A DNA stretch of 64,000 bases from Candidatus Kryptobacter tengchongensis (GTDB lineage: Bacteria > Bacteroidota > Ignavibacteria > Kryptoniales > Kryptoniaceae). Numbering within the stretch: position 1 is the first letter of the stretch; each line of letters starts with the position of its first letter. A program made the translations under genes and the position numbers. The stretch is taken from the NCBI GenBank assembly GCA_001485605.1, contig FAON01000014.1, forward strand, positions 1-64,000, given 5' to 3'. Of the stretch, positions 1 through 64,000 are shown piece by piece. The notes below the pieces were generated by a model. That model was not told where the DNA came from. It did not search any database and saw only the letters and a program-made list of their open reading frames with translations.

Positions 1-3000
1 GGTTAAATACAGCAAGTATTAGTTATAATTCAGCGACAAGAATAGCAACAATTGATCCGATAAATGATTTTAAGCAAGGAGAAATTGTGACTGTGACACT
101 TACCAGAGGGATAAAGAATATAACAGGTGATTCAATGGTAAGACCATATATTTGGAGTTTTACAGTAGGAGTAAAAGATGGCTCTGGAAATTTTAAACTT
201 GTAGGTACTATGAGTAGTTTCTCCGAGGGCTCTATACACTTAAGTGATATGGATAATGATGGTGACTTAGATTTATTTCACTCTGAATTTTGGAATCGAG
301 GAAGATATTATGTCAATGATGGTAGCGGTTCTTTTAATTCTTATATTCAATTCCCTGTCCCGAATAATGCGATTATACTTTTTATTAACTCTGGAGATAT
401 TGATAACGATGGGGATTTAGATATTATTGGACTTACTGGATATTCTATTCTTTTTGTTATGGAAAAAGATAGCAACAATTTTAATTTGATATGGCAATAT
501 GATTACCGTGATAGACCTTACTCCAATTATCCACATATTGCTTTAGGAGATATAAATGGGGATGGTTATTTGGATATCGTTGCAACCCTTCAAGATGGTG
601 TAGGTGTAATTTTTAAAAATAACAAAAATAAAACTTTTAGTAACATTTTGACCTGGGGCGCTGGATCAGGTGTTGCTATTGGTGATTTAGATAGGGATGG
701 GGATTTAGACATTGTTTCTAGTAATGGATTAATCTTGAAAAATAATGGAGATGAATCGTTTGAATTTTTAAATAGTGGGGGTTCAGGTAGCGGAATATAC
801 CTTAATGATTTTGATGGTGATGGAGATTTAGATATTGCTTTTAGAGGCGGAGATATTCTTAAAAACAATGGAAATGGAATTTTTACCCCAACGGGACAAA
901 CGTTAGCAAGCGGTGATTGGGGAAAGATATCAGGTGGAGATGTGGATATGGATGGGGACATTGATTTAATAGTTGCGAGTGGTGGGCAAACATATATATA
1001 CCTAAATAGAGGGGATGGGTCATTTAACCTTTTTGGATCTTTAAACACAGGTTCGTCTACACTGCATGTACTATTGGGTGATATTGATGAGGACGGCGAT
1101 CTGGATTTAATCACCAAAAATAGGTCATCTGAAAGCAGTAATGTTCTAATCTTTATAAACAGAAGTATGTTTCCTAATATAAAACTATCTACATCAACAC
1201 TTAATTTTGGGGATGTATCGCTTGGGAATAGTAAGAGTTTATATTTAAAAATATATAACGAAAGTGGCAAAGAAACATTAACTGTTAACTTAAGTAATAC
1301 AACAACGTTATTTAATATTTCTAACGATAGTTTATTTATTCCACCTATAAATAATGATAGTGTCCTTGTTACATTTAATCCTGTATCTTATGGTCGTTTT
1401 GAGGATTCACTTGTTATAACGAGCAATGATCCGAATAAGCCGAGGTTGGTGGTCAGGCTGGTTGGGTATAGTGGGAATTATGTAAGTGGTGTAATAACTG
1501 CAAATACGATTTGGACGAGAGATAATTCACCGTATATAATTTCGGGTAATTTAGGGATAGATGCTGGGGTGAAGTTAAGGATAGAGCGAGGTGTTAGGGT
1601 TGTTTTCAAGGGGAGATATAATTTCAATGTAGATGGTATACTTGAGGTGGAGGGTGTAGAGGGGGATAGCGTTGTGTTTACGAGTTTATACCCGGATACG
1701 ATGAGATATCCTGGGATAAGGTTCAGGAGTGGTGGTAGGGGGAGTTTTAGATATGTAAGGGTTGAGGGTTCTGATATGGGTATATGGTGTGTTGGTGCAT
1801 CGGGTTTAGAGGTTTACAATAGCATTTTTGAGGGGAATGGATATGGGGTTGTTGATACAAGTGTTAATGGTGTTATAATTCGTGATAGCAAATTTTTGAG
1901 GAATGGGGAGGGTGTGAGGTTTTCTTCAAGTTCAAATGTTTCTGTTGATGGGTGTGTATTTAGTGGTAATAGTGTAGGTGTTAGGGCAAATGGTGGTAGT
2001 GTTGAGGTGAGGGGTAACAGGTTTAATGGGGATGGGAATGCGATTGTTGTTGATGGCTGGACATATGGGACATTGAGAGTGATAGGGAATGAGATTTTAG
2101 GTTGTGTTAATGGTGTGAATTATTCTTGGGGATATGGTTATTTAGAGGTTTTTGACAATGTTATAGTTGGCAATAGTGGGTGGGGTTTATATTTGGTTGG
2201 TGTTAATGGTGGAGTTGCGAGGGGTAATTTGATTATGGAGAATGGTTCTGGGGTTTACATTTGGGATGGTGGAGGTGTTAATTTTGAGAGGAACAAGGTT
2301 TTGGTTAATAGAGGTGTTGGGGTTCAGACGAACAGGGGGATATTCATAAGGGAGAATTTGATATTTGGTAATTTGGGTGATGGGATAAACACATCGGGTA
2401 ATAATCAGATTTTGTATAATGATATTTATGGTAATGCTGGTGATGGGATAGAGGCATCTGGTAAGCCTGTTGTAAATTACAACAACATATATGGGAATAT
2501 TGGTTATAATTTGAGGGCGACGCTTCAGGCGAGTGATTCAATAGATGCGAAGAATAACTGGTGGGGGAGTGTGGATAGGGATGAGATAAGTTCAAAGATA
2601 TATGATTTTTATGATGATGGTGTGACGGTCAGGGTTAGGTTTGAGCCGTATTTGATGGAGAAGGTGGGCATGTTTGCGGTTACAGGATTTAGGGGTGAGA
2701 GCAAGGCTGGTGGGGTTATAAGGTTAAGTTGGGACAGGCATCCATTTGCGTCAAGGTATGTTTTGTATAAGGGTGAGGCTGGGGGATTGGATAGCACAAC
2801 TATATGGGTTGAGCTGGATTCAAGCAAAGTTAGTTATGAGTTTTCTATTTTTGATGGTTTGTATAGTTTTGGGATAAGGGCTGTTTCAAGTGATGGGAGG
2901 TTTTCACCTTTGGTTGTAATAGATAATGTTTTGTCAGATTCAAGGGCACCTGTTTTGGTTTATGCTTTTGGGGTTCAGGGGGATAGTGTTATAAGTGTTA

Positions 3001-6000
3001 AGTTCAATGAGGCTGTTGATTTTTCAAGTGTTGCTGATACATCAAATTGGGGATTGAACCTTGGTTTAAAAGTTGGGAGAGTTTCAACGAATAGGGGATA
3101 TATTGTTGAGTATTACAATGGTGAAAATTTTGGGACATTTGTTGCAAGGGATACGATTAGAGATGCATCTGGAATTAACTTTAACTGGGGTTGGGGTTCA
3201 CCGAGAGCTGGAGTCAATAGTGATTATTTTTCAGTCAGGATAAGGGGTTATGTTTATATGCCTTTAAGTGGGGTTTACAAATTTTCATTTGTTGTTTCTG
3301 GTTATGATGGGTATAGGATAATTATTGGTTCTGATACATTGAGGAATAAATTTTGGTATGGTTGGGATACGGTTAGGACTGTTACGAGGAGTTTTGCATC
3401 TGGTGTTTATCCTTTGATGTTTGAGTTTCAGGAGTATTATGATACAGCTTCTGTTTCTTTAAGTTGGACAAGACCTGATGGTGTAAGTGAGTTAGTTCCG
3501 ATATACATTAGACCTAATGTAGACAGTTACAATTTGCATCTTTCTTCTGGGCAGCGTTTGCCTGTTTCGGATAGTTTGATAGTTTTGAGATGTAGGGGTA
3601 TAAGTGATTTGGTTGGGAATGTATCAGGGGAGCAGGTGATAGAGTTTTATCCTGATGATGGTAATAGTAATCCGAGCATAACATTGTCTGGGATAGTTGG
3701 TGAGGTGAGTGGTGATGTGAGGATAGATTATGTTATAAGTGATATTGAGGGTGATAGTGTAAGGTTGAGGTGTGAGTATTCGGTTGATGGGGATAGTTGG
3801 TTTGTTGCGAGTGTTGTTGGGGATACTGTTAATATAGGCAGGGATAGGTATAGGGGTTATTTGATATGGAGGAGCAAGTTGGATTTGGCGGATTATTCTG
3901 GTGAGGTAAGTTTTAGAGTTACGCCAAGGGATAATGACCCGCATAATTGGGGAGCATTTGATCTGGTAAGATTTAAAATTGATAACTATCATAGACACAG
4001 GATAGTTTGGAGTTTAACAGATACATTGAGCGAATATTCTGATACCATCAAAGTTAATTATACTTTGATTGATACTACGAAAGATATTTTGAAACTCAAG
4101 GGATATTACCGCAAAGATGCAGAGGTAAATTGGAAGGTAGCAACTTTAATTGGAGATACAGCGAATCTTGATACAACGAAATATACAGGTATAATCAGGT
4201 GGTTAAGCAGGAGGGATCTTGATGGATACGATGGATATGTATGGTTGAAGTTTGAAGTAAATGATGGGTGGGTGAGTAATTCTGGAGATTCGCTAAGGTT
4301 TAAGCTTGATAATAATTATCCTCCACTGGCTATACTTGCAAGGGTGACATCTGAACAAAGCGATAGTGTGAGACTTAGATACACTTTGAGTGATGTTGAG
4401 GGTGATTCATTAAAGATAGTGGTTGAATACTCAGAAGATGGAAATACTTGGAGGGGTGCGAAGATAGTTGGAGATACAATTATAAAACCTTCAAATTATA
4501 GTGGGGAAATTGTTTGGTTATCAAGGGAAGATTTGCCAGGCAGGGATTTATATGTTTATGTCAGGCTGACGCCGATGGACAATGATGTTGGGGAGGCTGA
4601 TACTATAAGGTTTAAACTTGACAATAACTATCCTCCTGTAGTTAAAATTGATTCTATATATGGTGTTAAGAGAAGAACGGGTGCATACAAGGATACGCTT
4701 ACCTTTTTCTTCTCTATTTTAGATAGCGAGGGAGATACAGTGAGGTTGAGGTTTTTCTTCAAAAATGCTGATAGCGTGGATGCCCCATGGAGTTATGTTA
4801 CCGTGTCTTCGGGGGATACTGGGGATGTAATGCCTGGTAGATATACTTTCAAATGGGCAACCAATGTTGATCTTCCAGGTTCAGCTGGAAATTATTACTT
4901 TAAAATCATCCCATCTGATCTTGACCTGGGTTTGTCGGATTCCATGTTAGTTCAAATTGATAACCTTGGTGTTCCGCATATTGCATTGCTGGATAGTTTT
5001 GCTGGGGAATATACGGGTGATATTACATTTAATTATAGAATAGTGGATGAGGAGGGTGACACGATAAAGTTAGTTGCTGAATTTTCGCAGGATGATGGTA
5101 GAAGTTGGAGAAAAGCGACAGTTGTCGGTGATACACTTATCTCAGATAGCACAAAATATGTTGGCTCGTTGATATGGAAATCAAATATGGATTTATCAGG
5201 ATTTGATGGTTTTGTGAGATTTAGGATTACTCCTTTTGATGCCAATAGAGGGATCAGAAGCGAGGTAATTTTCCATCTTGATAACAATGAGGTTCCAGTT
5301 ATAAGATATATTGAAACATCAGTGGTTGAGGTATCGGGGGAGTTTGAGATTAAATTTGTTCCTTTTGATCAGGAGAGAGATTCATTGAGGTTTAAGTTTG
5401 AGTATTCGGTTGGTGATACAATGAGCTGGAGGAATGCAACGACCAGGATGGGATCAAGGTACGGGGATACGCTTGGGGTTATATGGTTATCTAATTATGA
5501 TCTGGCAAATCAGGATGTTTGGGTTTACTTTAAAATAACGCCGTTTGACAGGGATACGGGTAAATATGCTATATCTGGAAAATTTAATGTTGATAATCAA
5601 ACAGGTCCGATTATTCTTTCAACTTCTCCCGTTAATATCAGTTTTTACAATGATACAATTAAGATAAAATTTGATAGAAAGGTTTATGGAATTGGAAGCG
5701 GTGTGAAAATTTATGGAAGTTTGACTGGCGTGCATCAATTTAACAGTTTATCTTTTGATACCGTTTTTTATCTTATCCCATCTCCTCATTTCGCCTCTGC
5801 TGAGACGGTGACGGTGAAGATAATTGCAGATAGCATTAAAGATTCAAATGGAAATACTTTTGATGGGGATAAAGATGGTGATCCAGAGGGTTCGCCTGTT
5901 GATGATATAACTTTAACATTTGTTTCAACGATTCCAGGGGATTACAACTTTGATAAAAAAGTTAACATTGAAGATCTTGCTTTGTTCAGGGATGTATGGA

Positions 6001-6959
6001 TAAATAATTACACAAGTAAAGAAATTGGACCTGCGACTGGGAAGCCACCTCAGATGATTGTTCAGCCTGATGGTAAGGTTGATTTTGAAGATTTGATGAT
6101 TTTTGTCATGAATTGGAACTGGACAGTTAAAACAGGAGGGTTCAAGTTGGCAAGTAAAATTTTGTTTGGGGATATGGATTCAAGCAAATTGATGGGCATA
6201 AGCAAGGCTTATAAGGAGCAGTTATTGATGTTTGATAAGGTTGAAACATCTAATAAATATAGTCGCATTGGTGGATTGAACAATAGGTATATCAGTTATG
6301 ATGTTAAGTTCAATTTAACAGATGATTTTGCGGATACGATTTATGCAGGTGAATTTGTTCTCAGATATGATCCTGAAATTTTACAATTTGTTGGGATAAA
6401 AGATAATGATGTTTTTGGTAAACTTAACGATGGCAAGACAATCTTTTTGAGTTATGTTGATTCGGTAAACGGGTTGGTTATAATTAACTTTGCTAATTTT
6501 GGGAATTTAGGCATGTTAAGAAATGATGTTGTCGCAAGAATTGATTTTAAGGTGCTCAAGGAGTTGGAAGGTGAGGGTGCGATTGCTTGGGAATTGTTTG
6601 GAGTTTCTGGAAATGTATATGAGTTTTATGATAAGGTGGAACTTAACACTATCCCTGAGATTCCTAAAGAATTTGCTTTGTTGCAGAATTATCCAAATCC
6701 ATTTAATCCGAATACGGTTATAAGGTATCATGTGCCCAGGTATAGTCGTGTGGTTATAAAAATTTACGATATCACGGGAAGAGAAGTCACAGTCCTTGTT
6801 GATGATTACTTTAAGCCTGGTTATTATGAGGTTGTTTGGGACAGCAGAAGAAGGGATGGGGTAGAGGTTTCAAGTGGTGTTTATTTTTATGTTATGGAAG
6901 CAGTTGAAGATACTCGTAATATTTTCAGAAGTGTAAGGAAAATGGTTGTGGTAAAATAA
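1..6959 (+). CDS. Giant multidomain T9SS-secreted protein (5' end outside window)
   Basis: The reading frame is open from base 3, so this is the C-terminal part of a longer gene; GTG at 87 is an internal codon. Domains in order, by window position: end of an SbsA-type Ig domain (3-165); seven VCBS/FG-GAP calcium-loop repeats of the DxDxDGDLD type (about 225-1130); a choice-of-anchor/ASPM-like Ig domain (1165-1470); a right-handed parallel beta-helix ending in NNWWGS (1480-2610); an Fn3-like domain (2680-2930); an Ig domain split by a PA14 domain (2935-3650); six Ig-like repeats (3660-5605); another SbsA-type Ig domain (5610-5935); a dockerin-like pair (5940-6125); a cohesin-like fold (6290-6640); and a T9SS sorting domain (6665-6956) with NYPNPFNPN. 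The role is probably surface adhesion or polysaccharide binding. No catalytic motif was recognised. Codon use shifts strongly between about 1440 and 3970. Confidence 0.85.
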   Translation, partial: LNTASISYNSATRIATIDPINDFKQGEIVTVTLTRGIKNITGDSMVRPYIWSFTVGVKDGSGNFKLVGTMSSFSEGSIHLSDMDNDGDLDLFHSEFWNRGRYYVNDGSGSFNSYIQFPVPNNAIILFINSGDIDNDGDLDIIGLTGYSILFVMEKDSNNFNLIWQYDYRDRPYSNYPHIALGDINGDGYLDIVATLQDGVGVIFKNNKNKTFSNILTWGAGSGVAIGDLDRDGDLDIVSSNGLILKNNGDESFEFLNSGGSGSGIYLNDFDGDGDLDIAFRGGDILKNNGNGIFTPTGQTLASGDWGKISGGDVDMDGDIDLIVASGGQTYIYLNRGDGSFNLFGSLNTGSSTLHVLLGDIDEDGDLDLITKNRSSESSNVLIFINRSMFPNIKLSTSTLNFGDVSLGNSKSLYLKIYNESGKETLTVNLSNTTTLFNISNDSLFIPPINNDSVLVTFNPVSYGRFEDSLVITSNDPNKPRLVVRLVGYSGNYVSGVITANTIWTRDNSPYIISGNLGIDAGVKLRIERGVRVVFKGRYNFNVDGILEVEGVEGDSVVFTSLYPDTMRYPGIRFRSGGRGSFRYVRVEGSDMGIWCVGASGLEVYNSIFEGNGYGVVDTSVNGVIIRDSKFLRNGEGVRFSSSSNVSVDGCVFSGNSVGVRANGGSVEVRGNRFNGDGNAIVVDGWTYGTLRVIGNEILGCVNGVNYSWGYGYLEVFDNVIVGNSGWGLYLVGVNGGVARGNLIMENGSGVYIWDGGGVNFERNKVLVNRGVGVQTNRGIFIRENLIFGNLGDGINTSGNNQILYNDIYGNAGDGIEASGKPVVNYNNIYGNIGYNLRATLQASDSIDAKNNWWGSVDRDEISSKIYDFYDDGVTVRVRFEPYLMEKVGMFAVTGFRGESKAGGVIRLSWDRHPFASRYVLYKGEAGGLDSTTIWVELDSSKVSYEFSIFDGLYSFGIRAVSSDGRFSPLVVIDNVLSDSRAPVLVYAFGVQGDSVISVKFNEAVDFSSVADTSNWGLNLGLKVGRVSTNRGYIVEYYNGENFGTFVARDTIRDASGINFNWGWGSPRAGVNSDYFSVRIRGYVYMPLSGVYKFSFVVSGYDGYRIIIGSDTLRNKFWYGWDTVRTVTRSFASGVYPLMFEFQEYYDTASVSLSWTRPDGVSELVPIYIRPNVDSYNLHLSSGQRLPVSDSLIVLRCRGISDLVGNVSGEQVIEFYPDDGNSNPSITLSGIVGEVSGDVRIDYVISDIEGDSVRLRCEYSVDGDSWFVASVVGDTVNIGRDRYRGYLIWRSKLDLADYSGEVSFRVTPRDNDPHNWGAFDLVRFKIDNYHRHRIVWSLTDTLSEYSDTIKVNYTLIDTTKDILKLKGYYRKDAEVNWKVATLIGDTANLDTTKYTGIIRWLSRRDLDGYDGYVWLKFEVNDGWVSNSGDSLRFKLDNNYPPLAILARVTSEQSDSVRLRYTLSDVEGDSLKIVVEYSEDGNTWRGAKIVGDTIIKPSNYSGEIVWLSREDLPGRDLYVYVRLTPMDNDVGEADTIRFKLDNNYPPVVKIDSIYGVKRRTGAYKDTLTFFFSILDSEGDTVRLRFFFKNADSVDAPWSYVTVSSGDTGDVMPGRYTFKWATNVDLPGSAGNYYFKIIPSDLDLGLSDSMLVQIDNLGVPHIALLDSFAGEYTGDITFNYRIVDEEGDTIKLVAEFSQDDGRSWRKATVVGDTLISDSTKYVGSLIWKSNMDLSGFDGFVRFRITPFDANRGIRSEVIFHLDNNEVPVIRYIETSVVEVSGEFEIKFVPFDQERDSLRFKFEYSVGDTMSWRNATTRMGSRYGDTLGVIWLSNYDLANQDVWVYFKITPFDRDTGKYAISGKFNVDNQTGPIILSTSPVNISFYNDTIKIKFDRKVYGIGSGVKIYGSLTGVHQFNSLSFDTVFYLIPSPHFASAETVTVKIIADSIKDSNGNTFDGDKDGDPEGSPVDDITLTFVSTIPGDYNFDKKVNIEDLALFRDVWINNYTSKEIGPATGKPPQMIVQPDGKVDFEDLMIFVMNWNWTVKTGGFKLASKILFGDMDSSKLMGISKAYKEQLLMFDKVETSNKYSRIGGLNNRYISYDVKFNLTDDFADTIYAGEFVLRYDPEILQFVGIKDNDVFGKLNDGKTIFLSYVDSVNGLVIINFANFGNLGMLRNDVVARIDFKVLKELEGEGAIAWELFGVSGNVYEFYDKVELNTIPEIPKEFALLQNYPNPFNPNTVIRYHVPRYSRVVIKIYDITGREVTVLVDDYFKPGYYEVVWDSRRRDGVEVSSGVYFYVMEAVEDTRNIFRSVRKMVVVK
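3660..5605 (+). repeat. Six tandem Ig-like protein repeats inside the giant secreted protein
   Basis: Six diverged copies of about 105 residues each carry the same landmarks: EGDS(V/I)(R/K)L, a strand ending in W(R/K)xA, xVGDT, a W(L/R)S(R/K)xDL turn, a (R/K)(I/V)TP(R/F)D strand, and a closing (F/L)(K/H)(L/I/V)DN. The copies differ enough that they are ancient duplications. The likely role is a spacer that holds the binding domains away from the cell surface. Confidence 0.7.
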
Positions 6960-6987
6960 GCTTTAGATATGGAAAGAGGCGCTTTTT

Positions 6988-7752
6988 AAACTCACCCCCT
7001 TTAAATTCCCCCTCTCTAATTTTAGAGAGGGGGGTGGGAAGTGAGTTTATCAACTCACCCCCTTTAAGTTCCCCCTCTTTATATTATAGAGAGGGGGATA
7101 GGGGTAAGTCAATTTATTAACACATCCCTTTTTAGTTTCCCCTCTTTAATTTTAGAGAGGGGGATGGGGAGTGGGTTTCTTAACTCACCCCCTTTGATTC
7201 CCCCTCTCTAATTTTTTAGAGAGGGGGATAGGGGAGGTGAGTCAATTTCTTAACTCAGCCCCTTTGATTCAGCCTCTCTATTTAACAGAGAGAGTTAGGG
7301 GTGAGTCAATCTTCACACTCCCCTCTCTATTCGTAGAGAGGGGTTGGGGAGTGGGTTTTTTAACTCACCCCCCTTTTAATTCCCCCTCTCTAAATTTTAG
7401 AGAGGGGGACGGGGGTGAGTCAATTTTTCATCCCGTCATTACTTGCTTGCGATGACAGTTGTCATTATGAGAGGCGAAGCCCCGAAGTAATCTTTGGTTA
7501 GATTGCCACGCTTCGTTTGCAATGACAGTTTGTTCTGAATGAGATTGCTTTGTTTGACTCACCCACTTTAATTCCCTTTCTCTAAATTTTAGAGAGGGGG
7601 ACGGGGGTGAGTCAATTTTTCGTTCCTCTTTATTTTCCTTCTCTAACATTTTTGAGAAGGTGTTGGGAGGCGAGTCAATTTCTTAACTCACCCCCTTTAA
7701 TTCCCACTCTCTATTTATAGAGAGGGGGATAGGAGGTGAGTCGTTTTTTAAC
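6988..7752. repeat. Tandem array of about ten palindromic G/C-rich hairpin repeats
   Basis: Units start near 6990, 7052, 7119, 7182, 7252, 7314, 7362, 7556, 7621 and 7685 and are 47-70 bp long. Each is an imperfect palindrome. The outer arms are (A/G)ACTCACCCCC and GGGGGTGAGTC, the inner arms are CCCCCTCTCTAA and TTAGAGAGGGGG, and a T-rich tail of the AATTTCTT type often follows. Some units have lost part of an arm. The array starts 29 bp after the stop codon of the giant secreted protein. Related copies follow two other T9SS cargo genes (19287 and 20836). The transcript of each unit could fold into a long stem, so a role in transcription termination or mRNA 3' protection is possible but unproven. 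Short open frames across this array are not genes. Confidence 0.85.
7435..7550. repeat. GTCATT-type palindromic element inserted in the hairpin array
   Basis: The core at 7461-7526 is an inverted repeat. It begins GTCATTATGAGAGGCGAAGC and ends with the complementary arm GCTTCGTTTGCAATGAC. A shorter palindrome with GTCATT...GATGAC ends lies just before it (7435-7456), and a partial arm (GAATGAGATTGCTTTG) follows at 7536-7551. The type resembles the widespread 'GTCATTGCGAG...GCAATGAC' intergenic palindromes of many bacteria. It is unrelated in sequence to the surrounding G-rich hairpins and separates unit 7 from unit 8. Confidence 0.65.
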
Positions 7753-7905
7753 TCCAGAATCAGTTAAGTAAATCTCAGGAAGGTTTACCCTTGGGGAAAT
7801 GGGGTAAAATATTTGTTTAGTGGCGGAGATAAGCTTGTGGTTTTCTGAAGTAAATTCAGCGGTGGCAGTGGGATTTAATCTTTAGTTTTTTCTGATGGTT
7901 TTAAC
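7753..7905. other. Gene-free stretch between repeat array and lacI promoter
   Basis: No intact gene is seen. One frame reads as a plausible peptide (VYPWGNGVKYLFSGGDKLVVF) before a stop near 7847, and a second frame continues for a few plausible residues (SEVNSAVAVGFNL). This could be a decayed coding remnant with a frameshift, but it is too short to assign. Confidence 0.3.
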
Positions 7906-7949
7906 TTGACAACGAAAGATTTTTTTATTATTTTATGGAAGCACTTCCA
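7906..7949 (+). promoter_or_regulatory. lacI-family gene promoter with overlapping palindromic operator
   Basis: A -35 box TTGACA (7906-7911) and a -10 box TATTTT (7929-7934) are separated by 17 bp. Immediately downstream, over the expected start of transcription, is TGGAAGCACTTCCA (7936-7949), with perfect 6-bp arms (TGGAAG/CTTCCA) and a 2-bp centre. That is the size and form of operators bound by LacI-family proteins. The position suggests self-repression by the gene that follows. No second copy was noticed before the other genes of the locus, so one regulatory point may control the whole + strand cluster. Confidence 0.65.
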
Positions 7950-7972
7950 AAAATAAATGTTTTTCCTATGGG

Positions 7973-8974
7973 ATAACGATTTACGACATAGCTCGTGAGG
8001 CTAAGGTTGGGATTGGGACGGTTTCAAGGGTTTTGAATGGAAATCCTCATGTTTCGGAGAAAACAAGGCTTAAAGTTCTTGAGATCGCAAGGAAGTTAAA
8101 TTACCAGCCACATACTTATGCACAGAGGTTAGCAAAGCAAAAAGCTTATGCCATTTCAGCGGTAATTCCTTTCTTCACAAGTTATTTCTTTATGGAGGTT
8201 CTTCGTGGAGTTCAGAGTAAGATTTCGGAGATTGGTTTTGATCTTGTCCTTTATGGTGTAAATGATCCGTCAACCCAGATTGAGTATTATATTCAAAAAA
8301 GCACACATAGGGGGAAAGTTGATGGTGTTCTTTTCTTTTCAATGAAATTTCCTGAAACTTATACGAAATACTTTATTCAGCGTGGAATCCCAATTGTTCT
8401 TGTTGATACATTTCATCCAAAATTTGATTCAATTACGGTTGATAATTTCAAAGGGGCTTATCTTGCTGTTAAACATTTAATTGAGCTTGGGCATGAGAAA
8501 ATTGGTATGATATGTGCACGGCTTGAAAGTATTCCAGCAAAGCAAAGATTTGATGGTTTTAAACAAGCAATTGTTGATCATGGGAAGAAGTTTTATGAAG
8601 AATTTTTCGTTGAGACAAGGGATACACGGCTTGATGGTTTTAATCGTGAAGCTGGATATTATGCATGTAAAGAACTTTTAAGTCGCGGTAGTGAAATTCC
8701 ATCTGCTATTTTTGTATCAAGTGATATTCAGGCAATTGGGGTGATTGAGGCTTTAAATGAGAAAGGGATCAAGGTTCCTGATGATATCTCTGTGATCGGC
8801 TTTGATGATATTGAACTTGCAAGGGATTTCGGGCTTACGACGGTTAGACAGCCAATGTATGAGATGGGGGTTATAGCTGTTGAAAGGCTTTTTGAGAGGA
8901 TGAATGATAAAGATGCGAAACCAAAGCATATTAAATTCATCCCAGAATTAGTAATTAGGAAGACATGTCCTTAA
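7973..8974 (+). CDS. LacI-family transcriptional repressor
   Basis: This is a sugar-responsive repressor with an N-terminal LacI helix-turn-helix and a periplasmic-binding-protein-like effector domain ending in a typical PELVIRKTC tail. The first conventional start in frame is TTG at 8033. That start would remove half of the DNA-binding domain, because the frame upstream encodes TIYDIAREAKVGIGTVSRVL, the canonical first LacI helices. No ATG, GTG or TTG lies in frame between the stop at 7907 and 8033. ATG codons at 7957 and 7968 are out of frame. Either an ATA or ATT codon (7973, 7979) starts translation, or one base is missing near 7970-7972 and the ATG at 7968 is the true start. No clear ribosome-binding site is seen. 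The gene lies 18 bp before the TonB receptor, so it probably controls the starch locus. Confidence 0.85.
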   Translation: MTIYDIAREAKVGIGTVSRVLNGNPHVSEKTRLKVLEIARKLNYQPHTYAQRLAKQKAYAISAVIPFFTSYFFMEVLRGVQSKISEIGFDLVLYGVNDPSTQIEYYIQKSTHRGKVDGVLFFSMKFPETYTKYFIQRGIPIVLVDTFHPKFDSITVDNFKGAYLAVKHLIELGHEKIGMICARLESIPAKQRFDGFKQAIVDHGKKFYEEFFVETRDTRLDGFNREAGYYACKELLSRGSEIPSAIFVSSDIQAIGVIEALNEKGIKVPDDISVIGFDDIELARDFGLTTVRQPMYEMGVIAVERLFERMNDKDAKPKHIKFIPELVIRKTCP

Positions 8975-8992
8975 GAAAAAAATGAGGTTATC

Positions 8993-11779
8993 ATGGATTT
9001 AAAAAAGTTTCTTCTTTTGATTTTTATCCCGGCGCTTGTATTAGCTGGGAATACGGGTAAAATAGCGGGGCGTGTGACAGATGCTCAAACAGGAGAGCCG
9101 ATAGTTGGAGCGAATGTAATAATTGAGGGAACTTATCTTGGGGCTGCTTCTGATTTTAATGGAAATTATGTCATAATTAATGTCCCACCGGGAACTTATA
9201 GGGTAAAAGCATCTGCGGTTGGATATAAAGCTGTAATTAAAGAAGGGGTGAAAGTTTCAATTGATCTTACAACAAGGGTGGATTTTCAACTTGAGCAAAC
9301 TGTAATTGAACTTGGTCAGGAGGTTGTGGTTGTTGCAGAAAGACCACTTGTCCAAAAAGATTTGACTGCTTCAACCGCAATTGTTGGCAGTGAGTTAATA
9401 CAAGCTTTACCTATAACTGAATTTCAGGAAGTTGTTCAGCTTCAGGCTGGGGTTGTTGCAGGGCATATTCGTGGTGGAAGAAGTGGCGAAGTCGCATATT
9501 GGATTGACGGTGTGCCGGTAACAGATGTTTATGATAGAAGTGCTGTGATTTCGGTTGATAGGAAATCAATTCAGGAGCTTCAGCTTGTAAGCGGTGCGTT
9601 TAACGCTGAATATGGTCAGGCGATGTCGGGGATTATAAACATAGCAACTAAAGATGGAAGCAATAAGCTTAGTGGTAGTTTTACCAGTTATCTTGGCGGA
9701 TATGCAACTAACCATACGAATATATTTACAGGATTAGGTAAGTTTGATCCGTTATCAATTAGAAATTTTGAGGGGAATTTAAGCGGTCCGATAGTTCGTG
9801 ATAAAATTTTTTACTATTTGAATGGGCGATGGATTTATTTCGGTGGCTGGCTTTACGGCATAAGGAAATTTAAACCAGAAAATATAGTTGATAATCGTGA
9901 TCCAGATCCAAACAAATGGGTGATCAGCATCAATCCAGGACAAGGTTTTGGAGATAGTGCCTATGTTCCGATGAATTGGAATCAAAAAATTTTCTTACAG
10001 GGTAAATTTACATTTCAAGTTTCGCCGACGCTTAAAATTTCTTACAACTACATGAATGAGTATATGAAATATCGCACTTTTGATTTTGCATTTAAATATA
10101 ATCCAGATGGTGATTTAAATCGCTTCCATAAAGGGATTACGAACATTTTTACGATAAATCACACATTAAGTAAGTCAACCTTTTATCAGTTGAGTTTCTC
10201 GTATTTCTTTAAGGATTACAGACATTATGTTTTTAAAGACCCGCATGATCCAAGGTATGTTCATCCTAAACTTTTGCTTCAGCCAGGACCGTATAGTTTT
10301 ATTGCTGGTGGAATGAAGATGGATCATTTTTATCGCAACACTGGGACATATGTTGCAAAGTTTGATTTGACATCTCAAATAACGAAGGTTCATCAGGTTA
10401 AAACTGGTGTGGAACTTAGATATCATACAATTTATTTTGAAGGTTTTTATCTTGATCTTTCAGATGAAGACAGAGCAAGGGATCCGATACTTGATGGGAA
10501 TCCTTATGTTAAGACGAGAATACCTGACGTAAGCGAGCCAAGTCATACATTGTTCAGGAATCATCCAAAGGAATTTTCTGCTTATATTCAAGACAAGATG
10601 GAGTTTAATGAGATAATTTTAAATGTTGGGGTTAGATTTGACTATTTCAATCCTGATTGGCATATCCTTGCTGATCCATCCGATCCAAATATCTACCAAC
10701 CTTTGAAACCGCAGAATAGATATTTTGATACGAATAATAATGGGATTTATGGTGATGAGGGAGATGTTCCGAAAACAGTTGATGATAGGAGAGCCTATTG
10801 GTATATTCGTGCAAAGCCGAAGTGGCAGTGGAGTCCAAGGATTGGGGTTGCTTTTCCGATAACTGATCGTGGTGTGATTCACTTTTCTTATGGTCATTTT
10901 TTCCAGATACCGCCTTTTGAATATCTTTATACTAATCCTGAATTTAAACTTGGTTCTGGGACTGGGAACATTGGACTTGTTGGGAATGCTGATTTAAAGC
11001 CTGAGCAAACTGTCAGTGGCGAGATAGGTGTTCAGCAGGCGATCACAAGTGATGTTGTAATTGAATTGACGGGATATTTCAGGGACATAAGAAATTTGAC
11101 TGGGACGAGGGCTGATGAGATTTTCATTTTTGGTGGTTCGGCTTGGTATAACAAATATGAGAACACTGATTTTGGCTTTGTTCGCGGGATAGTTTTCTCG
11201 CTTGATAAAAGATTTTCAAACAACTGGGCTTTGACGATTGATTATACTTTTCAAGTTGCGAAAGGGAATGCCTCTGATCCAGCGCAAACGAGAAATCTTC
11301 GTTTGGGAGGGCAATGGCCTGAGATTAAAATAATTCCACTTGATTGGGATCAAAGACATACTTTAAATGTAACCGCTTCATATTCTGTTCCGGGCAACTG
11401 GGGGTTGAGTGTAGTTGCTCAATATGGAAGTGGAACTCCATATACACCGAGACAATCAAAAAACATCGGAACGCTTTTAATTAACTCTGAGAAGAAACCA
11501 TCAACATTTAATGTTGACTTAAGGATTTACAAAGATATCAAGTTTAAGTTCTTTACATTTTCTTTGTTCGCCCGTGTATATAATCTGTTTGACATAAAGA
11601 ATGCTTATGGTGTTTACAATGATACTGGAAGACCTGACTTCACTCTTGATTATTTAAGCGCGTTAAGACAGCAACCCGTTCAACTCGTTAACACGCTTGG
11701 TGAATGGTTTACAAATCCGACATTTTATTCTGAACCCAGGAGGATTGAGTTCGGATTGACAATTTTCTTCGGGCAGTGA
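8993..11779 (+). CDS. TonB-dependent outer-membrane receptor with carboxypeptidase-like domain
   Basis: A 928-residue outer-membrane transporter driven by TonB. A signal peptide (residues 1-18, ending VLAG) is followed by a carboxypeptidase regulatory-like beta-sandwich (about 22-100, GRVTDAQTGEPIVGANV). A plug domain follows (about 118-225, with RGGRSGEVAYWIDGVPV), then a long beta-barrel ending in an aromatic residue pattern (IEFGLTIFFGQ). A TGAGG ribosome-binding site precedes ATG 8993. It is built like SusC-type receptors, but no SusD-type lipoprotein gene accompanies it. Downstream come a large secreted protein and a PorV-like barrel, an arrangement common in Ignavibacteria-like genomes. 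The substrate is inferred from neighbouring amylases to be malto-oligosaccharides. Confidence 0.88.
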   Translation: MDLKKFLLLIFIPALVLAGNTGKIAGRVTDAQTGEPIVGANVIIEGTYLGAASDFNGNYVIINVPPGTYRVKASAVGYKAVIKEGVKVSIDLTTRVDFQLEQTVIELGQEVVVVAERPLVQKDLTASTAIVGSELIQALPITEFQEVVQLQAGVVAGHIRGGRSGEVAYWIDGVPVTDVYDRSAVISVDRKSIQELQLVSGAFNAEYGQAMSGIINIATKDGSNKLSGSFTSYLGGYATNHTNIFTGLGKFDPLSIRNFEGNLSGPIVRDKIFYYLNGRWIYFGGWLYGIRKFKPENIVDNRDPDPNKWVISINPGQGFGDSAYVPMNWNQKIFLQGKFTFQVSPTLKISYNYMNEYMKYRTFDFAFKYNPDGDLNRFHKGITNIFTINHTLSKSTFYQLSFSYFFKDYRHYVFKDPHDPRYVHPKLLLQPGPYSFIAGGMKMDHFYRNTGTYVAKFDLTSQITKVHQVKTGVELRYHTIYFEGFYLDLSDEDRARDPILDGNPYVKTRIPDVSEPSHTLFRNHPKEFSAYIQDKMEFNEIILNVGVRFDYFNPDWHILADPSDPNIYQPLKPQNRYFDTNNNGIYGDEGDVPKTVDDRRAYWYIRAKPKWQWSPRIGVAFPITDRGVIHFSYGHFFQIPPFEYLYTNPEFKLGSGTGNIGLVGNADLKPEQTVSGEIGVQQAITSDVVIELTGYFRDIRNLTGTRADEIFIFGGSAWYNKYENTDFGFVRGIVFSLDKRFSNNWALTIDYTFQVAKGNASDPAQTRNLRLGGQWPEIKIIPLDWDQRHTLNVTASYSVPGNWGLSVVAQYGSGTPYTPRQSKNIGTLLINSEKKPSTFNVDLRIYKDIKFKFFTFSLFARVYNLFDIKNAYGVYNDTGRPDFTLDYLSALRQQPVQLVNTLGEWFTNPTFYSEPRRIEFGLTIFFGQ

Positions 11780-11838
11780 AAGTTGATGTTTTAAGATTTA
11801 TTTAGTATTGAAACTGAAAAACAAAATTTTTTGGTTCT

Positions 11839-14800
11839 ATGCGAAGATTTTTAAATTTGATTTTCTACTTTCTTATCCTTCACCTGGTTTTAGTTGAGGA
11901 CTCATTTGCTCAGAAGTTAAGAGGTGATAGAACTTTTAGGAAAGTTGGAATACACAATGGGAATCTTGTTAAGACTGTTTTTGGGAACTGGGGCGTGATA
12001 GCGCAACCTTCAAATCAAGGTCCACCACTTGCGTGGAAATATGACGACAACGGTTATGCGGGTGATGTCAGTATTCTTGTTGGGCTTGAATTATATTTCC
12101 CGAGATTTGATACGACGCTTGGAGAAGTGGTTGTTGATACGGTTCATTCGGTTGTGATTTGTCCTGTTGATAGACCCGGTGGCGCATCTGGAGGAGAGAC
12201 AGGCAGTGGAGGAAAGTTTTGGGGATTTGAGCCCGTTCCAGGGTATGCGAATCCAACGCTTCAAGAGCCAGGGAAAGGTGTTGCGATGAGCCATTTGCCC
12301 GAAACTTGGCCACCATTTTGGCCCGATCATCCAGATTGGATTGACACTGCAACTGGTAAACCTTACTGGAACGGATATTTTGGAAAAGGAATAACAAATG
12401 CTGATCAAGAAAGTTACTTTGTGATGGATGATAACAACGATGAAAAGTATAACAGAAGATACGGGTTTAGACCTGATTCAACCGATTCAACAAGAATGGG
12501 ACACGGTCTTGTTGTGAAAGTTAGAGGTATGCAGTGGTCAAATGTCCTTGCTGAAGATGGGATTTTCTGGGTTTACGATATTACAAACGAGGGGACCACA
12601 GATTATAGAAGAACTGTTTTCGGTTTTTTGGTTGGAACTTGGATTGGTGCTGGCGGTGGATCAAGCGGAAATACGGAATGGAGAGATGATTTATCATTTT
12701 TTGACGCTGCTGAGGACTTAACATATTCATGGGACGCTGATAAATATATTGACAGAAGTTCAAATCCAAAATGGATTGGAAGCGTTGGCTATCTTGGGTA
12801 TGGTTTCCTTGAAACACCTGGAAATCCATTTGATGGAATTGATAACGATGGGGACAGCAAAGATCCAAACAGTCCAAAGTTCAAAGCTCAGGATTTCCCA
12901 CCATCTCCATTAAATCCAGATGGAACAAATAGAGTCCTTTCAAGATTTGATCCGGGACCAAACCCTGATTTCCCGAACAACAAGATTGTTTTAATTGAGG
13001 TTAAAAAGATTTATTCAACAATTTATAATGTCTATCAAACATACTACGAAAGGAAAGTCGTTTCACTTGACACGCTTTTCAAAAGTGATACAGATACTGT
13101 AATTGTTTATTCGCTTGGTTTGCCATTTAAAATTTGGCCTGGGAAAGAGCTAGTTGAGATACCGAATAATGGGATAGATGATGATCTTGATGGTTTAATT
13201 GACGAGAATTTTGACCTTCATTATAGGCAAATTCGTAAAACGGCTGATGGTAGGGTAATTTTTGATAAGTTAAATCCGCTTGCTTATAAAAACTATTTCA
13301 CGGGTCGTGGCTTAAATGATCCAATGATTGATGAAAGAAGGGATGATGGAATTGACAACGATGGGGATTGGGATCCATATTGGGATGATGTAGGGGCTGA
13401 TGGTGTTCCCGGGACGAATGATTTTGGTGAGGGGGATGGGAATCCAACGCCTGGAGAACCACATTTTGATGCTGTGGATGTTAATGAATCAGATCAAATT
13501 GGTTTGACAAGTTTTGATTTCTTTGTTCCAGCTGGAGCGATAAATATGGCAAATGATGAGGAAATGTGGAGAAGGCTTGCTCCCGGAAATTGGCAGGTTC
13601 CAGAACAATATATTACAGGTTATGTTGAAGGTCCTGATTTTGATGCTGGTTCGGGATATTTTCCGCTGACATCAAAGCAAACCGAGAGATTTTCACTTAT
13701 ACTTTTTATGGGTGAAGATTTAAATGATTTGTATTTTAATAAGCGGGTGATGCAGGGGATTTATGATGCAAATTATAACTTCCCGAGACCGCCAGAAAAA
13801 CCAACTTTAAAAGCAATAGCTGGAGATAGAAAGGTTGTGTTATACTGGGATGATATAGCTGAAAAATCTTTTGATCGTGCGCTTGCGGAAGTTTATAAAA
13901 ATAAAGGCGATGATGTAAATAAAGCGTTTGATTTTGAAGGATATAAAATTTATAAAGCAACCGATCCAAATTTCAACGACGCCAGGGTTATAACCGATGG
14001 CTTTGGGAATCCTGTTTTTTATAAACCGATAGCACAATTTGATCTTAAAGATAGCGTTTTCGGATGGTTCCCACTTGATTTCAATGGTGTTAAATTCTGG
14101 CTTGGTAATGAGACAGGATTACAGCATCAGTTTATTGATACAGATGTTAAAAATGGAGTAACATATTATTACGCAGTTGTCGCTTATGACAAAGGAGATG
14201 CTGAACTTAAAGTTTATCCATCTGAGAATTCAAAGTTTATCCAGCTAACTTCAACTGGGCGGTTAATTTTTGATAAGAACACTGTTATGGTAACCCCAAA
14301 TGCCCCATCGGCTGGGTTTTTACCTGCTGGGACCGATACTATACTGCATAAGGAAGGACCAGCCACAGGGAAAATTTATCTTTATGTGCTTGATCCTTTC
14401 AAGGTTAAAGATAACCATACTTATAGAGTAATTTTCAAAGACTCAAGCTTTAGCAGGACGACAACCGCATATTCAGTTATTGATATAACTAATCCAACTA
14501 ATCCAGATACGCTTGTTAAGTGGAGTAGGACATTTGAAGGTGAGACATCTTTGTTTGATGGGATGAGGTTGATTTTTGATAACCATTGGAATATAAAGTT
14601 TATTGATAGTTTATCTGGCTGGAATAATTCAAATATGCCGAAGTTTACATTTACACAATTCAGCGCTGGAGCTGTAAGGGGCAGGTTATATCCATCTGAT
14701 TATCAAATTGAATTTTATGATGAAGTTGTTGATACATCAATGGCTTATTCGCCTCTTAGGATACCTGCTCAACCCGTGAAGTTTAAGGTAAAAAATTTAA

Positions 14801-15387
14801 CGGATGATAAATATATAGATTTCGTTTATGTAAATGTGTATAATGCCTTTACAAAGGTTAGGCAGATCAGCATTGGTTTTTATGAGCAATATCAAAATAC
14901 CTCTTCATTTACATGGGCTGTTATATTCCAGGGTGATTCGGCATTTACATTGCCTGGTGCTGGAAATGTTCTAACATTGAGGACAACTAAACCATTCAGA
15001 GAGGGTGATGTTTATGAGTTCAAGGTTCGTGCGAATCGGGTTGACCCTGAGCTTGCAAAAGCTCAACTTGACAAAATAAAGGTCGTTCCGAATCCTTATG
15101 TTGTTGCTGAAAGATGGGAGCCACCTCTTCCACCGGGAATTTCAAGTGGTAGAGGTCCGCAGAAAATTGATTTTACAAATGTCCCAGCAGGTGCGACAAT
15201 TTATATATTTACAGCACGCGGGGAACTTGTCGCAACATTAAAACATGATAAAGATATTTCTGATGGAACAGTCTCGTGGAATTTGAAAACGAAGGAAAAT
15301 CTTGATGTGGCTTATGGGGTTTATTTCTATGTCGTTGATGCACCAGGAATCGGTCAAAAAACTGGTAAATTTGCAATTATAAAATAA
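11839..15387 (+). CDS. Large secreted protein, partner of TonB receptor and PorV-like protein
   Basis: A 1182-residue protein with a signal peptide (1-25, ending DSFAQ). The middle contains several Asp/Asn-rich, calcium-loop-like stretches (GIDNDGD near 12840, GIDDDLDGLIDEN near 13170, GIDNDGDWDPYWDD near 13350). A fibronectin III-like domain follows (about 13790-14250, with KVVLYWDD and FEGYKIYKA). The C-terminal domain from about 15085 (VVPNPYV...YGVYFYVV) looks like a diverged T9SS-type sorting fold without the YPNPFNP core. I do not recognise a family with known function. Position between the receptor and the PorV-like gene suggests a cell-surface substrate-handling subunit standing in for SusD, which is inference. 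Confidence 0.7.
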   Translation: MRRFLNLIFYFLILHLVLVEDSFAQKLRGDRTFRKVGIHNGNLVKTVFGNWGVIAQPSNQGPPLAWKYDDNGYAGDVSILVGLELYFPRFDTTLGEVVVDTVHSVVICPVDRPGGASGGETGSGGKFWGFEPVPGYANPTLQEPGKGVAMSHLPETWPPFWPDHPDWIDTATGKPYWNGYFGKGITNADQESYFVMDDNNDEKYNRRYGFRPDSTDSTRMGHGLVVKVRGMQWSNVLAEDGIFWVYDITNEGTTDYRRTVFGFLVGTWIGAGGGSSGNTEWRDDLSFFDAAEDLTYSWDADKYIDRSSNPKWIGSVGYLGYGFLETPGNPFDGIDNDGDSKDPNSPKFKAQDFPPSPLNPDGTNRVLSRFDPGPNPDFPNNKIVLIEVKKIYSTIYNVYQTYYERKVVSLDTLFKSDTDTVIVYSLGLPFKIWPGKELVEIPNNGIDDDLDGLIDENFDLHYRQIRKTADGRVIFDKLNPLAYKNYFTGRGLNDPMIDERRDDGIDNDGDWDPYWDDVGADGVPGTNDFGEGDGNPTPGEPHFDAVDVNESDQIGLTSFDFFVPAGAINMANDEEMWRRLAPGNWQVPEQYITGYVEGPDFDAGSGYFPLTSKQTERFSLILFMGEDLNDLYFNKRVMQGIYDANYNFPRPPEKPTLKAIAGDRKVVLYWDDIAEKSFDRALAEVYKNKGDDVNKAFDFEGYKIYKATDPNFNDARVITDGFGNPVFYKPIAQFDLKDSVFGWFPLDFNGVKFWLGNETGLQHQFIDTDVKNGVTYYYAVVAYDKGDAELKVYPSENSKFIQLTSTGRLIFDKNTVMVTPNAPSAGFLPAGTDTILHKEGPATGKIYLYVLDPFKVKDNHTYRVIFKDSSFSRTTTAYSVIDITNPTNPDTLVKWSRTFEGETSLFDGMRLIFDNHWNIKFIDSLSGWNNSNMPKFTFTQFSAGAVRGRLYPSDYQIEFYDEVVDTSMAYSPLRIPAQPVKFKVKNLTDDKYIDFVYVNVYNAFTKVRQISIGFYEQYQNTSSFTWAVIFQGDSAFTLPGAGNVLTLRTTKPFREGDVYEFKVRANRVDPELAKAQLDKIKVVPNPYVVAERWEPPLPPGISSGRGPQKIDFTNVPAGATIYIFTARGELVATLKHDKDISDGTVSWNLKTKENLDVAYGVYFYVVDAPGIGQKTGKFAIIK

Positions 15388-15405
15388 AACTTAACAAAGT
15401 TTCTC

Positions 15406-16416
15406 ATGATGAAAAGAATTATACCACTAATGGCATTAATTCTCATCAGTGTTGTTTATCTTCAATCTCAATCAAAAGTTGGCACAACAGCTGCCCCTTT
15501 TTTAGGAATAGCGGTTGGACCAAGAGCTGTCGGTATGGGTGGGGCTTTTACTGCCTTTTCCGCTGATGTAAGCGCATTATATTGGAATCCAGCGGGAGTA
15601 TCAAGAATTGGAAATAATGAACTTATGGTGACACATACAAAGTGGATATTTGGGACAAGTTTTGACTGGATTGGTGTTGCCGTCGGGATTGATAGAAATA
15701 ATTTTGTCGGTGTTAGCATCACGCGACTTGACTATGGAGAGGAAGAAGTTACAACAATTGATTATCCCGAGGGAACGGGTGAAAGATGGGATGCAAGTGA
15801 TATCGCAATTGGCATTTCTTATGCAAGGAATTTAACAGATAGATTTTCAATTGGAGGTACCGTCAAATTAATTCAACAAAAGCTGTGGAACGAAAGGGCA
15901 ACTGGGTTTGCAATTGATGTTGGAGTTTTATTTATAACTGAATTTAAAGGGCTTAAGCTTGGTGCAAGCATTTCAAACTTTGGCACAGAAATGCGACTTG
16001 ATGGAAAAGATTTGTTTGTTCAATATGATCTTGACCCGGCATCAACTGGTAATAACCCGGCTATAAGTGCAAAGCTTAAAACAGATGATTGGCCTCTTCC
16101 TCTTCACTTCAGAGTTGGTGCATCAATTGATGTATTTAAAACTGATAATAATTACCTAACCTTTGCTGTTGATGCTTTGCACCCGAATGATAATACCGAA
16201 AGTGTTAACCTTGGTCTTGAGTATAGTTTTCGCAACATGATTTTTTTGAGAGCTGGATATAAATCCCTTTTTCAGAAAGATTCGCAAGAGAGATTCACAG
16301 CTGGGATTGGGTTAAGTTATAAACTTGGTGGGATAGGTTTTAGGTTTGACTATGCTTATCAAGATTTCGGAATTCTGAAAAACATTCAAAGTTTTGCGCT
16401 TGCATTGCAGTTTTAA
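15406..16416 (+). CDS. PorV/PorQ-family outer-membrane barrel protein
   Basis: A 336-residue protein with an N-terminal signal (MMKRIIPLMALILISVVYLQS). The family signature lies at residues 24-65: VGPRAVGMGGAFTAFSADVS followed by ALYWNPAG. The rest alternates short beta strands and turns, ending in an aromatic-rich strand (FALALQF), as in FadL-like 14-strand barrels. PorV is the T9SS shuttle that carries cargo to the attachment complex; PorQ and PorP are relatives. In this position, 18 bp after a large secreted protein, it is more likely a locus-specific paralogue than the core PorV. No promoter is seen between it and the genes upstream. Confidence 0.82.
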   Translation: MMKRIIPLMALILISVVYLQSQSKVGTTAAPFLGIAVGPRAVGMGGAFTAFSADVSALYWNPAGVSRIGNNELMVTHTKWIFGTSFDWIGVAVGIDRNNFVGVSITRLDYGEEEVTTIDYPEGTGERWDASDIAIGISYARNLTDRFSIGGTVKLIQQKLWNERATGFAIDVGVLFITEFKGLKLGASISNFGTEMRLDGKDLFVQYDLDPASTGNNPAISAKLKTDDWPLPLHFRVGASIDVFKTDNNYLTFAVDALHPNDNTESVNLGLEYSFRNMIFLRAGYKSLFQKDSQERFTAGIGLSYKLGGIGFRFDYAYQDFGILKNIQSFALALQF

Positions 16417-16468
16417 AAACAAAATATGGAGGTTAAATTTAAAACTCGCTAAAAAACGAATTTTTTCC

Positions 16469-16497
16469 TTGACTGTTTTATTTCGTTCTTTTAAATT
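16469..16497 (+). promoter_or_regulatory. Sigma-70-type promoter before the propeller/carbohydrate-binding gene
   Basis: TTGACT (16469-16474), 17-bp spacer, TAAATT (16492-16497), 37 bp before the start codon at 16535. It would allow the secreted-protein genes from here on to be transcribed separately from the receptor operon. Confidence 0.5.
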
Positions 16498-16534
16498 AAA
16501 TTCGCAAAAACAAAAATAATTGGGAGGTAGTATC

Positions 16535-19285
16535 ATGTGGAGGTCAATTAAAGTATTTGGGCTTTCTCTAATTCTTACCCTGATAATTTCATCTTTAGCC
16601 CTTGCTCAGTTAAAACTTTCCCCCGTATGGGCTAAAAAAGCTGGGGAAGTTTCCTGGCTTAAAACTGATCACACAACGCGCGGGATAGCTTATAATCCTG
16701 TTAATGACCATGTTTATGTCGTTTCAAGAAGCGCTGGATTAAATGTTATAATTCTTAACGCTGCAACTGGTGATTCACTTGGAAAGTTAGATGTAACAGG
16801 TATCAGTGGTGGTTTTTTTGTTTTAAATATGATTGATGTTTCAAGTGATGGTGTTATTTATGCATGTAACTTAGTTACATCTGCAAATGCTGAATTTAAG
16901 GTATATCGGTGGACTGATGAAAATTCTGCTCCGACAGTTGCGGTTTCATGGATAAGCGATGGTAGATATGGTGACGCATTTGCTGTTGATGGTTCTGGGA
17001 CAAATACAAAAATTTATGTAAGTGGTAGTGGAAACGACAAAGTAGCTGTTTTTGGGACAACCGATGGGGTAAACTTCACATTTGAAAAGTCAATCACTGT
17101 TGGCGCAGGGCGTGCACGACTTGGAATTGATATTGACGAAAACGGAAACATTTGGGGTAATGGCGCTGGGACAATTGCTGGAGTCTGGGATCAAAATGGA
17201 ACTCTTCTTGGTGAGATACAGGGGACATCGGGAACAGCAACCGCCGACCTGGCTTTAACAAGCTCCGGGAGGAAGTTATTCTTCACATTAGGTATGGGTG
17301 CTGGGGTATCGTCTCCATATTTTAAGTTCTATGTCTACGATGTGACAGAAGGTCCGGCAAAGGCGAGACTGATCGCTGTAACTGATAGCGTTACTGGAAA
17401 TTCAAATGCAAATGGAACTGGAAGAGCAGTATATGACCCACGACGCCATAGGATGATTGCTCTTGCGACAAACAATTATCTTGCCTCATTCCAATTGACA
17501 TATCAAGTTACCTTTAATGTAAACACCGCAACATCTCCGAAATTTTTAGTTGATACCTCGCTTGTGGAGGTCCGCGGTTCACATCCATTGCTTGGACCCT
17601 GGGGTAGTGCACCGACTAATAGAATGACAAATGTTGGCGGTGATTATTGGAAATTATCTATTGATTTTCCTGACACAATGGTTGGGAAGGAAGTTGAATA
17701 TAAATTCTATGCTGAAGATTGGGAAGATGGTTCTAATTATTCATTGACCATACCTGCGTCAGATACGACATTGCCTTTAGTTTTCTTCCGTAAGCAAGGT
17801 TTCGGACCAAATCCGCCATATACGCCAACTGATTCAATTGATGTGTGGTTCAGAGTTTATGTTTATAACATCCCCGAATTTGATCCAGCTCAGCATGTTG
17901 TTGGGGTTCGCGGTGCTCAATTGCCAAACCACAATGATTTTGGTGATATAAGCTGGAGTAGGACATTTGTTTTAAATCCAGAGCCAGCAAATGATAAAGT
18001 TTGGTCTGGAAGGTTAAGATTTCCGTCACCATCTGGAATTGCTTATAAATTTGTGATTGCCTCCAGGGATAACCCAGATAATATTATAAAGTGGGAATCA
18101 GATCCAAATAGAGAGGTCACAGTAAATAAAGATACAACGCTTAGATGGACGACATTTGACAGGAAAGTTATAGCGCCAGCGAAACCAGTTGCTCTTTACT
18201 TTAGTGTTGACATGAGCGTAATGCAAGGTGCAGGAATTTTCTATCCAGATAGCGGTGATGTTGTGTTAGTTCGTGGTAGTTTCAATGGTTGGGGTGAGGT
18301 TGATTCACTTAGCCCATCCATACTTGAACCTGGTATATGGGAAAAATATATAACAATTACAGCTGCGCCCGGGGACTTCATTGAATTTAAGTACTACATT
18401 AAAACTGGAACGAATAATCAAGCAAGGGTTCCAAATGGTGGATGGGAGACAGGGGTAAATAGAAGATATACATTTACTGATGCTGATACGCAGGAGGTTG
18501 TAAGAGATTACTTTAACAAGCTTGGTCCGGAAGGTTATGTGCAGAAGCCCGAAGGGGTTGAGGTATGGTTCTACTGTGATATGAGAGGGGTAACCGACAA
18601 AAATGGTGACCCAATTACAAGGGTTGATTCCTTATTCATTGCTGGAAGCACGCCTCCGTTATTCTGGATTTGGGATGAACCTACAAGAGATCGTTCAAAG
18701 TTGAGAATGTATGATGATGGCAGATATCCTGATAAAATTGCTGGAGATACGATTTACGCTGTTGCCTTGACATTCCCGAAATGGAGCATAAAGGGACCGA
18801 TTCAATTTAAATTTGCAGTGAATGGAATAGTTGATAATGAGGCAGGTTTCCAAGAGGACCATCTCCTGTTCCTTGATGATATGCCTGGTCAACCTGGGTC
18901 AAAGGCGATAAATGAACTTGAGGTTGTTAAGTTTGGAAGACAGCGTGGCTTGGGTGCGTTCAAAGATACAGTTAGAATCGTGAATAAGTTCACAAGTGTC
19001 AAGCAAACCAATGAAATACCGCTTACATATGCACTTTATCAAAATTATCCAAATCCATTTAACCCAACTACGACAATTAAATATAGCATACCGAATACAG
19101 AGCGGGTTACATTGAAGATTTATAATATCCTTGGTCAAGAGGTTGCAACCCTTGTTGATGAGGAACAGAAACCAGGCGTTTATGAATTGAAGTTTGATGC
19201 TTCAAATCTTGCAAGCGGTGTTTACTTCTATAGGTTAAAAGCAGGTGGGTTTGTTGATGTTAAGAAGATGGTTTTGGTTAGGTAA
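16535..19285 (+). CDS. T9SS-secreted propeller protein with starch-binding-like modules
   Basis: The start is taken at ATG 16535, because GGGAGG (16522-16527) lies 7 bp upstream and a good signal peptide begins there (MWRSIKVFGLSLILTLIISS...); a TTG at 16520 in the same frame has no such site. The N-terminal third (to about residue 320) is a beta-propeller-like domain (RGIAYNPVNDHVYVVSR). Four beta-sandwich modules resembling CBM20/CBM48 starch-binding domains follow at about 322-430, 433-545, 557-665 and 675-780, with VRGSHPLLGPWG and VRGSFNGWGE as landmarks. The C-terminal T9SS sorting domain (from about residue 832) carries NYPNPFNPTTTIKYSIP. The likely role is a cell-surface starch-binding protein. 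No catalytic residues were recognised. A hairpin repeat follows the stop codon directly. Confidence 0.8.
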   Translation: MWRSIKVFGLSLILTLIISSLALAQLKLSPVWAKKAGEVSWLKTDHTTRGIAYNPVNDHVYVVSRSAGLNVIILNAATGDSLGKLDVTGISGGFFVLNMIDVSSDGVIYACNLVTSANAEFKVYRWTDENSAPTVAVSWISDGRYGDAFAVDGSGTNTKIYVSGSGNDKVAVFGTTDGVNFTFEKSITVGAGRARLGIDIDENGNIWGNGAGTIAGVWDQNGTLLGEIQGTSGTATADLALTSSGRKLFFTLGMGAGVSSPYFKFYVYDVTEGPAKARLIAVTDSVTGNSNANGTGRAVYDPRRHRMIALATNNYLASFQLTYQVTFNVNTATSPKFLVDTSLVEVRGSHPLLGPWGSAPTNRMTNVGGDYWKLSIDFPDTMVGKEVEYKFYAEDWEDGSNYSLTIPASDTTLPLVFFRKQGFGPNPPYTPTDSIDVWFRVYVYNIPEFDPAQHVVGVRGAQLPNHNDFGDISWSRTFVLNPEPANDKVWSGRLRFPSPSGIAYKFVIASRDNPDNIIKWESDPNREVTVNKDTTLRWTTFDRKVIAPAKPVALYFSVDMSVMQGAGIFYPDSGDVVLVRGSFNGWGEVDSLSPSILEPGIWEKYITITAAPGDFIEFKYYIKTGTNNQARVPNGGWETGVNRRYTFTDADTQEVVRDYFNKLGPEGYVQKPEGVEVWFYCDMRGVTDKNGDPITRVDSLFIAGSTPPLFWIWDEPTRDRSKLRMYDDGRYPDKIAGDTIYAVALTFPKWSIKGPIQFKFAVNGIVDNEAGFQEDHLLFLDDMPGQPGSKAINELEVVKFGRQRGLGAFKDTVRIVNKFTSVKQTNEIPLTYALYQNYPNPFNPTTTIKYSIPNTERVTLKIYNILGQEVATLVDEEQKPGVYELKFDASNLASGVYFYRLKAGGFVDVKKMVLVR

Positions 19286-19286
19286 A

Positions 19287-19393
19287 TGACTCACCCTCTA
19301 TCCCCCTCTCTACTTATGTAGGGAGGGGGAACTTAACTCGCCCCCTATCCCCTCTCTAATTTAGTAAAGAGGGGGTAGGTAGGGTGAGTAATA
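19287..19393. repeat. Hairpin repeats after a T9SS cargo gene (two units)
   Basis: Two units of the 6988-7752 family: the first starts TGACTCACCCTCTATCCCCC with the complementary arm GTAGGGAGGGGGA, and the second starts CTCGCCCCCTATCCCC and ends GTAGGGTGAGT. The first unit begins 2 bp after the stop codon. Confidence 0.8.
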
Positions 19394-19451
19394 AAAATAG
19401 CAATTTAAATTCATTCAATTTAAGTGAAACAAAATAAAATGGAGGCGAGCT

Positions 19452-20834
19452 ATGAAGAGAATATTTTTAACTATTGGAATAATTGTGTTTGCCTTTTCTT
19501 TTGCAATGGCTCAAATAACAATTGATGGAATTATTCAAGAGGCGCAATATGCTTTAATAGCAACAAAACAAAATAATAACCAAGGATTTGGTCCAAATAT
19601 TGATATTCAAAAAATTTACTATTATCCTGATGTTAGTGAGTCAAAACTATATATAGGTGTTGTTTGTAAATTAAACACAGCATCAAATGATGGCATAGGT
19701 ATTTGGTTAAATATTAAAGGTTCAGGCTCTAATACTGGAAGATCAGCTGGGCAACCTTTAGGGATTGGTAGTGGAGGTTATCATTATATTGGTGCTAATA
19801 ATAGTAACTATAAAGCTGATTTTGAAGTTGATTTTATGTTCGCTTTTAATCCTGGTAATAGTACTACAACGGTGTATTTTGATGCTGCAAAGTGGATTTC
19901 CAATACGTCTTATGTTCATTATCAAGGTTTCTGTGATCAATCTGGGACCTCTGCAACGAATTTTGGTGAAGATGGCACTGTTTTTACTCAAAATAGTGTA
20001 ACATTTGCTTTTAATAATTCTGGTTCAACAAATACGGGACTTGAAATTTCCATACCGTTTTCCCAACTTGGTCCAAATGTTACGGCTTCAAATACATTTG
20101 AGATTTTTGCGTTTGTTGTAAGTAATACTGCTTACTTTTCTAATGTAACAGTTCCAGGAAATGTTAGTGTAGGTAATCTTGGGTTTGATCCAGATTTTGG
20201 TAGCATTTCAGGAGGACCTTACCATACAGCTGAATATTCTCTTCCTGTCCAATCTGTATTAGTTTCGGCTATATCTGGTGATTCAAAGGTTACGCTCGTT
20301 TGGGAGACAAGAAGCGAATTTGATAATGCTGGATTTGAAATTTTCCGAAAGGCTCAGGATGAGACCGAGCATAAACTTATATCAAGTTATACAACAAACG
20401 ATGCTCTCAAGGGTCTTGGAACAAGTCCATATGGGAAGAGATATACTTATGTTGATTATAATGTTCGTAATGGAGTTGAATATGAATACAAAATTTACGC
20501 CGTAAGTTTCAGCGGTCAAAGACAAGAGATCGGTGTTGTATTTGCTAAACCAGGGTCGGAGCTTCCTGATAAGTTTGTTCTTTACCAAAATTATCCTAAC
20601 CCATTTAATCCAGGGACAGAAATAAAATTTGATTTGCCTGAATCTGGGTATGTTAAACTTGAAGTCTTCAATGCAATTGGTGAAAGAGTTTCAATTCTTT
20701 ATGATGGGTATATGGAGGCTGGATATAGTAAGACTATAAGATGGAATGCAAGTGGATTGCCAAGCGGGGTTTACTTTTACAAGTTAACAGCAGGCAAATT
20801 CGTTGATGTTAAGAAGATGGTTTTGGTTAGGTAA
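19452..20834 (+). CDS. T9SS-secreted protein with a DOMON/CBM9-like domain
   Basis: A 460-residue protein with a clear signal peptide (MKRIFLTIGIIVFAFSFAMAQ) and GGAGG at 19441-19445, 6 bp before ATG. Residues about 22-260 resemble the DOMON/family-9 carbohydrate-binding fold: ITIDGIIQEAQYALIA at the start, then strands such as LYIGVVCKL and a GLEISIPFSQLG strand. A short Fn3-like segment follows (SKVTLVWETRSEFDNAGFEI, about 275-370). The T9SS sorting domain (about 373-460) has NYPNPFNPGTEIKFDLP and GVYFYKLTAGKFVDVKKM. It probably binds sugar polymer at the cell surface. The last 33 bases of the gene and about 46 bases beyond are almost identical to the end of the previous T9SS gene. Confidence 0.75.
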   Translation: MKRIFLTIGIIVFAFSFAMAQITIDGIIQEAQYALIATKQNNNQGFGPNIDIQKIYYYPDVSESKLYIGVVCKLNTASNDGIGIWLNIKGSGSNTGRSAGQPLGIGSGGYHYIGANNSNYKADFEVDFMFAFNPGNSTTTVYFDAAKWISNTSYVHYQGFCDQSGTSATNFGEDGTVFTQNSVTFAFNNSGSTNTGLEISIPFSQLGPNVTASNTFEIFAFVVSNTAYFSNVTVPGNVSVGNLGFDPDFGSISGGPYHTAEYSLPVQSVLVSAISGDSKVTLVWETRSEFDNAGFEIFRKAQDETEHKLISSYTTNDALKGLGTSPYGKRYTYVDYNVRNGVEYEYKIYAVSFSGQRQEIGVVFAKPGSELPDKFVLYQNYPNPFNPGTEIKFDLPESGYVKLEVFNAIGERVSILYDGYMEAGYSKTIRWNASGLPSGVYFYKLTAGKFVDVKKMVLVR

Positions 20835-20835
20835 A

Positions 20836-20998
20836 TGACTCACCCTCTATCCCCCTCTCTACTGATGTAGGGAGGGGGAATTTGACTCACCCCCTATCCC
20901 CCTCTCTAATTTAGAGAGGGGGATGGGAGTGGGTGGGTTAATATATTTTTAGTTTCCTCCTCTGCTGATGCGGAGATGGAGGGAAAGAATGGCGAGTA
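20836..20998. repeat. Hairpin repeats after a second T9SS cargo gene
   Basis: Two good units of the same family (GACTCACCCTCTATCCCCC...GTAGGGAGGGGGAA, then GACTCACCCCCTATCCCCC...AGAGGGGGATGGG). A degraded third follows (TTTCCTCCTCTGCTGATGCGGAGATGGAGGGAAA), itself a near-perfect short palindrome. Confidence 0.8.
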
Positions 20999-21023
20999 AA
21001 TTAAAAAAACATTAGGACTGATC

Positions 21024-24000
21024 ATGTTTATCTTTAGAATTTTTACCCTTATTTTCATCTTCGCTCAATTTATTCTCTCTCAAACGGTTCCAGTTACATT
21101 CTACTATAAGCCTCAAACGCCGGTTAATGCTGTTTTCCTTGCAGGTTCCTTTAATAATTGGGGAAATAATGTTAATGGAATCGTCTCAGATACGAGATTT
21201 AAGATGAATTACGATGCTGTTAATGATGTGTGGTATAAAGTTGAAAATCTTGGCATTGGTACCCATGAATATAAATTTGTTGAAGATAGAAATAACGATG
21301 GTAAAGGTGAAACTTGGATAACTGACCCCAATAACCCGAGAATTAATTATTCAAATTTTAACAACTCAATTATCATCGTCTCAGACCCGATGGTTTTTCA
21401 TCTTTTGCCAAAGCATGGAACGATAACGAATCGTGACCAGCCTGAAATTTCTGCTTATATTTTTTACTCTTCAGGAACAACCATTTCAGAGATTAATCTT
21501 TATATAGATAACGAGCTTATTCCAAATGGAATTACATATTTTAATCCAGGGAGTCAAAGGTTTAGTTATACCCCAGTTCAGCCTCTTTCAAATGGTCAAC
21601 ATTTTATAAAGCTTGAGGTTAAAACAACCACAGGAAAAACCGCTTTTGATACATCAAAGTTTACTGTGGATGTAACATACAGAGTTTATCAGGCTGAATA
21701 TGAATTTATATTTGATCCAAGAAGTTCGCGAAATTCTTACAGAAATATAACTTCGGTTAGCTTGCGTGGTGAGTTCAATAACTGGGGGGAAGACCTGATG
21801 CAATATGATTCTCTTCGTGCTGTGTGGACGAAGACTTTGAAATTGACTGAAGGGGAATATGAGTATAAATTTTATCTTAACGGCTCAATATGGACTGCTG
21901 ATCCTGACAATCCGATAACGCGGGGGACTTATGGAAATTCGGTCGCTTTTGTAAGCAGGGTATTGAAGCCGTATTTTAAAATTTTAAATCCACCTAACGG
22001 GAAAATTTATGTTGATACCGTAAATTCAATTAATGTTTTGGCAAAAGTTTTTGATAGCTCAAGGGAAAAGGGCATTAACCCAAACAGTGTAAAAGTTTAT
22101 CTTGATGGAGTTTTAGTTCAATCAAGTTATGATACAGTCACAAAAACAGTTACAGCACAAATTAATAACTTAACACCCGGAAGACATGAATTAAAATTTG
22201 AAGCAAGCGATAAAGAAGGCAATTATGGGGTAACTTATTCAACATTTGGTATTTATCCTCCGAATTCGGGATTTCACTATGTTGATAACACAAATGATGA
22301 CATTGGCGATGGTGATTATGTCTATCCGAACGGATTTTTGCCAGGTTCTTGTGATATTCAGGAGTTCAAAGCATACGCTAATCAAAGTCAAGATACTATT
22401 TTCTTTGAGATAAAGTTAAGGGATATAACCAAAAACACAGCTCTTGTTTTTTTAATAAACAGTTCAATTGATAATTTTATACCTGATCCATTTTCAGCGG
22501 AGGTTAAAATTCCTGACTTCAGCGACCGTGGTATTTATGTTATTTTCACCCCTGGCGTAAATAGAAGTGAGTTTAACGCCATATACACTAAAATCTCTCC
22601 CCTCGTAAAGAGCAGAAACATTTCATATAACCCCGATGCTATAATATCTGACACTTTGAGATTCCATCTTGCGCTTGATGAAATTATAAATTACCTTGGG
22701 TCGTTCAGCGGGAAACTTTATTATACGGTTTATTCATTCCTTATTGATACGCTTGGAAATCCAGTTAAAATCACATCAACAAATGGTGGAAGTGATCAAC
22801 CTGGAAATCCGAAAGTTTTTGATATCGCTTTTATTGATGATGCTATACAAAAGAAAATTTTAAGTTATTATGTTGTCGGTTCTTCCCCAATTCTTGCGAC
22901 GATAGATAACGAATGGAGAGGTTTTGCAGGGATCACGCCAGATCAAATCGGGATTGATATGAGCGGTATTCCGATTGTTAAAATTACAACACAACCAAGA
23001 AAAACAAGAAAATCTTCAATCGTAATACGAGGTGAGATAACACATCAAGATGGGACCCCGGCAAGTGAGGTAACTTATATTGAACTATTTGTTAATGGCA
23101 ATAGAGGGACATTTGGCGCATCAAATGGTAAATTTTCCGTCACTGTTAACCTTGTTGAGGGAGATAACATAATCCAGGCGAAAGCAACAATAGGGAATAA
23201 ATCGGGTTATTCAAATAAAGTTAACATTTACAGAGTTGTTGAACATAAACCATTTGCAAAAATTAAATTTATCCTTGGCGATTCTAACATAACCCTTGAT
23301 GCGGGGGAGAGCACGGATCCTGATTCAGACCCATTGACATTCATCTGGTTTGCTGATTCAACTAATCCAGAGATTATCCCGGGTGTAAATGGTTCAACAG
23401 CACAAAATATAACAATTCCAAAACCCTCAAGCCCAGGAGAGTATTATTTTACCCTCATTGCCAGAGATCCGTCTGGAAATGCAGATACAACACGAAATTA
23501 TTTTGTAGTTAAATCTGATGGGAACATCCATCTGCCGGGATATGCGGATAACCCATCTTGGGTGAAAAATGCGAGAATGTATCTTATCTTTCTTCATTCC
23601 TTTACTCAAGATGGCACAATAAGAGCAGCGACACAAAAGCTTGATTATGTAAAATCAATGGGATATAATGTAATTTGGCTTATGCCAATAATGAAAAATC
23701 AATACACAATTGATGCAGTTGGCGGTGGATATGGAATTGTGGATTTCTATCAAATTGCCCCTGAATATGGAACGATGGATGATTTCAAAGAATTTCTTAA
23801 TAAAGCTCATTCACTTGGAATAAAAGTTATCCTTGATATAACCACGAATCATGTTGCTGATGGTCATCCCTGGATTCAAAGTATACGGAGATATAAACAG
23901 GATTCACCATATTGGGATTTTGTTCAACATGTTATTTTCTCACACGGCGAAGAATTACCGCAGTCCTATGCACCTGATTCCGCTTATGTTCGGTATGCTG

Positions 24001-25271
24001 ATTGGTCACTTGCAAATTTAAATTGGGCTGATGTTGATTTGAGAAGTTATATGCTTGATATGTTAAAGTGGTGGGTGAAAGATGTTGGAGTTGATGGGTT
24101 TAGGTTTGATGTTTACTGGGGACCTCAAAGAAGATATGGCGAGCAAAACTTCGGAGTCCCAATTAGAAATACCTTAAAGCATGTTAAACCAGATATTCTA
24201 CTTCTTGCAGAGGCTGCTGGAACTGGTCCTGGAACTGAGGTAATCTATGCAGATCAAGGTGGCGGCGTTGATGTTGCCTATGATAGAAATATGTGGAGTG
24301 TGTTTAGAAATGCTTATTCATTAAGCTTGAGTGAAATAAATGATAAAGCTACAAATTACGGTTATTACCCGGGTCCAAATTCACAATATCTGCGGTATAT
24401 GGAAAATCAAGATGAGTCAAGAATTGCTTTTATTTACCAAAGTGATTTGAGAAAAACAAAGCCACTTGCAACGATTCTTTTCACTTCTCCGGGGATACCG
24501 CTTGTCTACGCTGGTCAAGAGGTTGGTTTTGGAAATGGAATGGGAGAATTTGAAGGTAGAAGATTTAAAATCAATTGGAATGACACCGATAAAGAACTTT
24601 TACAAGCACACTATCAACGTCTTGCTTTTATAAGAGATAAGTTTCCCGCCTTCAGAAGCAGAGAACATCAGATGCTTAACACCGGTGATTCAAAGGTTTA
24701 TGCGTATGTTAAAAGATATGAAAATCAAAATGGGCTTGTCGTTGTGAATCTTTCAGGCGATGTTAAGAACATTAACTTGAACATCAGAGATTATGTTTCG
24801 TTCACGGGCGGAGTTCAGTCTGGAAGGAATTATTACCTTAATGATTTGTTATCAAATAGCTACACTCTTTTGAATGGCGATGCCTTACAGAATATTTCTG
24901 TAACACTTGAACCTTACGGCTCAGCCGTTTTCACAGTTTCCATAACTCGCGATACCGTTTCAGTTCCACCAATTGTCTCGGTTGAAAATGATTTCGGTGA
25001 AATTCCAGTAAATTTCAAACTTTATCAAAATTATCCAAACCCATTTAATCCATCAACTTTTATTGAATTTGATATACCTGAAAGAACAAGAGTGAAGCTT
25101 GCAATATATAATGTGCTGGGACAGGAAGTTAAGGTTTTAATTGATGGGGAACTTGAGCCAGGCAGACATAAAATTAAATTTGATTCCAACGGTTTGCCAA
25201 GCGGAATTTATTTTTATCGTTTGTCTTCCAACGGTTTCAGTCAGATACGAAAAATGGTGTTGATAAAGTGA
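21024..25271 (+). CDS. T9SS-secreted GH13 alpha-amylase with starch-binding domains
   Basis: A 1415-residue extracellular alpha-glucan hydrolase. A signal peptide (1-19) is followed by: CBM48/AMPK-type domain 1 (about 22-120, VFLAGSFNNWGNN); an Ig-like domain; CBM48-type domain 2 (about 226-312, LRGEFNNWGED); an Ig-like domain (about 315-410); a glucodextranase C-like DOMON domain (about 412-640); an Ig-like and a PKD-like domain (about 650-830); and a GH13 TIM barrel (about 850-1215). The barrel keeps DITTNHV, the nucleophile Asp1029 (GFRFDVYWG), the acid/base Glu1063 (LLLAEAAG) and Asp1130 in ENQDES in place of the usual NHD. A C-terminal beta domain and a T9SS sorting domain (from about 1331, NYPNPFNPSTFIEFDIP) end the protein. 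It probably cleaves starch or maltodextrin on the cell surface and feeds the transport genes around it. Confidence 0.9.
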   Translation: MFIFRIFTLIFIFAQFILSQTVPVTFYYKPQTPVNAVFLAGSFNNWGNNVNGIVSDTRFKMNYDAVNDVWYKVENLGIGTHEYKFVEDRNNDGKGETWITDPNNPRINYSNFNNSIIIVSDPMVFHLLPKHGTITNRDQPEISAYIFYSSGTTISEINLYIDNELIPNGITYFNPGSQRFSYTPVQPLSNGQHFIKLEVKTTTGKTAFDTSKFTVDVTYRVYQAEYEFIFDPRSSRNSYRNITSVSLRGEFNNWGEDLMQYDSLRAVWTKTLKLTEGEYEYKFYLNGSIWTADPDNPITRGTYGNSVAFVSRVLKPYFKILNPPNGKIYVDTVNSINVLAKVFDSSREKGINPNSVKVYLDGVLVQSSYDTVTKTVTAQINNLTPGRHELKFEASDKEGNYGVTYSTFGIYPPNSGFHYVDNTNDDIGDGDYVYPNGFLPGSCDIQEFKAYANQSQDTIFFEIKLRDITKNTALVFLINSSIDNFIPDPFSAEVKIPDFSDRGIYVIFTPGVNRSEFNAIYTKISPLVKSRNISYNPDAIISDTLRFHLALDEIINYLGSFSGKLYYTVYSFLIDTLGNPVKITSTNGGSDQPGNPKVFDIAFIDDAIQKKILSYYVVGSSPILATIDNEWRGFAGITPDQIGIDMSGIPIVKITTQPRKTRKSSIVIRGEITHQDGTPASEVTYIELFVNGNRGTFGASNGKFSVTVNLVEGDNIIQAKATIGNKSGYSNKVNIYRVVEHKPFAKIKFILGDSNITLDAGESTDPDSDPLTFIWFADSTNPEIIPGVNGSTAQNITIPKPSSPGEYYFTLIARDPSGNADTTRNYFVVKSDGNIHLPGYADNPSWVKNARMYLIFLHSFTQDGTIRAATQKLDYVKSMGYNVIWLMPIMKNQYTIDAVGGGYGIVDFYQIAPEYGTMDDFKEFLNKAHSLGIKVILDITTNHVADGHPWIQSIRRYKQDSPYWDFVQHVIFSHGEELPQSYAPDSAYVRYADWSLANLNWADVDLRSYMLDMLKWWVKDVGVDGFRFDVYWGPQRRYGEQNFGVPIRNTLKHVKPDILLLAEAAGTGPGTEVIYADQGGGVDVAYDRNMWSVFRNAYSLSLSEINDKATNYGYYPGPNSQYLRYMENQDESRIAFIYQSDLRKTKPLATILFTSPGIPLVYAGQEVGFGNGMGEFEGRRFKINWNDTDKELLQAHYQRLAFIRDKFPAFRSREHQMLNTGDSKVYAYVKRYENQNGLVVVNLSGDVKNINLNIRDYVSFTGGVQSGRNYYLNDLLSNSYTLLNGDALQNISVTLEPYGSAVFTVSITRDTVSVPPIVSVENDFGEIPVNFKLYQNYPNPFNPSTFIEFDIPERTRVKLAIYNVLGQEVKVLIDGELEPGRHKIKFDSNGLPSGIYFYRLSSNGFSQIRKMVLIK

Positions 25272-25329
25272 AAAACTCTTCATAAATCCTCGGCGATGGT
25301 TAATTAAAAATTAAAAATACCTTTACGAA

Positions 25330-27531
25330 ATGTTTTATATCTTCTTTCTTATCTTCTTCTTTACGCTTCCATTATTTTCCCAGCCAAGTTTTGAAAATGG
25401 TTATGTTGTGTTTAAATTTTTTGCGCCTGAGGCTAATTCAGTTGCTATTGCTGGAGATTTTAACGGGTGGAGAAAAGATGATTTATTAACAAAAGATGAT
25501 AACGGAAATTGGTATGGAAAATTTAAAATCAAACCCGGACTTTATCAATATAAGTTCATCGTTGATGGCAGATGGATGCTTGATCCAGCTAACCCTGTAA
25601 AGGTTGAGAATTTTAATAAAACTGATTTTAATTCCGTTTTCGTTTTATCTTACGATTGGAAAATCCTTCTTCAATCGGAGCCAGATGCTAAACCAAACCC
25701 TGAGGATATTTATCCGAAAACAAACCGAATTTATCTCAATATAATCTGGCATCAACATCAACCTTCTTATCTTGATCCCGAAAAAGACCAATTGCAGGGA
25801 CCTTGGGTTAGAACTCATGGAACAAAGGATTATTACGATATGGCGAGCATGCTTGAAAATTATCCCGATATCCATGTAACTATAAATCTAACATCTTCTC
25901 TGCTTTATCAGTTAGATGAGTATTATGTCAAAAGATTAAAACCATATTTTGACCCGAAAAGGAATAGAATTGACACGAAGCGATATTTCAAAGATGGTGT
26001 TAAAATTGATCCATGGATTGATTTGATGTTAAAAGATTCTGAGGAATTTACGGACTTTGAACTTGGTTATGTTTACAAAAATTCATGGAATTGTTTCAGC
26101 GTAAGCGAGGTCGTGATGAGCAGATTTCCAGAGTATGAACAATTGAAAAATAAAGATCCTAAACATTATACGCCTGAAGATATCCGAAAAATAAAATTTT
26201 TCTTTTATTTAGCAAATTTTGATCCCGACTTTTTGAATGGAAAGGTGAAACTTGCGAATGGATTTGAGGTTGATATAACTGACCTTATCCAAAAGAAGGG
26301 AGACAAGTATTACCTTAAAAGAGAGATCACTGAAGATGATTGTAATCGGATTGTTGCTGAAACATACAAAATTTTATCCGCAATCGTTCCTATACATAAA
26401 AAATTAATGTATGATCCCGTTAAAAAAACGGGGCAGATTGAAGTTATAACAACTCCATTTTATCACCCAATTTTGCCTTTAATTTATGACACAGATATTG
26501 CGAAAATTTGCCAGCCTATGGATAATTTACCGGAGAGATTTAGTTATCCCGAAGATGCGGATGCTCAAGTTAAAAAGTCAATCGCATATTATCAAAAAAT
26601 TTTCGGAAGAAAACCTCTCGGGATGTGGCCAGCGGAAGGAGCCGTGGCTGAACAAATTATATCTGTTTTTGTGAGAAATGGAATAAAATGGATAGCAACG
26701 GATGAAAAGGTTCTCGCAAGATCAAAACCAGAAAATCAACCCTTTTACTATCCTTATTCTGTTGATGAAGATACCGTTTATGGCAATAAAGATGAAGCGA
26801 AGTCATTACTTATTGTTTTTAGGGATACGCGACTTTCTGATGCAATCGGATTTACATATCAGAACTATGAACCTGAAGTAGCAGCAGATGATTTTATAAG
26901 ATATGTGTTAAGTTTTGCCCCTGAAAACCCATTTGAGGAAAGATTGATCACCGTTATACTTGATGGTGAAAATGCATGGGAATGGTATAGGAAAGATGAA
27001 GACGGTAAAGCTTTTTTAAACGCTCTTTACCGAAAATTGAGTAAATTACATAAAAATGGACAAATCATAACTGTGACATTAAGCGAATGGATTTACGGAA
27101 ATCCAATGCGTGGTGTTAAGGCTCATAAAATCACATCGCATCAAGAACTTGAACCACTTTGGCCGGGTAGTTGGATAAATGCTAATTTTGATACCTGGAT
27201 CGGCGAGGAAGAGGAAAATTTAGCTTGGGAATATCTTTCAAAAGTTAGAAAAGATGTTGAGAAACTTAAAATTCAGCGACCAAATCCTTTTTTAGATTTG
27301 CCAAAATCAGGGACGAAGGAATATTTTGAATATAAAGCCTGGGAATCGCTTTACTCCGCTGAAGGTAGCGACTGGTTTTGGTGGTATGGTAAAGATCAAA
27401 CGGCACTTGGTGGAGATGAACCATTTGATGTTGGTTTTAGAACTCATCTAATCAATGTTTATAAATTTCTGCAAAAAGCTGGTTACAATGTAAATGTTCC
27501 AGAATTTTTGTTAAAATCAATTTTGAAATGA
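25330..27531 (+). CDS. Exported GH57 alpha-amylase with N-terminal CBM48-like domain
   Basis: A 733-residue glucanase. A hydrophobic signal (MFYIFFLIFFFTLPLFSQ) is followed by a glycogen-binding CBM48-like domain (about 20-95, VAIAGDFNGWRKDD) and a GH57 barrel from about residue 135. GH57 motif 1 is IIWHQHQP. The probable nucleophile is Glu436 in GMWPAEGA, and the probable acid/base Asp545 is in DGENAWEW. The end of the domain shows WFWWYGKD, typical of the amylase/amylopullulanase branch. There is no sorting domain, so the enzyme is probably periplasmic, acting between the surface GH13 enzyme and the ABC importer. GH57 enzymes are concentrated in thermophiles. The next gene starts 1 bp after its stop, so it is co-transcribed with the transporter. 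Confidence 0.88.
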   Translation: MFYIFFLIFFFTLPLFSQPSFENGYVVFKFFAPEANSVAIAGDFNGWRKDDLLTKDDNGNWYGKFKIKPGLYQYKFIVDGRWMLDPANPVKVENFNKTDFNSVFVLSYDWKILLQSEPDAKPNPEDIYPKTNRIYLNIIWHQHQPSYLDPEKDQLQGPWVRTHGTKDYYDMASMLENYPDIHVTINLTSSLLYQLDEYYVKRLKPYFDPKRNRIDTKRYFKDGVKIDPWIDLMLKDSEEFTDFELGYVYKNSWNCFSVSEVVMSRFPEYEQLKNKDPKHYTPEDIRKIKFFFYLANFDPDFLNGKVKLANGFEVDITDLIQKKGDKYYLKREITEDDCNRIVAETYKILSAIVPIHKKLMYDPVKKTGQIEVITTPFYHPILPLIYDTDIAKICQPMDNLPERFSYPEDADAQVKKSIAYYQKIFGRKPLGMWPAEGAVAEQIISVFVRNGIKWIATDEKVLARSKPENQPFYYPYSVDEDTVYGNKDEAKSLLIVFRDTRLSDAIGFTYQNYEPEVAADDFIRYVLSFAPENPFEERLITVILDGENAWEWYRKDEDGKAFLNALYRKLSKLHKNGQIITVTLSEWIYGNPMRGVKAHKITSHQELEPLWPGSWINANFDTWIGEEEENLAWEYLSKVRKDVEKLKIQRPNPFLDLPKSGTKEYFEYKAWESLYSAEGSDWFWWYGKDQTALGGDEPFDVGFRTHLINVYKFLQKAGYNVNVPEFLLKSILK

Positions 27532-27532
27532 G

Positions 27533-28765
27533 ATGAAAATTGTGAAGTTGGTTTCAATTGCGTTAATGCTTTTTTTCCTCGTCTCATGTTCTTCAAATAA
27601 CCCAAGTCAAATCCGAATAGTCATCTGGCATCAGAAACCCCCAGGAGAAAGGGAAATACTTGAGCAAGCAGTGAAAAAGTATATGGAAATTCATCCAAAT
27701 ATAAAGATTATCGTTTTATACAAAGAGACTGAGGAACTTAGATCGGCATACATAATATCTGCCATAGCTGGTAAGGGACCTGACATTGTTTATGGTCCAA
27801 GTGATCAGGTTGGACCTTTTGAACTGCTTGAGATTATAAAACCACTTGAGCAAATTTTTGATACAAGTTTTTTAAATCAATTTGACCCACGGGGTTTGCT
27901 CTGGTATAAAGGACATCTTTATCAAATTGGAGATCAAATTGGGAATCATCTTTTTCTTTTATACAATAAAGATCTTGTCAAAAAGCCACCTCAGACAATG
28001 AATGAATTAATTCAAATTGGGAAAGAGTTAACAAAAGATTTTGACGGGGATGGGAAAATTGACCAATATGGTCTTGTTTGGAATTATACAGAGCCGTTTT
28101 TTTTCATTCCCTTTCTAACTGGATTCGGTGGGTGGGTGATGGATTCATTGGGAAATCCAACTTTAAATAGTCAATCAACTGTAAAGGCGTTAAAGTTTGT
28201 CCGTGATTTGAGGGATAAGTTTAAAATTATCCCTCGTGAGTGTGATTATAATACAGCTGATGCTTTGTTTAAGGAAGGAAGAGCGGGGATGCTTATAAAT
28301 GGACCTTGGTCAATTGGTGGTTATAAAAAAGCGGGGGTTAAATTTGGAATAACCAGAATTCCAAAAGTTGATGAAACCGGACTTTGGCCAGCTCCAATGA
28401 TTTCCATAAAGGGTTATTCCATTAATATGAATGTTGATGAAGGTAAATTGCCTTATGTTGTAGATTTGTTAAAATATCTTGTCAGTGCGGAGGTTCAGCT
28501 TGAACTTACTAAAACACTCGGCACAATCCCAACGCATAAGAAAGCACTTGAAAGCGAGATTGTAAAGAATGACCCGCTTGTTCAATCTTCAATATGGCAA
28601 GCTGAGGTAGGGAAGCCGATGCCTGTGGTTCCAGAGCTTAGAGCGATATGGGATTCAATGCGCCCATATTACCAAGCAGTTCTCGGTGGAACTATGACCC
28701 CTGAAGAAGCAGCTCGGAAAATGCAAGAGCTTGCGCTAAAAAAAATTGAAGAGATGAATGAATAG
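27533..28765 (+). CDS. Sugar ABC transporter substrate-binding lipoprotein (MalE-like)
   Basis: A 410-residue family 1 extracellular solute-binding protein. The signal peptide ends in the lipobox LVSC (Cys19), giving a membrane-anchored lipoprotein. The sequence has the hallmark segments of the maltose-binding group: KGPDIVYGPSDQ, a hinge region with YNKDLVKKPPQTMNELI, and RAGMLINGPWSI. It should bind malto-oligosaccharides released by the upstream amylases and hand them to the two permeases. It starts 1 bp after the GH57 stop codon and overlaps the next gene by 8 bp, so translation is probably coupled. Confidence 0.87.
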   Translation: MKIVKLVSIALMLFFLVSCSSNNPSQIRIVIWHQKPPGEREILEQAVKKYMEIHPNIKIIVLYKETEELRSAYIISAIAGKGPDIVYGPSDQVGPFELLEIIKPLEQIFDTSFLNQFDPRGLLWYKGHLYQIGDQIGNHLFLLYNKDLVKKPPQTMNELIQIGKELTKDFDGDGKIDQYGLVWNYTEPFFFIPFLTGFGGWVMDSLGNPTLNSQSTVKALKFVRDLRDKFKIIPRECDYNTADALFKEGRAGMLINGPWSIGGYKKAGVKFGITRIPKVDETGLWPAPMISIKGYSINMNVDEGKLPYVVDLLKYLVSAEVQLELTKTLGTIPTHKKALESEIVKNDPLVQSSIWQAEVGKPMPVVPELRAIWDSMRPYYQAVLGGTMTPEEAARKMQELALKKIEEMNE

Positions 28766-29639
28766 AAAAACTCTATTCATACTTGCGCTTCTTCTCCCAG
28801 CATTGTTGATAATGTTCGGAGTTATCGTTTATCCTTTCTTTTATAACATCCTCCTTTCCTTATCAAATATGAGCCTGCGTCATTTTCGGGATTGGAGGAT
28901 AATTGGCTTAAAACAATATGTAAAGGTTTTTACCGAAAATACTTTTTATGTTGTGTTTTTTAAAACTGTAATCTGGACATTTGTAAATGTTAGTTTCCAT
29001 GTTGTAATAGGTGTTTTTCTTGCGTTGATTTTAAATAGGAAATCTTTAAAATTTAAACCTGTTTTTAGAACGCTTTTGATTTTACCTTGGGCGATTCCAC
29101 AAGTTATAACTGCGCTGACTTGGCGAAGTATGTTTAATTACGAATATGGGGCAATAAATATATTCATTGCGAAGTATTTTAACATGTCCCCTGTTGAATG
29201 GCTTTTAAGACCTTTTGAAGCTTTTACAGCTTGCATTATCACCAATGTATGGCTTGGGTTCCCATTTATGATGGTTGTAGCTCTTGGCGGGTTACAGAGC
29301 ATCCCACATGAGCTTTATGAAGCAGCTGATATTGACGGGGCATCGGCTTGGCAAAAGTTTAAAAATATAACTGTGCCGTTTTTAAGACCAGTTATGGCTC
29401 CAGCAATTACGCTTGGGATCATCTGGACATTTAACAACCTTAACATTGTTTGGCTTGTTTCAAATGGCGGTGAACCAAGCGATCAAACACATATACTTGT
29501 CTCATATGTTTATAAAGCTGCCTTTAACCTCTATAGATATGGCTATGCTGCTGCTCTATCGGTTGTGATATTTTTAATTTTGCTCGTTATCGGAATTTAT
29601 TTCTTAAAGAAAACGAGAGCAGTTGAATCTGTCTATTAA
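28758..29639 (+). CDS. Sugar ABC transporter permease (MalF-like)
   Basis: A 293-residue inner-membrane protein with six predicted transmembrane helices. The EAA loop that contacts the ATPase reads YEAADIDGASAWQKFKNITV (about 190-209), the conserved form for carbohydrate transporters. It pairs with the permease that follows. It is shorter than enterobacterial MalF and lacks the large periplasmic loop, as is usual for this family outside enterics. Confidence 0.9.
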   Translation: MNRKTLFILALLLPALLIMFGVIVYPFFYNILLSLSNMSLRHFRDWRIIGLKQYVKVFTENTFYVVFFKTVIWTFVNVSFHVVIGVFLALILNRKSLKFKPVFRTLLILPWAIPQVITALTWRSMFNYEYGAINIFIAKYFNMSPVEWLLRPFEAFTACIITNVWLGFPFMMVVALGGLQSIPHELYEAADIDGASAWQKFKNITVPFLRPVMAPAITLGIIWTFNNLNIVWLVSNGGEPSDQTHILVSYVYKAAFNLYRYGYAAALSVVIFLILLVIGIYFLKKTRAVESVY

Positions 29640-29660
29640 AAATCAAAAAATTTGCCGAAG

Positions 29661-30503
29661 ATGAATCAGTATAAAGCAAAACAGTTTTTCATTGACATTT
29701 TAATATATCTTTTTCTCGTTCTTTTCACACTTGCTGTTATTTATCCAATTTTAAATGTTGTGAGTATTTCCCTTAGACCTGCGGACAAGCTTTTATCAAC
29801 ATCTTTGAGAATTATACCTGAAAATGCGACGCTAAGCTCGTATATTCAGTTGTTCAAATCCACGCCTTTTTTAAGGTGGCTTTTTAATTCTACTTTTGTC
29901 TCTTTTGTTGTGATGTTAACAGGGGTAACGCTTGCTTCAACTGCTGGATATGCTTTATCAAGATTTAGTTTCTGGGGCAAAAAAGCGGTAATGATTGGAA
30001 TTTTGATCACGCAAATGTTCCCCGCAACTATGCTTTTGCTCCCACTTTACATTATGCTTATTAAACTTCACCTTCTAAATAGCTATCTTGGGCTTATCAT
30101 AGTTTACACATCTACAGCTTTGCCATTTTGTGTCTGGCAGATGAAGGGATATTATGATACGATACCCGTAAGTTTGGAGGAAGCAGCAAGAATTGATGGA
30201 TGCAATCAATTTCAAGCGTTTTACAAAGTGGTTTTTCCGCTTGCCTTGCCAGCCCTTGTTATAACTGCGCTTTTTTCTTTTATGTCTGCTTGGGCTGAAT
30301 ATGTTGTGGCTGCTCAGATTTTGCAAGAGCCAGAGCTTTACACTCTTGCAATTGGGCTAAAACAGTTTGAATCAAGTATGGCAACCGAATGGGGATTATA
30401 CGCTGCTGGTTCTTTGATTGTAAGCATACCGGCTGTCTTGTTGTTTTTGATTTTGAGCAAATATCTAATATCTGGTTTGACTCTTGGAAGTGTAAAGGGT
30501 TAA
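29661..30503 (+). CDS. Sugar ABC transporter permease (MalG-like)
   Basis: About 280 residues with six transmembrane helices. The EAA loop reads EEAARIDGCNQFQAFYKVVF, followed by PLALPAL. ATG 29661 (MNQYKAKQ) is preferred; TTG at 29652 is in the same frame only nine bases upstream and neither has a clear ribosome-binding site. It forms the heteromeric channel with the MalF-like protein. No gene for the cognate MalK/MsmX-type ATPase is found in the window, so an ATPase encoded elsewhere must energise the transporter. Confidence 0.9.
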   Translation: MNQYKAKQFFIDILIYLFLVLFTLAVIYPILNVVSISLRPADKLLSTSLRIIPENATLSSYIQLFKSTPFLRWLFNSTFVSFVVMLTGVTLASTAGYALSRFSFWGKKAVMIGILITQMFPATMLLLPLYIMLIKLHLLNSYLGLIIVYTSTALPFCVWQMKGYYDTIPVSLEEAARIDGCNQFQAFYKVVFPLALPALVITALFSFMSAWAEYVVAAQILQEPELYTLAIGLKQFESSMATEWGLYAAGSLIVSIPAVLLFLILSKYLISGLTLGSVKG

Positions 30504-30523
30504 AAATAAAATTTGGTTGAAAT

Positions 30524-31327
30524 ATGAAGATGAAAATTAACGAGATAAACATTGACTACAACTTCTACAGAGTTGAAGATTCCCCGACCGTGGTCTTTGT
30601 TCATGGTTTTCCTTTCAATCAAAAGATGTGGGCTCCGCAGGTTGAGGTTTTAAAAGGTAAATGCTCCGTTTTAACCTACGATGGACGTGGGCTTGGGCAA
30701 AGTGAAGTTGGAGATGGACAGTTTATGTTTGAAAATCTTGTTGATGATTTTATTGAATTGTTAAGAAGTTTGAAAATTGGAAGGGTAATCGCTTGCGGTT
30801 TATCAATGGGTGGATATGTAATTTTAAGAGCTTATGAAAAACAACCGTCGCTGTTTCATTCCTTAATTTTGTGTGATACGAGGTCTGAAGCGGATGGGAA
30901 CGAGGCAAAATTGAGAAGGGCACAAATGCTTCATGTTTTAAAATTTCACGGGAAGGAGAAATTTGCTGACGAGTTCATCAAAACCGTTTTGTCGCCAAAA
31001 ACATTTGAAAGGAAAAGCGAAATTGTTAATTTCGTGCGTGATATGATCATTCAAAATAGTGAAATTGGAATTGCCGGAAATTTGATTGCGCTTTCAACAA
31101 GAACCGATACATCACATTTGCTTGAAAAAATAGATATCCCTGTTCTGATCATCGTCGGCGAAGATGATGTATTGACACCACCTTCGCTTGCTCAAACTCT
31201 TCACAGCAAAATAAAAAATAGTCATTTAGCAGTAATTCCATCCGCAGGACATTTAAGTAATCTTGAAAATAGCGAAAAGTTTAACGATGTATTTTTAAAA
31301 TTTCTGAAAGATGTATGCCAGATTTAA
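30524..31327 (+). CDS. Alpha/beta-fold hydrolase
   Basis: A 267-residue cytoplasmic hydrolase with the oxyanion-hole motif HGFPFN (about 27-32), the nucleophile elbow GLSMGG (Ser about 94), a late acid in VGEDDVLTP and the final catalytic His in SAGHLSNLE. It is most like the 3-oxoadipate enol-lactonase/esterase branch, but the substrate cannot be read from sequence. It starts 20 bp after the permease gene and is probably part of the same transcript. A link to sugar use is not evident. It ends one base before the convergent metE stop codon. Confidence 0.8.
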   Translation: MKMKINEINIDYNFYRVEDSPTVVFVHGFPFNQKMWAPQVEVLKGKCSVLTYDGRGLGQSEVGDGQFMFENLVDDFIELLRSLKIGRVIACGLSMGGYVILRAYEKQPSLFHSLILCDTRSEADGNEAKLRRAQMLHVLKFHGKEKFADEFIKTVLSPKTFERKSEIVNFVRDMIIQNSEIGIAGNLIALSTRTDTSHLLEKIDIPVLIIVGEDDVLTPPSLAQTLHSKIKNSHLAVIPSAGHLSNLENSEKFNDVFLKFLKDVCQI

Positions 31328-31328
31328 A

Positions 31329-33623
31329 TCAATCTCCATATCTTTCTCTCATTATTTGAGCAACTTGAACTAAATTTTGAAGTGATGGAATGACCTCCTC
31401 CCAATTTCTGGTTTTTAAGCCACAATCTGGGTTTATCCATATTAAATTTTTGTCAATAACTTTTACCGATCTTTCCGCTATCTCAAGCATCTCCTCAACT
31501 GATGGAACTCTTGGTGAGTGAATGTCGTAAACACCTGGACCAATCCCGTGGTCATAATTAAACTTTTCAAAGGCATCAAGGATTTCTCCTTTACTTCTTG
31601 ATGCTTCTATTAAAATTACATCTGAGTCCATGGCATAGATATAATCAATGATTTCATTGAATTCAGAATAGCACATATGCGTTTGTATTTGTGTTTCTGG
31701 TTTAACGAGTTCATTTGTTAGCTTAAATGCATTGACTGCCCACTCAAGATATTCTTTCTGTTTAGATTTTTTCAATGGTAATCCTTCTCTAAAAGCTGGT
31801 TCATCAATTTGGATTACTTTTATTCCTGCTCTCTCAAGGTCAAGCACTTCTTCTCTAAGAGCAAGGGCAATTTGATAGGCAATTTCTTTCTTCGGTATAT
31901 CTTTCCTGTAAAAAGACCAATTCAAAATCGTAACAGGACCTGTAAGCATTCCCTTAACTGGTTTTGATGTGAGGGATTGGGCATATGTTATTTCTTTTAC
32001 CGTCATAGGTTCAGGTCTTGATACATCGCCGTAAATTATCGGGGGACGGACATATCTTGTCCCGTATGATTGAACCCATCCATTTTTTGTAAATGCGAAA
32101 CCTTTCATCTTTTGACCGAAGAATTCCACCATGTCAGACCTTTCAAATTCACCATGAACAAGCACATCAAGACCAAGTTTTTCTTGTACATCAATCACAT
32201 TTTTTATCTGTTCCTTTATAAAGTTTTCGTATTCTTCATTTGAAATTTTCCCGGAGTTGAAATCAGCCCTTGCTTTCCTTACTTCTTTTGTCTGGGGAAA
32301 ACTTCCAATTGTTGTGGTTGGAAACTTCGGAAGCCCAAGCATTGAGATTTGTTTTTTATATCTTTCGCTGAATGAATCTTTCCTTCCAATTTTTTTCTCA
32401 TCTATTTGTGCAACTTTCTTTCTAACTTCATCATCTTTAAATTCGTCCCTCAATGCCTGAAGATTTTGCGATGGGACTGGGTAATTTTCATTGAAAATTT
32501 TTTTCAATATCTTAAGTTCATCAAGTCGCTCATTTGCGAAAGATAAAAGCCCAAGTAGTTTATCATCAAGATGACCTTTCTCAGGCTCAATTGAAATTGG
32601 CAGGTGGAAAAGTGGGGAAGAATTTGAAAGGATTAATCTATCTTCATTTACGAATTTTAGCAGTTCATTTATTAAATCAACGGTTTTTTGGAAGTCAATT
32701 TTCCATGGGTCTCGTCCTGAGACAACACCAGCAATAAGTTTCTTATCGGAGGGGAAACCAAATCTTTTAATGTTATCAAAATTCTCATCGTTTATCGTAA
32801 GATCAAGCCCTATGCCGTGAACAGGAAGATCAAAAACTATTTTTTCATATTTTGATAAACTCTCGTAATATGTATGAACGAAAATTTCAATCTTCTCAAG
32901 TCCATCCGTCAAGATTTTATAAGCTTCAATTAGAGTTGTAACATCTTCATCCTCAAGGTCAAGCACCAGAGATGGTTCATCAAGTTGTATTGTTTTGACT
33001 CCATTTTCTTCAAGTTCTTTTAAAATCATGTTGTAAACCTTTGATGCAGAAAAGACGAGGTCTTTAAATTTTGGGGTTTCATTTGCTTTTACCATATGAG
33101 TTAAAAGTTTGCCTTCCTGTTTCTGTGGAACTTTGCCAAGCCAGATGTATGTGAACGGACCGATGAGAACTGGTTTTGTTTCAATTCCAAGTTTTTCTTT
33201 GGCGAATTTATATGATTCAAGCGGACGATTTTTCAAGAGTTTAAATTCAACCTCAAATTCTGGGACGATGTAATGATAATTTGTATCAAACCACTTTGTC
33301 ATTTCGCAGGCAATTGCGGTCTTGCTTCCTCTTGCCATTGCAAAATATGTGTCAAGATCAAGATTCCCTCCAAACCTTTTTGGAATCACACCGAGCATTG
33401 TTGATATATCAAGAACGAAGTCATAAAGTGAAAAGTCATTTGATGGTATGAGGTCAAGCTCTGCATTTTTCAGGATGGTGAGGCGTTGTATCTGAATTTT
33501 TTCAGCTTCGCTGTAAAGTTGTTCTTTTGTTATTTCACCAGCCCAGTAGCTCTCAACGACTTTTTTAAGCTCCCTGTTTGGACCAATCTTCGGATAACCA
33601 AAAGCGGTTGTTTTTATTGCCAT
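31329..33623 (-). CDS. metE: Cobalamin-independent methionine synthase
   Basis: A 764-residue enzyme that moves the methyl group from 5-methyltetrahydrofolate-triglutamate to homocysteine. The N-terminal half-barrel starts with FGYPKIGPNRELKK. The C-terminal catalytic barrel has FPTTTIGSFPQT, the zinc-binding His and Cys in QTHMCYSEF, and the third zinc ligand in NPDCGLKTR. Length matches the family. It is transcribed alone from a strong promoter at 33667-33695. The leader is only about 37 nt, too short for a SAM riboswitch. Confidence 0.96.
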   Translation of the reverse strand: MAIKTTAFGYPKIGPNRELKKVVESYWAGEITKEQLYSEAEKIQIQRLTILKNAELDLIPSNDFSLYDFVLDISTMLGVIPKRFGGNLDLDTYFAMARGSKTAIACEMTKWFDTNYHYIVPEFEVEFKLLKNRPLESYKFAKEKLGIETKPVLIGPFTYIWLGKVPQKQEGKLLTHMVKANETPKFKDLVFSASKVYNMILKELEENGVKTIQLDEPSLVLDLEDEDVTTLIEAYKILTDGLEKIEIFVHTYYESLSKYEKIVFDLPVHGIGLDLTINDENFDNIKRFGFPSDKKLIAGVVSGRDPWKIDFQKTVDLINELLKFVNEDRLILSNSSPLFHLPISIEPEKGHLDDKLLGLLSFANERLDELKILKKIFNENYPVPSQNLQALRDEFKDDEVRKKVAQIDEKKIGRKDSFSERYKKQISMLGLPKFPTTTIGSFPQTKEVRKARADFNSGKISNEEYENFIKEQIKNVIDVQEKLGLDVLVHGEFERSDMVEFFGQKMKGFAFTKNGWVQSYGTRYVRPPIIYGDVSRPEPMTVKEITYAQSLTSKPVKGMLTGPVTILNWSFYRKDIPKKEIAYQIALALREEVLDLERAGIKVIQIDEPAFREGLPLKKSKQKEYLEWAVNAFKLTNELVKPETQIQTHMCYSEFNEIIDYIYAMDSDVILIEASRSKGEILDAFEKFNYDHGIGPGVYDIHSPRVPSVEEMLEIAERSVKVIDKNLIWINPDCGLKTRNWEEVIPSLQNLVQVAQIMRERYGD

Positions 33624-33666
33624 ATTTCTCTGATTTTGTTTTTAAGATTCGCTTTATGTTGTTTAA

Positions 33667-33695
33667 ATTATACAAAAAAGAAAATCTTTTTGCAA
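33667..33695 (-). promoter_or_regulatory. metE promoter
   Basis: On the minus strand, TTGCAA (33690-33695), 17-bp spacer, perfect TATAAT (33667-33672). The predicted transcript starts near 33660, about 37 nt before the metE start codon. Confidence 0.65.
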
Positions 33696-33742
33696 AAGTT
33701 AATTTGTTTATCTTGAGCGTTAAAGACAAACAATTTCTTGGC

Positions 33743-33771
33743 TTGCATTTAATCGTTTTAAAAATTATATT
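33743..33771 (+). promoter_or_regulatory. Promoter of the Crp/Fnr-type regulator
   Basis: TTGCAT (33743-33748), 17-bp spacer, TATATT (33766-33771), giving a leader of about 20 nt before ATG 33798. It is divergent from the metE promoter, with about 50 bp between the two -35 boxes. Confidence 0.55.
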
Positions 33772-33797
33772 ACTAAAAAATCAAATTTCACTTGCCT

Positions 33798-34481
33798 ATG
33801 GTTGAGGATATAAACTTTCTTAGAAATGTTTCAATCTTTGAGGAACTTCCTGAGAGGGATCTTGAGAAGATAGCAAAGCTTGGAACGAGAAAGGTATTCT
33901 CAAAGGGGAATGTGATTTTAATGGAGGATGAGATCGGAAGCGCGCTTTTTATTATAATTAATGGCAAGGTTAAAGTATCAAGACTGGATGAAACGGGTAG
34001 GGAAGTTATACTTTCAATTCTTGGACCCGGTGAGGTTTTCGGTGAGATGTCACTGCTTGACGGATTAAAAAGGTCTGCTACGGTTTCTGCGCTTACAGAT
34101 ACGGAAGTTTTAATAATTTATAGAGATGACTTTTTAAATTTGCTAAATAAACATCCACAAATAGCGATCTCGTTGTTAAGGGAATTAACTCAGAGATTGA
34201 GAAAGGCTGATATGCAGATTAAGAGTTTATCTTTGAAAGACGCTGAAGGGAGAATTGGTTGTGTTCTGATCATGCTTGCTGATGATCTCGGAAAGATGTA
34301 TAAAGGTCATGTCATAGTTGAGGGGCTTCCTACTCAGCAAGACCTTGCAAATATGGCTGGGACATCAAGGGAAACAGTATCAAGGATTTTATCAAAGTTT
34401 GAGAAAAATGGCTTGATAAAAATTGAGGGGAAAAAGCTTATAATACTTGAGTATGAAAAAATGAAACAGATGTTTAAGTGA
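33798..34481 (+). CDS. Crp/Fnr-family transcriptional regulator
   Basis: About 227 residues. The cyclic-nucleotide-binding fold spans about 8-125 (FIIINGKVKVSRLDETGREV, then LGPGEVFGEMSLLDG). A long dimer helix (about 112-150) leads to a Crp-type winged helix (about 165-220, with TQQDLANMAGTSRETVSRIL as recognition region). ATG 33798 is chosen over TTG 33792 because the family normally starts close to this point. No Fnr-type N-terminal cysteine cluster is present, so it is not an oxygen-sensing Fnr. Whether it binds cAMP cannot be judged. Its last codons overlap the next gene by 4 bp. Confidence 0.88.
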   Translation: MVEDINFLRNVSIFEELPERDLEKIAKLGTRKVFSKGNVILMEDEIGSALFIIINGKVKVSRLDETGREVILSILGPGEVFGEMSLLDGLKRSATVSALTDTEVLIIYRDDFLNLLNKHPQIAISLLRELTQRLRKADMQIKSLSLKDAEGRIGCVLIMLADDLGKMYKGHVIVEGLPTQQDLANMAGTSRETVSRILSKFEKNGLIKIEGKKLIILEYEKMKQMFK

Positions 34482-35299
34482 GAGTTGATTTACATTTACA
34501 TACATACTATTCGGATGGAGTTTATTCGCCTGCGCAAGTCGTGATGAAAGCAAAAGAAAACGGTCTCAATATAATCAGCATAGTTGATCATGATACGACA
34601 GACGGGCTTGAGGAAGCAATTGAAGTTGGAAAAGAACTTGGCATTGAGGTCATACCCGGAATTGAACTAAGCTCAAGTATAAACGGAACAGATATACATA
34701 TACTTGGTTATTTCATAAACTGGAAAGATGAAAATTTCCAAGTTCATCTGAGGGTTTTTCGTGAGCTGAGAATTCAGCGAGCGAAAAGAATCGTTGAAAA
34801 GTTGAATGCTCTTGATATACCTCTTGAATTTGAAAGCATTGTTGAGATGTCTAAAAGCTCAGCTATAAGTAGAGTCCATATAGCAAATGCCCTTGTAAAG
34901 TATGGATTTGTGAATGATTTTTACGAAGCTTTCAACAAATATCTAAGCCCTGGGTGCCCTGCTTATGAGAAAAACATTGATCTCTCACCGCGCAAGGCAA
35001 TAAAATTAATATCAGATGTTGGTGGGTTGTCTTTTATAGCTCACCCCGGAAGGTTGCTCAGTGAGAACGATCTTGCAAGTTTAATTGAACTTGGCATTGA
35101 TGGAATAGAAGTTATACATCCATCGCATAATGATGAACTTGTTAAATATTATAGAGCGATAGCAAGTGAATATTTTTTACTTGAAAGTGGAGGCTCAGAT
35201 TTTCACGGAGGATTAAGGCATGATGAGCATTGTATTGGAGCTTATACTGTACCTTATAAGCTCGTTGAAATGATGAAACAAAGGTTAAATCTAAAATAA
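34478..35299 (+). CDS. PHP-domain phosphoesterase (RNase AM / YciV-like)
   Basis: A 273-residue protein of the polymerase-and-histidinol-phosphatase family. Metal-binding motifs are clear: DLHLHTYYSDG (residues 3-13), the DHDT motif (about 37-40), PGIELSS (about 61-67), SRVHIANAL, FIAHPGR and a C-terminal GSDFHG. This set matches the YciV/TrpH group, known as 3',5'-nucleoside bisphosphate phosphatase or 5'-3' RNase AM. It begins with GTG overlapping the Crp-type stop codon (GTGA), so the two are translationally coupled. Confidence 0.85.
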   Translation: MRVDLHLHTYYSDGVYSPAQVVMKAKENGLNIISIVDHDTTDGLEEAIEVGKELGIEVIPGIELSSSINGTDIHILGYFINWKDENFQVHLRVFRELRIQRAKRIVEKLNALDIPLEFESIVEMSKSSAISRVHIANALVKYGFVNDFYEAFNKYLSPGCPAYEKNIDLSPRKAIKLISDVGGLSFIAHPGRLLSENDLASLIELGIDGIEVIHPSHNDELVKYYRAIASEYFLLESGGSDFHGGLRHDEHCIGAYTVPYKLVEMMKQRLNLK

Positions 35300-35312
35300 A
35301 AACGCGTGATAA

Positions 35313-35780
35313 ATGAAAATTTTTGAGGGTAAGCTCATAGCACAGGGGTTGAAGTTTGGAATTATTGTAAGCAGGTTTAATGAACTTATAACATCAAAAT
35401 TGCTTGATGGAGCAATTGATTGTCTTAAAAGACATGGTGCGGGTGAAGAAGATGTAGAAATTTTTTATTGCCCCGGTTCGTTTGAAATTCCGCTCGTTGC
35501 AAAAAAGATAGCGCAAACGGGGAAATACAACGCAATAATATGCCTTGGTGCTGTAATCCGTGGGGAAACCCCACATTTTGATTATATCGCTTCTGAAGTT
35601 TCTAAGGGTATTGCTCAAGTTCAGCTTGAAACAGGTGTTCCCGTTGCGTTCGGGATTTTGACAACTGACGATGTTGAACAAGCACTTAACAGAGCGGGCA
35701 TAAAAAGTGGAAATAAAGGTTGGGACGCTGCTCTTACTGCTATTGAGATGGCCAACCTTTTAAACCAGATAAAAAAATAA
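35313..35780 (+). CDS. ribH: 6,7-dimethyl-8-ribityllumazine synthase
   Basis: A 155-residue enzyme for the penultimate step of riboflavin synthesis, condensing 5-amino-6-ribitylaminouracil with dihydroxybutanone phosphate. Family motifs are intact: SRFNELI near the start, [26 protein letters not shown] (with the catalytic His) and [11 protein letters not shown]. Length matches the icosahedral lumazine synthases. The gene lies 13 bp after the PHP gene. No FMN riboswitch precedes it, and no other rib genes are in the window. Confidence 0.96.
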
Positions 35781-35876
35781 CTTTTACCATTTGCTGAGGA
35801 ATTCACACAATTTATGCTTCTGTTTTTTCTTCCCAGAAGGGATTAACGCTAAACAAAATTATGAAATTTCCGAGTT

Positions 35877-38075
35877 ATGAAAGGTGTAACTTTACGAATT
35901 TATTTTGTGACTTTTGTGCTTTTTTTTACATCCGCAAACCTTATATCGCAATTTGGGGAATGGAGAAATTACACAGATATGAAAAATGTCAGAAAAATTT
36001 TCGTCTCAACAAATGAAATCGTGGCTGGAACTGAAGGTGGAATTTTCATATTCTATCCAGATGAAAGAAAATTTGAAAAAATTCTAAAAGTTGATGGTCT
36101 TTATGATGTTGATATCAAAACAATGGCTGTGATCCCAGATAAAAATATCTTCGCTGGGTTTTCAAACGGTGTAATTGATATTTTAAACTTTTCATCAAAA
36201 AGCTATAAAGTCAAGCATGTCTTTGATATAATAAACTCGCCCGAGCCCGATAAAACTATAAATTTTTTAAAAGCGTATGGGGATACACTCTTCATTGGGA
36301 CAAATTTTGGGCTTTTGACCTATAGAATTTCAAAACAAGAATTTATTGACACCTACAGGAGAATTTTCGCAGATGTTGAACGAAGTAAAGTTTTTGATGT
36401 TGAGGTTTTGAATGATACCATTTATGTAGCTACATCGGAGGGAGTCGCTAAAGGTTATAGGTTCAGCCAGATACTTGTTTCCCCAATGGGATGGAAAACA
36501 TTAAGAATTTCTGGGGGAGTGAAAACTTTCGGGGTTTTAAGAGATAGAATTTACTTTGGAAATTCGGATGGGCTTTTTTTAATTGATGGTGATAACATTG
36601 TGAAAATTTCTTCTTTGCCTGTTAATTTAATTCACAGCGCTGGTGATTCAATCTTGGTTTCAACAGGACAAGAAATCTTTTCATATAAAGATAATCAATT
36701 GCAAAAAATTGCGGAACTGCTTTATGGAAATATAACTGACATATCAATGTGGCGCAATAAAATTGTCGCTGGAGTTTTTTCAAATGGCGTTGGAATCTTT
36801 GAAAATGGGGAATGGGATTTTTATTATCCTGATGGACCAAATGGAAATCAATTTTCAAATTTGGCTGTTGACAAAGATGGGAATCTATGGGTTGCGTCTT
36901 CAAAATTTATGGGCAAGGGCTTTTACAAATTTCAGCCCAAAGAGGGAAAATGGAAGAACTTTACAAAGAAAAATTTTCCTAAGATGTCTGATGATTGTTA
37001 TAGGGTAAGGGTTGGGAAAAATTTTGTTTGGATTGGGACATGGGGCGGTGGTTTAATAAGGGTTGATGAAAATGATTCTTTGAAGATTTTTTCAAAGAAT
37101 GAGGGGATAATGGGAGTAGTTGAAGATACAAATTTTGTCGTGGTAACCGACATCGCCGAGCAGGGTGATTATACTTGGATTTTAAACTATAAGCCGAGAA
37201 ATTTAAATATAATTTATCTGATGCGGGGAGATTCAATTGTTTATTCATTTGTCAATGGTTACAATCTTTCACATTATCTTAACATACAGCTTGAGCTTGA
37301 TGAAAAAGGAAGAAAATGGATTGTTTCGGAGCATGGGTTTATTTTTGCTTTTGATGATAATGGGACGATTTTTGATAAAAGCGATGATAAATGGATTGCG
37401 ATTTCAAAAGCGGAAGGTTTAAACGGGAATCCAACGGTAATCAAATTTGACAATCGTGGAGACTTATGGGTTGGCACAAATTACGGACTTAACATAATTG
37501 TAAATACAGATGAACCGTTAAAAAGTGGAAGCATAAGAAATGTTTTTGCACTTCGCGATTTTTACATAAATGATATAGCAATTGACGGAGCAAACAATAA
37601 ATGGGTTGCGACGAAAAATGGCGTATGGGTTTTATCGCCTGATGGGACAAGCGTCCTTGCACAGTATGACGCAAGCAATTCTCCAATTTTAAGTGATGAT
37701 GTCAAAGCGATAGCTTTTGATCTAAATTCTGGCGTTGTTTATTTTGGGACTGACAAAGGATTAACAACTTTAAAGACGGAGTTTGCAAAACCAGTTGAAA
37801 ATTTTAATACAATAAAAATTTACCCAAACCCATTTAACCCTGAAAGAGATTTAAATGTTGTAATTGATGGACTTGTTGCAAATTCAACAATAAAAATTTT
37901 CACAATAAGTGGAAACCTTGTGAAGACGATTTTAACTCCCGGCGGTAGAACTGGCATCTGGGACGGAAAAGATGAAAAAGGACAATATGCACCTACCGGG
38001 ATTTATATCGTCGTTGCTTACAGTGAAGATGGAACGCAAGTTGGGATTGGGAAATTAGCTGTGTTAAGAGATTAA
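35877..38075 (+). CDS. porZ: PorZ-like T9SS component with beta-propellers and sorting domain
   Basis: A 732-residue protein with a signal peptide (about 1-25). It starts with the PorZ-type opening ([19 protein letters not shown], then [14 protein letters not shown] and [13 protein letters not shown]). Two propeller domains built of two-component-regulator-type blades follow (for example [41 protein letters not shown]). The C-terminal sorting-type domain (about 640-732) has [14 protein letters not shown]. In Porphyromonas PorZ is part of the surface attachment complex with PorU, PorV and PorQ that receives cargo. A cargo propeller protein is the main alternative. The gene is preceded by a 96-bp gap without an evident hairpin and ends overlapping rho by 4 bp. 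Confidence 0.7.
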
Positions 38076-39370
38076 GTACTCATTGACTTCAAGAATTCCT
38101 TGTTATTTCTTGTTCCCCTCATGTTTTCAAGTAAGAATTCCATCGCTTCAACAGGTGACATCTCACTTAAAAGTTTTCTAAGTATCCAGACGCGGTTTAG
38201 CTCTTCGGGTTCAAGGAGCAATTCCTCTTTTCTTGTTCCCGTTTTGTTTATGTCAATTGCTGGGAAAATTCTTCTATCCGCAAGTTCCCTTGTCAGGACA
38301 ACCTCCATATTGCCAGTTCCTTTGAACTCTTCAAATATAACCTCATCCATTCTGCTTCCGGTATCAATTAAGGCGGTTGCAACAATAGTTAAACTCCCTG
38401 CTTCTTCAGTATCTCTTGCAGCACCAAAGAATTTCTTTGGCTTGATCAAGGCACTTGCGTCAATACCGCCGGAGAGAATTCTTCCGCTGTGAGGTGTCAC
38501 AAGGTTACTCGCCCTTGCAAGGCGTGTTAAACTATCAAGAAGGATTACAACATCTCTTCCAGATTCAACAAGTCGTTTCGCTTTTTCAAGAACCATATCT
38601 GCAACCTGCATATGTCTTTCAGGTGGTTCGTCAAATGTTGAACTTATTACTTCAACATCTGGACCAACGGAACGTTCCATATCCGTGACTTCTTCTGGGC
38701 GCTCGTCTATCAAAAGAATTATCAATTTAATTTCGGGATGATTTCTCATTATGCTATTTGCCATCTTTTGTAAAAGAACCGTTTTACCGGCTTTTGGTGG
38801 CGAGACGATTAAACCACGCTGTCCCTTCCCAATGGGGGCAAATAAGTCAAGTATTCTCATTGAATATTCACCTGGAACTGTCTCAAGTCGTATCCTTTTG
38901 GTTGGATAAAGTGGCGTAAGATTTTCAAACAAAATTCTTTCGCGAGCCTTTTCGGGAGCAAGACCGTTTACAGTTTCAATCCTAAGCAAAGCGTAAAATC
39001 TTTCTCCTTCCTTTGGTGGTCGCACTTGACCAGCAATTGTATCCCCAGTTTTCAAATTGAACTTTTTAATCTGGGATGGGGAAACATAAATATCATCCGG
39101 TGATGGGAGATAATTATATTTATCAGACCTTAAAAAGCCATAGCCATCTGGAAGGATTTCAAGCACACCTTTGCTAAATATAATCCCATTTTGTTCCTCT
39201 CCTTCTGCAGCTTCACCTGTGATAGTTCTCTGCTCCTGCATCTTTTCAAGGATTTTCATTATCAATTCTTGCTTCTTTAAATCGCTATAGCCAGTTAGAC
39301 CAAGCTCTTTGGCAATTTTCTGAAGCTCGGCTACTTTTTTTGATTGCAGTTCTGCAATGTCCATTACCAT
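38072..39370 (-). CDS. rho: Transcription termination factor Rho
   Basis: About 433 residues: the N-terminal Rho-N helix bundle ([20 protein letters not shown]), the cold-shock-like RNA-binding domain ([15 protein letters not shown], then [16 protein letters not shown]) and the hexameric ATPase ([11 protein letters not shown], then [14 protein letters not shown]). The start ATG at 39370 is preferred, because GAGGTG lies about 9 bp upstream; the GTG at 39382 falls inside that ribosome-binding site. Rho ends RNA synthesis at C-rich sites. It is the last gene of a minus-strand group and overlaps the convergent porZ-like gene by 4 bp. Confidence 0.97.
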
Positions 39371-39401
39371 TTTTGAATTCACCTCATTTTTGTTTTTATT
39401 T

Positions 39402-40727
39402 TTAAATTAAACACTCAATTTTGCGCTTTTCAATGTGGGCTATTACCTCCCCGACTAAATAGTGAGAACCCGTGATTAAAACTAAGTCTCCTTCGCTTGC
39501 TTTGCTCATGATAAAATCAAAAGCCTTATCAGAATCCTGAATATAAGTGGAATCAACGCCGTTTTGTTTAAAAATTTCATAGATTATCTTCGCCTCAAGA
39601 GCGCGACCAATTTTAGGTTGAGTTGCAACTGCAAAGTCAGCAACTTCAGAAAGCTTTTGAATCATTTTTTCATACTCTTTATCTCGCATTACTCCGAAGA
39701 GAATTAAAAGTTTATTTCGCTTGAAAATTTCAAGTTCAGAAACAAGTTGATCTATCGCGGGATAGTTGTGTGCCACATCAATTATGATTTTCGGCTTTTG
39801 TGAATAATTAGATAAGGACAAGAGCTCAAACCTACCTTTTAAACCTGAAAATTCCCTCACATTTAAAATCCCATCATACACACTTTCCATCTTAAAATTT
39901 ACAAGACCAAGTTCCGAAAGCAATTCATAAGTTAGAATTGAAAGTTGCAAATTTTTCGCCTGGAATTTTCCCGAAACCCCTGCAATTAAATCCGGATAAA
40001 ACCTTTTCCCCGTTTTAAGATCAAATCTTAAACTGTTCTCAGCGATTTCCTTAATCTTTACGCTTGAAACTTCGTCAGCTATGATAAGCTTTGATTTCTT
40101 TTCTTCAGAGACTTTTTTAATCACATTCAGCGCCTTTTCATCGTCGCATCCAGTTATGCAGGGGATTCCCTCTTTTATTATCCCCGCTTTTTCAAGAGCG
40201 ATCTTTTCAAGCGTGTCTCCAAGAACATCCATATGATCGTATGAAATAGTCGTAATCACGGATACAGCTGGCATAATTACATTGGTTGAGTCAAGCCGTC
40301 CACCAAGTCCAACTTCAACAACTGCAAAGTCAACTTTTTCATCTGCAAAGTATTTAAATGCGATTGCTGTTGTTGCTTCAAAAAAGGTCGCTTTTAAAGT
40401 ATCAATTTCGTCTTGCAAAATCTTTACATATTCAACAACTCTTTCTTTAGGTATTGGAATTCCATTAATTTTTATTCTCTCGGTAAAATCAACAAGATGC
40501 GGTGAAGTGTAAAGACCTACTTTATAACCGCTTGCTTTTAAAATAGATGCTATAAACGATGATGTTGAACCCTTGCCGTTAGTTCCAGCTACATGAATTG
40601 AAGCAAACTTTCTCTCAGGGTTCTGTAATAATTTAATCAATCTTTCTATATTTTGCAAACCAAGTTTAATCCCAAAGCGTTGCAAAGAATAAAGATAATT
40701 TATCGTTTCAATATATTCCCGTTTCAC
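39402..40727 (-). CDS. folC: Folylpolyglutamate / dihydrofolate synthase
   Basis: A 441-residue Mur-ligase-type enzyme that adds glutamate to folates. The P-loop [11 protein letters not shown] (about 48-58), the [12 protein letters not shown] segment, [12 protein letters not shown] and the C-terminal VDVAHNYPA motif are all present. It sits 16 bp downstream of pyrD and 31 bp upstream of rho. Whether it also has dihydrofolate synthase activity cannot be decided by eye. Confidence 0.93.
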
Positions 40728-40743
40728 GGATTTATCCCTTTGT

Positions 40744-41676
40744 TTATTTTTCTACTGCGGAGGATTCAAGAATGATTGAACCGACAATATCGTTAACATC
40801 TTGAATTTTGTTTTCTTCACAGTATCTTATTATGCCAGATATAATTTGAAGTGAAGCATTAGGGTCAATAAAGTTAGCAGTTCCAACCTGTATTGCTCTT
40901 GCTCCCGCTATCATAAATTCAATTGCGTCTTCCCAAGTTGTAATTCCACCTATTCCTATGATCGGTATATCAACATTTTGAAAAACTTCAAAAACTTTAG
41001 CAAGGGCGATTGGTTTTATCGCTGGACCTGAAAGTCCACCGGTAACAGTTGCAACTTTTGGTTTCCTTGTTCTTATGTCAATTGCCATTCCAACAATTGT
41101 ATTTATCAACGATACTGCATCTGCACCTTCGTCTCTGCAAATCTTGGCAAACTCCGAAATTCGTGTGACGTTTGGGGTAAGCTTGATGATCAGAGTTTTA
41201 TCTGTAAGTTTTCTTGTTTCACTTACAATTTTTGCGGTCATAGAAGGGTTAGTCCCAAACTCAAGACCTCCTTCTTTAACATTTGGACATGAGATGTTAA
41301 TTTCATAAGCGCTTACACCTTCCGCATTTTCAAGCCGTCTTATAATTTCACAGTAATCTTCAACTCTTTTCGCAGCGATGTTCACGATTATTGCTGTGTC
41401 ATAGTTTTTAAGAATAGGCAATTTCTCGTTGATGAATTTATCAACTCCGATGTTAGCAAGCCCGATTGAGTTAAGCATTCCACATGGTGTTTCCGCTATA
41501 CGTGGCGGTGGATTTCCAATCTTTGGTTTTAATGTTAATGATTTGGTAACAATTCCACCAAGTTTGCTTATGTCAACTGTTCCGAGGAGTTCATCCCCGT
41601 AGCCAAATGTTCCAGATGCAACAAGAACAGGATTTTTAAGCCTTAATTTCCCGATTATGACTTCTGTTTTTATCAT
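40744..41676 (-). CDS. pyrD: Dihydroorotate dehydrogenase B, catalytic subunit
   Basis: A 310-residue FMN enzyme of pyrimidine synthesis. It has LKNPVLVASGTFGYGDEL at the N-terminus, YEINISCPNVKEGG with the class 1B catalytic Cys, VIKLTPNV, GLSGPAIKP and the FMN phosphate loop IGIGGITTWEDA. Class 1B enzymes need PyrK, which is encoded directly upstream with a 4-bp overlap. Confidence 0.95.
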   Translation of the reverse strand: MIKTEVIIGKLRLKNPVLVASGTFGYGDELLGTVDISKLGGIVTKSLTLKPKIGNPPPRIAETPCGMLNSIGLANIGVDKFINEKLPILKNYDTAIIVNIAAKRVEDYCEIIRRLENAEGVSAYEINISCPNVKEGGLEFGTNPSMTAKIVSETRKLTDKTLIIKLTPNVTRISEFAKICRDEGADAVSLINTIVGMAIDIRTRKPKVATVTGGLSGPAIKPIALAKVFEVFQNVDIPIIGIGGITTWEDAIEFMIAGARAIQVGTANFIDPNASLQIISGIIRYCEENKIQDVNDIVGSIILESSAVEK

Positions 41677-42446
41677 AATAAAACTTCTTTTGAATTGAAA
41701 ACAGGTCCATCTTTACATGCAAGTTTATAAGTGCCATATCTTGACTTTACAGCACAGCCTTGACATAAGCCAGTTCCGCATGCCATTGGAGCTTCAACTG
41801 AGATTTCGCAGTTTAAGTTTAATTCATCACATAAAACAATAAGTGCTTTTAGCATTGGAGTTGGTCCACATCCGAAGATTTTAAAGATAGATGAGGAATT
41901 TTTTGTGTCCGTGTTTAATATATTTGACCTCAAAAGTTCAATAACAGTTCCCTTATATCCAAAGGAGCCGTCATCAGTTGCAACAAAAACATTTTCAAGT
42001 CCGTTAAGCACAAGTTGGTTTTTGCTTTTAGCTCCGACAAATGAAATTACATCTTTATTTTTTTCTTTCAAAATTTTAGTTAAAAATGGAAATGGTGCAA
42101 CCCCAAGACCACCTGCAACTATAATAGCGGTGTCAAAATTATCGTCAACATTGAATCCATTTCCAAGGGGACCAATTATATCAATTTTTTCGTTTGGTTT
42201 TAAGTTTGAAAGAATTTTTGTCCCTTTTCCTATGGCGCTAAAAATTATCTGAATTTTGTCATCAATTGTATTGTAAATGCTAAATGGTCTCCGCAGAAAT
42301 GGGTCAAAACTTTCAGATATCTTTATATTTATAAACTGCCCTGGTTTTGAAGATTTTGAGATCTCTGGGGCTAAAATTTCTATTCTATATATATTTTCTG
42401 CTACAGGTTCGCTTAAGGTGATCTTTGCAATTTCTTTAATTATCAT
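41673..42446 (-). CDS. pyrK: Dihydroorotate dehydrogenase electron-transfer subunit
   Basis: A 257-residue iron-sulfur flavoprotein that passes electrons from PyrD to NAD+. It contains the FAD-binding RRPFSIYN motif (about 53-60), a nucleotide-binding segment (IIVAGGLGVAPFPFL) and a C-terminal [2Fe-2S] cysteine cluster (CGTGLCQGC and a later Cys in YKLACKDGPVF). It overlaps the upstream TPR lipoprotein gene by 11 bp and pyrD by 4 bp. Confidence 0.94.
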   Translation of the reverse strand: MIIKEIAKITLSEPVAENIYRIEILAPEISKSSKPGQFINIKISESFDPFLRRPFSIYNTIDDKIQIIFSAIGKGTKILSNLKPNEKIDIIGPLGNGFNVDDNFDTAIIVAGGLGVAPFPFLTKILKEKNKDVISFVGAKSKNQLVLNGLENVFVATDDGSFGYKGTVIELLRSNILNTDTKNSSSIFKIFGCGPTPMLKALIVLCDELNLNCEISVEAPMACGTGLCQGCAVKSRYGTYKLACKDGPVFNSKEVLL

Positions 42447-44343
42447 CTATTCTTCTTCTTTTTCTTTCCCTTACGCGTGGCTCCTCCTCAGGTTCTTCGG
42501 TTTCTTTAGTAGTGGGTTTTATTTGTTCTACTGGCTTTGTTGCCGGTGTTTGGACAGATGGAATTGTTGTCGCCTTTGACTGTTCATATTTTTCAGGATT
42601 TAATTTTATCTGTGCCATCTTTGCATATTCGGATTCTGGGAAGTTGTTTAAAACATTCGTGTAATACTCAATCGCCTTTGCAAAATTTTTAAGTTTGTAT
42701 TCGTTAATCCACCCAATTGCATAAAACGCCTTTGCTTTCAAATTTGAGTTTGAATTATGGTTGCAAATTGTGCTTAACATTTTAATTGCGGCTTCAGGAT
42801 CTGTGTCAATTAAAGATATTGCAATGTTGTAAATTTTATTTAATGTGTCGCTTATGATTTCGTTTTTAATCCCGATAAATTTCGCCACTTGAGTTGAAAA
42901 TTCACTGTATGGAAATTTTCTTAGCAGCTCAAGATAAATTTCTTTTGCCTTTGTTGTGTCAATCAATTCGTATATTGTCCCAAGAAGATAATAGGAGCGT
43001 GGTGTTACGGGAGATTCTGGATGATTTTCAATTATGTCTTTAAGATAATATATTGCGGAGTCAACCCTGTTAAGGGATGTGTGAAAAGTCCATGCGAGTG
43101 AATACTTCGCCTGTGAGATTAGATTTTGTATTGAGTCAATGTTTAATGATATAGTTGAATCCGAGTTCATCTTTATTGAGTTTAGGATGCTATCATTTCT
43201 TGAGATGATCAAACGGTTGCGGAAATAATCATTTAGTACTGCGGATTTTCTCTGTGCTTGCCTTGATGCCTCGCTTTGTGGAAACTCAACCTGTGCCTTT
43301 TCATAAAACAATTTCGCTGAGTCATATTTCCCCAAATTTGTCTCATAAATCCGAGCAAGCTCAAAATACCCAAATGCGGATTCCTCGGTTCTTTTGTATG
43401 TTGTATCAAGGTAGGTGTAAGTTTGAATTGCAAGTTCTATTTTCCCGGATAAATGATGGGTGCGCGCAAGCTCAAGATAAACTTTCCTTTCATAATCCTT
43501 GTCTATGTTTGAATGAATAAGATCGTTTAAAACTCTTTCGGAAAGTTCATAATTCCCAAGCTTGCGTTGCTGAATTGCATATTTTATGAGCGAGTAAATT
43601 TTGAGATTTGTCCTTTTTGTTGTTTTTGAGGTGTTGTTGTAAAACTTAGCGCTTTCAGATGAATTTCTTTCTTCGTTGATTTCTCCAAGATAAAATAAAA
43701 TTTCCGCTTTATCCTCACCCTTTGCTTGTTGTGATGCGAGGTTAAGGTAGTAAATAGCGCTGTCAATTTCGCCAATTCTAAATTTTGCTAAGCCATAAAT
43801 TTTGTGGAGTTTCCACAGGTTTTTATTTTTGGTGTCATGTCTTGCTTTTGTTTGAAATGAAATTATAACCTCTTCATATTTTTTCTCTTTTGAGAGGGTG
43901 AACATGAGAAAGTAAAGCGCTTCGTCGTAAAGTTTGCTTTTTGGAAATGTTGATATAAGTTCTGCAAATTTTCTTTCCGCCCCAAGGTAGTTATCTTGAT
44001 AAAAATATGCCTTACCTATCATAAGGAGAGCATCATCTCCAACCGAGGTGTTCAGGTAGTATTGTAAAATTTTTGAACACTTTTTTATAACATCATCAAG
44101 TTTATTTTTTTCGTTCTGCGGAAGGTTAAATTCAACATCAAATTTTTCAATTGATAAAAATTTTTCAGAGGAAACCCTGTTATACAAAACCTGCTCAACC
44201 TGTTCAAGTGTAACTTTAGCGTTGTAATAAGTGTTGAAATAGGCGTTGAATTCACTCATTACATTTTTCCAGATTGAACAACCAGAAAATATAAAAGATG
44301 ATAATATTACAAGCAGAGGAAGTCTTTTAATCTTGTGGCTCAA
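42436..44343 (-). CDS. TPR-repeat lipoprotein, PorW/SprE-like
   Basis: About 635 residues if started at TTG 44343, which gives a compact lipoprotein signal (HKIKRLPLLVIL, then FSGC with the lipid-modified Cys). A GTG at 44454 in the same frame adds 37 residues that do not look like a signal and has no ribosome-binding site. After the Cys comes FNAYFNTYYNAK, close to the YN.YFNG signature of PorW/SprE, a T9SS-associated lipoprotein needed for secretion and gliding in Bacteroidota. The rest is at least ten tetratricopeptide repeats (for example EILFYLGEINEERN, YYLLGTIYELIDTTKAKEIY). The C-terminus is a charged tail rich in Glu and Arg. It overlaps pyrK by 11 bp, so it heads the pyrK-pyrD-folC-rho transcript. 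The PorW assignment is an inference from the signature and architecture. Confidence 0.65.
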   Translation of the reverse strand: MSHKIKRLPLLVILSSFIFSGCSIWKNVMSEFNAYFNTYYNAKVTLEQVEQVLYNRVSSEKFLSIEKFDVEFNLPQNEKNKLDDVIKKCSKILQYYLNTSVGDDALLMIGKAYFYQDNYLGAERKFAELISTFPKSKLYDEALYFLMFTLSKEKKYEEVIISFQTKARHDTKNKNLWKLHKIYGLAKFRIGEIDSAIYYLNLASQQAKGEDKAEILFYLGEINEERNSSESAKFYNNTSKTTKRTNLKIYSLIKYAIQQRKLGNYELSERVLNDLIHSNIDKDYERKVYLELARTHHLSGKIELAIQTYTYLDTTYKRTEESAFGYFELARIYETNLGKYDSAKLFYEKAQVEFPQSEASRQAQRKSAVLNDYFRNRLIISRNDSILNSIKMNSDSTISLNIDSIQNLISQAKYSLAWTFHTSLNRVDSAIYYLKDIIENHPESPVTPRSYYLLGTIYELIDTTKAKEIYLELLRKFPYSEFSTQVAKFIGIKNEIISDTLNKIYNIAISLIDTDPEAAIKMLSTICNHNSNSNLKAKAFYAIGWINEYKLKNFAKAIEYYTNVLNNFPESEYAKMAQIKLNPEKYEQSKATTIPSVQTPATKPVEQIKPTTKETEEPEEEPRVRERKRRRIDDN

Positions 44344-44533
44344 GTTTAATTCTACTCTTGAATTTGGCTGATGTAATTTAAAACAATTATTTTCAATTTG
44401 CAAATTTATCGTGTATTGATTTATGAGCGGGGTACTTCTTTTTGAAACAGACACTTTGAAGTTTTTTATAATTTGTTTTTTATCGGTGAAATGTTTAACT
44501 TTATTTAGATTAAATTTAAAATAGGTCGTTAAA

Positions 44534-44986
44534 ATGGCGAGTGCGAAATTAATAGAAAAGGTTCGTGAGAATTTCGTAAATCATTTAAAAAAGGGAAATC
44601 TCCGGGCAACGGAACAAAGATATGAGGTTTTAAACTCAGTTCTTGAAATGAATGGACATTTTGGGGCAGAGGATTTATTTATCAGGATGAAAAATGAGGG
44701 GAAGAAGGTATCAAGAGCGACTGTCTATAATACGCTTGAGCTTCTTTTTGAACTTGGGGTTGTCTCAAGGCATAAGGTTGGAAATGTTTTCGTTTATGAA
44801 CGAGCCTTTGGACGGGAACATCACGATCATTTAATTTGTGTTAACTGTGGGTCTATAATTGAATTTCAAAGCGAGGAGATTGAAAAGATTCAGGATGAGA
44901 TCTGCAAGAAATATAGGTTTAAGCCGATAAGGCACACTCATCAAATTTTCGGACTTTGTGCAAAATGCGCAGCAAAAGAGAAATGA
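44534..44986 (+). CDS. Fur-family metal-dependent regulator
   Basis: A 150-residue repressor with an N-terminal winged helix (LRATEQRYEVLNSVLEMNGH, KVSRATVYNTLELLFELGVV) and a dimerisation domain with HHDHLICVNCG (structural Cys-x2-Cys pair) and a second pair in LCAKCAAKEK. The regulatory metal-site His cluster is present. It sits directly before feoA and feoB, so ferric-uptake control is likely, although PerR or Zur specificity cannot be excluded by eye. The gene is divergent from the PorW-like operon. Confidence 0.9.
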   Translation: MASAKLIEKVRENFVNHLKKGNLRATEQRYEVLNSVLEMNGHFGAEDLFIRMKNEGKKVSRATVYNTLELLFELGVVSRHKVGNVFVYERAFGREHHDHLICVNCGSIIEFQSEEIEKIQDEICKKYRFKPIRHTHQIFGLCAKCAAKEK

Positions 44987-45000
44987 AAAGGGGTGAGCTA

Positions 45001-45219
45001 ATGAGATTGACTGAAGCAGAGCCTGGAATGGAACTTGAAATTTATGAATTGCCGGTTGGAAATTTTAAAACTCACTTTGTTCGGCTTGGTGTAATAGAGG
45101 GGACAAGGGTAAAGTGTATTCATAAGTTGCCCGGTGGCACTGTTGTGATTTCAAAGCGACATCAGGAAATAGCAGTTGGCAGTGAAATAGCAAAAAAAAT
45201 CATGGTTAAAAAAATTTAG
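45001..45219 (+). CDS. feoA: Ferrous iron transport protein A
   Basis: A 72-residue SH3-like protein that assists FeoB. ATG 45001 is chosen because GGGGTGAG (44990-44997) precedes it; an in-frame ATG at 44956 would lie inside the fur-family gene and has no such site. Motifs: GNFKTHFVRLGVIEGTRVK and GGTVVISKRHQEIAVG. It lies 14 bp after the regulator and 9 bp before feoB. Confidence 0.93.
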   Translation: MRLTEAEPGMELEIYELPVGNFKTHFVRLGVIEGTRVKCIHKLPGGTVVISKRHQEIAVGSEIAKKIMVKKI

Positions 45220-45228
45220 GAAAGTTTT

Positions 45229-47241
45229 ATGCATGTGCATCAATCAGCGGAGACAAAGGTTGAGAAAGATATGAAGAAACTCGTTTTGGTTGGAAATCCA
45301 AATGTTGGTAAATCAATCTTCTTTAACTATCTCACAGGGCTTTATGTTGAGGTTTCAAATTATCCGGGAACGACGGTTGAGATTTTAAAGGGGAGATATA
45401 AAAACTTCGTAGTATACGACACGCCTGGAATTTATGGACTTTCTTCTTTTAACGATGAAGAAAGGATTGCGAAAAATATAATCATGGATGCTGATGTTAT
45501 CTTGAATGTTGTTGATGCTGTGAATCTTGAGAGGGATCTCTTTCTTACGCTTCAACTTATAGATTCAGGCAAGCCAGTTGTTGTCGCTTTAAATATGATG
45601 GATGAAGCGGAGCAGAAAAAAATAAAAATAAATGTTGAGAAGCTTTCAAATTTACTTGGCGTTACTGTAATTCCAACAGTTGCTGTGAAGCAAATTGGTT
45701 TCAAAGAGGTCTTGAATGCGATTGAAAAAGCAACCGCGGGGAACAGAGATAAAAAACTTGCCGAGAAAATCTCATTGATATCAAGGAAATATGGCATAAG
45801 CGATATTGAATCTCTTCTGATAATTGAGGGGGATTCGGAAACTATAGATAAATTTAAATCAAAGTTTGATGGAGAAATTTATGCTTGGAATGAGCGTGAA
45901 AAAATTTACATTGAAAGAAGAAACAGGGCAAATCAAATCGTTTCGGAAGTTGTAACCATTAATACCGCTGGTGGGAAAGTCTCAGGTTTGATTGGAAGAA
46001 TTGCGATACATCCTTTCTTTGGTCTTATCTTTATTGGCGTTGTTCTTTATCTTGCATATCTTGTTGTTGGGAAATTGATAGCTCAGGATCTTGTTGAGTT
46101 CACGGAGGATAAACTCGGAAAACAAATTTATGAATATAATGTAAGAAAATTTGTTGCAAATTATTTCCCGGTTGAGGTTAATGTGAATGTCCTCAATGAA
46201 GATGATGAAATAGTTGATAGCCGAAGTTTTATTTTTGAACATGGTTTTAGGAATTCACCAGATGTTTTGAGGAAAATGCAAAGTTTTGTTCAGGGGAAAA
46301 GGGTTGAATATGAATTTAATTTTAAAAATCCTGTTCTCGTCATATTTTTTGGGGAATTTGGTGTTTTAACGATGACTGTGAGATACCTTTTGTTTTTACT
46401 TTTACCGCTTGTTGTGGGTTTTTATCTCATGCTTGCAATACTTGAAGATAGCGGTTATTTGCCGAGACTTGCCACATTCGTTGATAGATTGATGAGTTAT
46501 ATTGGCTTGAATGGTAAAGCGGTTATCCCGTTGATCCTTGGATTTGGTTGTGTGACTATGGCAACTATCACGACAAGAATTCTCTCAACGAAAAGAGAAA
46601 AAAGAATAATAACAGCCATCCTGCAAATAACAATTCCATGTTCTGCACAGCTTGCTGTGATAACCACTTTACTTATGAGAGCTGGGTTTCAAGCAACTTT
46701 AATTTATATTTTTACGATGTTTTCTGTCTTTGTTATGATTGGGATAATTTTAAATAGAATTTTGCCAGGTGGGGCAACTCCACTTTTGATAGATTTACCC
46801 CCGATGAGAATTCCGAGAATTGATAATCTTGTAAGGAAAACATGGATGCGAACATTTTTCTTCCTAAAAGAAGCTGGAATGTGGTTTTTCATAGGTGCCT
46901 TTATTGTCGGAGTTATGCAAGTTACAGGTCTGCTTGATAAATGGATTCAAACGCTTTCGCCTTTGACTGTCGGCTGGTTACAATTACCATCCGAGGCTTC
47001 AAGAGCTTTTATAATGGGGATTGTGAGAAGAGATTTTGGAGCAGCTGGATTTTACGCTCTTGACTTAACCCCTATGCAAACAGTTGCAGGACTTGTGACA
47101 ATTACATTGTTTGTCCCATGTATAGCTTCGCTTATGGTGATGTTGAAGGAAAGAGGATTGTTTGAGGGGCTATTGATATGGATCTCAAGTTGGGTTATTG
47201 CATTTACAATTGGTGGGATCGTTTCGCAAATTCTAATTTAA
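45229..47241 (+). CDS. feoB: Ferrous iron transporter B
   Basis: A 670-residue inner-membrane Fe(II) transporter. The cytoplasmic G-domain has G1 GNPNVGKS (22-29), NYPGTT (G2 region), DTPGIYGL (G3) and NMMD (G4). A GDI-like linker follows, then a membrane region with about eight helices and two gate repeats. The first gate segment reads GFGCVTMATITTRIL, the variant in which the classical NVPA after the Cys is replaced, with PCSAQLAV after it. A periplasmic insertion (about residues 285-375) follows the first membrane helix. The third conventional component, FeoC, is absent. The stop codon is interleaved with that of convergent queE. Confidence 0.95.
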   Translation: MHVHQSAETKVEKDMKKLVLVGNPNVGKSIFFNYLTGLYVEVSNYPGTTVEILKGRYKNFVVYDTPGIYGLSSFNDEERIAKNIIMDADVILNVVDAVNLERDLFLTLQLIDSGKPVVVALNMMDEAEQKKIKINVEKLSNLLGVTVIPTVAVKQIGFKEVLNAIEKATAGNRDKKLAEKISLISRKYGISDIESLLIIEGDSETIDKFKSKFDGEIYAWNEREKIYIERRNRANQIVSEVVTINTAGGKVSGLIGRIAIHPFFGLIFIGVVLYLAYLVVGKLIAQDLVEFTEDKLGKQIYEYNVRKFVANYFPVEVNVNVLNEDDEIVDSRSFIFEHGFRNSPDVLRKMQSFVQGKRVEYEFNFKNPVLVIFFGEFGVLTMTVRYLLFLLLPLVVGFYLMLAILEDSGYLPRLATFVDRLMSYIGLNGKAVIPLILGFGCVTMATITTRILSTKREKRIITAILQITIPCSAQLAVITTLLMRAGFQATLIYIFTMFSVFVMIGIILNRILPGGATPLLIDLPPMRIPRIDNLVRKTWMRTFFFLKEAGMWFFIGAFIVGVMQVTGLLDKWIQTLSPLTVGWLQLPSEASRAFIMGIVRRDFGAAGFYALDLTPMQTVAGLVTITLFVPCIASLMVMLKERGLFEGLLIWISSWVIAFTIGGIVSQILI

Positions 47242-47903
47242 ACACCTCTTGTGGTGGGAGACCAAATATATTTGTGTAGTTGAATTTGGAATCTGACATG
47301 AAGTTTATCTTCAAGTATCCATGTTGCGAGCGTTATAGGTTCAATTTCACCAAATACGGGTGAAAATAGAATCGTTCCAACTTTTTCAGTGAGATTAAAC
47401 TTTTTTATTATTTCTTTAGCCCATTCGTAGTCGTTTCTATCTTTTATCACAAATTTTATTTCATCTTTTTTTGAAAGAAGTTCTATGTTTTCCCATCTAT
47501 TCTTATGGCTCATTTTGCTTCCTGGGCATTTTATATCCATGATAATGTGAACCCTTGGGTCTACCTTGCTTATATCTCTATGCCCTCCTGTTTCAAGCAG
47601 AACTGTGAAGTTTTCATCACATAGTCGTTTCATTAATTTAAGTGAATTTTCCTGCAGAAGCGGTTCTCCTCCAGTTATTTCAACAAGTTCGCAATCATAT
47701 GATTTAACCTTTTCAATGATTTCATCAATTGTCATATTATTTCCTTCATAAAATGCGTATTCAGTATCACACCACACACATCTTAAATCGCAATAAGTTA
47801 ATCTCACGAAGACACATGGAAGACCCATCCAGCTTGATTCACCTTGTATGCTGAAGAAAATTTCATTTACAGTAAGTATGTCCTCGCCCTTGTTTATTTC
47901 CAT
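47238..47903 (-). CDS. queE: 7-carboxy-7-deazaguanine synthase
   Basis: A 221-residue radical SAM enzyme that makes the 7-deazaguanine ring from carboxytetrahydropterin in queuosine synthesis. It has FFSIQGESSWMGLPCVFVRL and the radical SAM cluster in CDLRCVWC (Cys-x3-Cys-x2-Cys), then EITGGEPLLQ. It forms a pair with queD, 14 bp upstream. Neither queC nor folE is in the window. Confidence 0.94.
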   Translation of the reverse strand: MEINKGEDILTVNEIFFSIQGESSWMGLPCVFVRLTYCDLRCVWCDTEYAFYEGNNMTIDEIIEKVKSYDCELVEITGGEPLLQENSLKLMKRLCDENFTVLLETGGHRDISKVDPRVHIIMDIKCPGSKMSHKNRWENIELLSKKDEIKFVIKDRNDYEWAKEIIKKFNLTEKVGTILFSPVFGEIEPITLATWILEDKLHVRFQIQLHKYIWSPTTRGV

Positions 47904-47917
47904 CTTTAAGTGGGTGG

Positions 47918-48289
47918 TTATTCTTGATAGATTGCGGAATATTTTTCGGTTTCCCAGATTTCAACGAAATCAATTTCAAGACCATTATGTTTGGAAAGTT
48001 TTAGTTTGAGTTCATCATAGAAAAATTTCGCGAGGTTTTCCGCCGTTGGCTGTATTTTATCAAAGGGTGGTATATCGTTAAGGTGGTAATGATCAAGTTT
48101 ATTAACGATTTCATTTAGAATTTTTGATAGTTCCTTAAAGTCAATCGTCATCCCGAAATTGTCAAGTTTTTTTGTTTTAACGACAACCTTAACATTCCAG
48201 TTATGACCATGCAAGCGACCGCATTCCCCTGGGTAATCTCTAATTATGTGGGATGCTGAAAATCTTTTTTGAACCGAAATTTTATACAT
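47918..48289 (-). CDS. queD: 6-carboxytetrahydropterin synthase
   Basis: A 123-residue QueD/PTPS-family enzyme that converts dihydroneopterin triphosphate to 6-carboxytetrahydropterin. Zinc-binding histidines are in FSASHIIRDYPGECGRLHGH (first His and the HGH), with the Cys as the catalytic thiol. The catalytic region DHYHLND and the TAENLAKFFYDEL motif are intact. The start overlaps the potassium-regulator gene by 8 bp. Confidence 0.93.
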   Translation of the reverse strand: MYKISVQKRFSASHIIRDYPGECGRLHGHNWNVKVVVKTKKLDNFGMTIDFKELSKILNEIVNKLDHYHLNDIPPFDKIQPTAENLAKFFYDELKLKLSKHNGLEIDFVEIWETEKYSAIYQE

Positions 48290-48944
48290 AGCTATGGGAA
48301 ATTATCTTTTTGATGTCTTTATCTTTTCCAAAAATTAAAAGTTCATCTTCCGGGTCAATTTTTGTGTCGGGGTCGGGGACTCCGATTGGCTTTTTGTTTT
48401 TTATAACTGTGACGAGAAGGAGGTTATAATTTTTTCTCAATTCAAGTTCGCGAATTGTTTTCCCTACAAAACTTTCGGGTGCTTTAATCCAAGCTATTTC
48501 ATAATCTTTTGTGATCTCAAAAAATTCAATGAATCCGTCGCTTAAAAGCAACTTTGAGAGTCTTTTTGCAACTTCTTCTTCTGGCGAGATTATATCTTCT
48601 TCTTTTATTCCTATGCTTTTTAAGATTTTTTTATGAATTTCTTCCGTTGCTCTCGCGATTATTCTATTGGTTCCGAGTTCTTTAAGCAAGACGCAGGTTA
48701 AAAGTAGTGCCTCAAAATTTTCTCCAATTGTCACGATGACCGCGTCCATGTCTTTAAGTCCAAACCTTTCAAGTTCTCTTACATCAGTGCTGTCAAGTTT
48801 AACTGCCGTGATGTTAGGGTGATTAATTTCATTTATTCTTTCCTCGTTTACATCAATAGCAAGGACTTCGGCGTCACCCTCTGCAAGCTCAAGTGCAAGG
48901 TTTTTCCCAAATATTCCAAGACCTATTATGGCAAATTTTCTCAT
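48282..48944 (-). CDS. Potassium uptake regulatory subunit (KtrA/TrkA, single RCK)
   Basis: A 220-residue cytoplasmic gating subunit. The RCK-N Rossmann domain starts FAIIGLGIFGKNLALELAEG (dinucleotide-binding glycines), and an RCK-C domain follows (about 135-215, WIKAPESFVGKTIREL, DELLIFGKDKDI). One RCK unit makes it KtrA-like, not the double-domain TrkA of enterics. Its start codon shares one base with the TrkH-type gene upstream, so the pair is expressed together. Confidence 0.92.
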   Translation of the reverse strand: MRKFAIIGLGIFGKNLALELAEGDAEVLAIDVNEERINEINHPNITAVKLDSTDVRELERFGLKDMDAVIVTIGENFEALLLTCVLLKELGTNRIIARATEEIHKKILKSIGIKEEDIISPEEEVAKRLSKLLLSDGFIEFFEITKDYEIAWIKAPESFVGKTIRELELRKNYNLLLVTVIKNKKPIGVPDPDTKIDPEDELLIFGKDKDIKKIISHSYV

Positions 48945-50725
48945 TATGTGACAAGAACACTTTCTTTTTGAAATTCGTAATTTCGTTTCTCAATTTTCCC
49001 GAAAAGTGCAAATGAGAACGCAAGCGGTCCAATTCTTCCTATAAACATCATCATAATGATAATCAACTTTCCAAAAATTGTCAAATCTTGTGTTATTCCC
49101 CTGCTTAATCCAACTGTTCCAAATGCAGAGACGACCTCAAAGAATGTATCAATAAAATTTAAGTTTTTTTCAGTTATTGTAAGGGCAAATGTGGCGGTAA
49201 GTATGAAAAGAACTGAAAGCAGGGCGGAAACAAATGCTCTTGATATACTTTCCTCACTAATTTGTTTATTGAAAATCTCAACTCGTTCTTTTCCAGTTAC
49301 CATTGATGAGATTTTTAAAACGATCAGGGCAAATGAGGTTGTCTTTATCCCGCCACCAGTTGAGCCAGGGGAAGCACCTATCCACATCAATAACATTATG
49401 AAAAGTGATGTCGTTATTCCTATTTTTGAAATATCAATTGTGTTAAACCCAGCTGTTCGTGGTGTAACTGCCTGAAAAAATGCATGGGCAATTTTACTAA
49501 GTAAAGTTTCATTTTTTAAAGTGTTGTTAAATTCAAGCAAAAGCAATATAACTGTTCCAGAAATTATCAGGATTGCTGTTGTGTAAATGGTAAGTTTTGA
49601 GTGAAGCGAGAGAACAACTTTTTGAGGTGCGATTTTGTTTCGTAGAAATTTTATCCTTCGGATGGCTTTTAAAAATGGTTTTTCAATTAATTCGCTTAAA
49701 ACGAGGAACCCGAGCCCTCCAAGTATAAAAAGCGTCGCAATTGCGATGATTGCTGGGATGTTATTTTTTATATCTATCAGATTATTTGAGAAAGTTGAGA
49801 AACCCGCATTGCAAAAGGCAGATATTGAATGAAAAATTGAACAAAAAATCTTTTCTGATTTATTTTTGAACATTGGATCGGGAAGGAAGTGATAAAGGAG
49901 AATTGCCCCAACTGCTTCAATTGAAAAGGTCAGGAATAGAATTCTTATTATCGTGGATGAAATTTTTGATAAATTTTTTTCGCTGAAAATTTCACTCAAA
50001 AAGACTCTTTCTTTTATGCCTATTCCACCATTTAAAAGAATAGCGAAAAATGTTGTAAATGTCATTATACCAAGTCCACCAAGTTGAATTAAAACCATTA
50101 TGATAAATTGCCCAAATCTTGTGAAATATGTTCCTGTGTCAACGACTATAAGTCCAGTTACACAAACTGCGCTTGTGGCTGTAAAGAGCGCATCAATTAA
50201 TGAAATTCCATTATGTGTTGCTTTTGGCAGAAGTAAAAGTAAAGTCCCAAGTGAAATTAGTAACAAAAAGCTAAAGGTGAGAAGTCGGGTTGGGTGGATA
50301 GATTTTTGAATTAGCCTCTGACTGTATCTTACTGTTTTTAAAGCAATGTCAAGTGTGAGATAAATTTGAGCTGATGCTATGTAAATTCTTGTAAGTGTTT
50401 TTATATCAATTGTCTGTGGCTCACGAATGTAAAACAGGAAGCCGATGCTTTGAATAATGATTAAGAATGTTAATAGAAATTCTATCCATTTTTTGCGAAG
50501 ATATGATAAGGGGTTGGGGTTGAGCACAAGTTTTGATAGATTGAAAAAGACAAAATAAAAAATCACGATTGAATTGAACTGATGTAAAATACGTTTGACT
50601 ATTTCGTTGATATAAAATCCATACTCAATTACAAGTGCAGTTATAACGGAACCAGCTAGCACAATCATTATCCGATCAAGTATATCGGAAATTTTTTTAA
50701 TCTTACCCTGTTGATCTTGAAGCAA
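48944..50725 (-). CDS. Potassium uptake membrane subunit (TrkH/KtrB family)
   Basis: A 593-residue membrane protein with the four pore-loop repeats of the SKT family. Filter segments are TATSAVCVTGLIVVDTGTYF, HSISAFCNAGFSTF, QAVTPRTAGFNTIDISK and EVVSAFGTVGLSRG, each with its Gly. An extra N-terminal region of about 140 residues with several hydrophobic helices makes it longer than standard KtrB. It works with the RCK subunit downstream and is likely sodium- or proton-coupled potassium import. Confidence 0.92.
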   Translation of the reverse strand: MLQDQQGKIKKISDILDRIMIVLAGSVITALVIEYGFYINEIVKRILHQFNSIVIFYFVFFNLSKLVLNPNPLSYLRKKWIEFLLTFLIIIQSIGFLFYIREPQTIDIKTLTRIYIASAQIYLTLDIALKTVRYSQRLIQKSIHPTRLLTFSFLLLISLGTLLLLLPKATHNGISLIDALFTATSAVCVTGLIVVDTGTYFTRFGQFIIMVLIQLGGLGIMTFTTFFAILLNGGIGIKERVFLSEIFSEKNLSKISSTIIRILFLTFSIEAVGAILLYHFLPDPMFKNKSEKIFCSIFHSISAFCNAGFSTFSNNLIDIKNNIPAIIAIATLFILGGLGFLVLSELIEKPFLKAIRRIKFLRNKIAPQKVVLSLHSKLTIYTTAILIISGTVILLLLEFNNTLKNETLLSKIAHAFFQAVTPRTAGFNTIDISKIGITTSLFIMLLMWIGASPGSTGGGIKTTSFALIVLKISSMVTGKERVEIFNKQISEESISRAFVSALLSVLFILTATFALTITEKNLNFIDTFFEVVSAFGTVGLSRGITQDLTIFGKLIIIMMMFIGRIGPLAFSFALFGKIEKRNYEFQKESVLVT

Positions 50726-50740
50726 TTTTAAATGTCAATT

Positions 50741-51928
50741 TTATTTTGATAGGATGGATATAGCAAGATAGGTAAGAAGAGAGGAGCCGTATTTCATTGC
50801 TTCTTCATTTATTGTAAATTTTGAGCTATGGATGTCGTGTTTTGAGTTTTTATCTCCTGCGCCGAGCCAGATAAAACAACCTGGTACTTTCTGAAGGTAA
50901 TATGCGAAATCTTCAGCGCCCATAACTGGCTTTGCTTCAAAAACTTTGTCTTTCCCCAAGAGTTCAATCGCCTTTTGTTTTGCAAACTCGGTCATTTCTG
51001 GGTCATTTATAAGAACTGGATAACCTCGGCTTATTTTTAATTCATAGCCTGCGCCATAGGTTGAGGTTATACCTTTGACAATTTGCTCTATCATCTTCCA
51101 TGCTTTTTTACGCCATTCTTCATTCATTGTTCGGAGTGTTCCAGATATCGTTGCTTCATCTGGAATTATATTTGTTGCTGTTCCCGCGTGGATTGAAGCA
51201 ATAGTTAAAACCCGTGGTTCAATTGGGTCAAAAAATCTGCTTGTAATTTTTTGTAAGGCTAAGACAATTTCAGAAGCGATTATAACTGGATCAATTGTAA
51301 AGTGGGGGCGAGCTCCATGCCCGCCCCTTCCTTTGATTTTGATATAGATCTCATCGGAGGAAGCCATGAGGGGTCCGTCTTTTAAAAAAATCGTACCAGC
51401 TTCTGCATCCGGACGAACATGAAGACCGAAAATATAGTCAACCTTTGGATTGTTTAGGACCCCTTCTTTTATCATCTGATTTGCACCACCGGGGTTTTTT
51501 TCCTCGCTTGGTTGAAATATAAATTTAACGGTTCCATTTAATTGATTTTGAAACTGCTTTAATATCATCGCTGAACCAAGAAGCATTGCGGTGTGCGCAT
51601 CATGTCCGCAGGCGTGCATTTTTCCCGGAATTTTTGAAGCGAACGGTAAATTTGTCTGCTCTTGTAATGGGAGTGCATCCATATCAGCACGAAGTGCGAC
51701 AACCCTGCCTTTTTTTACTCCCTCAAGAACCCCAATTACGCCTGTTTTGGCAATTCCTGTTTCAACTTTTAAACCGAGAGATTTAAGGGTTTGTGCTACG
51801 AGTTTAGATGTTCTGTATTCTTCAAATGCAAGCTCTGGATATTGATGAATTTTTCTTCTTATTGAAACAATCTTGGGGAAGATTTTTTCAGCAATTTGAA
51901 AAATTTTATTTTGAACAGATTGGTTCAT
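50741..51928 (-). CDS. M20-family amidohydrolase
   Basis: A 395-residue metal-dependent hydrolase of the M20D group (N-acyl-amino acid or hippurate hydrolases, IAA-amino acid hydrolase-like). It has YPELAFEEYRTS, ALRADMDALPLQE, the metal site HACGHDAHTAMLLG, EKNPGGANQMIKEG, GRGGHGARPH in the dimerisation domain and the C-terminal metal ligand region VMGAEDFAYYL. There is no signal peptide, so it is cytoplasmic. The substrate is not predictable. It overlaps rlmB by 4 bp. Confidence 0.88.
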   Translation of the reverse strand: MNQSVQNKIFQIAEKIFPKIVSIRRKIHQYPELAFEEYRTSKLVAQTLKSLGLKVETGIAKTGVIGVLEGVKKGRVVALRADMDALPLQEQTNLPFASKIPGKMHACGHDAHTAMLLGSAMILKQFQNQLNGTVKFIFQPSEEKNPGGANQMIKEGVLNNPKVDYIFGLHVRPDAEAGTIFLKDGPLMASSDEIYIKIKGRGGHGARPHFTIDPVIIASEIVLALQKITSRFFDPIEPRVLTIASIHAGTATNIIPDEATISGTLRTMNEEWRKKAWKMIEQIVKGITSTYGAGYELKISRGYPVLINDPEMTEFAKQKAIELLGKDKVFEAKPVMGAEDFAYYLQKVPGCFIWLGAGDKNSKHDIHSSKFTINEEAMKYGSSLLTYLAISILSK

Positions 51929-52908
51929 TTTTCAGATTTTTTCGTTTTCTTCTTTGATTTTGTTTTTGAAGATTTCTCACTTTCAGCTATAGGTTCGGTT
52001 TGATTGATTGCTGACTGAGTTAATGGAGTTTGAAGAGATAATGGTTCTGGTCTTTGATACATAAGGGTTGGCTCGTTCAAGCTTAGATATGGATTTAGAA
52101 GTTTTTTCTTTTTTAACTCTCTTGCTCTTATAACTTCATACATCATCAGAGCTCCAGCGACAGAGGCATTGAGTGATTCAACTTTTCCATACATTGGGAT
52201 CTTCACGAGGAAGTCACATTTTTGTTTTGTGAGAAATCTCAACCCTTTGCCTTCATTTCCGATCACAATTGCAACCGGCATTGTATAATCAACTTCGTAG
52301 TAAAGTTTTGAAGCATTTGCATCGGCGCCGACTATCCATATACCTTTTTCTTTGAGTTCATCAAGTGTTTGAGCAAGGTTTACAACTTTTGCAATTCCAA
52401 CATGAGCGATTGCGCCTGCGGAAGTGCGGGCAACGGTTGAGTTTATAATTGCTGTGTGATGTTTTGTGGTTATAATTCCGTGGACACCTGCACACTCCGC
52501 AGTTCTCACAAGTGCACCGAAGTTTTGTGGATCAACTATTTCATCAAGTATTAAAATAAACGGCGGTTCATTTTTTTCTTTTGATACATTTAAAATATCA
52601 TCAACGCTTATATATTTCGCTTCACTTATAACTGCGATAACCCCCTGCGTTGCTATATCACTTGCAAGCTCACGAAAGCGCTGTTTGTTGATTTCAACAA
52701 ATGGCACGCCTTTTTTGCGCGCGAGATTTCTGATCTTATCAATTTGACTGCCTCTTATACCGTGAAGAAGATAAATTTTCTCAATCATTACGCTTTGTGA
52801 TTTGAGAGCCTCTATAACTGGCTGTCTCCCTGCTATTAATTTCGGTTTAATCTCTTCCTCCGGAATCCGTTGCTCTGACATTTGGATGTTTTCCCTTTCG
52901 GTATTCAT
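51925..52908 (-). CDS. rlmB: 23S rRNA 2'-O-methyltransferase, RlmB/TrmH family
   Basis: A 327-residue SpoU-type methyltransferase. The N-terminal substrate-binding domain (about 22-100, IAGRQPVIEALKS) is followed by the knotted catalytic domain with LDEIVDPQNFGALVRTAECA, VIGNEGKGLR and VESLNASVAGALMMYEV. This set matches RlmB (2'-O-methylation of G2251 of 23S rRNA). A C-terminal tail of about 60 residues rich in Lys, Ser and Thr (SSKTKSKKKTKK) is longer than usual for RlmB and probably binds RNA non-specifically. Confidence 0.88.
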   Translation of the reverse strand: MNTERENIQMSEQRIPEEEIKPKLIAGRQPVIEALKSQSVMIEKIYLLHGIRGSQIDKIRNLARKKGVPFVEINKQRFRELASDIATQGVIAVISEAKYISVDDILNVSKEKNEPPFILILDEIVDPQNFGALVRTAECAGVHGIITTKHHTAIINSTVARTSAGAIAHVGIAKVVNLAQTLDELKEKGIWIVGADANASKLYYEVDYTMPVAIVIGNEGKGLRFLTKQKCDFLVKIPMYGKVESLNASVAGALMMYEVIRARELKKKKLLNPYLSLNEPTLMYQRPEPLSLQTPLTQSAINQTEPIAESEKSSKTKSKKKTKKSEK

Positions 52909-52969
52909 AGTTTCTTAACTCTAATTTATTTTGAAAAAATTTTTTATGATTAAATCAAGCGGAATAAAA

Positions 52970-54340
52970 TCAAAACGGTTCTATTATCCCGTAGCGCTTC
53001 AATTTAAGATAGAGGGTTTTCAAGCTAATTCCAAGGATTTCAGCGGTTTTTGATTTATTCCAGTTGTTTGCCTTTAGAACATTCTCAATATGAATTTTTT
53101 CAAGCTCAGCAAGCGATAGGGTATTTACAGGTTTTCTAATAAGCTTTGTATAATAATCTTCTTTGAGTTCTGGTTTTAGAGCAAGGTCTTCAGGCTTTAT
53201 GATATCGTCTTTTGCAAGAATTGCTGCCCTTTCAACAACATTTTCAAGTTCGCGGATGTTTCCAGGCCAGTCGTAATTCATCAAAATCTCCATCGCTTCT
53301 GGGCTCATTTTCTTTTTTCCTCGTGTTTTCTTGTTGAGAAAATACTCAACAAATAGTGGTATATCTTCTTTCCTTTCTCTCAAAGCTGGGAGGCGAATTG
53401 TGACGACATTTAATCTATAGAGCAGGTCTTCTCTGAAATTACCTTTTCTAACTTCCTCATTCAAATCTTTATTTGTTGCTGAAATTATACGAACATCAAC
53501 TTTTAAAATACTATTTCCACCAACTCTTCTGAATTCGCCTGTTTCAATAAACCTTAATAGTTTAGGTTGAACATATTGGCTTAAATCTCCAACCTCATCA
53601 AGGAACAATGTCCCTCCGTTTGCAATTTCAACGAGTCCTGGTTTTGAAGTGTGTGCATCTGTGAAGGCTCCTTTTTCGTGCCCAAAAAGTTCTGATTCAA
53701 TTAAAGTGTCCGGGATAGCGGCACAGTTTATAGCTACAAATGGTTTATCTTTACGTGGACTATTTTTGTGGATTAATCGTGCGATCACCTCTTTACCAGT
53801 TCCACTTTCACCGTAAATTAAAACAGTTGCATCTGTTCCAGCAACGCGAGCGACGATATCAAGAACATCTTTAAAAATTTTGCTCTGTCCGATTACTTCA
53901 TCTGTGTGGATGAGTCTTGATAATTCTTTTTGCATTAAAGTATTCTGAAGCCTTAGCCGACGCTTTTCAATCGCATTTTGAATTGATACAAGAAGTTCGT
54001 CAAAGTTATATGGTTTTGTTATAAAATCAAATGCGCCAAGTTTTATCGTTTCAACGGCAAGTTTTATATCTCCAAGTGCTGTAATCATTATTACCTCGGT
54101 ATCTGGGGAGTATTCCTTTATAAATTTTAAAACCTCAATCCCTGAAATTCTCGGCATTTTTATGTCAAGTAGAACAATATCGTAAATTTTGTTTTGAATT
54201 TTGTTGATCGCCTGTGCACCATCATTTGCTATATCAATTTCAAAAAGGTTAGTTGATAGCAGTTCATCTTTTAATAGTTCACATAGATATTCCTCATCAT
54301 CTACAACCAAAACTTTTGCTTTAACATTCCTTTCGCTCAT
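52970..54340 (-). CDS. Sigma-54-dependent response regulator (NtrC type)
   Basis: A 456-residue regulator in three parts. The receiver domain (about 8-125) has the phosphoacceptor Asp59 in DIVLLDIKMP. The AAA+ domain (about 148-380) has Walker A GESGTGKE, the sigma-54 contact loop GAFTDA, and GGTLFLDEVGDL. A Fis-type helix-turn-helix at the C-terminus reads NKSKTAEILGISLKTLYLKL. It activates sigma-54 promoters after phosphorylation. Its start overlaps the receiver-DHp gene by 4 bp. No complete histidine kinase is encoded nearby, so the phosphate source is unknown. Confidence 0.93.
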   Translation of the reverse strand: MSERNVKAKVLVVDDEEYLCELLKDELLSTNLFEIDIANDGAQAINKIQNKIYDIVLLDIKMPRISGIEVLKFIKEYSPDTEVIMITALGDIKLAVETIKLGAFDFITKPYNFDELLVSIQNAIEKRRLRLQNTLMQKELSRLIHTDEVIGQSKIFKDVLDIVARVAGTDATVLIYGESGTGKEVIARLIHKNSPRKDKPFVAINCAAIPDTLIESELFGHEKGAFTDAHTSKPGLVEIANGGTLFLDEVGDLSQYVQPKLLRFIETGEFRRVGGNSILKVDVRIISATNKDLNEEVRKGNFREDLLYRLNVVTIRLPALRERKEDIPLFVEYFLNKKTRGKKKMSPEAMEILMNYDWPGNIRELENVVERAAILAKDDIIKPEDLALKPELKEDYYTKLIRKPVNTLSLAELEKIHIENVLKANNWNKSKTAEILGISLKTLYLKLKRYGIIEPF

Positions 54341-55056
54341 TCTCTATCTTCTTTTTTTGGTGTATTTGGTTTAGTTGATAAATCAAACATTTTCAACCTT
54401 CCAACATATGGGACGATTTGCTCGCTTTTCAGTTCCCTTAATTTCAAAATAGTTTGCTCTATTCTGTCTGTGTTTTCTTTGATGATTTTTATGTAAGTTC
54501 TTATATCAGGTGGAAGATCTTTTTTGAGAAGAATGTTTGCAGCAAGCTTTATTGCAGCAAGTGGATTGTTAACCTCGTGTGAAACAGTGATAACTATTTC
54601 TTGGATCGCTTCAATTTTTTGTGATTGCTCTCCTTTATCTTTTTCTATTTGCCTTTTGAGGTTTTCTCTTTCAATTGTGTTTGCTATGATGACAGGTAGA
54701 AGTGGTCCGATTATATCCTCTTTCATGTAATAGTCAATTGCTCCAAGTTTTAAAACTTCGCTCATAACTTCTTTTTCTTTCGCGCTTGAGAGCATTATCA
54801 CGGGTATATTTATATTTCGGGATTTGATGATTTTCAGCGCTTCTAAGCCGTTCATTTCGGGGAGATAATAATCAAGCAAAATTAAGTTATAATTGTTAGG
54901 AATTGAAAGTTTTTCAATTCCTTTTTCTGCTGTCTCAGTCCAATCAACGGAAAAAGAATAGTTTCTATATGAGTTAAGGTAATACTTAATCAAGCCTGCA
55001 ATGTTTGGGTCGTCTTCAATCAAAAGGATTTTAATTATTTCGCTATTTTCCGACAC
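54337..55056 (-). CDS. Receiver-DHp protein lacking a kinase ATPase domain
   Basis: A 239-residue protein. The receiver domain (about 7-125) has the acidic pair ED (about 14-15), Asp62 in LILLDYYLPEMNG and the Lys in YYMKED. A coiled-coil linker (about 125-150) leads to a HisKA/DHp segment with the H-box SHEVNNPLAAIKLA (His160) and a second helix to about 205. There is no HATPase_c domain after it; the protein ends in a short charged tail. It could be a phosphotransfer protein that relays phosphate between the receiver of a partner and its own His, or a phosphatase for the NtrC-type regulator whose gene it overlaps. Confidence 0.75.
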   Translation of the reverse strand: MSENSEIIKILLIEDDPNIAGLIKYYLNSYRNYSFSVDWTETAEKGIEKLSIPNNYNLILLDYYLPEMNGLEALKIIKSRNINIPVIMLSSAKEKEVMSEVLKLGAIDYYMKEDIIGPLLPVIIANTIERENLKRQIEKDKGEQSQKIEAIQEIVITVSHEVNNPLAAIKLAANILLKKDLPPDIRTYIKIIKENTDRIEQTILKLRELKSEQIVPYVGRLKMFDLSTKPNTPKKEDRE

Positions 55057-55061
55057 TATAC

Positions 55062-55436
55062 TTAATTCCCTTGATTTATTTCTTTAAATGCAAGTTTTGC
55101 AAGTGCTCCCGCAACATGAGTTTTTATCACCTTTTTCTTTAATTCAGATTCAAGATTTTCTATTATTCCTTCCGTTTTTGCAGATAATATATTTCTCACG
55201 GTTTGTTTCGTGAGTCCAAGAATTTGTGCGATTTCAGATTCTGTCTTAAGAAATTTTTCTTTCAATACAACAGCGTAACATGCTTCAATTAAGCTTGGCA
55301 CCCAAGTTAAATGCCTGTATAGAATTAGCTTTCTCGGACCTCCAACTATATCAAGAGCTTTTAGAAAGACCTTAAGAACGATTTCATCAACTTTTTCTTC
55401 AATTTGGATAATTTCTTCCTCTTTCAGGACTGGCAT
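55062..55436 (-). CDS. Small helix-turn-helix protein next to KaiC-like ATPase
   Basis: A 124-residue mostly helical protein. A helix-turn-helix is at about residues 65-86 (TESEIAQILGLTKQTVRNIL). Before it comes a region (about 18-60) with GGPRKLILYRHLTWVPSLIE, and after it a short amphipathic C-terminus. I do not recognise a named family; small regulators of this kind are known beside KaiC-like ATPases in some thermophiles and archaea. It is 11 bp from the ATPase gene and 5 bp from the receiver-DHp gene, so it belongs to the same transcript. Confidence 0.7.
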   Translation of the reverse strand: MPVLKEEEIIQIEEKVDEIVLKVFLKALDIVGGPRKLILYRHLTWVPSLIEACYAVVLKEKFLKTESEIAQILGLTKQTVRNILSAKTEGIIENLESELKKKVIKTHVAGALAKLAFKEINQGN

Positions 55437-55447
55437 ATTTAAATCCT

Positions 55448-56350
55448 TTACTTTTTGTTTGCTATTTCTTTTAGTGATGGACCAATTTTAACAAGCCCAG
55501 TTTGATCAATTTCAAGAAGATATGTTTCGGTGCTATGTCCTGACATTCTACACCCATCTATCCTGAAAAGACGAACCATTTCACCTATCGGTCGCTTATA
55601 TATTTTTTCGGCATATTGATTATTTATTAAAACTTTTGATAACACAATCGTTCCATCAACAATGTGAGGAATTGCGAAACCTCCCGCCGCTTCGGCTGAA
55701 AGCTCTTCCTGTCCGGATCTTTTCTGGGATACAAAAATTGCAGTTTGATACCATTTCTTCATGAAATTGAAAAGCTGTCTGACCACAACCCTTGCGATCA
55801 TTTCTTTTGCTTCATAAAGCCCTGTGACGGAATCAATGACGGTAAATTTGATTTTATACCTCTTAATTGCATATGCAAGTGTGTTGAGAAGCGTTGGAAT
55901 ATCTTCTCTTAATTTACCGTATGAAGCAGCGTCAATGAAGACTATGTTTTCATCAATGTTTTTTTCGTCAACGCCCATTGCAATTGCGCGGAGTTTCATT
56001 GAGCTTGCTACAAAATGGGCGGGGGATTCAACAGTGATGAATGCGACCGAGTTTCCAAGCGATGCCTGTTTTATTGCGAATTGTTCAGCCATTAGACTTT
56101 TCCCAGTATCTGATATGCCTGTTATATTAAAAACCGAATATTGAGGTATTCCACCAAGTGGAATGAGCTTGGGTTTCCCATTTTCAATAGTAGCTGTAAA
56201 AAATAATTCATCAAGACCTTCTATCCCCGTTGGTATCCCTTTTATTTCAGGTGCTTTTTTTGATGTTTCTTTAAAAGTTAAAATAGCATCTTCTACAATT
56301 TCTATATCTTTTTCTATGATTTCCTCTTTCTCAAGATTTTGTTTTGGCAT
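55448..56350 (-). CDS. KaiC-like RecA-fold ATPase
   Basis: About 300 residues with a single RecA/KaiC domain: GIPTGIEGLDELF (about 38-50), Walker A GISDTGKS (78-85), a VESP segment in the position of the KaiC catalytic Glu (about 107-110) and Walker B FTVIDSVTGL (Asp173). It differs from clock KaiC in having one domain only. Start ATG 56350 is chosen because AGAAGGAG (56358-56365) lies 7 bp upstream and the predicted transcript starts near 56389; a longer open frame to 56392 would begin before that start of transcription. It heads a four-gene signalling cluster. Confidence 0.8.
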   Translation of the reverse strand: MPKQNLEKEEIIEKDIEIVEDAILTFKETSKKAPEIKGIPTGIEGLDELFFTATIENGKPKLIPLGGIPQYSVFNITGISDTGKSLMAEQFAIKQASLGNSVAFITVESPAHFVASSMKLRAIAMGVDEKNIDENIVFIDAASYGKLREDIPTLLNTLAYAIKRYKIKFTVIDSVTGLYEAKEMIARVVVRQLFNFMKKWYQTAIFVSQKRSGQEELSAEAAGGFAIPHIVDGTIVLSKVLINNQYAEKIYKRPIGEMVRLFRIDGCRMSGHSTETYLLEIDQTGLVKIGPSLKEIANKK

Positions 56351-56395
56351 TTGTTTTCTCCTTCTAATTAATTGCCCTTTTGAGGAATTCATTTA

Positions 56396-56424
56396 ATAAT
56401 ACGAATTTTTGGCTATAAAATCAA
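56396..56424 (-). promoter_or_regulatory. Promoter of the KaiC-like signalling cluster
   Basis: On the minus strand, TTGATT (56419-56424), 17-bp spacer, TATTAT (56396-56401). It predicts a leader of about 40 nt before ATG 56350. Confidence 0.55.
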
Positions 56425-56466
56425 ACAAATGGCAAGTAGATATGTTATTTTCAAATTGAGTCCAAT

Positions 56467-56495
56467 TTGATTTTTTTGCTGGCGAAATTTATATT
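56467..56495 (+). promoter_or_regulatory. tRNA-Ser promoter
   Basis: TTGATT (56467-56472), 17-bp spacer, TATATT (56490-56495). Transcription would start about 6 bp before the mature tRNA end at 56508. Confidence 0.6.
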
Positions 56496-56507
56496 TTACA
56501 TTGGTAT

Positions 56508-56598
56508 GGAGAGGTGGCCGAGTGGATGAAGGCGCACGCCTGGAGAGCGTGTAGTCCGCCAAAAAGCGGGCTCGTGGGTTCGAATCCCACCCTCTCCG
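56508..56598 (+). tRNA. tRNA-Ser (anticodon GGA)
   Basis: A 91-nt class II tRNA. The acceptor stem is GGAGAGG/CCTCTCC with discriminator G. The anticodon stem CACGC/GCGTG encloses loop CTGGAGA (anticodon GGA, reading UCC and UCU). A long variable arm (stem CCGCC...GCGGG region) and a TGGGTTCGAATCCCA T-arm complete it. The 3' CCA is not encoded (GCT follows). Confidence 0.95.
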
Positions 56599-56693
56599 CT
56601 TCCTTTTCCGGGGCAATTTTGCTTATAAGTTTGATTATTTTTATATTTTTACCTGATAACTTTCTCAAAAACAGAGAAATCTAACTAAAAAAT

Positions 56694-59600
56694 ATGTTAA
56701 TAAAACTTTTACGGAAATTCTTTCCAAGCAAAAACGAAAAGGATTTAAAAGCCCTGATCCCAATTGTTAATCGCATAAATGAAATTTATAAAAATCTTAA
56801 CACTCTCACCGATGCCCAACTCCGAGCTAAAACGGACGAATTCAAAACCAGAATTAAAGAGCGAACTAAACATATTGAAGAAAGAATTGAAGAACTTAAA
56901 ACTCGCGTTCGTGAGGATAAAGAATTAACGCGTGAGGAAAGGCTTGAGATTTACTATGAGATAGAAAAACTTGAAAAGGAATTGTTCAAAGAAGAGCAAA
57001 AGGTTTTAGATGAAATTTTACCTGAGGCTTACGCTGTTGTTAAAGAAACCTGTCGGCGTTTGGTTGGAAAAAGTTGGGAAGTCACGGGGCATAAAATTGT
57101 ATGGGATATGATTCCGTTTGATGTCCAATTGATGGGTGCAATTGTTCTTCATCAAGGTAAAATTGCTGAAATGGCAACAGGTGAGGGTAAAACGCTTGTC
57201 GCAACCATGCCAGCTTATCTTAACGCTTTAACTGGTAGAGGTGTTCATATCGTGACGGTTAATGATTACCTCGCTTTAAGAGATAGCCAATGGATGGGTA
57301 AAATTTATGAGTTTCTTGGTTTAACAGTTGGTTGTATCCAAAACTGGATGAACACTGAACAAAGAAAAACACAATATAACTGCGATATCACTTACGGGAC
57401 AAATAATGAATTTGGTTTTGATTATCTGCGTGATAATATGGCTATTGACCCAAGTGATATAGTTCAAAGAGGTCACTATTACGCTATAATTGATGAGGTT
57501 GACTCAATTTTGATTGATGAAGCAAGAACTCCACTTATAATAAGTGGTCCTGTTCCAGAGACTGAACATAAGTTTGACTGGATGAAACCCAAGGTTGAAA
57601 GGTTAGTAACAGCGCAGATAAATCTCGTCAGCAAGATAGTTGATGAAGCTGAGAAACTTCTAAATGAGGGTAAATTGGAAGAGGCTGGGGTTCTGCTTCT
57701 AAAAGCGCATAGAGGTGCACCAAAGCATAAAAAGTTGAGAAAAATACTCGCTGAACCTGAATATCAAAAACTTCTTCTTGACACAGAACTTGAATTTCTC
57801 AAGGATCAAGGCATTAAAATGCGCCAGCTTGATGAGGATTTATATTTTGTTGTTGATGAGAAAAATCACATTATTGATTTGACGGAGAAGGGGAGGGAAT
57901 TTCTTGCAAACCTTTCTCCAGAGGACAGGGAATTTTTTGTTTTGCCCGACCTTGGCACCGAGATAAGTATAATTGAAAACGATCCATATCTTACCCCATC
58001 CCAGAAACAAAGAAAAAAGGAAGAACTATACCGCCTCTATTCCGAACGAAGCGATAAAGTTCATGCAATCCAACAGTTGCTCAGAGCTTATATAATGTTT
58101 GAGAAGGATGTTGATTATATAGTTCAAGATGGGAAAGTTTTAATTGTTGATGAATTTACAGGTAGAATCTTACCGGGAAGAAGATACTCTGAGGGGTTGC
58201 ATCAAGCGATAGAGGCGAAAGAAGGGGTTAAAGTTGAACAAGATACTCAAACACTTGCGACTATCACTATTCAAAATTACTTCAGGATGTATAAAAAGCT
58301 TGCTGGGATGACTGGAACTGCAGCCACAGAGGCACAGGAGTTCTGGGAAATTTATAAACTTGATGTTGTTGTAATCCCAACGAATAAACCATGTATAAGG
58401 ATTGATTACGATGATGTCATTTACAGGACCAAAAGAGAAAAATATAATGCGGTAATTGATGAGATAGAACGAATGCATAAAATTGGGCGACCTGTCCTTG
58501 TTGGAACGACGAGCGTTGAGGTTTCTGAACTTTTAAGCAGGATGTTGAAGCGTCGTGGAATACCGCATAATGTTTTAAATGCAAAACATCATCAAAGAGA
58601 AGCGGAAATTGTCGCTAATGCGGGGCTTCGTGGAATGGTGACGATAGCAACGAACATGGCTGGGCGAGGAACGGATATCAAACTTGGTCCAGGGGTTGCG
58701 GAACTTGGGGGTCTTCATGTAATTGGAACAGAAAGACATGAGGCAAGAAGAATAGATCTTCAATTGAGGGGTCGTGCAGGTAGACAAGGTGACCCTGGAT
58801 CATCAAGATTTTTCATATCTCTTGAGGATGACCTGATGCGTCTGTTCGGCGGAGAAAGAATTGCAAATATAATGCAACGTCTTGGTTATAAAGAAGGAGA
58901 GCCAATCCAGCATCCAATGATAACTAAAAGCGTTGAAAGGGCACAGAAAAAAGTTGAACAAAATAACTTCGCTATAAGAAAAAGATTACTTGAATATGAT
59001 GATGTCTTAAATAAACAGCGAGAGGTCGTCTATAGTTTGAGAAGACATGCTCTTTTGGGTGAACGACTTGAAGATGACTTGCTTGATATATTAACTGATT
59101 ATGTTGAAGATACGGTTGAAAAGTATTATCCATCCCTTGACTATCAGGGTTTGAAAGACGAATTGATGAGGACGCTTTTAATTGATTTGAAAATCACACC
59201 CGATGAATTTGAAAAACTTGGCAAGGAAGGTTTGAAAGAAAAAAATTACAACGAAGCTGTAGAATTTTATAATCAGAAAAAAGCTCAACTTGGAGAGGAT
59301 CTGATGTTTGCGTTGATGAAAATGGCAATGCTTCAGGTAATAGATCAAAGATGGCAAGAACATTTAAGAGAGATGGATGAATTAAGGGAGGGGATTCACC
59401 TTCGTGCGTATGCTCAAAAAGACCCGCTCGTTGAATATAAAACTGAAGCTTTTGAAATGTTTATGGAGATGATGCGTAGGATAAGAAGCGGTGTTTTAGG
59501 CATTGTTTTTAGAATGTTCCCTGTTGTTCCTGAAGAAGTAATTGAAAGAAGACCAAGAAGACCCAGAAGGGAACAGTTGAACCTTGTCCATCAAGAATCA

Positions 59601-59771
59601 ATTGGTATGGGTCTGCGTGTTTCGGCTAATGAGGCAGATGTTGCAACAGCTACTGCCGTTAAACCTGAAGTTAAATTACAACCTGTAAAAGTTACGCAAA
59701 AAGTTGGGCGCAATGACCCTTGCCCATGTGGAAGTGGGAAAAAATATAAACACTGTCACGGGAAAATATAG
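56694..59771 (+). CDS. secA: Preprotein translocase ATPase SecA
   Basis: A 1025-residue motor that drives proteins through SecYEG. It has Walker A MATGEGKT, IDEVDSILIDEARTPL, the conserved MTGTAATE and NMAGRGTDIKLG segments, QLRGRAGRQGDPGSS, and a helical scaffold region with QRWQEHLREMDELREGI. The C-terminal zinc-binding tail CPCGSGKKYKHCHGK is intact. A long insertion at about residues 300-480 (charged, with EAEKLLNEGKLEEAG) makes it longer than E. coli SecA, as is usual in the Bacteroidota/Chlorobiota group. All T9SS cargo must first pass through Sec. Confidence 0.97.
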   Translation: MLIKLLRKFFPSKNEKDLKALIPIVNRINEIYKNLNTLTDAQLRAKTDEFKTRIKERTKHIEERIEELKTRVREDKELTREERLEIYYEIEKLEKELFKEEQKVLDEILPEAYAVVKETCRRLVGKSWEVTGHKIVWDMIPFDVQLMGAIVLHQGKIAEMATGEGKTLVATMPAYLNALTGRGVHIVTVNDYLALRDSQWMGKIYEFLGLTVGCIQNWMNTEQRKTQYNCDITYGTNNEFGFDYLRDNMAIDPSDIVQRGHYYAIIDEVDSILIDEARTPLIISGPVPETEHKFDWMKPKVERLVTAQINLVSKIVDEAEKLLNEGKLEEAGVLLLKAHRGAPKHKKLRKILAEPEYQKLLLDTELEFLKDQGIKMRQLDEDLYFVVDEKNHIIDLTEKGREFLANLSPEDREFFVLPDLGTEISIIENDPYLTPSQKQRKKEELYRLYSERSDKVHAIQQLLRAYIMFEKDVDYIVQDGKVLIVDEFTGRILPGRRYSEGLHQAIEAKEGVKVEQDTQTLATITIQNYFRMYKKLAGMTGTAATEAQEFWEIYKLDVVVIPTNKPCIRIDYDDVIYRTKREKYNAVIDEIERMHKIGRPVLVGTTSVEVSELLSRMLKRRGIPHNVLNAKHHQREAEIVANAGLRGMVTIATNMAGRGTDIKLGPGVAELGGLHVIGTERHEARRIDLQLRGRAGRQGDPGSSRFFISLEDDLMRLFGGERIANIMQRLGYKEGEPIQHPMITKSVERAQKKVEQNNFAIRKRLLEYDDVLNKQREVVYSLRRHALLGERLEDDLLDILTDYVEDTVEKYYPSLDYQGLKDELMRTLLIDLKITPDEFEKLGKEGLKEKNYNEAVEFYNQKKAQLGEDLMFALMKMAMLQVIDQRWQEHLREMDELREGIHLRAYAQKDPLVEYKTEAFEMFMEMMRRIRSGVLGIVFRMFPVVPEEVIERRPRRPRREQLNLVHQESIGMGLRVSANEADVATATAVKPEVKLQPVKVTQKVGRNDPCPCGSGKKYKHCHGKI

Positions 59772-59783
59772 CAGATTGATGAA

Positions 59784-62700
59784 ATGAAAATTAAAAGGTT
59801 TCTCGCTTTTTTTCTGTTCTTTTGTAACATCACTTATGGACAAGAATTTTTTAATTTGATTGACCATGGATTCACAAAGGAAATTGTAATCAAAATTGAA
59901 AAACCCGAGATAAAAGAAATTGAAATCGCAGGTCAAAGATACTCAATTATAACTCTAAAAAACTACGAAAATGTCTCACTTCTTCCGAACCTTATCCCCT
60001 ACTATAATTTTTTTCTTTCGGCTACACCAGACGCAAAAATTGAAATCCTTAACTATGACCTTGACGAAATTGAGCTTGATTCTCCACTTCCAGAGATAAA
60101 AGAGAAATCTTTGCCAGATGAAGTTGAGTTTGAGGAGACCTTTTCAATTGATGAAAGAATTTATAACTTCACCTATCTTGGAAAACTTCGTGGTGTTGAT
60201 GTTTTTAATTTTCTTGTCTTTCCTTTCAAAGTTGAGGGAAGGAAATTAAAATTTCTAAAAGAAGCAAAATTTTTGCTATCTTCCTTCGGCGCTGTTTCAA
60301 AAATTGAAGAGGCAAAAATTTTCTCAACACCGAAAATAAATGGGTTTAATATCAACTTTAACTTTCAGCAATCGGGTCAAGAATTTGAATATAAAATTTT
60401 CGTTAAAAAAGACGGCGTCTATAAAATAACATACGAAGACCTTAAAAAATCGGGCATTGATCTCAAGGGGGTTCAAGCATCAAAGTTAAGGGTTAAGAAC
60501 AACGGCGTTGAAATACCAATTTATGTTTATTCGGGTGGAGATGGGGTTTTTAATGAGGGGGATTATATTGAATTTTATGCCGAGCGAAGAAAAAATAATT
60601 TTTATGGTGGAAGGGAAGACCTATATAATGATCCCTTCACAGATGTAAATGTGTATTTTCTTGAAGTTGGTGATAAAGATGGTTTGAGATTAGCGGAAGA
60701 AACAGGTGTAAGATTCTTTGAAAACTACATTGATCTTCGTGGAACTTCATTTTATTCAACTATCCACTTTGAAGAGGATGTTATTTTTGAAAGGTTGAAG
60801 GAATCTGATGTTGATTTAACTTATGATGTTCGTGACCACTGGTTTTGGGCAGAGGTGAGAGCAGATAAGCAAGTTGATTTTAATGTCTATATTCCGACGC
60901 CAGATCCGTTAAGTTTGGACAATGTGAAAATGAAGGTTGCTTTTCACGGTATAACTTCAACTCCATCGCTTAACCCCGAACATATAGCACATGTCTTTGT
61001 AAATAATTTAAGAATCTTAACAACGCAATGGAATGGTCAATCGCTTAACATTGCCTCGTCTGAAGGTTTGGGTTATTCTGTGCCAAATGTTGTTTTAAAG
61101 AACGGCATAAATAAAGTGAGTGTTTTCAATGCAAGTGATGGCAGGGTTGTAAATACTATATTTGATGTTAACTGGTTTGAGATAACTTACCGACGGCTTT
61201 ATCAAGCAGATAAAGATGAGATAAAGTTTAAAATCCCGCCCGAATATACGAGTGGTTATTTTCGGTTTGAACTTTTCGGATTTAAAAACCCGAACATAAG
61301 CATTTACAGGATAGGGACTTCAAAAATTTCAAATGTTGAAGTTGTAAAGGCAAGAGATGAAAAAATAGGTGAAAATTATCACGCAATTTTTTATTTAAAT
61401 GTTTTATCGCAAGATGCTGAATTCATCGCCGTAAGTGAAAGCGCAAAACTTAAACCAGATAGCATTGCGAAAGACTTAAAAACAAACCTTAAAAACATAG
61501 CCAATTCTTTTGATTATTTGATCATCACGCATCCCTTGCTTTATGATAAATCAAAAGATGTAAATGATGTTGAACATCCGCTGAACAAAATTAAGAAACT
61601 TTATGAATCAAAAGGCTTGTCCGTTAAGATCATAAGTGTTGACGACATTTATGATGAATTTAATCATGGGATTAAAAGTCCGTATGCGATAAAAGAATTT
61701 TTAAGATATTCTTATTTCAACTGGTCAAAAGCCCCAACCTATATCCTTTTCGCTGGCAGTGCTGTTTACGATAATCGCCATTACCCAAATCTTGATATGA
61801 TTCCGACGATGTTTTACCAGTCCTATAGGTATGGTGCGACATCTGCGGATGCATGGTTTACATTCATTGATGGTGAGGATTATCTTGGTGATGTCATACT
61901 TGGAAGGTTGCCAGTAAGGGATAGGGACGAGCTTAAAAATGCGGTTGATAAAATAATTTCATTTTGGAATCAGAAACCACAAAATTGGAACAGGAATGTT
62001 CTCATGATTGCAGGTGTGGAGAGGGAGTTTGAATCGCAAACTGATTATCTTGTGATGAATGTTTTACCTAAATATCTTAACATAAATCGGTTATATGTCC
62101 TTGGTGGTTCAATTTTCTCTGGTGGGACATCAAAACTTTTAAATTATTTTTCAGATGGGCAGGTTCTTGTGAATTTCGTCGGTCATGGTGGTGGAGCTAT
62201 CTGGTCTGACAATGGCTTGTTGAAAAATGAAGATATCTCAAAAATGTCAAATAAGGATAAGTATCCGTTTATAACGAGTATGACCTGTTTTTCGGGGGCA
62301 TTTGATTACCCACAAAAAATAGCCTTGGGTGTTAATCTTGTAATTGAAAAAGAAAAAGGTGCAATCGGTGTTTTGGCGTCAAGTGGACTTGGCTGGCTTT
62401 TAAATGATTATTTCATGGTTTTGAGCATTTTCCCCTATATTTTTGATCCCAATAGAAGCATTGGTGAAATTATAACGCTTGGCAAGGCAAAGTATTATTC
62501 AAATTATTTCTTCTGGCCACAAGCAAAAACAATGGTTTATCAATATAACCTTATCGGTGACCCAGCAGTAAAACTTCCGTTTCCCGAGAATAAGACATCT
62601 GTCCATGCCGAGAGAAAAGTTGTTTCTTTCGCTGATTCAGTGAAAATACAAATTCAGTCTCAAATTCAAAGTGGCTTTGCTTTAATTACCATTTCAGATA

Positions 62701-64000
62701 GCGTTCATGTCTCCAAGGGTGAATTTTCAATTTCAATACAATCTGGCAGGGGTAGTTTCTCGTTTAAGCCGTCTGTAAATTCTGGATTTATTAAAGTTTT
62801 TGTAAATGATGGTCAAAAAATGGAAGCGGGATTTAATTTGTTTAAAATTGGTGGAGCATTCGTTGGTGATTACTCATTGGCTCCCGAAAATCCAAAACAT
62901 GGGGATAGTTTATCTTTATCTGGCAGAGTTGAACTTGAAAATCAAAAACAACCCGACTCTGTAAAGTTTATAGTTTATAAATACAAAAGCAAATATGGGA
63001 GATTTGATTTCTTGCTCGGGCGTGATACATTGTTGTGTGCAAGTGATGGAACAGGTTTTTATGCATCTCTTAAAAAAGTTCCAGTTATCGCTGGAACGAA
63101 ATATCTATTTCAAATGGTAGCGTATTCCGAAGGGAAAATTTTAAGTGGTGAATGGAAAGAGATAATTGTTGGGGGATTGCCCGACCCATCACTTATACCA
63201 CCGCAATTAGCCCAATTGCAAAGTTCAATCTATATTAAAAGCCCAAATCTTAAATTTACAGTTGACTCAATTGTTAAAGTTTCAACGAGGATTTATAATC
63301 TTGGTGATGTTGTCGCAAACGATTTCAAGTTGAAAATTTACTACAGCTTCAGAGATGAAAGTTATCTCATTGGTTTAAAGAGATTTTCAGTTGGTGGGAA
63401 CTCATCAATTGATGTTGAAATCCCGCTTGAGCGAAATCTTGATATCGGGACTCATAGAATTTATGCTGTGATTGAAGGCGATTCATTATCTGGCGATGAT
63501 ATTGATTATTCAAACAACATTGTCTATAGCGATCTTGTTTATAACTTTGTGAAATTTAGTTCTGATTCAATTTCTGTTACGGAGAATATCTCGTTAAAAC
63601 GAAATTCACAGTTAACTTCGCTTGTGGTTTTTGAATATCCCGCAACGGTTCAGTTTTCTTATGCGACAAGTAATCTTTACCCAATTAAACCTTCGGGGGA
63701 GCAAAAGGTTTTTATGGCGAAGTATGATGCTATAAACAGCAATGGTGATGTTGAAATTTTTGTGAGGGTTGATCTTTCAGACCCAAATCTAAATCAAAAT
63801 AAAGAGCGGATAAAACTTTATCTTTATGATGAAAAGTTGAGAATTTTCAAGATGAAAAACGGCGTTGTAAACGGTGAATGGTTTCACGGCAGACTTGATG
63901 AGTCGGGGGTTTACACGCTTGGTTTTTCAAACGATTCAAAAGCGCCGAGAGTTGAAGTTACGGTTGAGGGACAAAGTTTCAGAGATGGTGCGCATGTTTC
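59784..64000 (+). CDS. C25 (gingipain-type) protease, PorU-like, cut by right edge
   Basis: The frame is open from ATG 59784 to the end of the window (1405 codons and continuing). A signal peptide (MKIKRFLAFFLFFCNITYGQ) is followed by a propeptide-like region. A PorU-type domain has FEYKIFVKKDGVYKITYEDL and GDGVFNEGDYIEFYAERR. The caspase-like C25 domain follows (about residues 570-930), with catalytic His801 in NFVGHGGG and Cys835 in SMTCFSGAFD, ending YNLIGDPAVKLP. Beta-sandwich domains follow, one CARDB-like (about 62920-63560). PorU, the T9SS sortase that removes sorting domains, has the same start and fold but is usually shorter; this could be PorU with added domains or a surface C25 protease. 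It lies 12 bp after secA. Confidence 0.82.
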   Translation, partial: MKIKRFLAFFLFFCNITYGQEFFNLIDHGFTKEIVIKIEKPEIKEIEIAGQRYSIITLKNYENVSLLPNLIPYYNFFLSATPDAKIEILNYDLDEIELDSPLPEIKEKSLPDEVEFEETFSIDERIYNFTYLGKLRGVDVFNFLVFPFKVEGRKLKFLKEAKFLLSSFGAVSKIEEAKIFSTPKINGFNINFNFQQSGQEFEYKIFVKKDGVYKITYEDLKKSGIDLKGVQASKLRVKNNGVEIPIYVYSGGDGVFNEGDYIEFYAERRKNNFYGGREDLYNDPFTDVNVYFLEVGDKDGLRLAEETGVRFFENYIDLRGTSFYSTIHFEEDVIFERLKESDVDLTYDVRDHWFWAEVRADKQVDFNVYIPTPDPLSLDNVKMKVAFHGITSTPSLNPEHIAHVFVNNLRILTTQWNGQSLNIASSEGLGYSVPNVVLKNGINKVSVFNASDGRVVNTIFDVNWFEITYRRLYQADKDEIKFKIPPEYTSGYFRFELFGFKNPNISIYRIGTSKISNVEVVKARDEKIGENYHAIFYLNVLSQDAEFIAVSESAKLKPDSIAKDLKTNLKNIANSFDYLIITHPLLYDKSKDVNDVEHPLNKIKKLYESKGLSVKIISVDDIYDEFNHGIKSPYAIKEFLRYSYFNWSKAPTYILFAGSAVYDNRHYPNLDMIPTMFYQSYRYGATSADAWFTFIDGEDYLGDVILGRLPVRDRDELKNAVDKIISFWNQKPQNWNRNVLMIAGVEREFESQTDYLVMNVLPKYLNINRLYVLGGSIFSGGTSKLLNYFSDGQVLVNFVGHGGGAIWSDNGLLKNEDISKMSNKDKYPFITSMTCFSGAFDYPQKIALGVNLVIEKEKGAIGVLASSGLGWLLNDYFMVLSIFPYIFDPNRSIGEIITLGKAKYYSNYFFWPQAKTMVYQYNLIGDPAVKLPFPENKTSVHAERKVVSFADSVKIQIQSQIQSGFALITISDSVHVSKGEFSISIQSGRGSFSFKPSVNSGFIKVFVNDGQKMEAGFNLFKIGGAFVGDYSLAPENPKHGDSLSLSGRVELENQKQPDSVKFIVYKYKSKYGRFDFLLGRDTLLCASDGTGFYASLKKVPVIAGTKYLFQMVAYSEGKILSGEWKEIIVGGLPDPSLIPPQLAQLQSSIYIKSPNLKFTVDSIVKVSTRIYNLGDVVANDFKLKIYYSFRDESYLIGLKRFSVGGNSSIDVEIPLERNLDIGTHRIYAVIEGDSLSGDDIDYSNNIVYSDLVYNFVKFSSDSISVTENISLKRNSQLTSLVVFEYPATVQFSYATSNLYPIKPSGEQKVFMAKYDAINSNGDVEIFVRVDLSDPNLNQNKERIKLYLYDEKLRIFKMKNGVVNGEWFHGRLDESGVYTLGFSNDSKAPRVEVTVEGQSFRDGAHV

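What the first reader, a model, noticed from the sequence alone, without database searches (positions are those of the whole stretch)
6988..7752. Ten-unit palindromic hairpin array after a T9SS cargo gene
The units have nested complementary arms (ACTCACCCCC/GGGGGTGAGT outside, CCCCCTCTCT/AGAGAGGGGG inside) and have kept pairing despite sequence changes: TCTTTATATTATAGAGA and TCTCTATTCGTAGAGA both still fold. The same family follows two more T9SS cargo genes. This is more than expected for a neutral tandem repeat and may be a 3'-end mRNA structure, a terminator or a recombination site.
Basis: partly seen in the sequence, partly recalled or inferred. Interest (0 to 1): 0.6.

Follow-up and report, generated by a model that had tools for sequence, protein, structure and literature searches.

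The report
Palindromic repeats tied to DUF559 endonuclease
The ten hairpins are one array of a genome-wide repeat family, and such repeats flank genes for a little-studied DNA-cutting enzyme (DUF559) in many bacterial phyla, changing sequence together with the enzyme, which suggests a REP-like mobile repeat system run by an unexpected kind of enzyme.

Summary
In detail: ten tandem units of about 64 bp lie at 6988-7747, each a nested pyrimidine/purine palindrome. It is one of about 24 clusters (roughly 110 units) in this 2.68 Mb genome of a Candidatus Kryptonia relative. The mRNA-3'-end/terminator reading is not supported: terminator-like sites show no excess, arrays lie in divergent, codirectional and convergent gaps, and the six T9SS-linked arrays reduce to about three because T9SS gene tails were copied with the first unit attached.

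The important part lies outside the window. One array contains a DUF559 (PF04480) endonuclease gene. DUF559 genes collected by protein similarity alone, across phyla, have pyrimidine/purine palindromes within 150 bp in 71 of 77 cases (both sides in 42), against 10 of 154 control genes (both sides in 0). Palindrome sequence follows the DUF559 protein tree even among paralogues inside one host genus (Mantel r 0.63, p 1e-4). Five congeners lack the whole DUF559-plus-units cassette. DUF559 folds like Vsr and the homing endonuclease I-Bth0305I.

Best explanation: a REP-like dispersed repeat whose partner enzyme is a Vsr/EDxHD-fold endonuclease rather than a RAYT. Association and co-evolution are shown; cleavage and propagation are inferred.

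The parts
6988..7052 (+). palindromic unit 1 (outer arms ACTCACCCCC/..GTGAGT, inner CCCCCTCTCTAATTTTAGAGAGGGGG)
   Evidence: DNA fold z -4.6
7051..7115 (+). palindromic unit 2
   Evidence: fold z -2.45
7118..7182 (+). palindromic unit 3
7181..7248 (+). palindromic unit 4
   Evidence: fold z -5.6
7251..7312 (+). palindromic unit 5 (degenerate)
   Evidence: fold z -3.0
7310..7360 (+). palindromic unit 6 (lacks the 5' outer arm)
   Evidence: fold z -4.5
7361..7426 (+). palindromic unit 7 (best match to the model in the window, 81.7 bits)
   Evidence: fold z -5.9
7425..7540 (.). foreign insert: CGTCATT..GCAATGACAG-type (CGTC-tagged-like) palindromic repeat, a different family
   Evidence: sequence; direct repeat TTGCGATGACAGTT; naming by comparison with PMC3733652
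7555..7618 (+). palindromic unit 8
7616..7681 (+). palindromic unit 9 (degenerate)
7684..7747 (+). palindromic unit 10
   Evidence: fold z -4.9
87..6959 (+). gene before the array: 2290-aa protein with a weak T9SS type A sorting tail (TIGR04183, 20.4 bits, cut-off 23)
19284..19395 (.). two units directly after the stop codon of T9SS gene 16520-19285; in G001 and G002 this same site carries the DUF559 gene with flanking units
20833..20940 (.). two units directly after the stop codon of T9SS gene 19452-20834
16520..19285 (+). T9SS cargo gene (Por_Secre_tail, 49.8 bits)
19452..20834 (+). T9SS cargo gene (Por_Secre_tail, 35.6 bits); its tail plus first unit is 88.8% identical over 169 nt to that of the neighbouring gene

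Best explanation
The array belongs to a REP-like family of dispersed, untagged pyrimidine/purine palindromes. Its partner enzyme is a small Vsr/EDxHD-fold endonuclease of family DUF559 (PF04480), encoded in this genome inside one such array (C7:123,697-124,092 approximately, not in the window). The unit-DUF559-unit cassette would be the autonomous form, and solo units and tandem arrays such as 6988-7747 the non-autonomous form. Likely mechanism: DUF559 recognises its cognate palindrome, as a dimer on duplex or on an extruded or single-stranded hairpin, and cuts or nicks there. Repair then copies units into new intergenic sites, often with adjoining homologous sequence such as T9SS gene tails, and unequal repair lengthens arrays. 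Shown: physical association, co-evolution of enzyme and palindrome, empty sites, changed location of the cassette among congeners, endonuclease fold with invariant catalytic-type residues. Inferred: binding, cutting, and repair-driven propagation.
For: DUF559 gene inside an array, units on both sides. DUF559 loci fetched by protein similarity only, in many phyla: 71/77 with a palindrome within 150 bp and 42/77 on both sides, against 10/154 and 0/154 for other ORFs of the same loci (p 7e-41, 4e-25). Vsr genes 0/29, Y1 transposases 2/24. Palindrome type on the protein tree: 23 changes against 53.5 shuffled. Within one host genus: Mantel r 0.625, p 1e-4; orthologues in different genomes share palindromes (0.68), paralogues in one genome do not (0.21). 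The DUF559 cassette is missing from the same site in G001, G003, G004, G005, G006; in G001 and G002 DUF559 sits instead after the T9SS gene orthologous to window 16520-19285. Core repeats and DUF559 co-occur in 15/15 against 10/26 relatives (p 5e-5). Fold: 3hrl Z 14.6, I-Bth0305I Z 11.9, Vsr Z 9.2; invariant D67, E78, D80, H84, D91.
Against: No cutting or binding has been measured. No clean target-site duplication could be read at 75-83% flank identity. Some genomes have many core repeats but no DUF559 (G118, 20 matches), which needs loss or another enzyme. In the wider Pfam set, 15/62 DUF559 genes had no palindrome within 150 bp. The only published functional work found on a DUF559 protein (Caulobacter VsrA, PMC12907096) proposes mismatch repair. 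Association would also arise if DUF559 only homes into palindromes that something else spreads.
Confidence: 0.66

Rival explanations
1. The palindromes are spread by something else (replication slippage, an unknown or lost transposase), and DUF559 is a homing-like gene that recognises and inserts into them: the palindrome is its landing site, not its product.
For: Explains flanking and co-evolution equally well. Explains genomes with repeats but no DUF559 (G118). DUF559 is structurally closest to a homing endonuclease and Vsr, which only cut.
Against: In the Kryptonia genus the whole unit-DUF559-unit block is absent from the empty site, with no palindrome there in five congeners. Repeat presence tracks DUF559 presence within the genus: G000-G002 have both, G003-G005 neither, G006 a broken DUF559 and no exact core.
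Confidence: 0.2
2. 3'-end mRNA structure or intrinsic terminator for T9SS cargo genes.
For: Six of twelve gene 3' ends within 60 bp of clusters are T9SS genes; hairpins are stable; in two cases the unit abuts or supplies the stop codon (TGA-CTCACC).
Against: Terminator-like sites are no more frequent than chance (1 vs 2.4). Arrays of up to ten units; clusters also lie between divergent genes and after metabolic genes. About 54 of 60 T9SS-tail hits have no array nearby. T9SS tail and first unit were copied together.
Confidence: 0.06
3. Ordinary GTAG/CGTC-type REP elements mobilised by the genome's RAYT (Y1 transposase).
For: One REP-associated tyrosine transposase gene exists in the genome (C14:122,637; NF047646, 84.2 bits).
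Against: That RAYT is flanked by its own, different GTAG-type palindromes (GCAGGCTAAAGCCTGC, GCACCCTTTAGGGTGC) and by no CCCCTCTCT unit. Units have no GTAG/CGTC tag. Congeners G001 and G002 have the units but no Y1_Tnp hit. Y1 genes in relatives are not flanked by these palindromes (2/24).
Confidence: 0.03
4. DUF559 is a Vsr-like mismatch-repair enzyme of the host, and its place among palindromes is a by-product, for example because palindromic DNA needs such repair.
For: Fold similarity to Vsr (Z 9.2); a DUF559 protein of Caulobacter is proposed to act in very-short-patch repair (PMC12907096); unit arms vary mainly by C to T, leaving T-G pairs.
Against: True Vsr genes are not next to such palindromes (0/29). 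Clade-specific matching of palindrome and protein is not expected. The gene is patchy and changes place within one genus.
Confidence: 0.05

Closest known systems
REP elements with RAYTs (TnpA-REP; Nunvar 2010 PMC2817692, Bertels and Rainey 2011 PMC3116915)
   Same: Dozens of short dispersed intergenic palindromes per genome, arrays, gene for a nuclease flanked by the palindromes, enzyme and repeat co-evolve, patchy between close relatives.
   Different: Enzyme is a Vsr/EDxHD-fold DUF559 endonuclease, not a Y1 HUH transposase; no GTAG head; arms are pyrimidine/purine; units in the window array are direct tandem copies.
Untagged and CGTC-tagged palindromic repeats without a known enzyme (Di Nocera 2013, PMC3733652)
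   Same: Untagged palindromic intergenic repeats; that paper asks whether such classes are related and linked to specific DNA-binding proteins.
   Different: No enzyme was assigned there; here DUF559 is. CGTC repeats have a different sequence; one sits as an insert inside this array.
EDxHD homing endonucleases (I-Bth0305I, PDB 3r3p; review PMC3943268)
   Same: Catalytic-domain fold (Z 11.9) and the D, E-x-D, H, D residue pattern; nuclease gene that spreads its own locus.
   Different: I-Bth0305I is a long multi-domain enzyme on an intron target of nearly 60 bp; DUF559 here is 131 aa and sits among its own palindromes, with no intron or intein seen.
NGO0050 endonuclease-like protein (PDB 3hrl, Neisseria gonorrhoeae)
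   Same: Nearest solved structure (Z 14.6, 38% identity); a DUF559 homologue in the same species likewise lies next to CCCCTCTCCC-type palindromic sequence.
   Different: No function is assigned to it in the structure record.

Membership tests
REP/RAYT system | Short palindromes in many dispersed intergenic copies | tested here: met
   About 110 units in about 24 clusters
REP/RAYT system | Conserved unpaired GTAG (or CGTC) head | tested here: not met
   No such tag in the 72-unit consensus TAACTCACCCCC..GGGGGTGAGTCA
REP/RAYT system | Palindromes flank a Y1 (PF01797) transposase gene | tested here: not met
   The only RAYT is flanked by a different palindrome family; G001 and G002 have units but no Y1_Tnp hit
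REP/RAYT system | Palindrome co-evolves with its enzyme | tested here: met
   Met with DUF559 instead of a RAYT
PF04480 DUF559 / Vsr-like endonuclease | Profile match above the curated cut-off | tested here: met
   100.5 bits, cut-off 20.6
PF04480 DUF559 / Vsr-like endonuclease | Vsr-type fold | tested here: met
   Model pLDDT 88.7; 3hrl Z 14.6, 3r3p Z 11.9, 1vsr Z 9.2
PF04480 DUF559 / Vsr-like endonuclease | Metal-dependent DNA cleavage | not testable with these tools
   Only the invariance of D67, E78, D80, H84, D91 in 44 homologues
EDxHD homing endonuclease | Gene spreads by cutting the allele that lacks it | not testable with these tools
   Empty and filled sites exist; cutting was not tested
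Intrinsic terminator | Stem-loop followed by a T run, above chance, at gene 3' ends | tested here: not met
   1 site against 2.4 in shuffles; clusters also between divergent genes
Known Rfam RNA | Match to an Rfam family | tested here: not met
   Only a tRNA at 56508 in the window

The most novel reading that the evidence does not exclude
Untagged pyrimidine/purine palindromes scattered through genomes of many phyla (Bacteroidota, Spirochaetota, Clostridia, Cyanobacteria, Deinococcota, Pseudomonadota, Patescibacteria) are one class of mobile repeat, each subfamily propagated by its own DUF559 endonuclease, a break-and-copy route without a transposase.
Probability: 0.5. Interest if true: 0.88.

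Novelty: new variant of a known kind. Interest (0 to 1): 0.77.

Why it matters
Untagged palindromic repeats occur in many bacterial genomes, but the enzyme behind them has been unknown; the 2013 survey of REP families names this as an open question (PMC3733652). DUF559 is a widespread family without an established function. This evidence ties the two together, gives a specific and testable partner for each palindrome subfamily, and would add a second, unrelated enzyme class to REP-like mobility. It also warns that hairpins after genes are easily misread as terminators.

Tried and rejected
RAYT as mobiliser: the own RAYT has other palindromes. Rfam: nothing but a tRNA. Terminator scan: below chance. 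Arm covariation in the own genome: none above shuffles; the loop-closing pair does covary. Synteny break at 6988-7747: the T9SS gene and the LacI block are joined only in this genome, but the region upstream of the LacI gene also differs between G002, G004 and G006 without palindromes there, so it is weak evidence for recombination. Target-site duplication at the empty site: AATTCC occurs at both junctions, but relatives are too diverged to decide. Phylum-wide co-occurrence with one fixed core is only moderate (28/33 against 143/263, p 5e-4), as expected if each DUF559 clade has its own palindrome. Literature searches for DUF559 with repeats, palindromes, transposition or mobile elements found no prior report; only open-licence papers are held.

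Full report
OBSERVATION. The window has ten tandem units at 6988-7747, each about 64 bp: outer arms ACTCACCCCC/GGGGGTGAGT, inner arms CCCCCTCTCT/AGAGAGGGGG, A/T-rich loop. They are far beyond chance and fold strongly as single strands. A different repeat, of the CGTC-tagged type, sits inside the array at about 7425-7540. Two smaller arrays follow the T9SS genes ending at 19285 and 20834.

SCALE AND CONTEXT. In the assembly (2.68 Mb, 16 contigs) exact cores occur 49 times; a covariance model finds about 110 units in 24 clusters in the stretches fetched. Clusters are intergenic: convergent, codirectional and at least three divergent gaps, next to ordinary metabolic genes. Units resemble their cluster mates more than expected (nearest neighbour in the same cluster 23 of 68, shuffled 4.4), so there is local amplification as well as dispersal.

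T9SS LINK. Of twelve gene 3' ends within 60 bp of a cluster, six are T9SS genes, against 60 T9SS-tail hits in an assumed 2,400 genes (p 1.6e-7). But T9SS tails and the first unit are homologous blocks: C11 and C4 88.7% over 663 nt, C11 and C7 90.8% over 347 nt, the two window genes 88.8% over 169 nt. Collapsed to three independent cases, p is 0.001. In two genes the unit's TGACTCACC abuts or provides the stop codon. The link is therefore real but is best read as copying of tail plus unit, not a shared 3'-end function.

COMPENSATION. Arm positions hardly vary; 95.4% pair, but double changes and covariation equal shuffled values. Changes are mostly C to T on the 5' arm. The loop-closing pair truly covaries (62/64 against 26.5). 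Between DUF559 clades the arms differ altogether and stay palindromic.

NOT THE RAYT. The genome has one REP-associated tyrosine transposase, flanked by its own GTAG-type palindromes. G001 and G002 have the units and no Y1 transposase hit.

THE DUF559 LINK. The array at C7:123,448-124,356 contains a 131-aa DUF559 gene (PF04480, 100.5 bits) with four units on each side. I then collected DUF559 loci by protein similarity alone: 72 named loci from genome contigs and loci from 41 relatives. Of 77 standalone genes with both flanks present, 71 have a pyrimidine/purine palindrome within 150 bp and 42 have one on both sides; 154 other ORFs of the same loci give 10 and 0. In the wider Pfam-based set of relatives 47 of 62 have at least one. 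The same test gives 0 of 29 for Vsr (PF03852) and 2 of 24 for Y1 transposases. Plasmid-collection hits in Neisseria gonorrhoeae (NGO0050-like), Pseudanabaena, Picosynechococcus, Azospirillum, Deinococcus and Sinorhizobium show such palindromes beside DUF559 too.

CO-EVOLUTION. Palindrome type needs 23 changes on the DUF559 tree against 53.5 for shuffled labels. Inside one host genus (g2, 24 genes) protein and palindrome distances correlate (Mantel r 0.625, permuted maximum 0.27, p 1e-4). Paralogues in one genome have unlike palindromes (similarity 0.21), orthologues over 50% identical in other genomes have like ones (0.68). Upstream and downstream palindromes of one locus match each other (0.59) better than those of other loci of the same genome (0.24). 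So the palindrome belongs to the enzyme, not to the host.

MOBILITY. The site of the DUF559 cassette in G000 is empty in G001, G003, G004, G005 and G006, with flanking genes intact; in the nearest three (G001, G003, G004) the aligned flanks meet with at most 16 bp between them. In G001 and G002 DUF559 with its units sits instead directly after the T9SS gene orthologous to window 16520-19285; G003 and G004 have one diverged palindrome there. In the genus, G000-G002 carry both repeat and gene, G003-G005 neither, G006 a broken gene.

ENZYME. The AlphaFold model (pLDDT 88.7) matches 3hrl (Z 14.6), the homing endonuclease I-Bth0305I (Z 11.9) and E. coli Vsr (Z 9.2). D67, E78, D80, H84 and D91 are invariant in 44 homologues, resembling the EDxHD class described in PMC3943268. 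The only functional study found on a DUF559 protein links it to DNA damage and presumed mismatch repair (PMC12907096).

CONCLUSION. The array is a product of a REP-like system whose enzyme is most likely a DUF559 endonuclease. Association, co-evolution and lineage-specific presence are shown. That the enzyme cuts the palindrome and that repair spreads it are inferred. The chief rival is that DUF559 only homes into palindromes spread by something else. No earlier report of the link turned up in the open-licence literature, where the enzyme behind untagged palindromes is named as an open question.

Noticed in passing
window 7425-7540: A CGTC-tagged-like palindromic repeat (CGTCATT...GCAATGACAG) is nested between units 7 and 8; this class is reported to lack any known transposase (PMC3733652).
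   Followed up: partly
L016:1357-1830 (G000 C14:122,637): A RAYT gene surrounded by many GTAG-type palindromes (GCAGGCTAAAGCCTGC and GCACCCTTTAGGGTGC), a second, independent REP system in the same genome.
   Followed up: partly
G000 contigs C1, C4, C5, C10, C13 ends: Several contigs begin or end near these arrays, so the assembly is probably broken by them and the unit count is a lower bound.
   Followed up: no
G118 (same class): Genome with 20 core matches but no DUF559 hit; either loss of the enzyme or another enzyme.
   Followed up: no
window 7083-7112, 7394-7423, 7586-7615, minus strand: Units carry TTGACT-18-TAwAAT promoter-like matches (10-11 of 12) on the minus strand; the total is not significantly above shuffles (5 vs 2.2, sd 1.8).
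   Followed up: no
G014, G025, G168, G138 and others: DUF559 domains also lie in open frames of 300 to over 1,000 codons, possibly fused to other domains; these were left out of the flank tests.
   Followed up: no
L213 and L212 (cyanobacterial plasmids): DUF559 on plasmids, with its stop codon inside the flanking palindrome (GCCCCCCTAG|CCCCCC), a likely route between hosts.
   Followed up: partly
L158 (G006 C5:2500-5700): A broken DUF559 gene (two fragments) beside a different palindrome subtype, CCTCTCCCCCTGCGGGAGAGG.
   Followed up: partly
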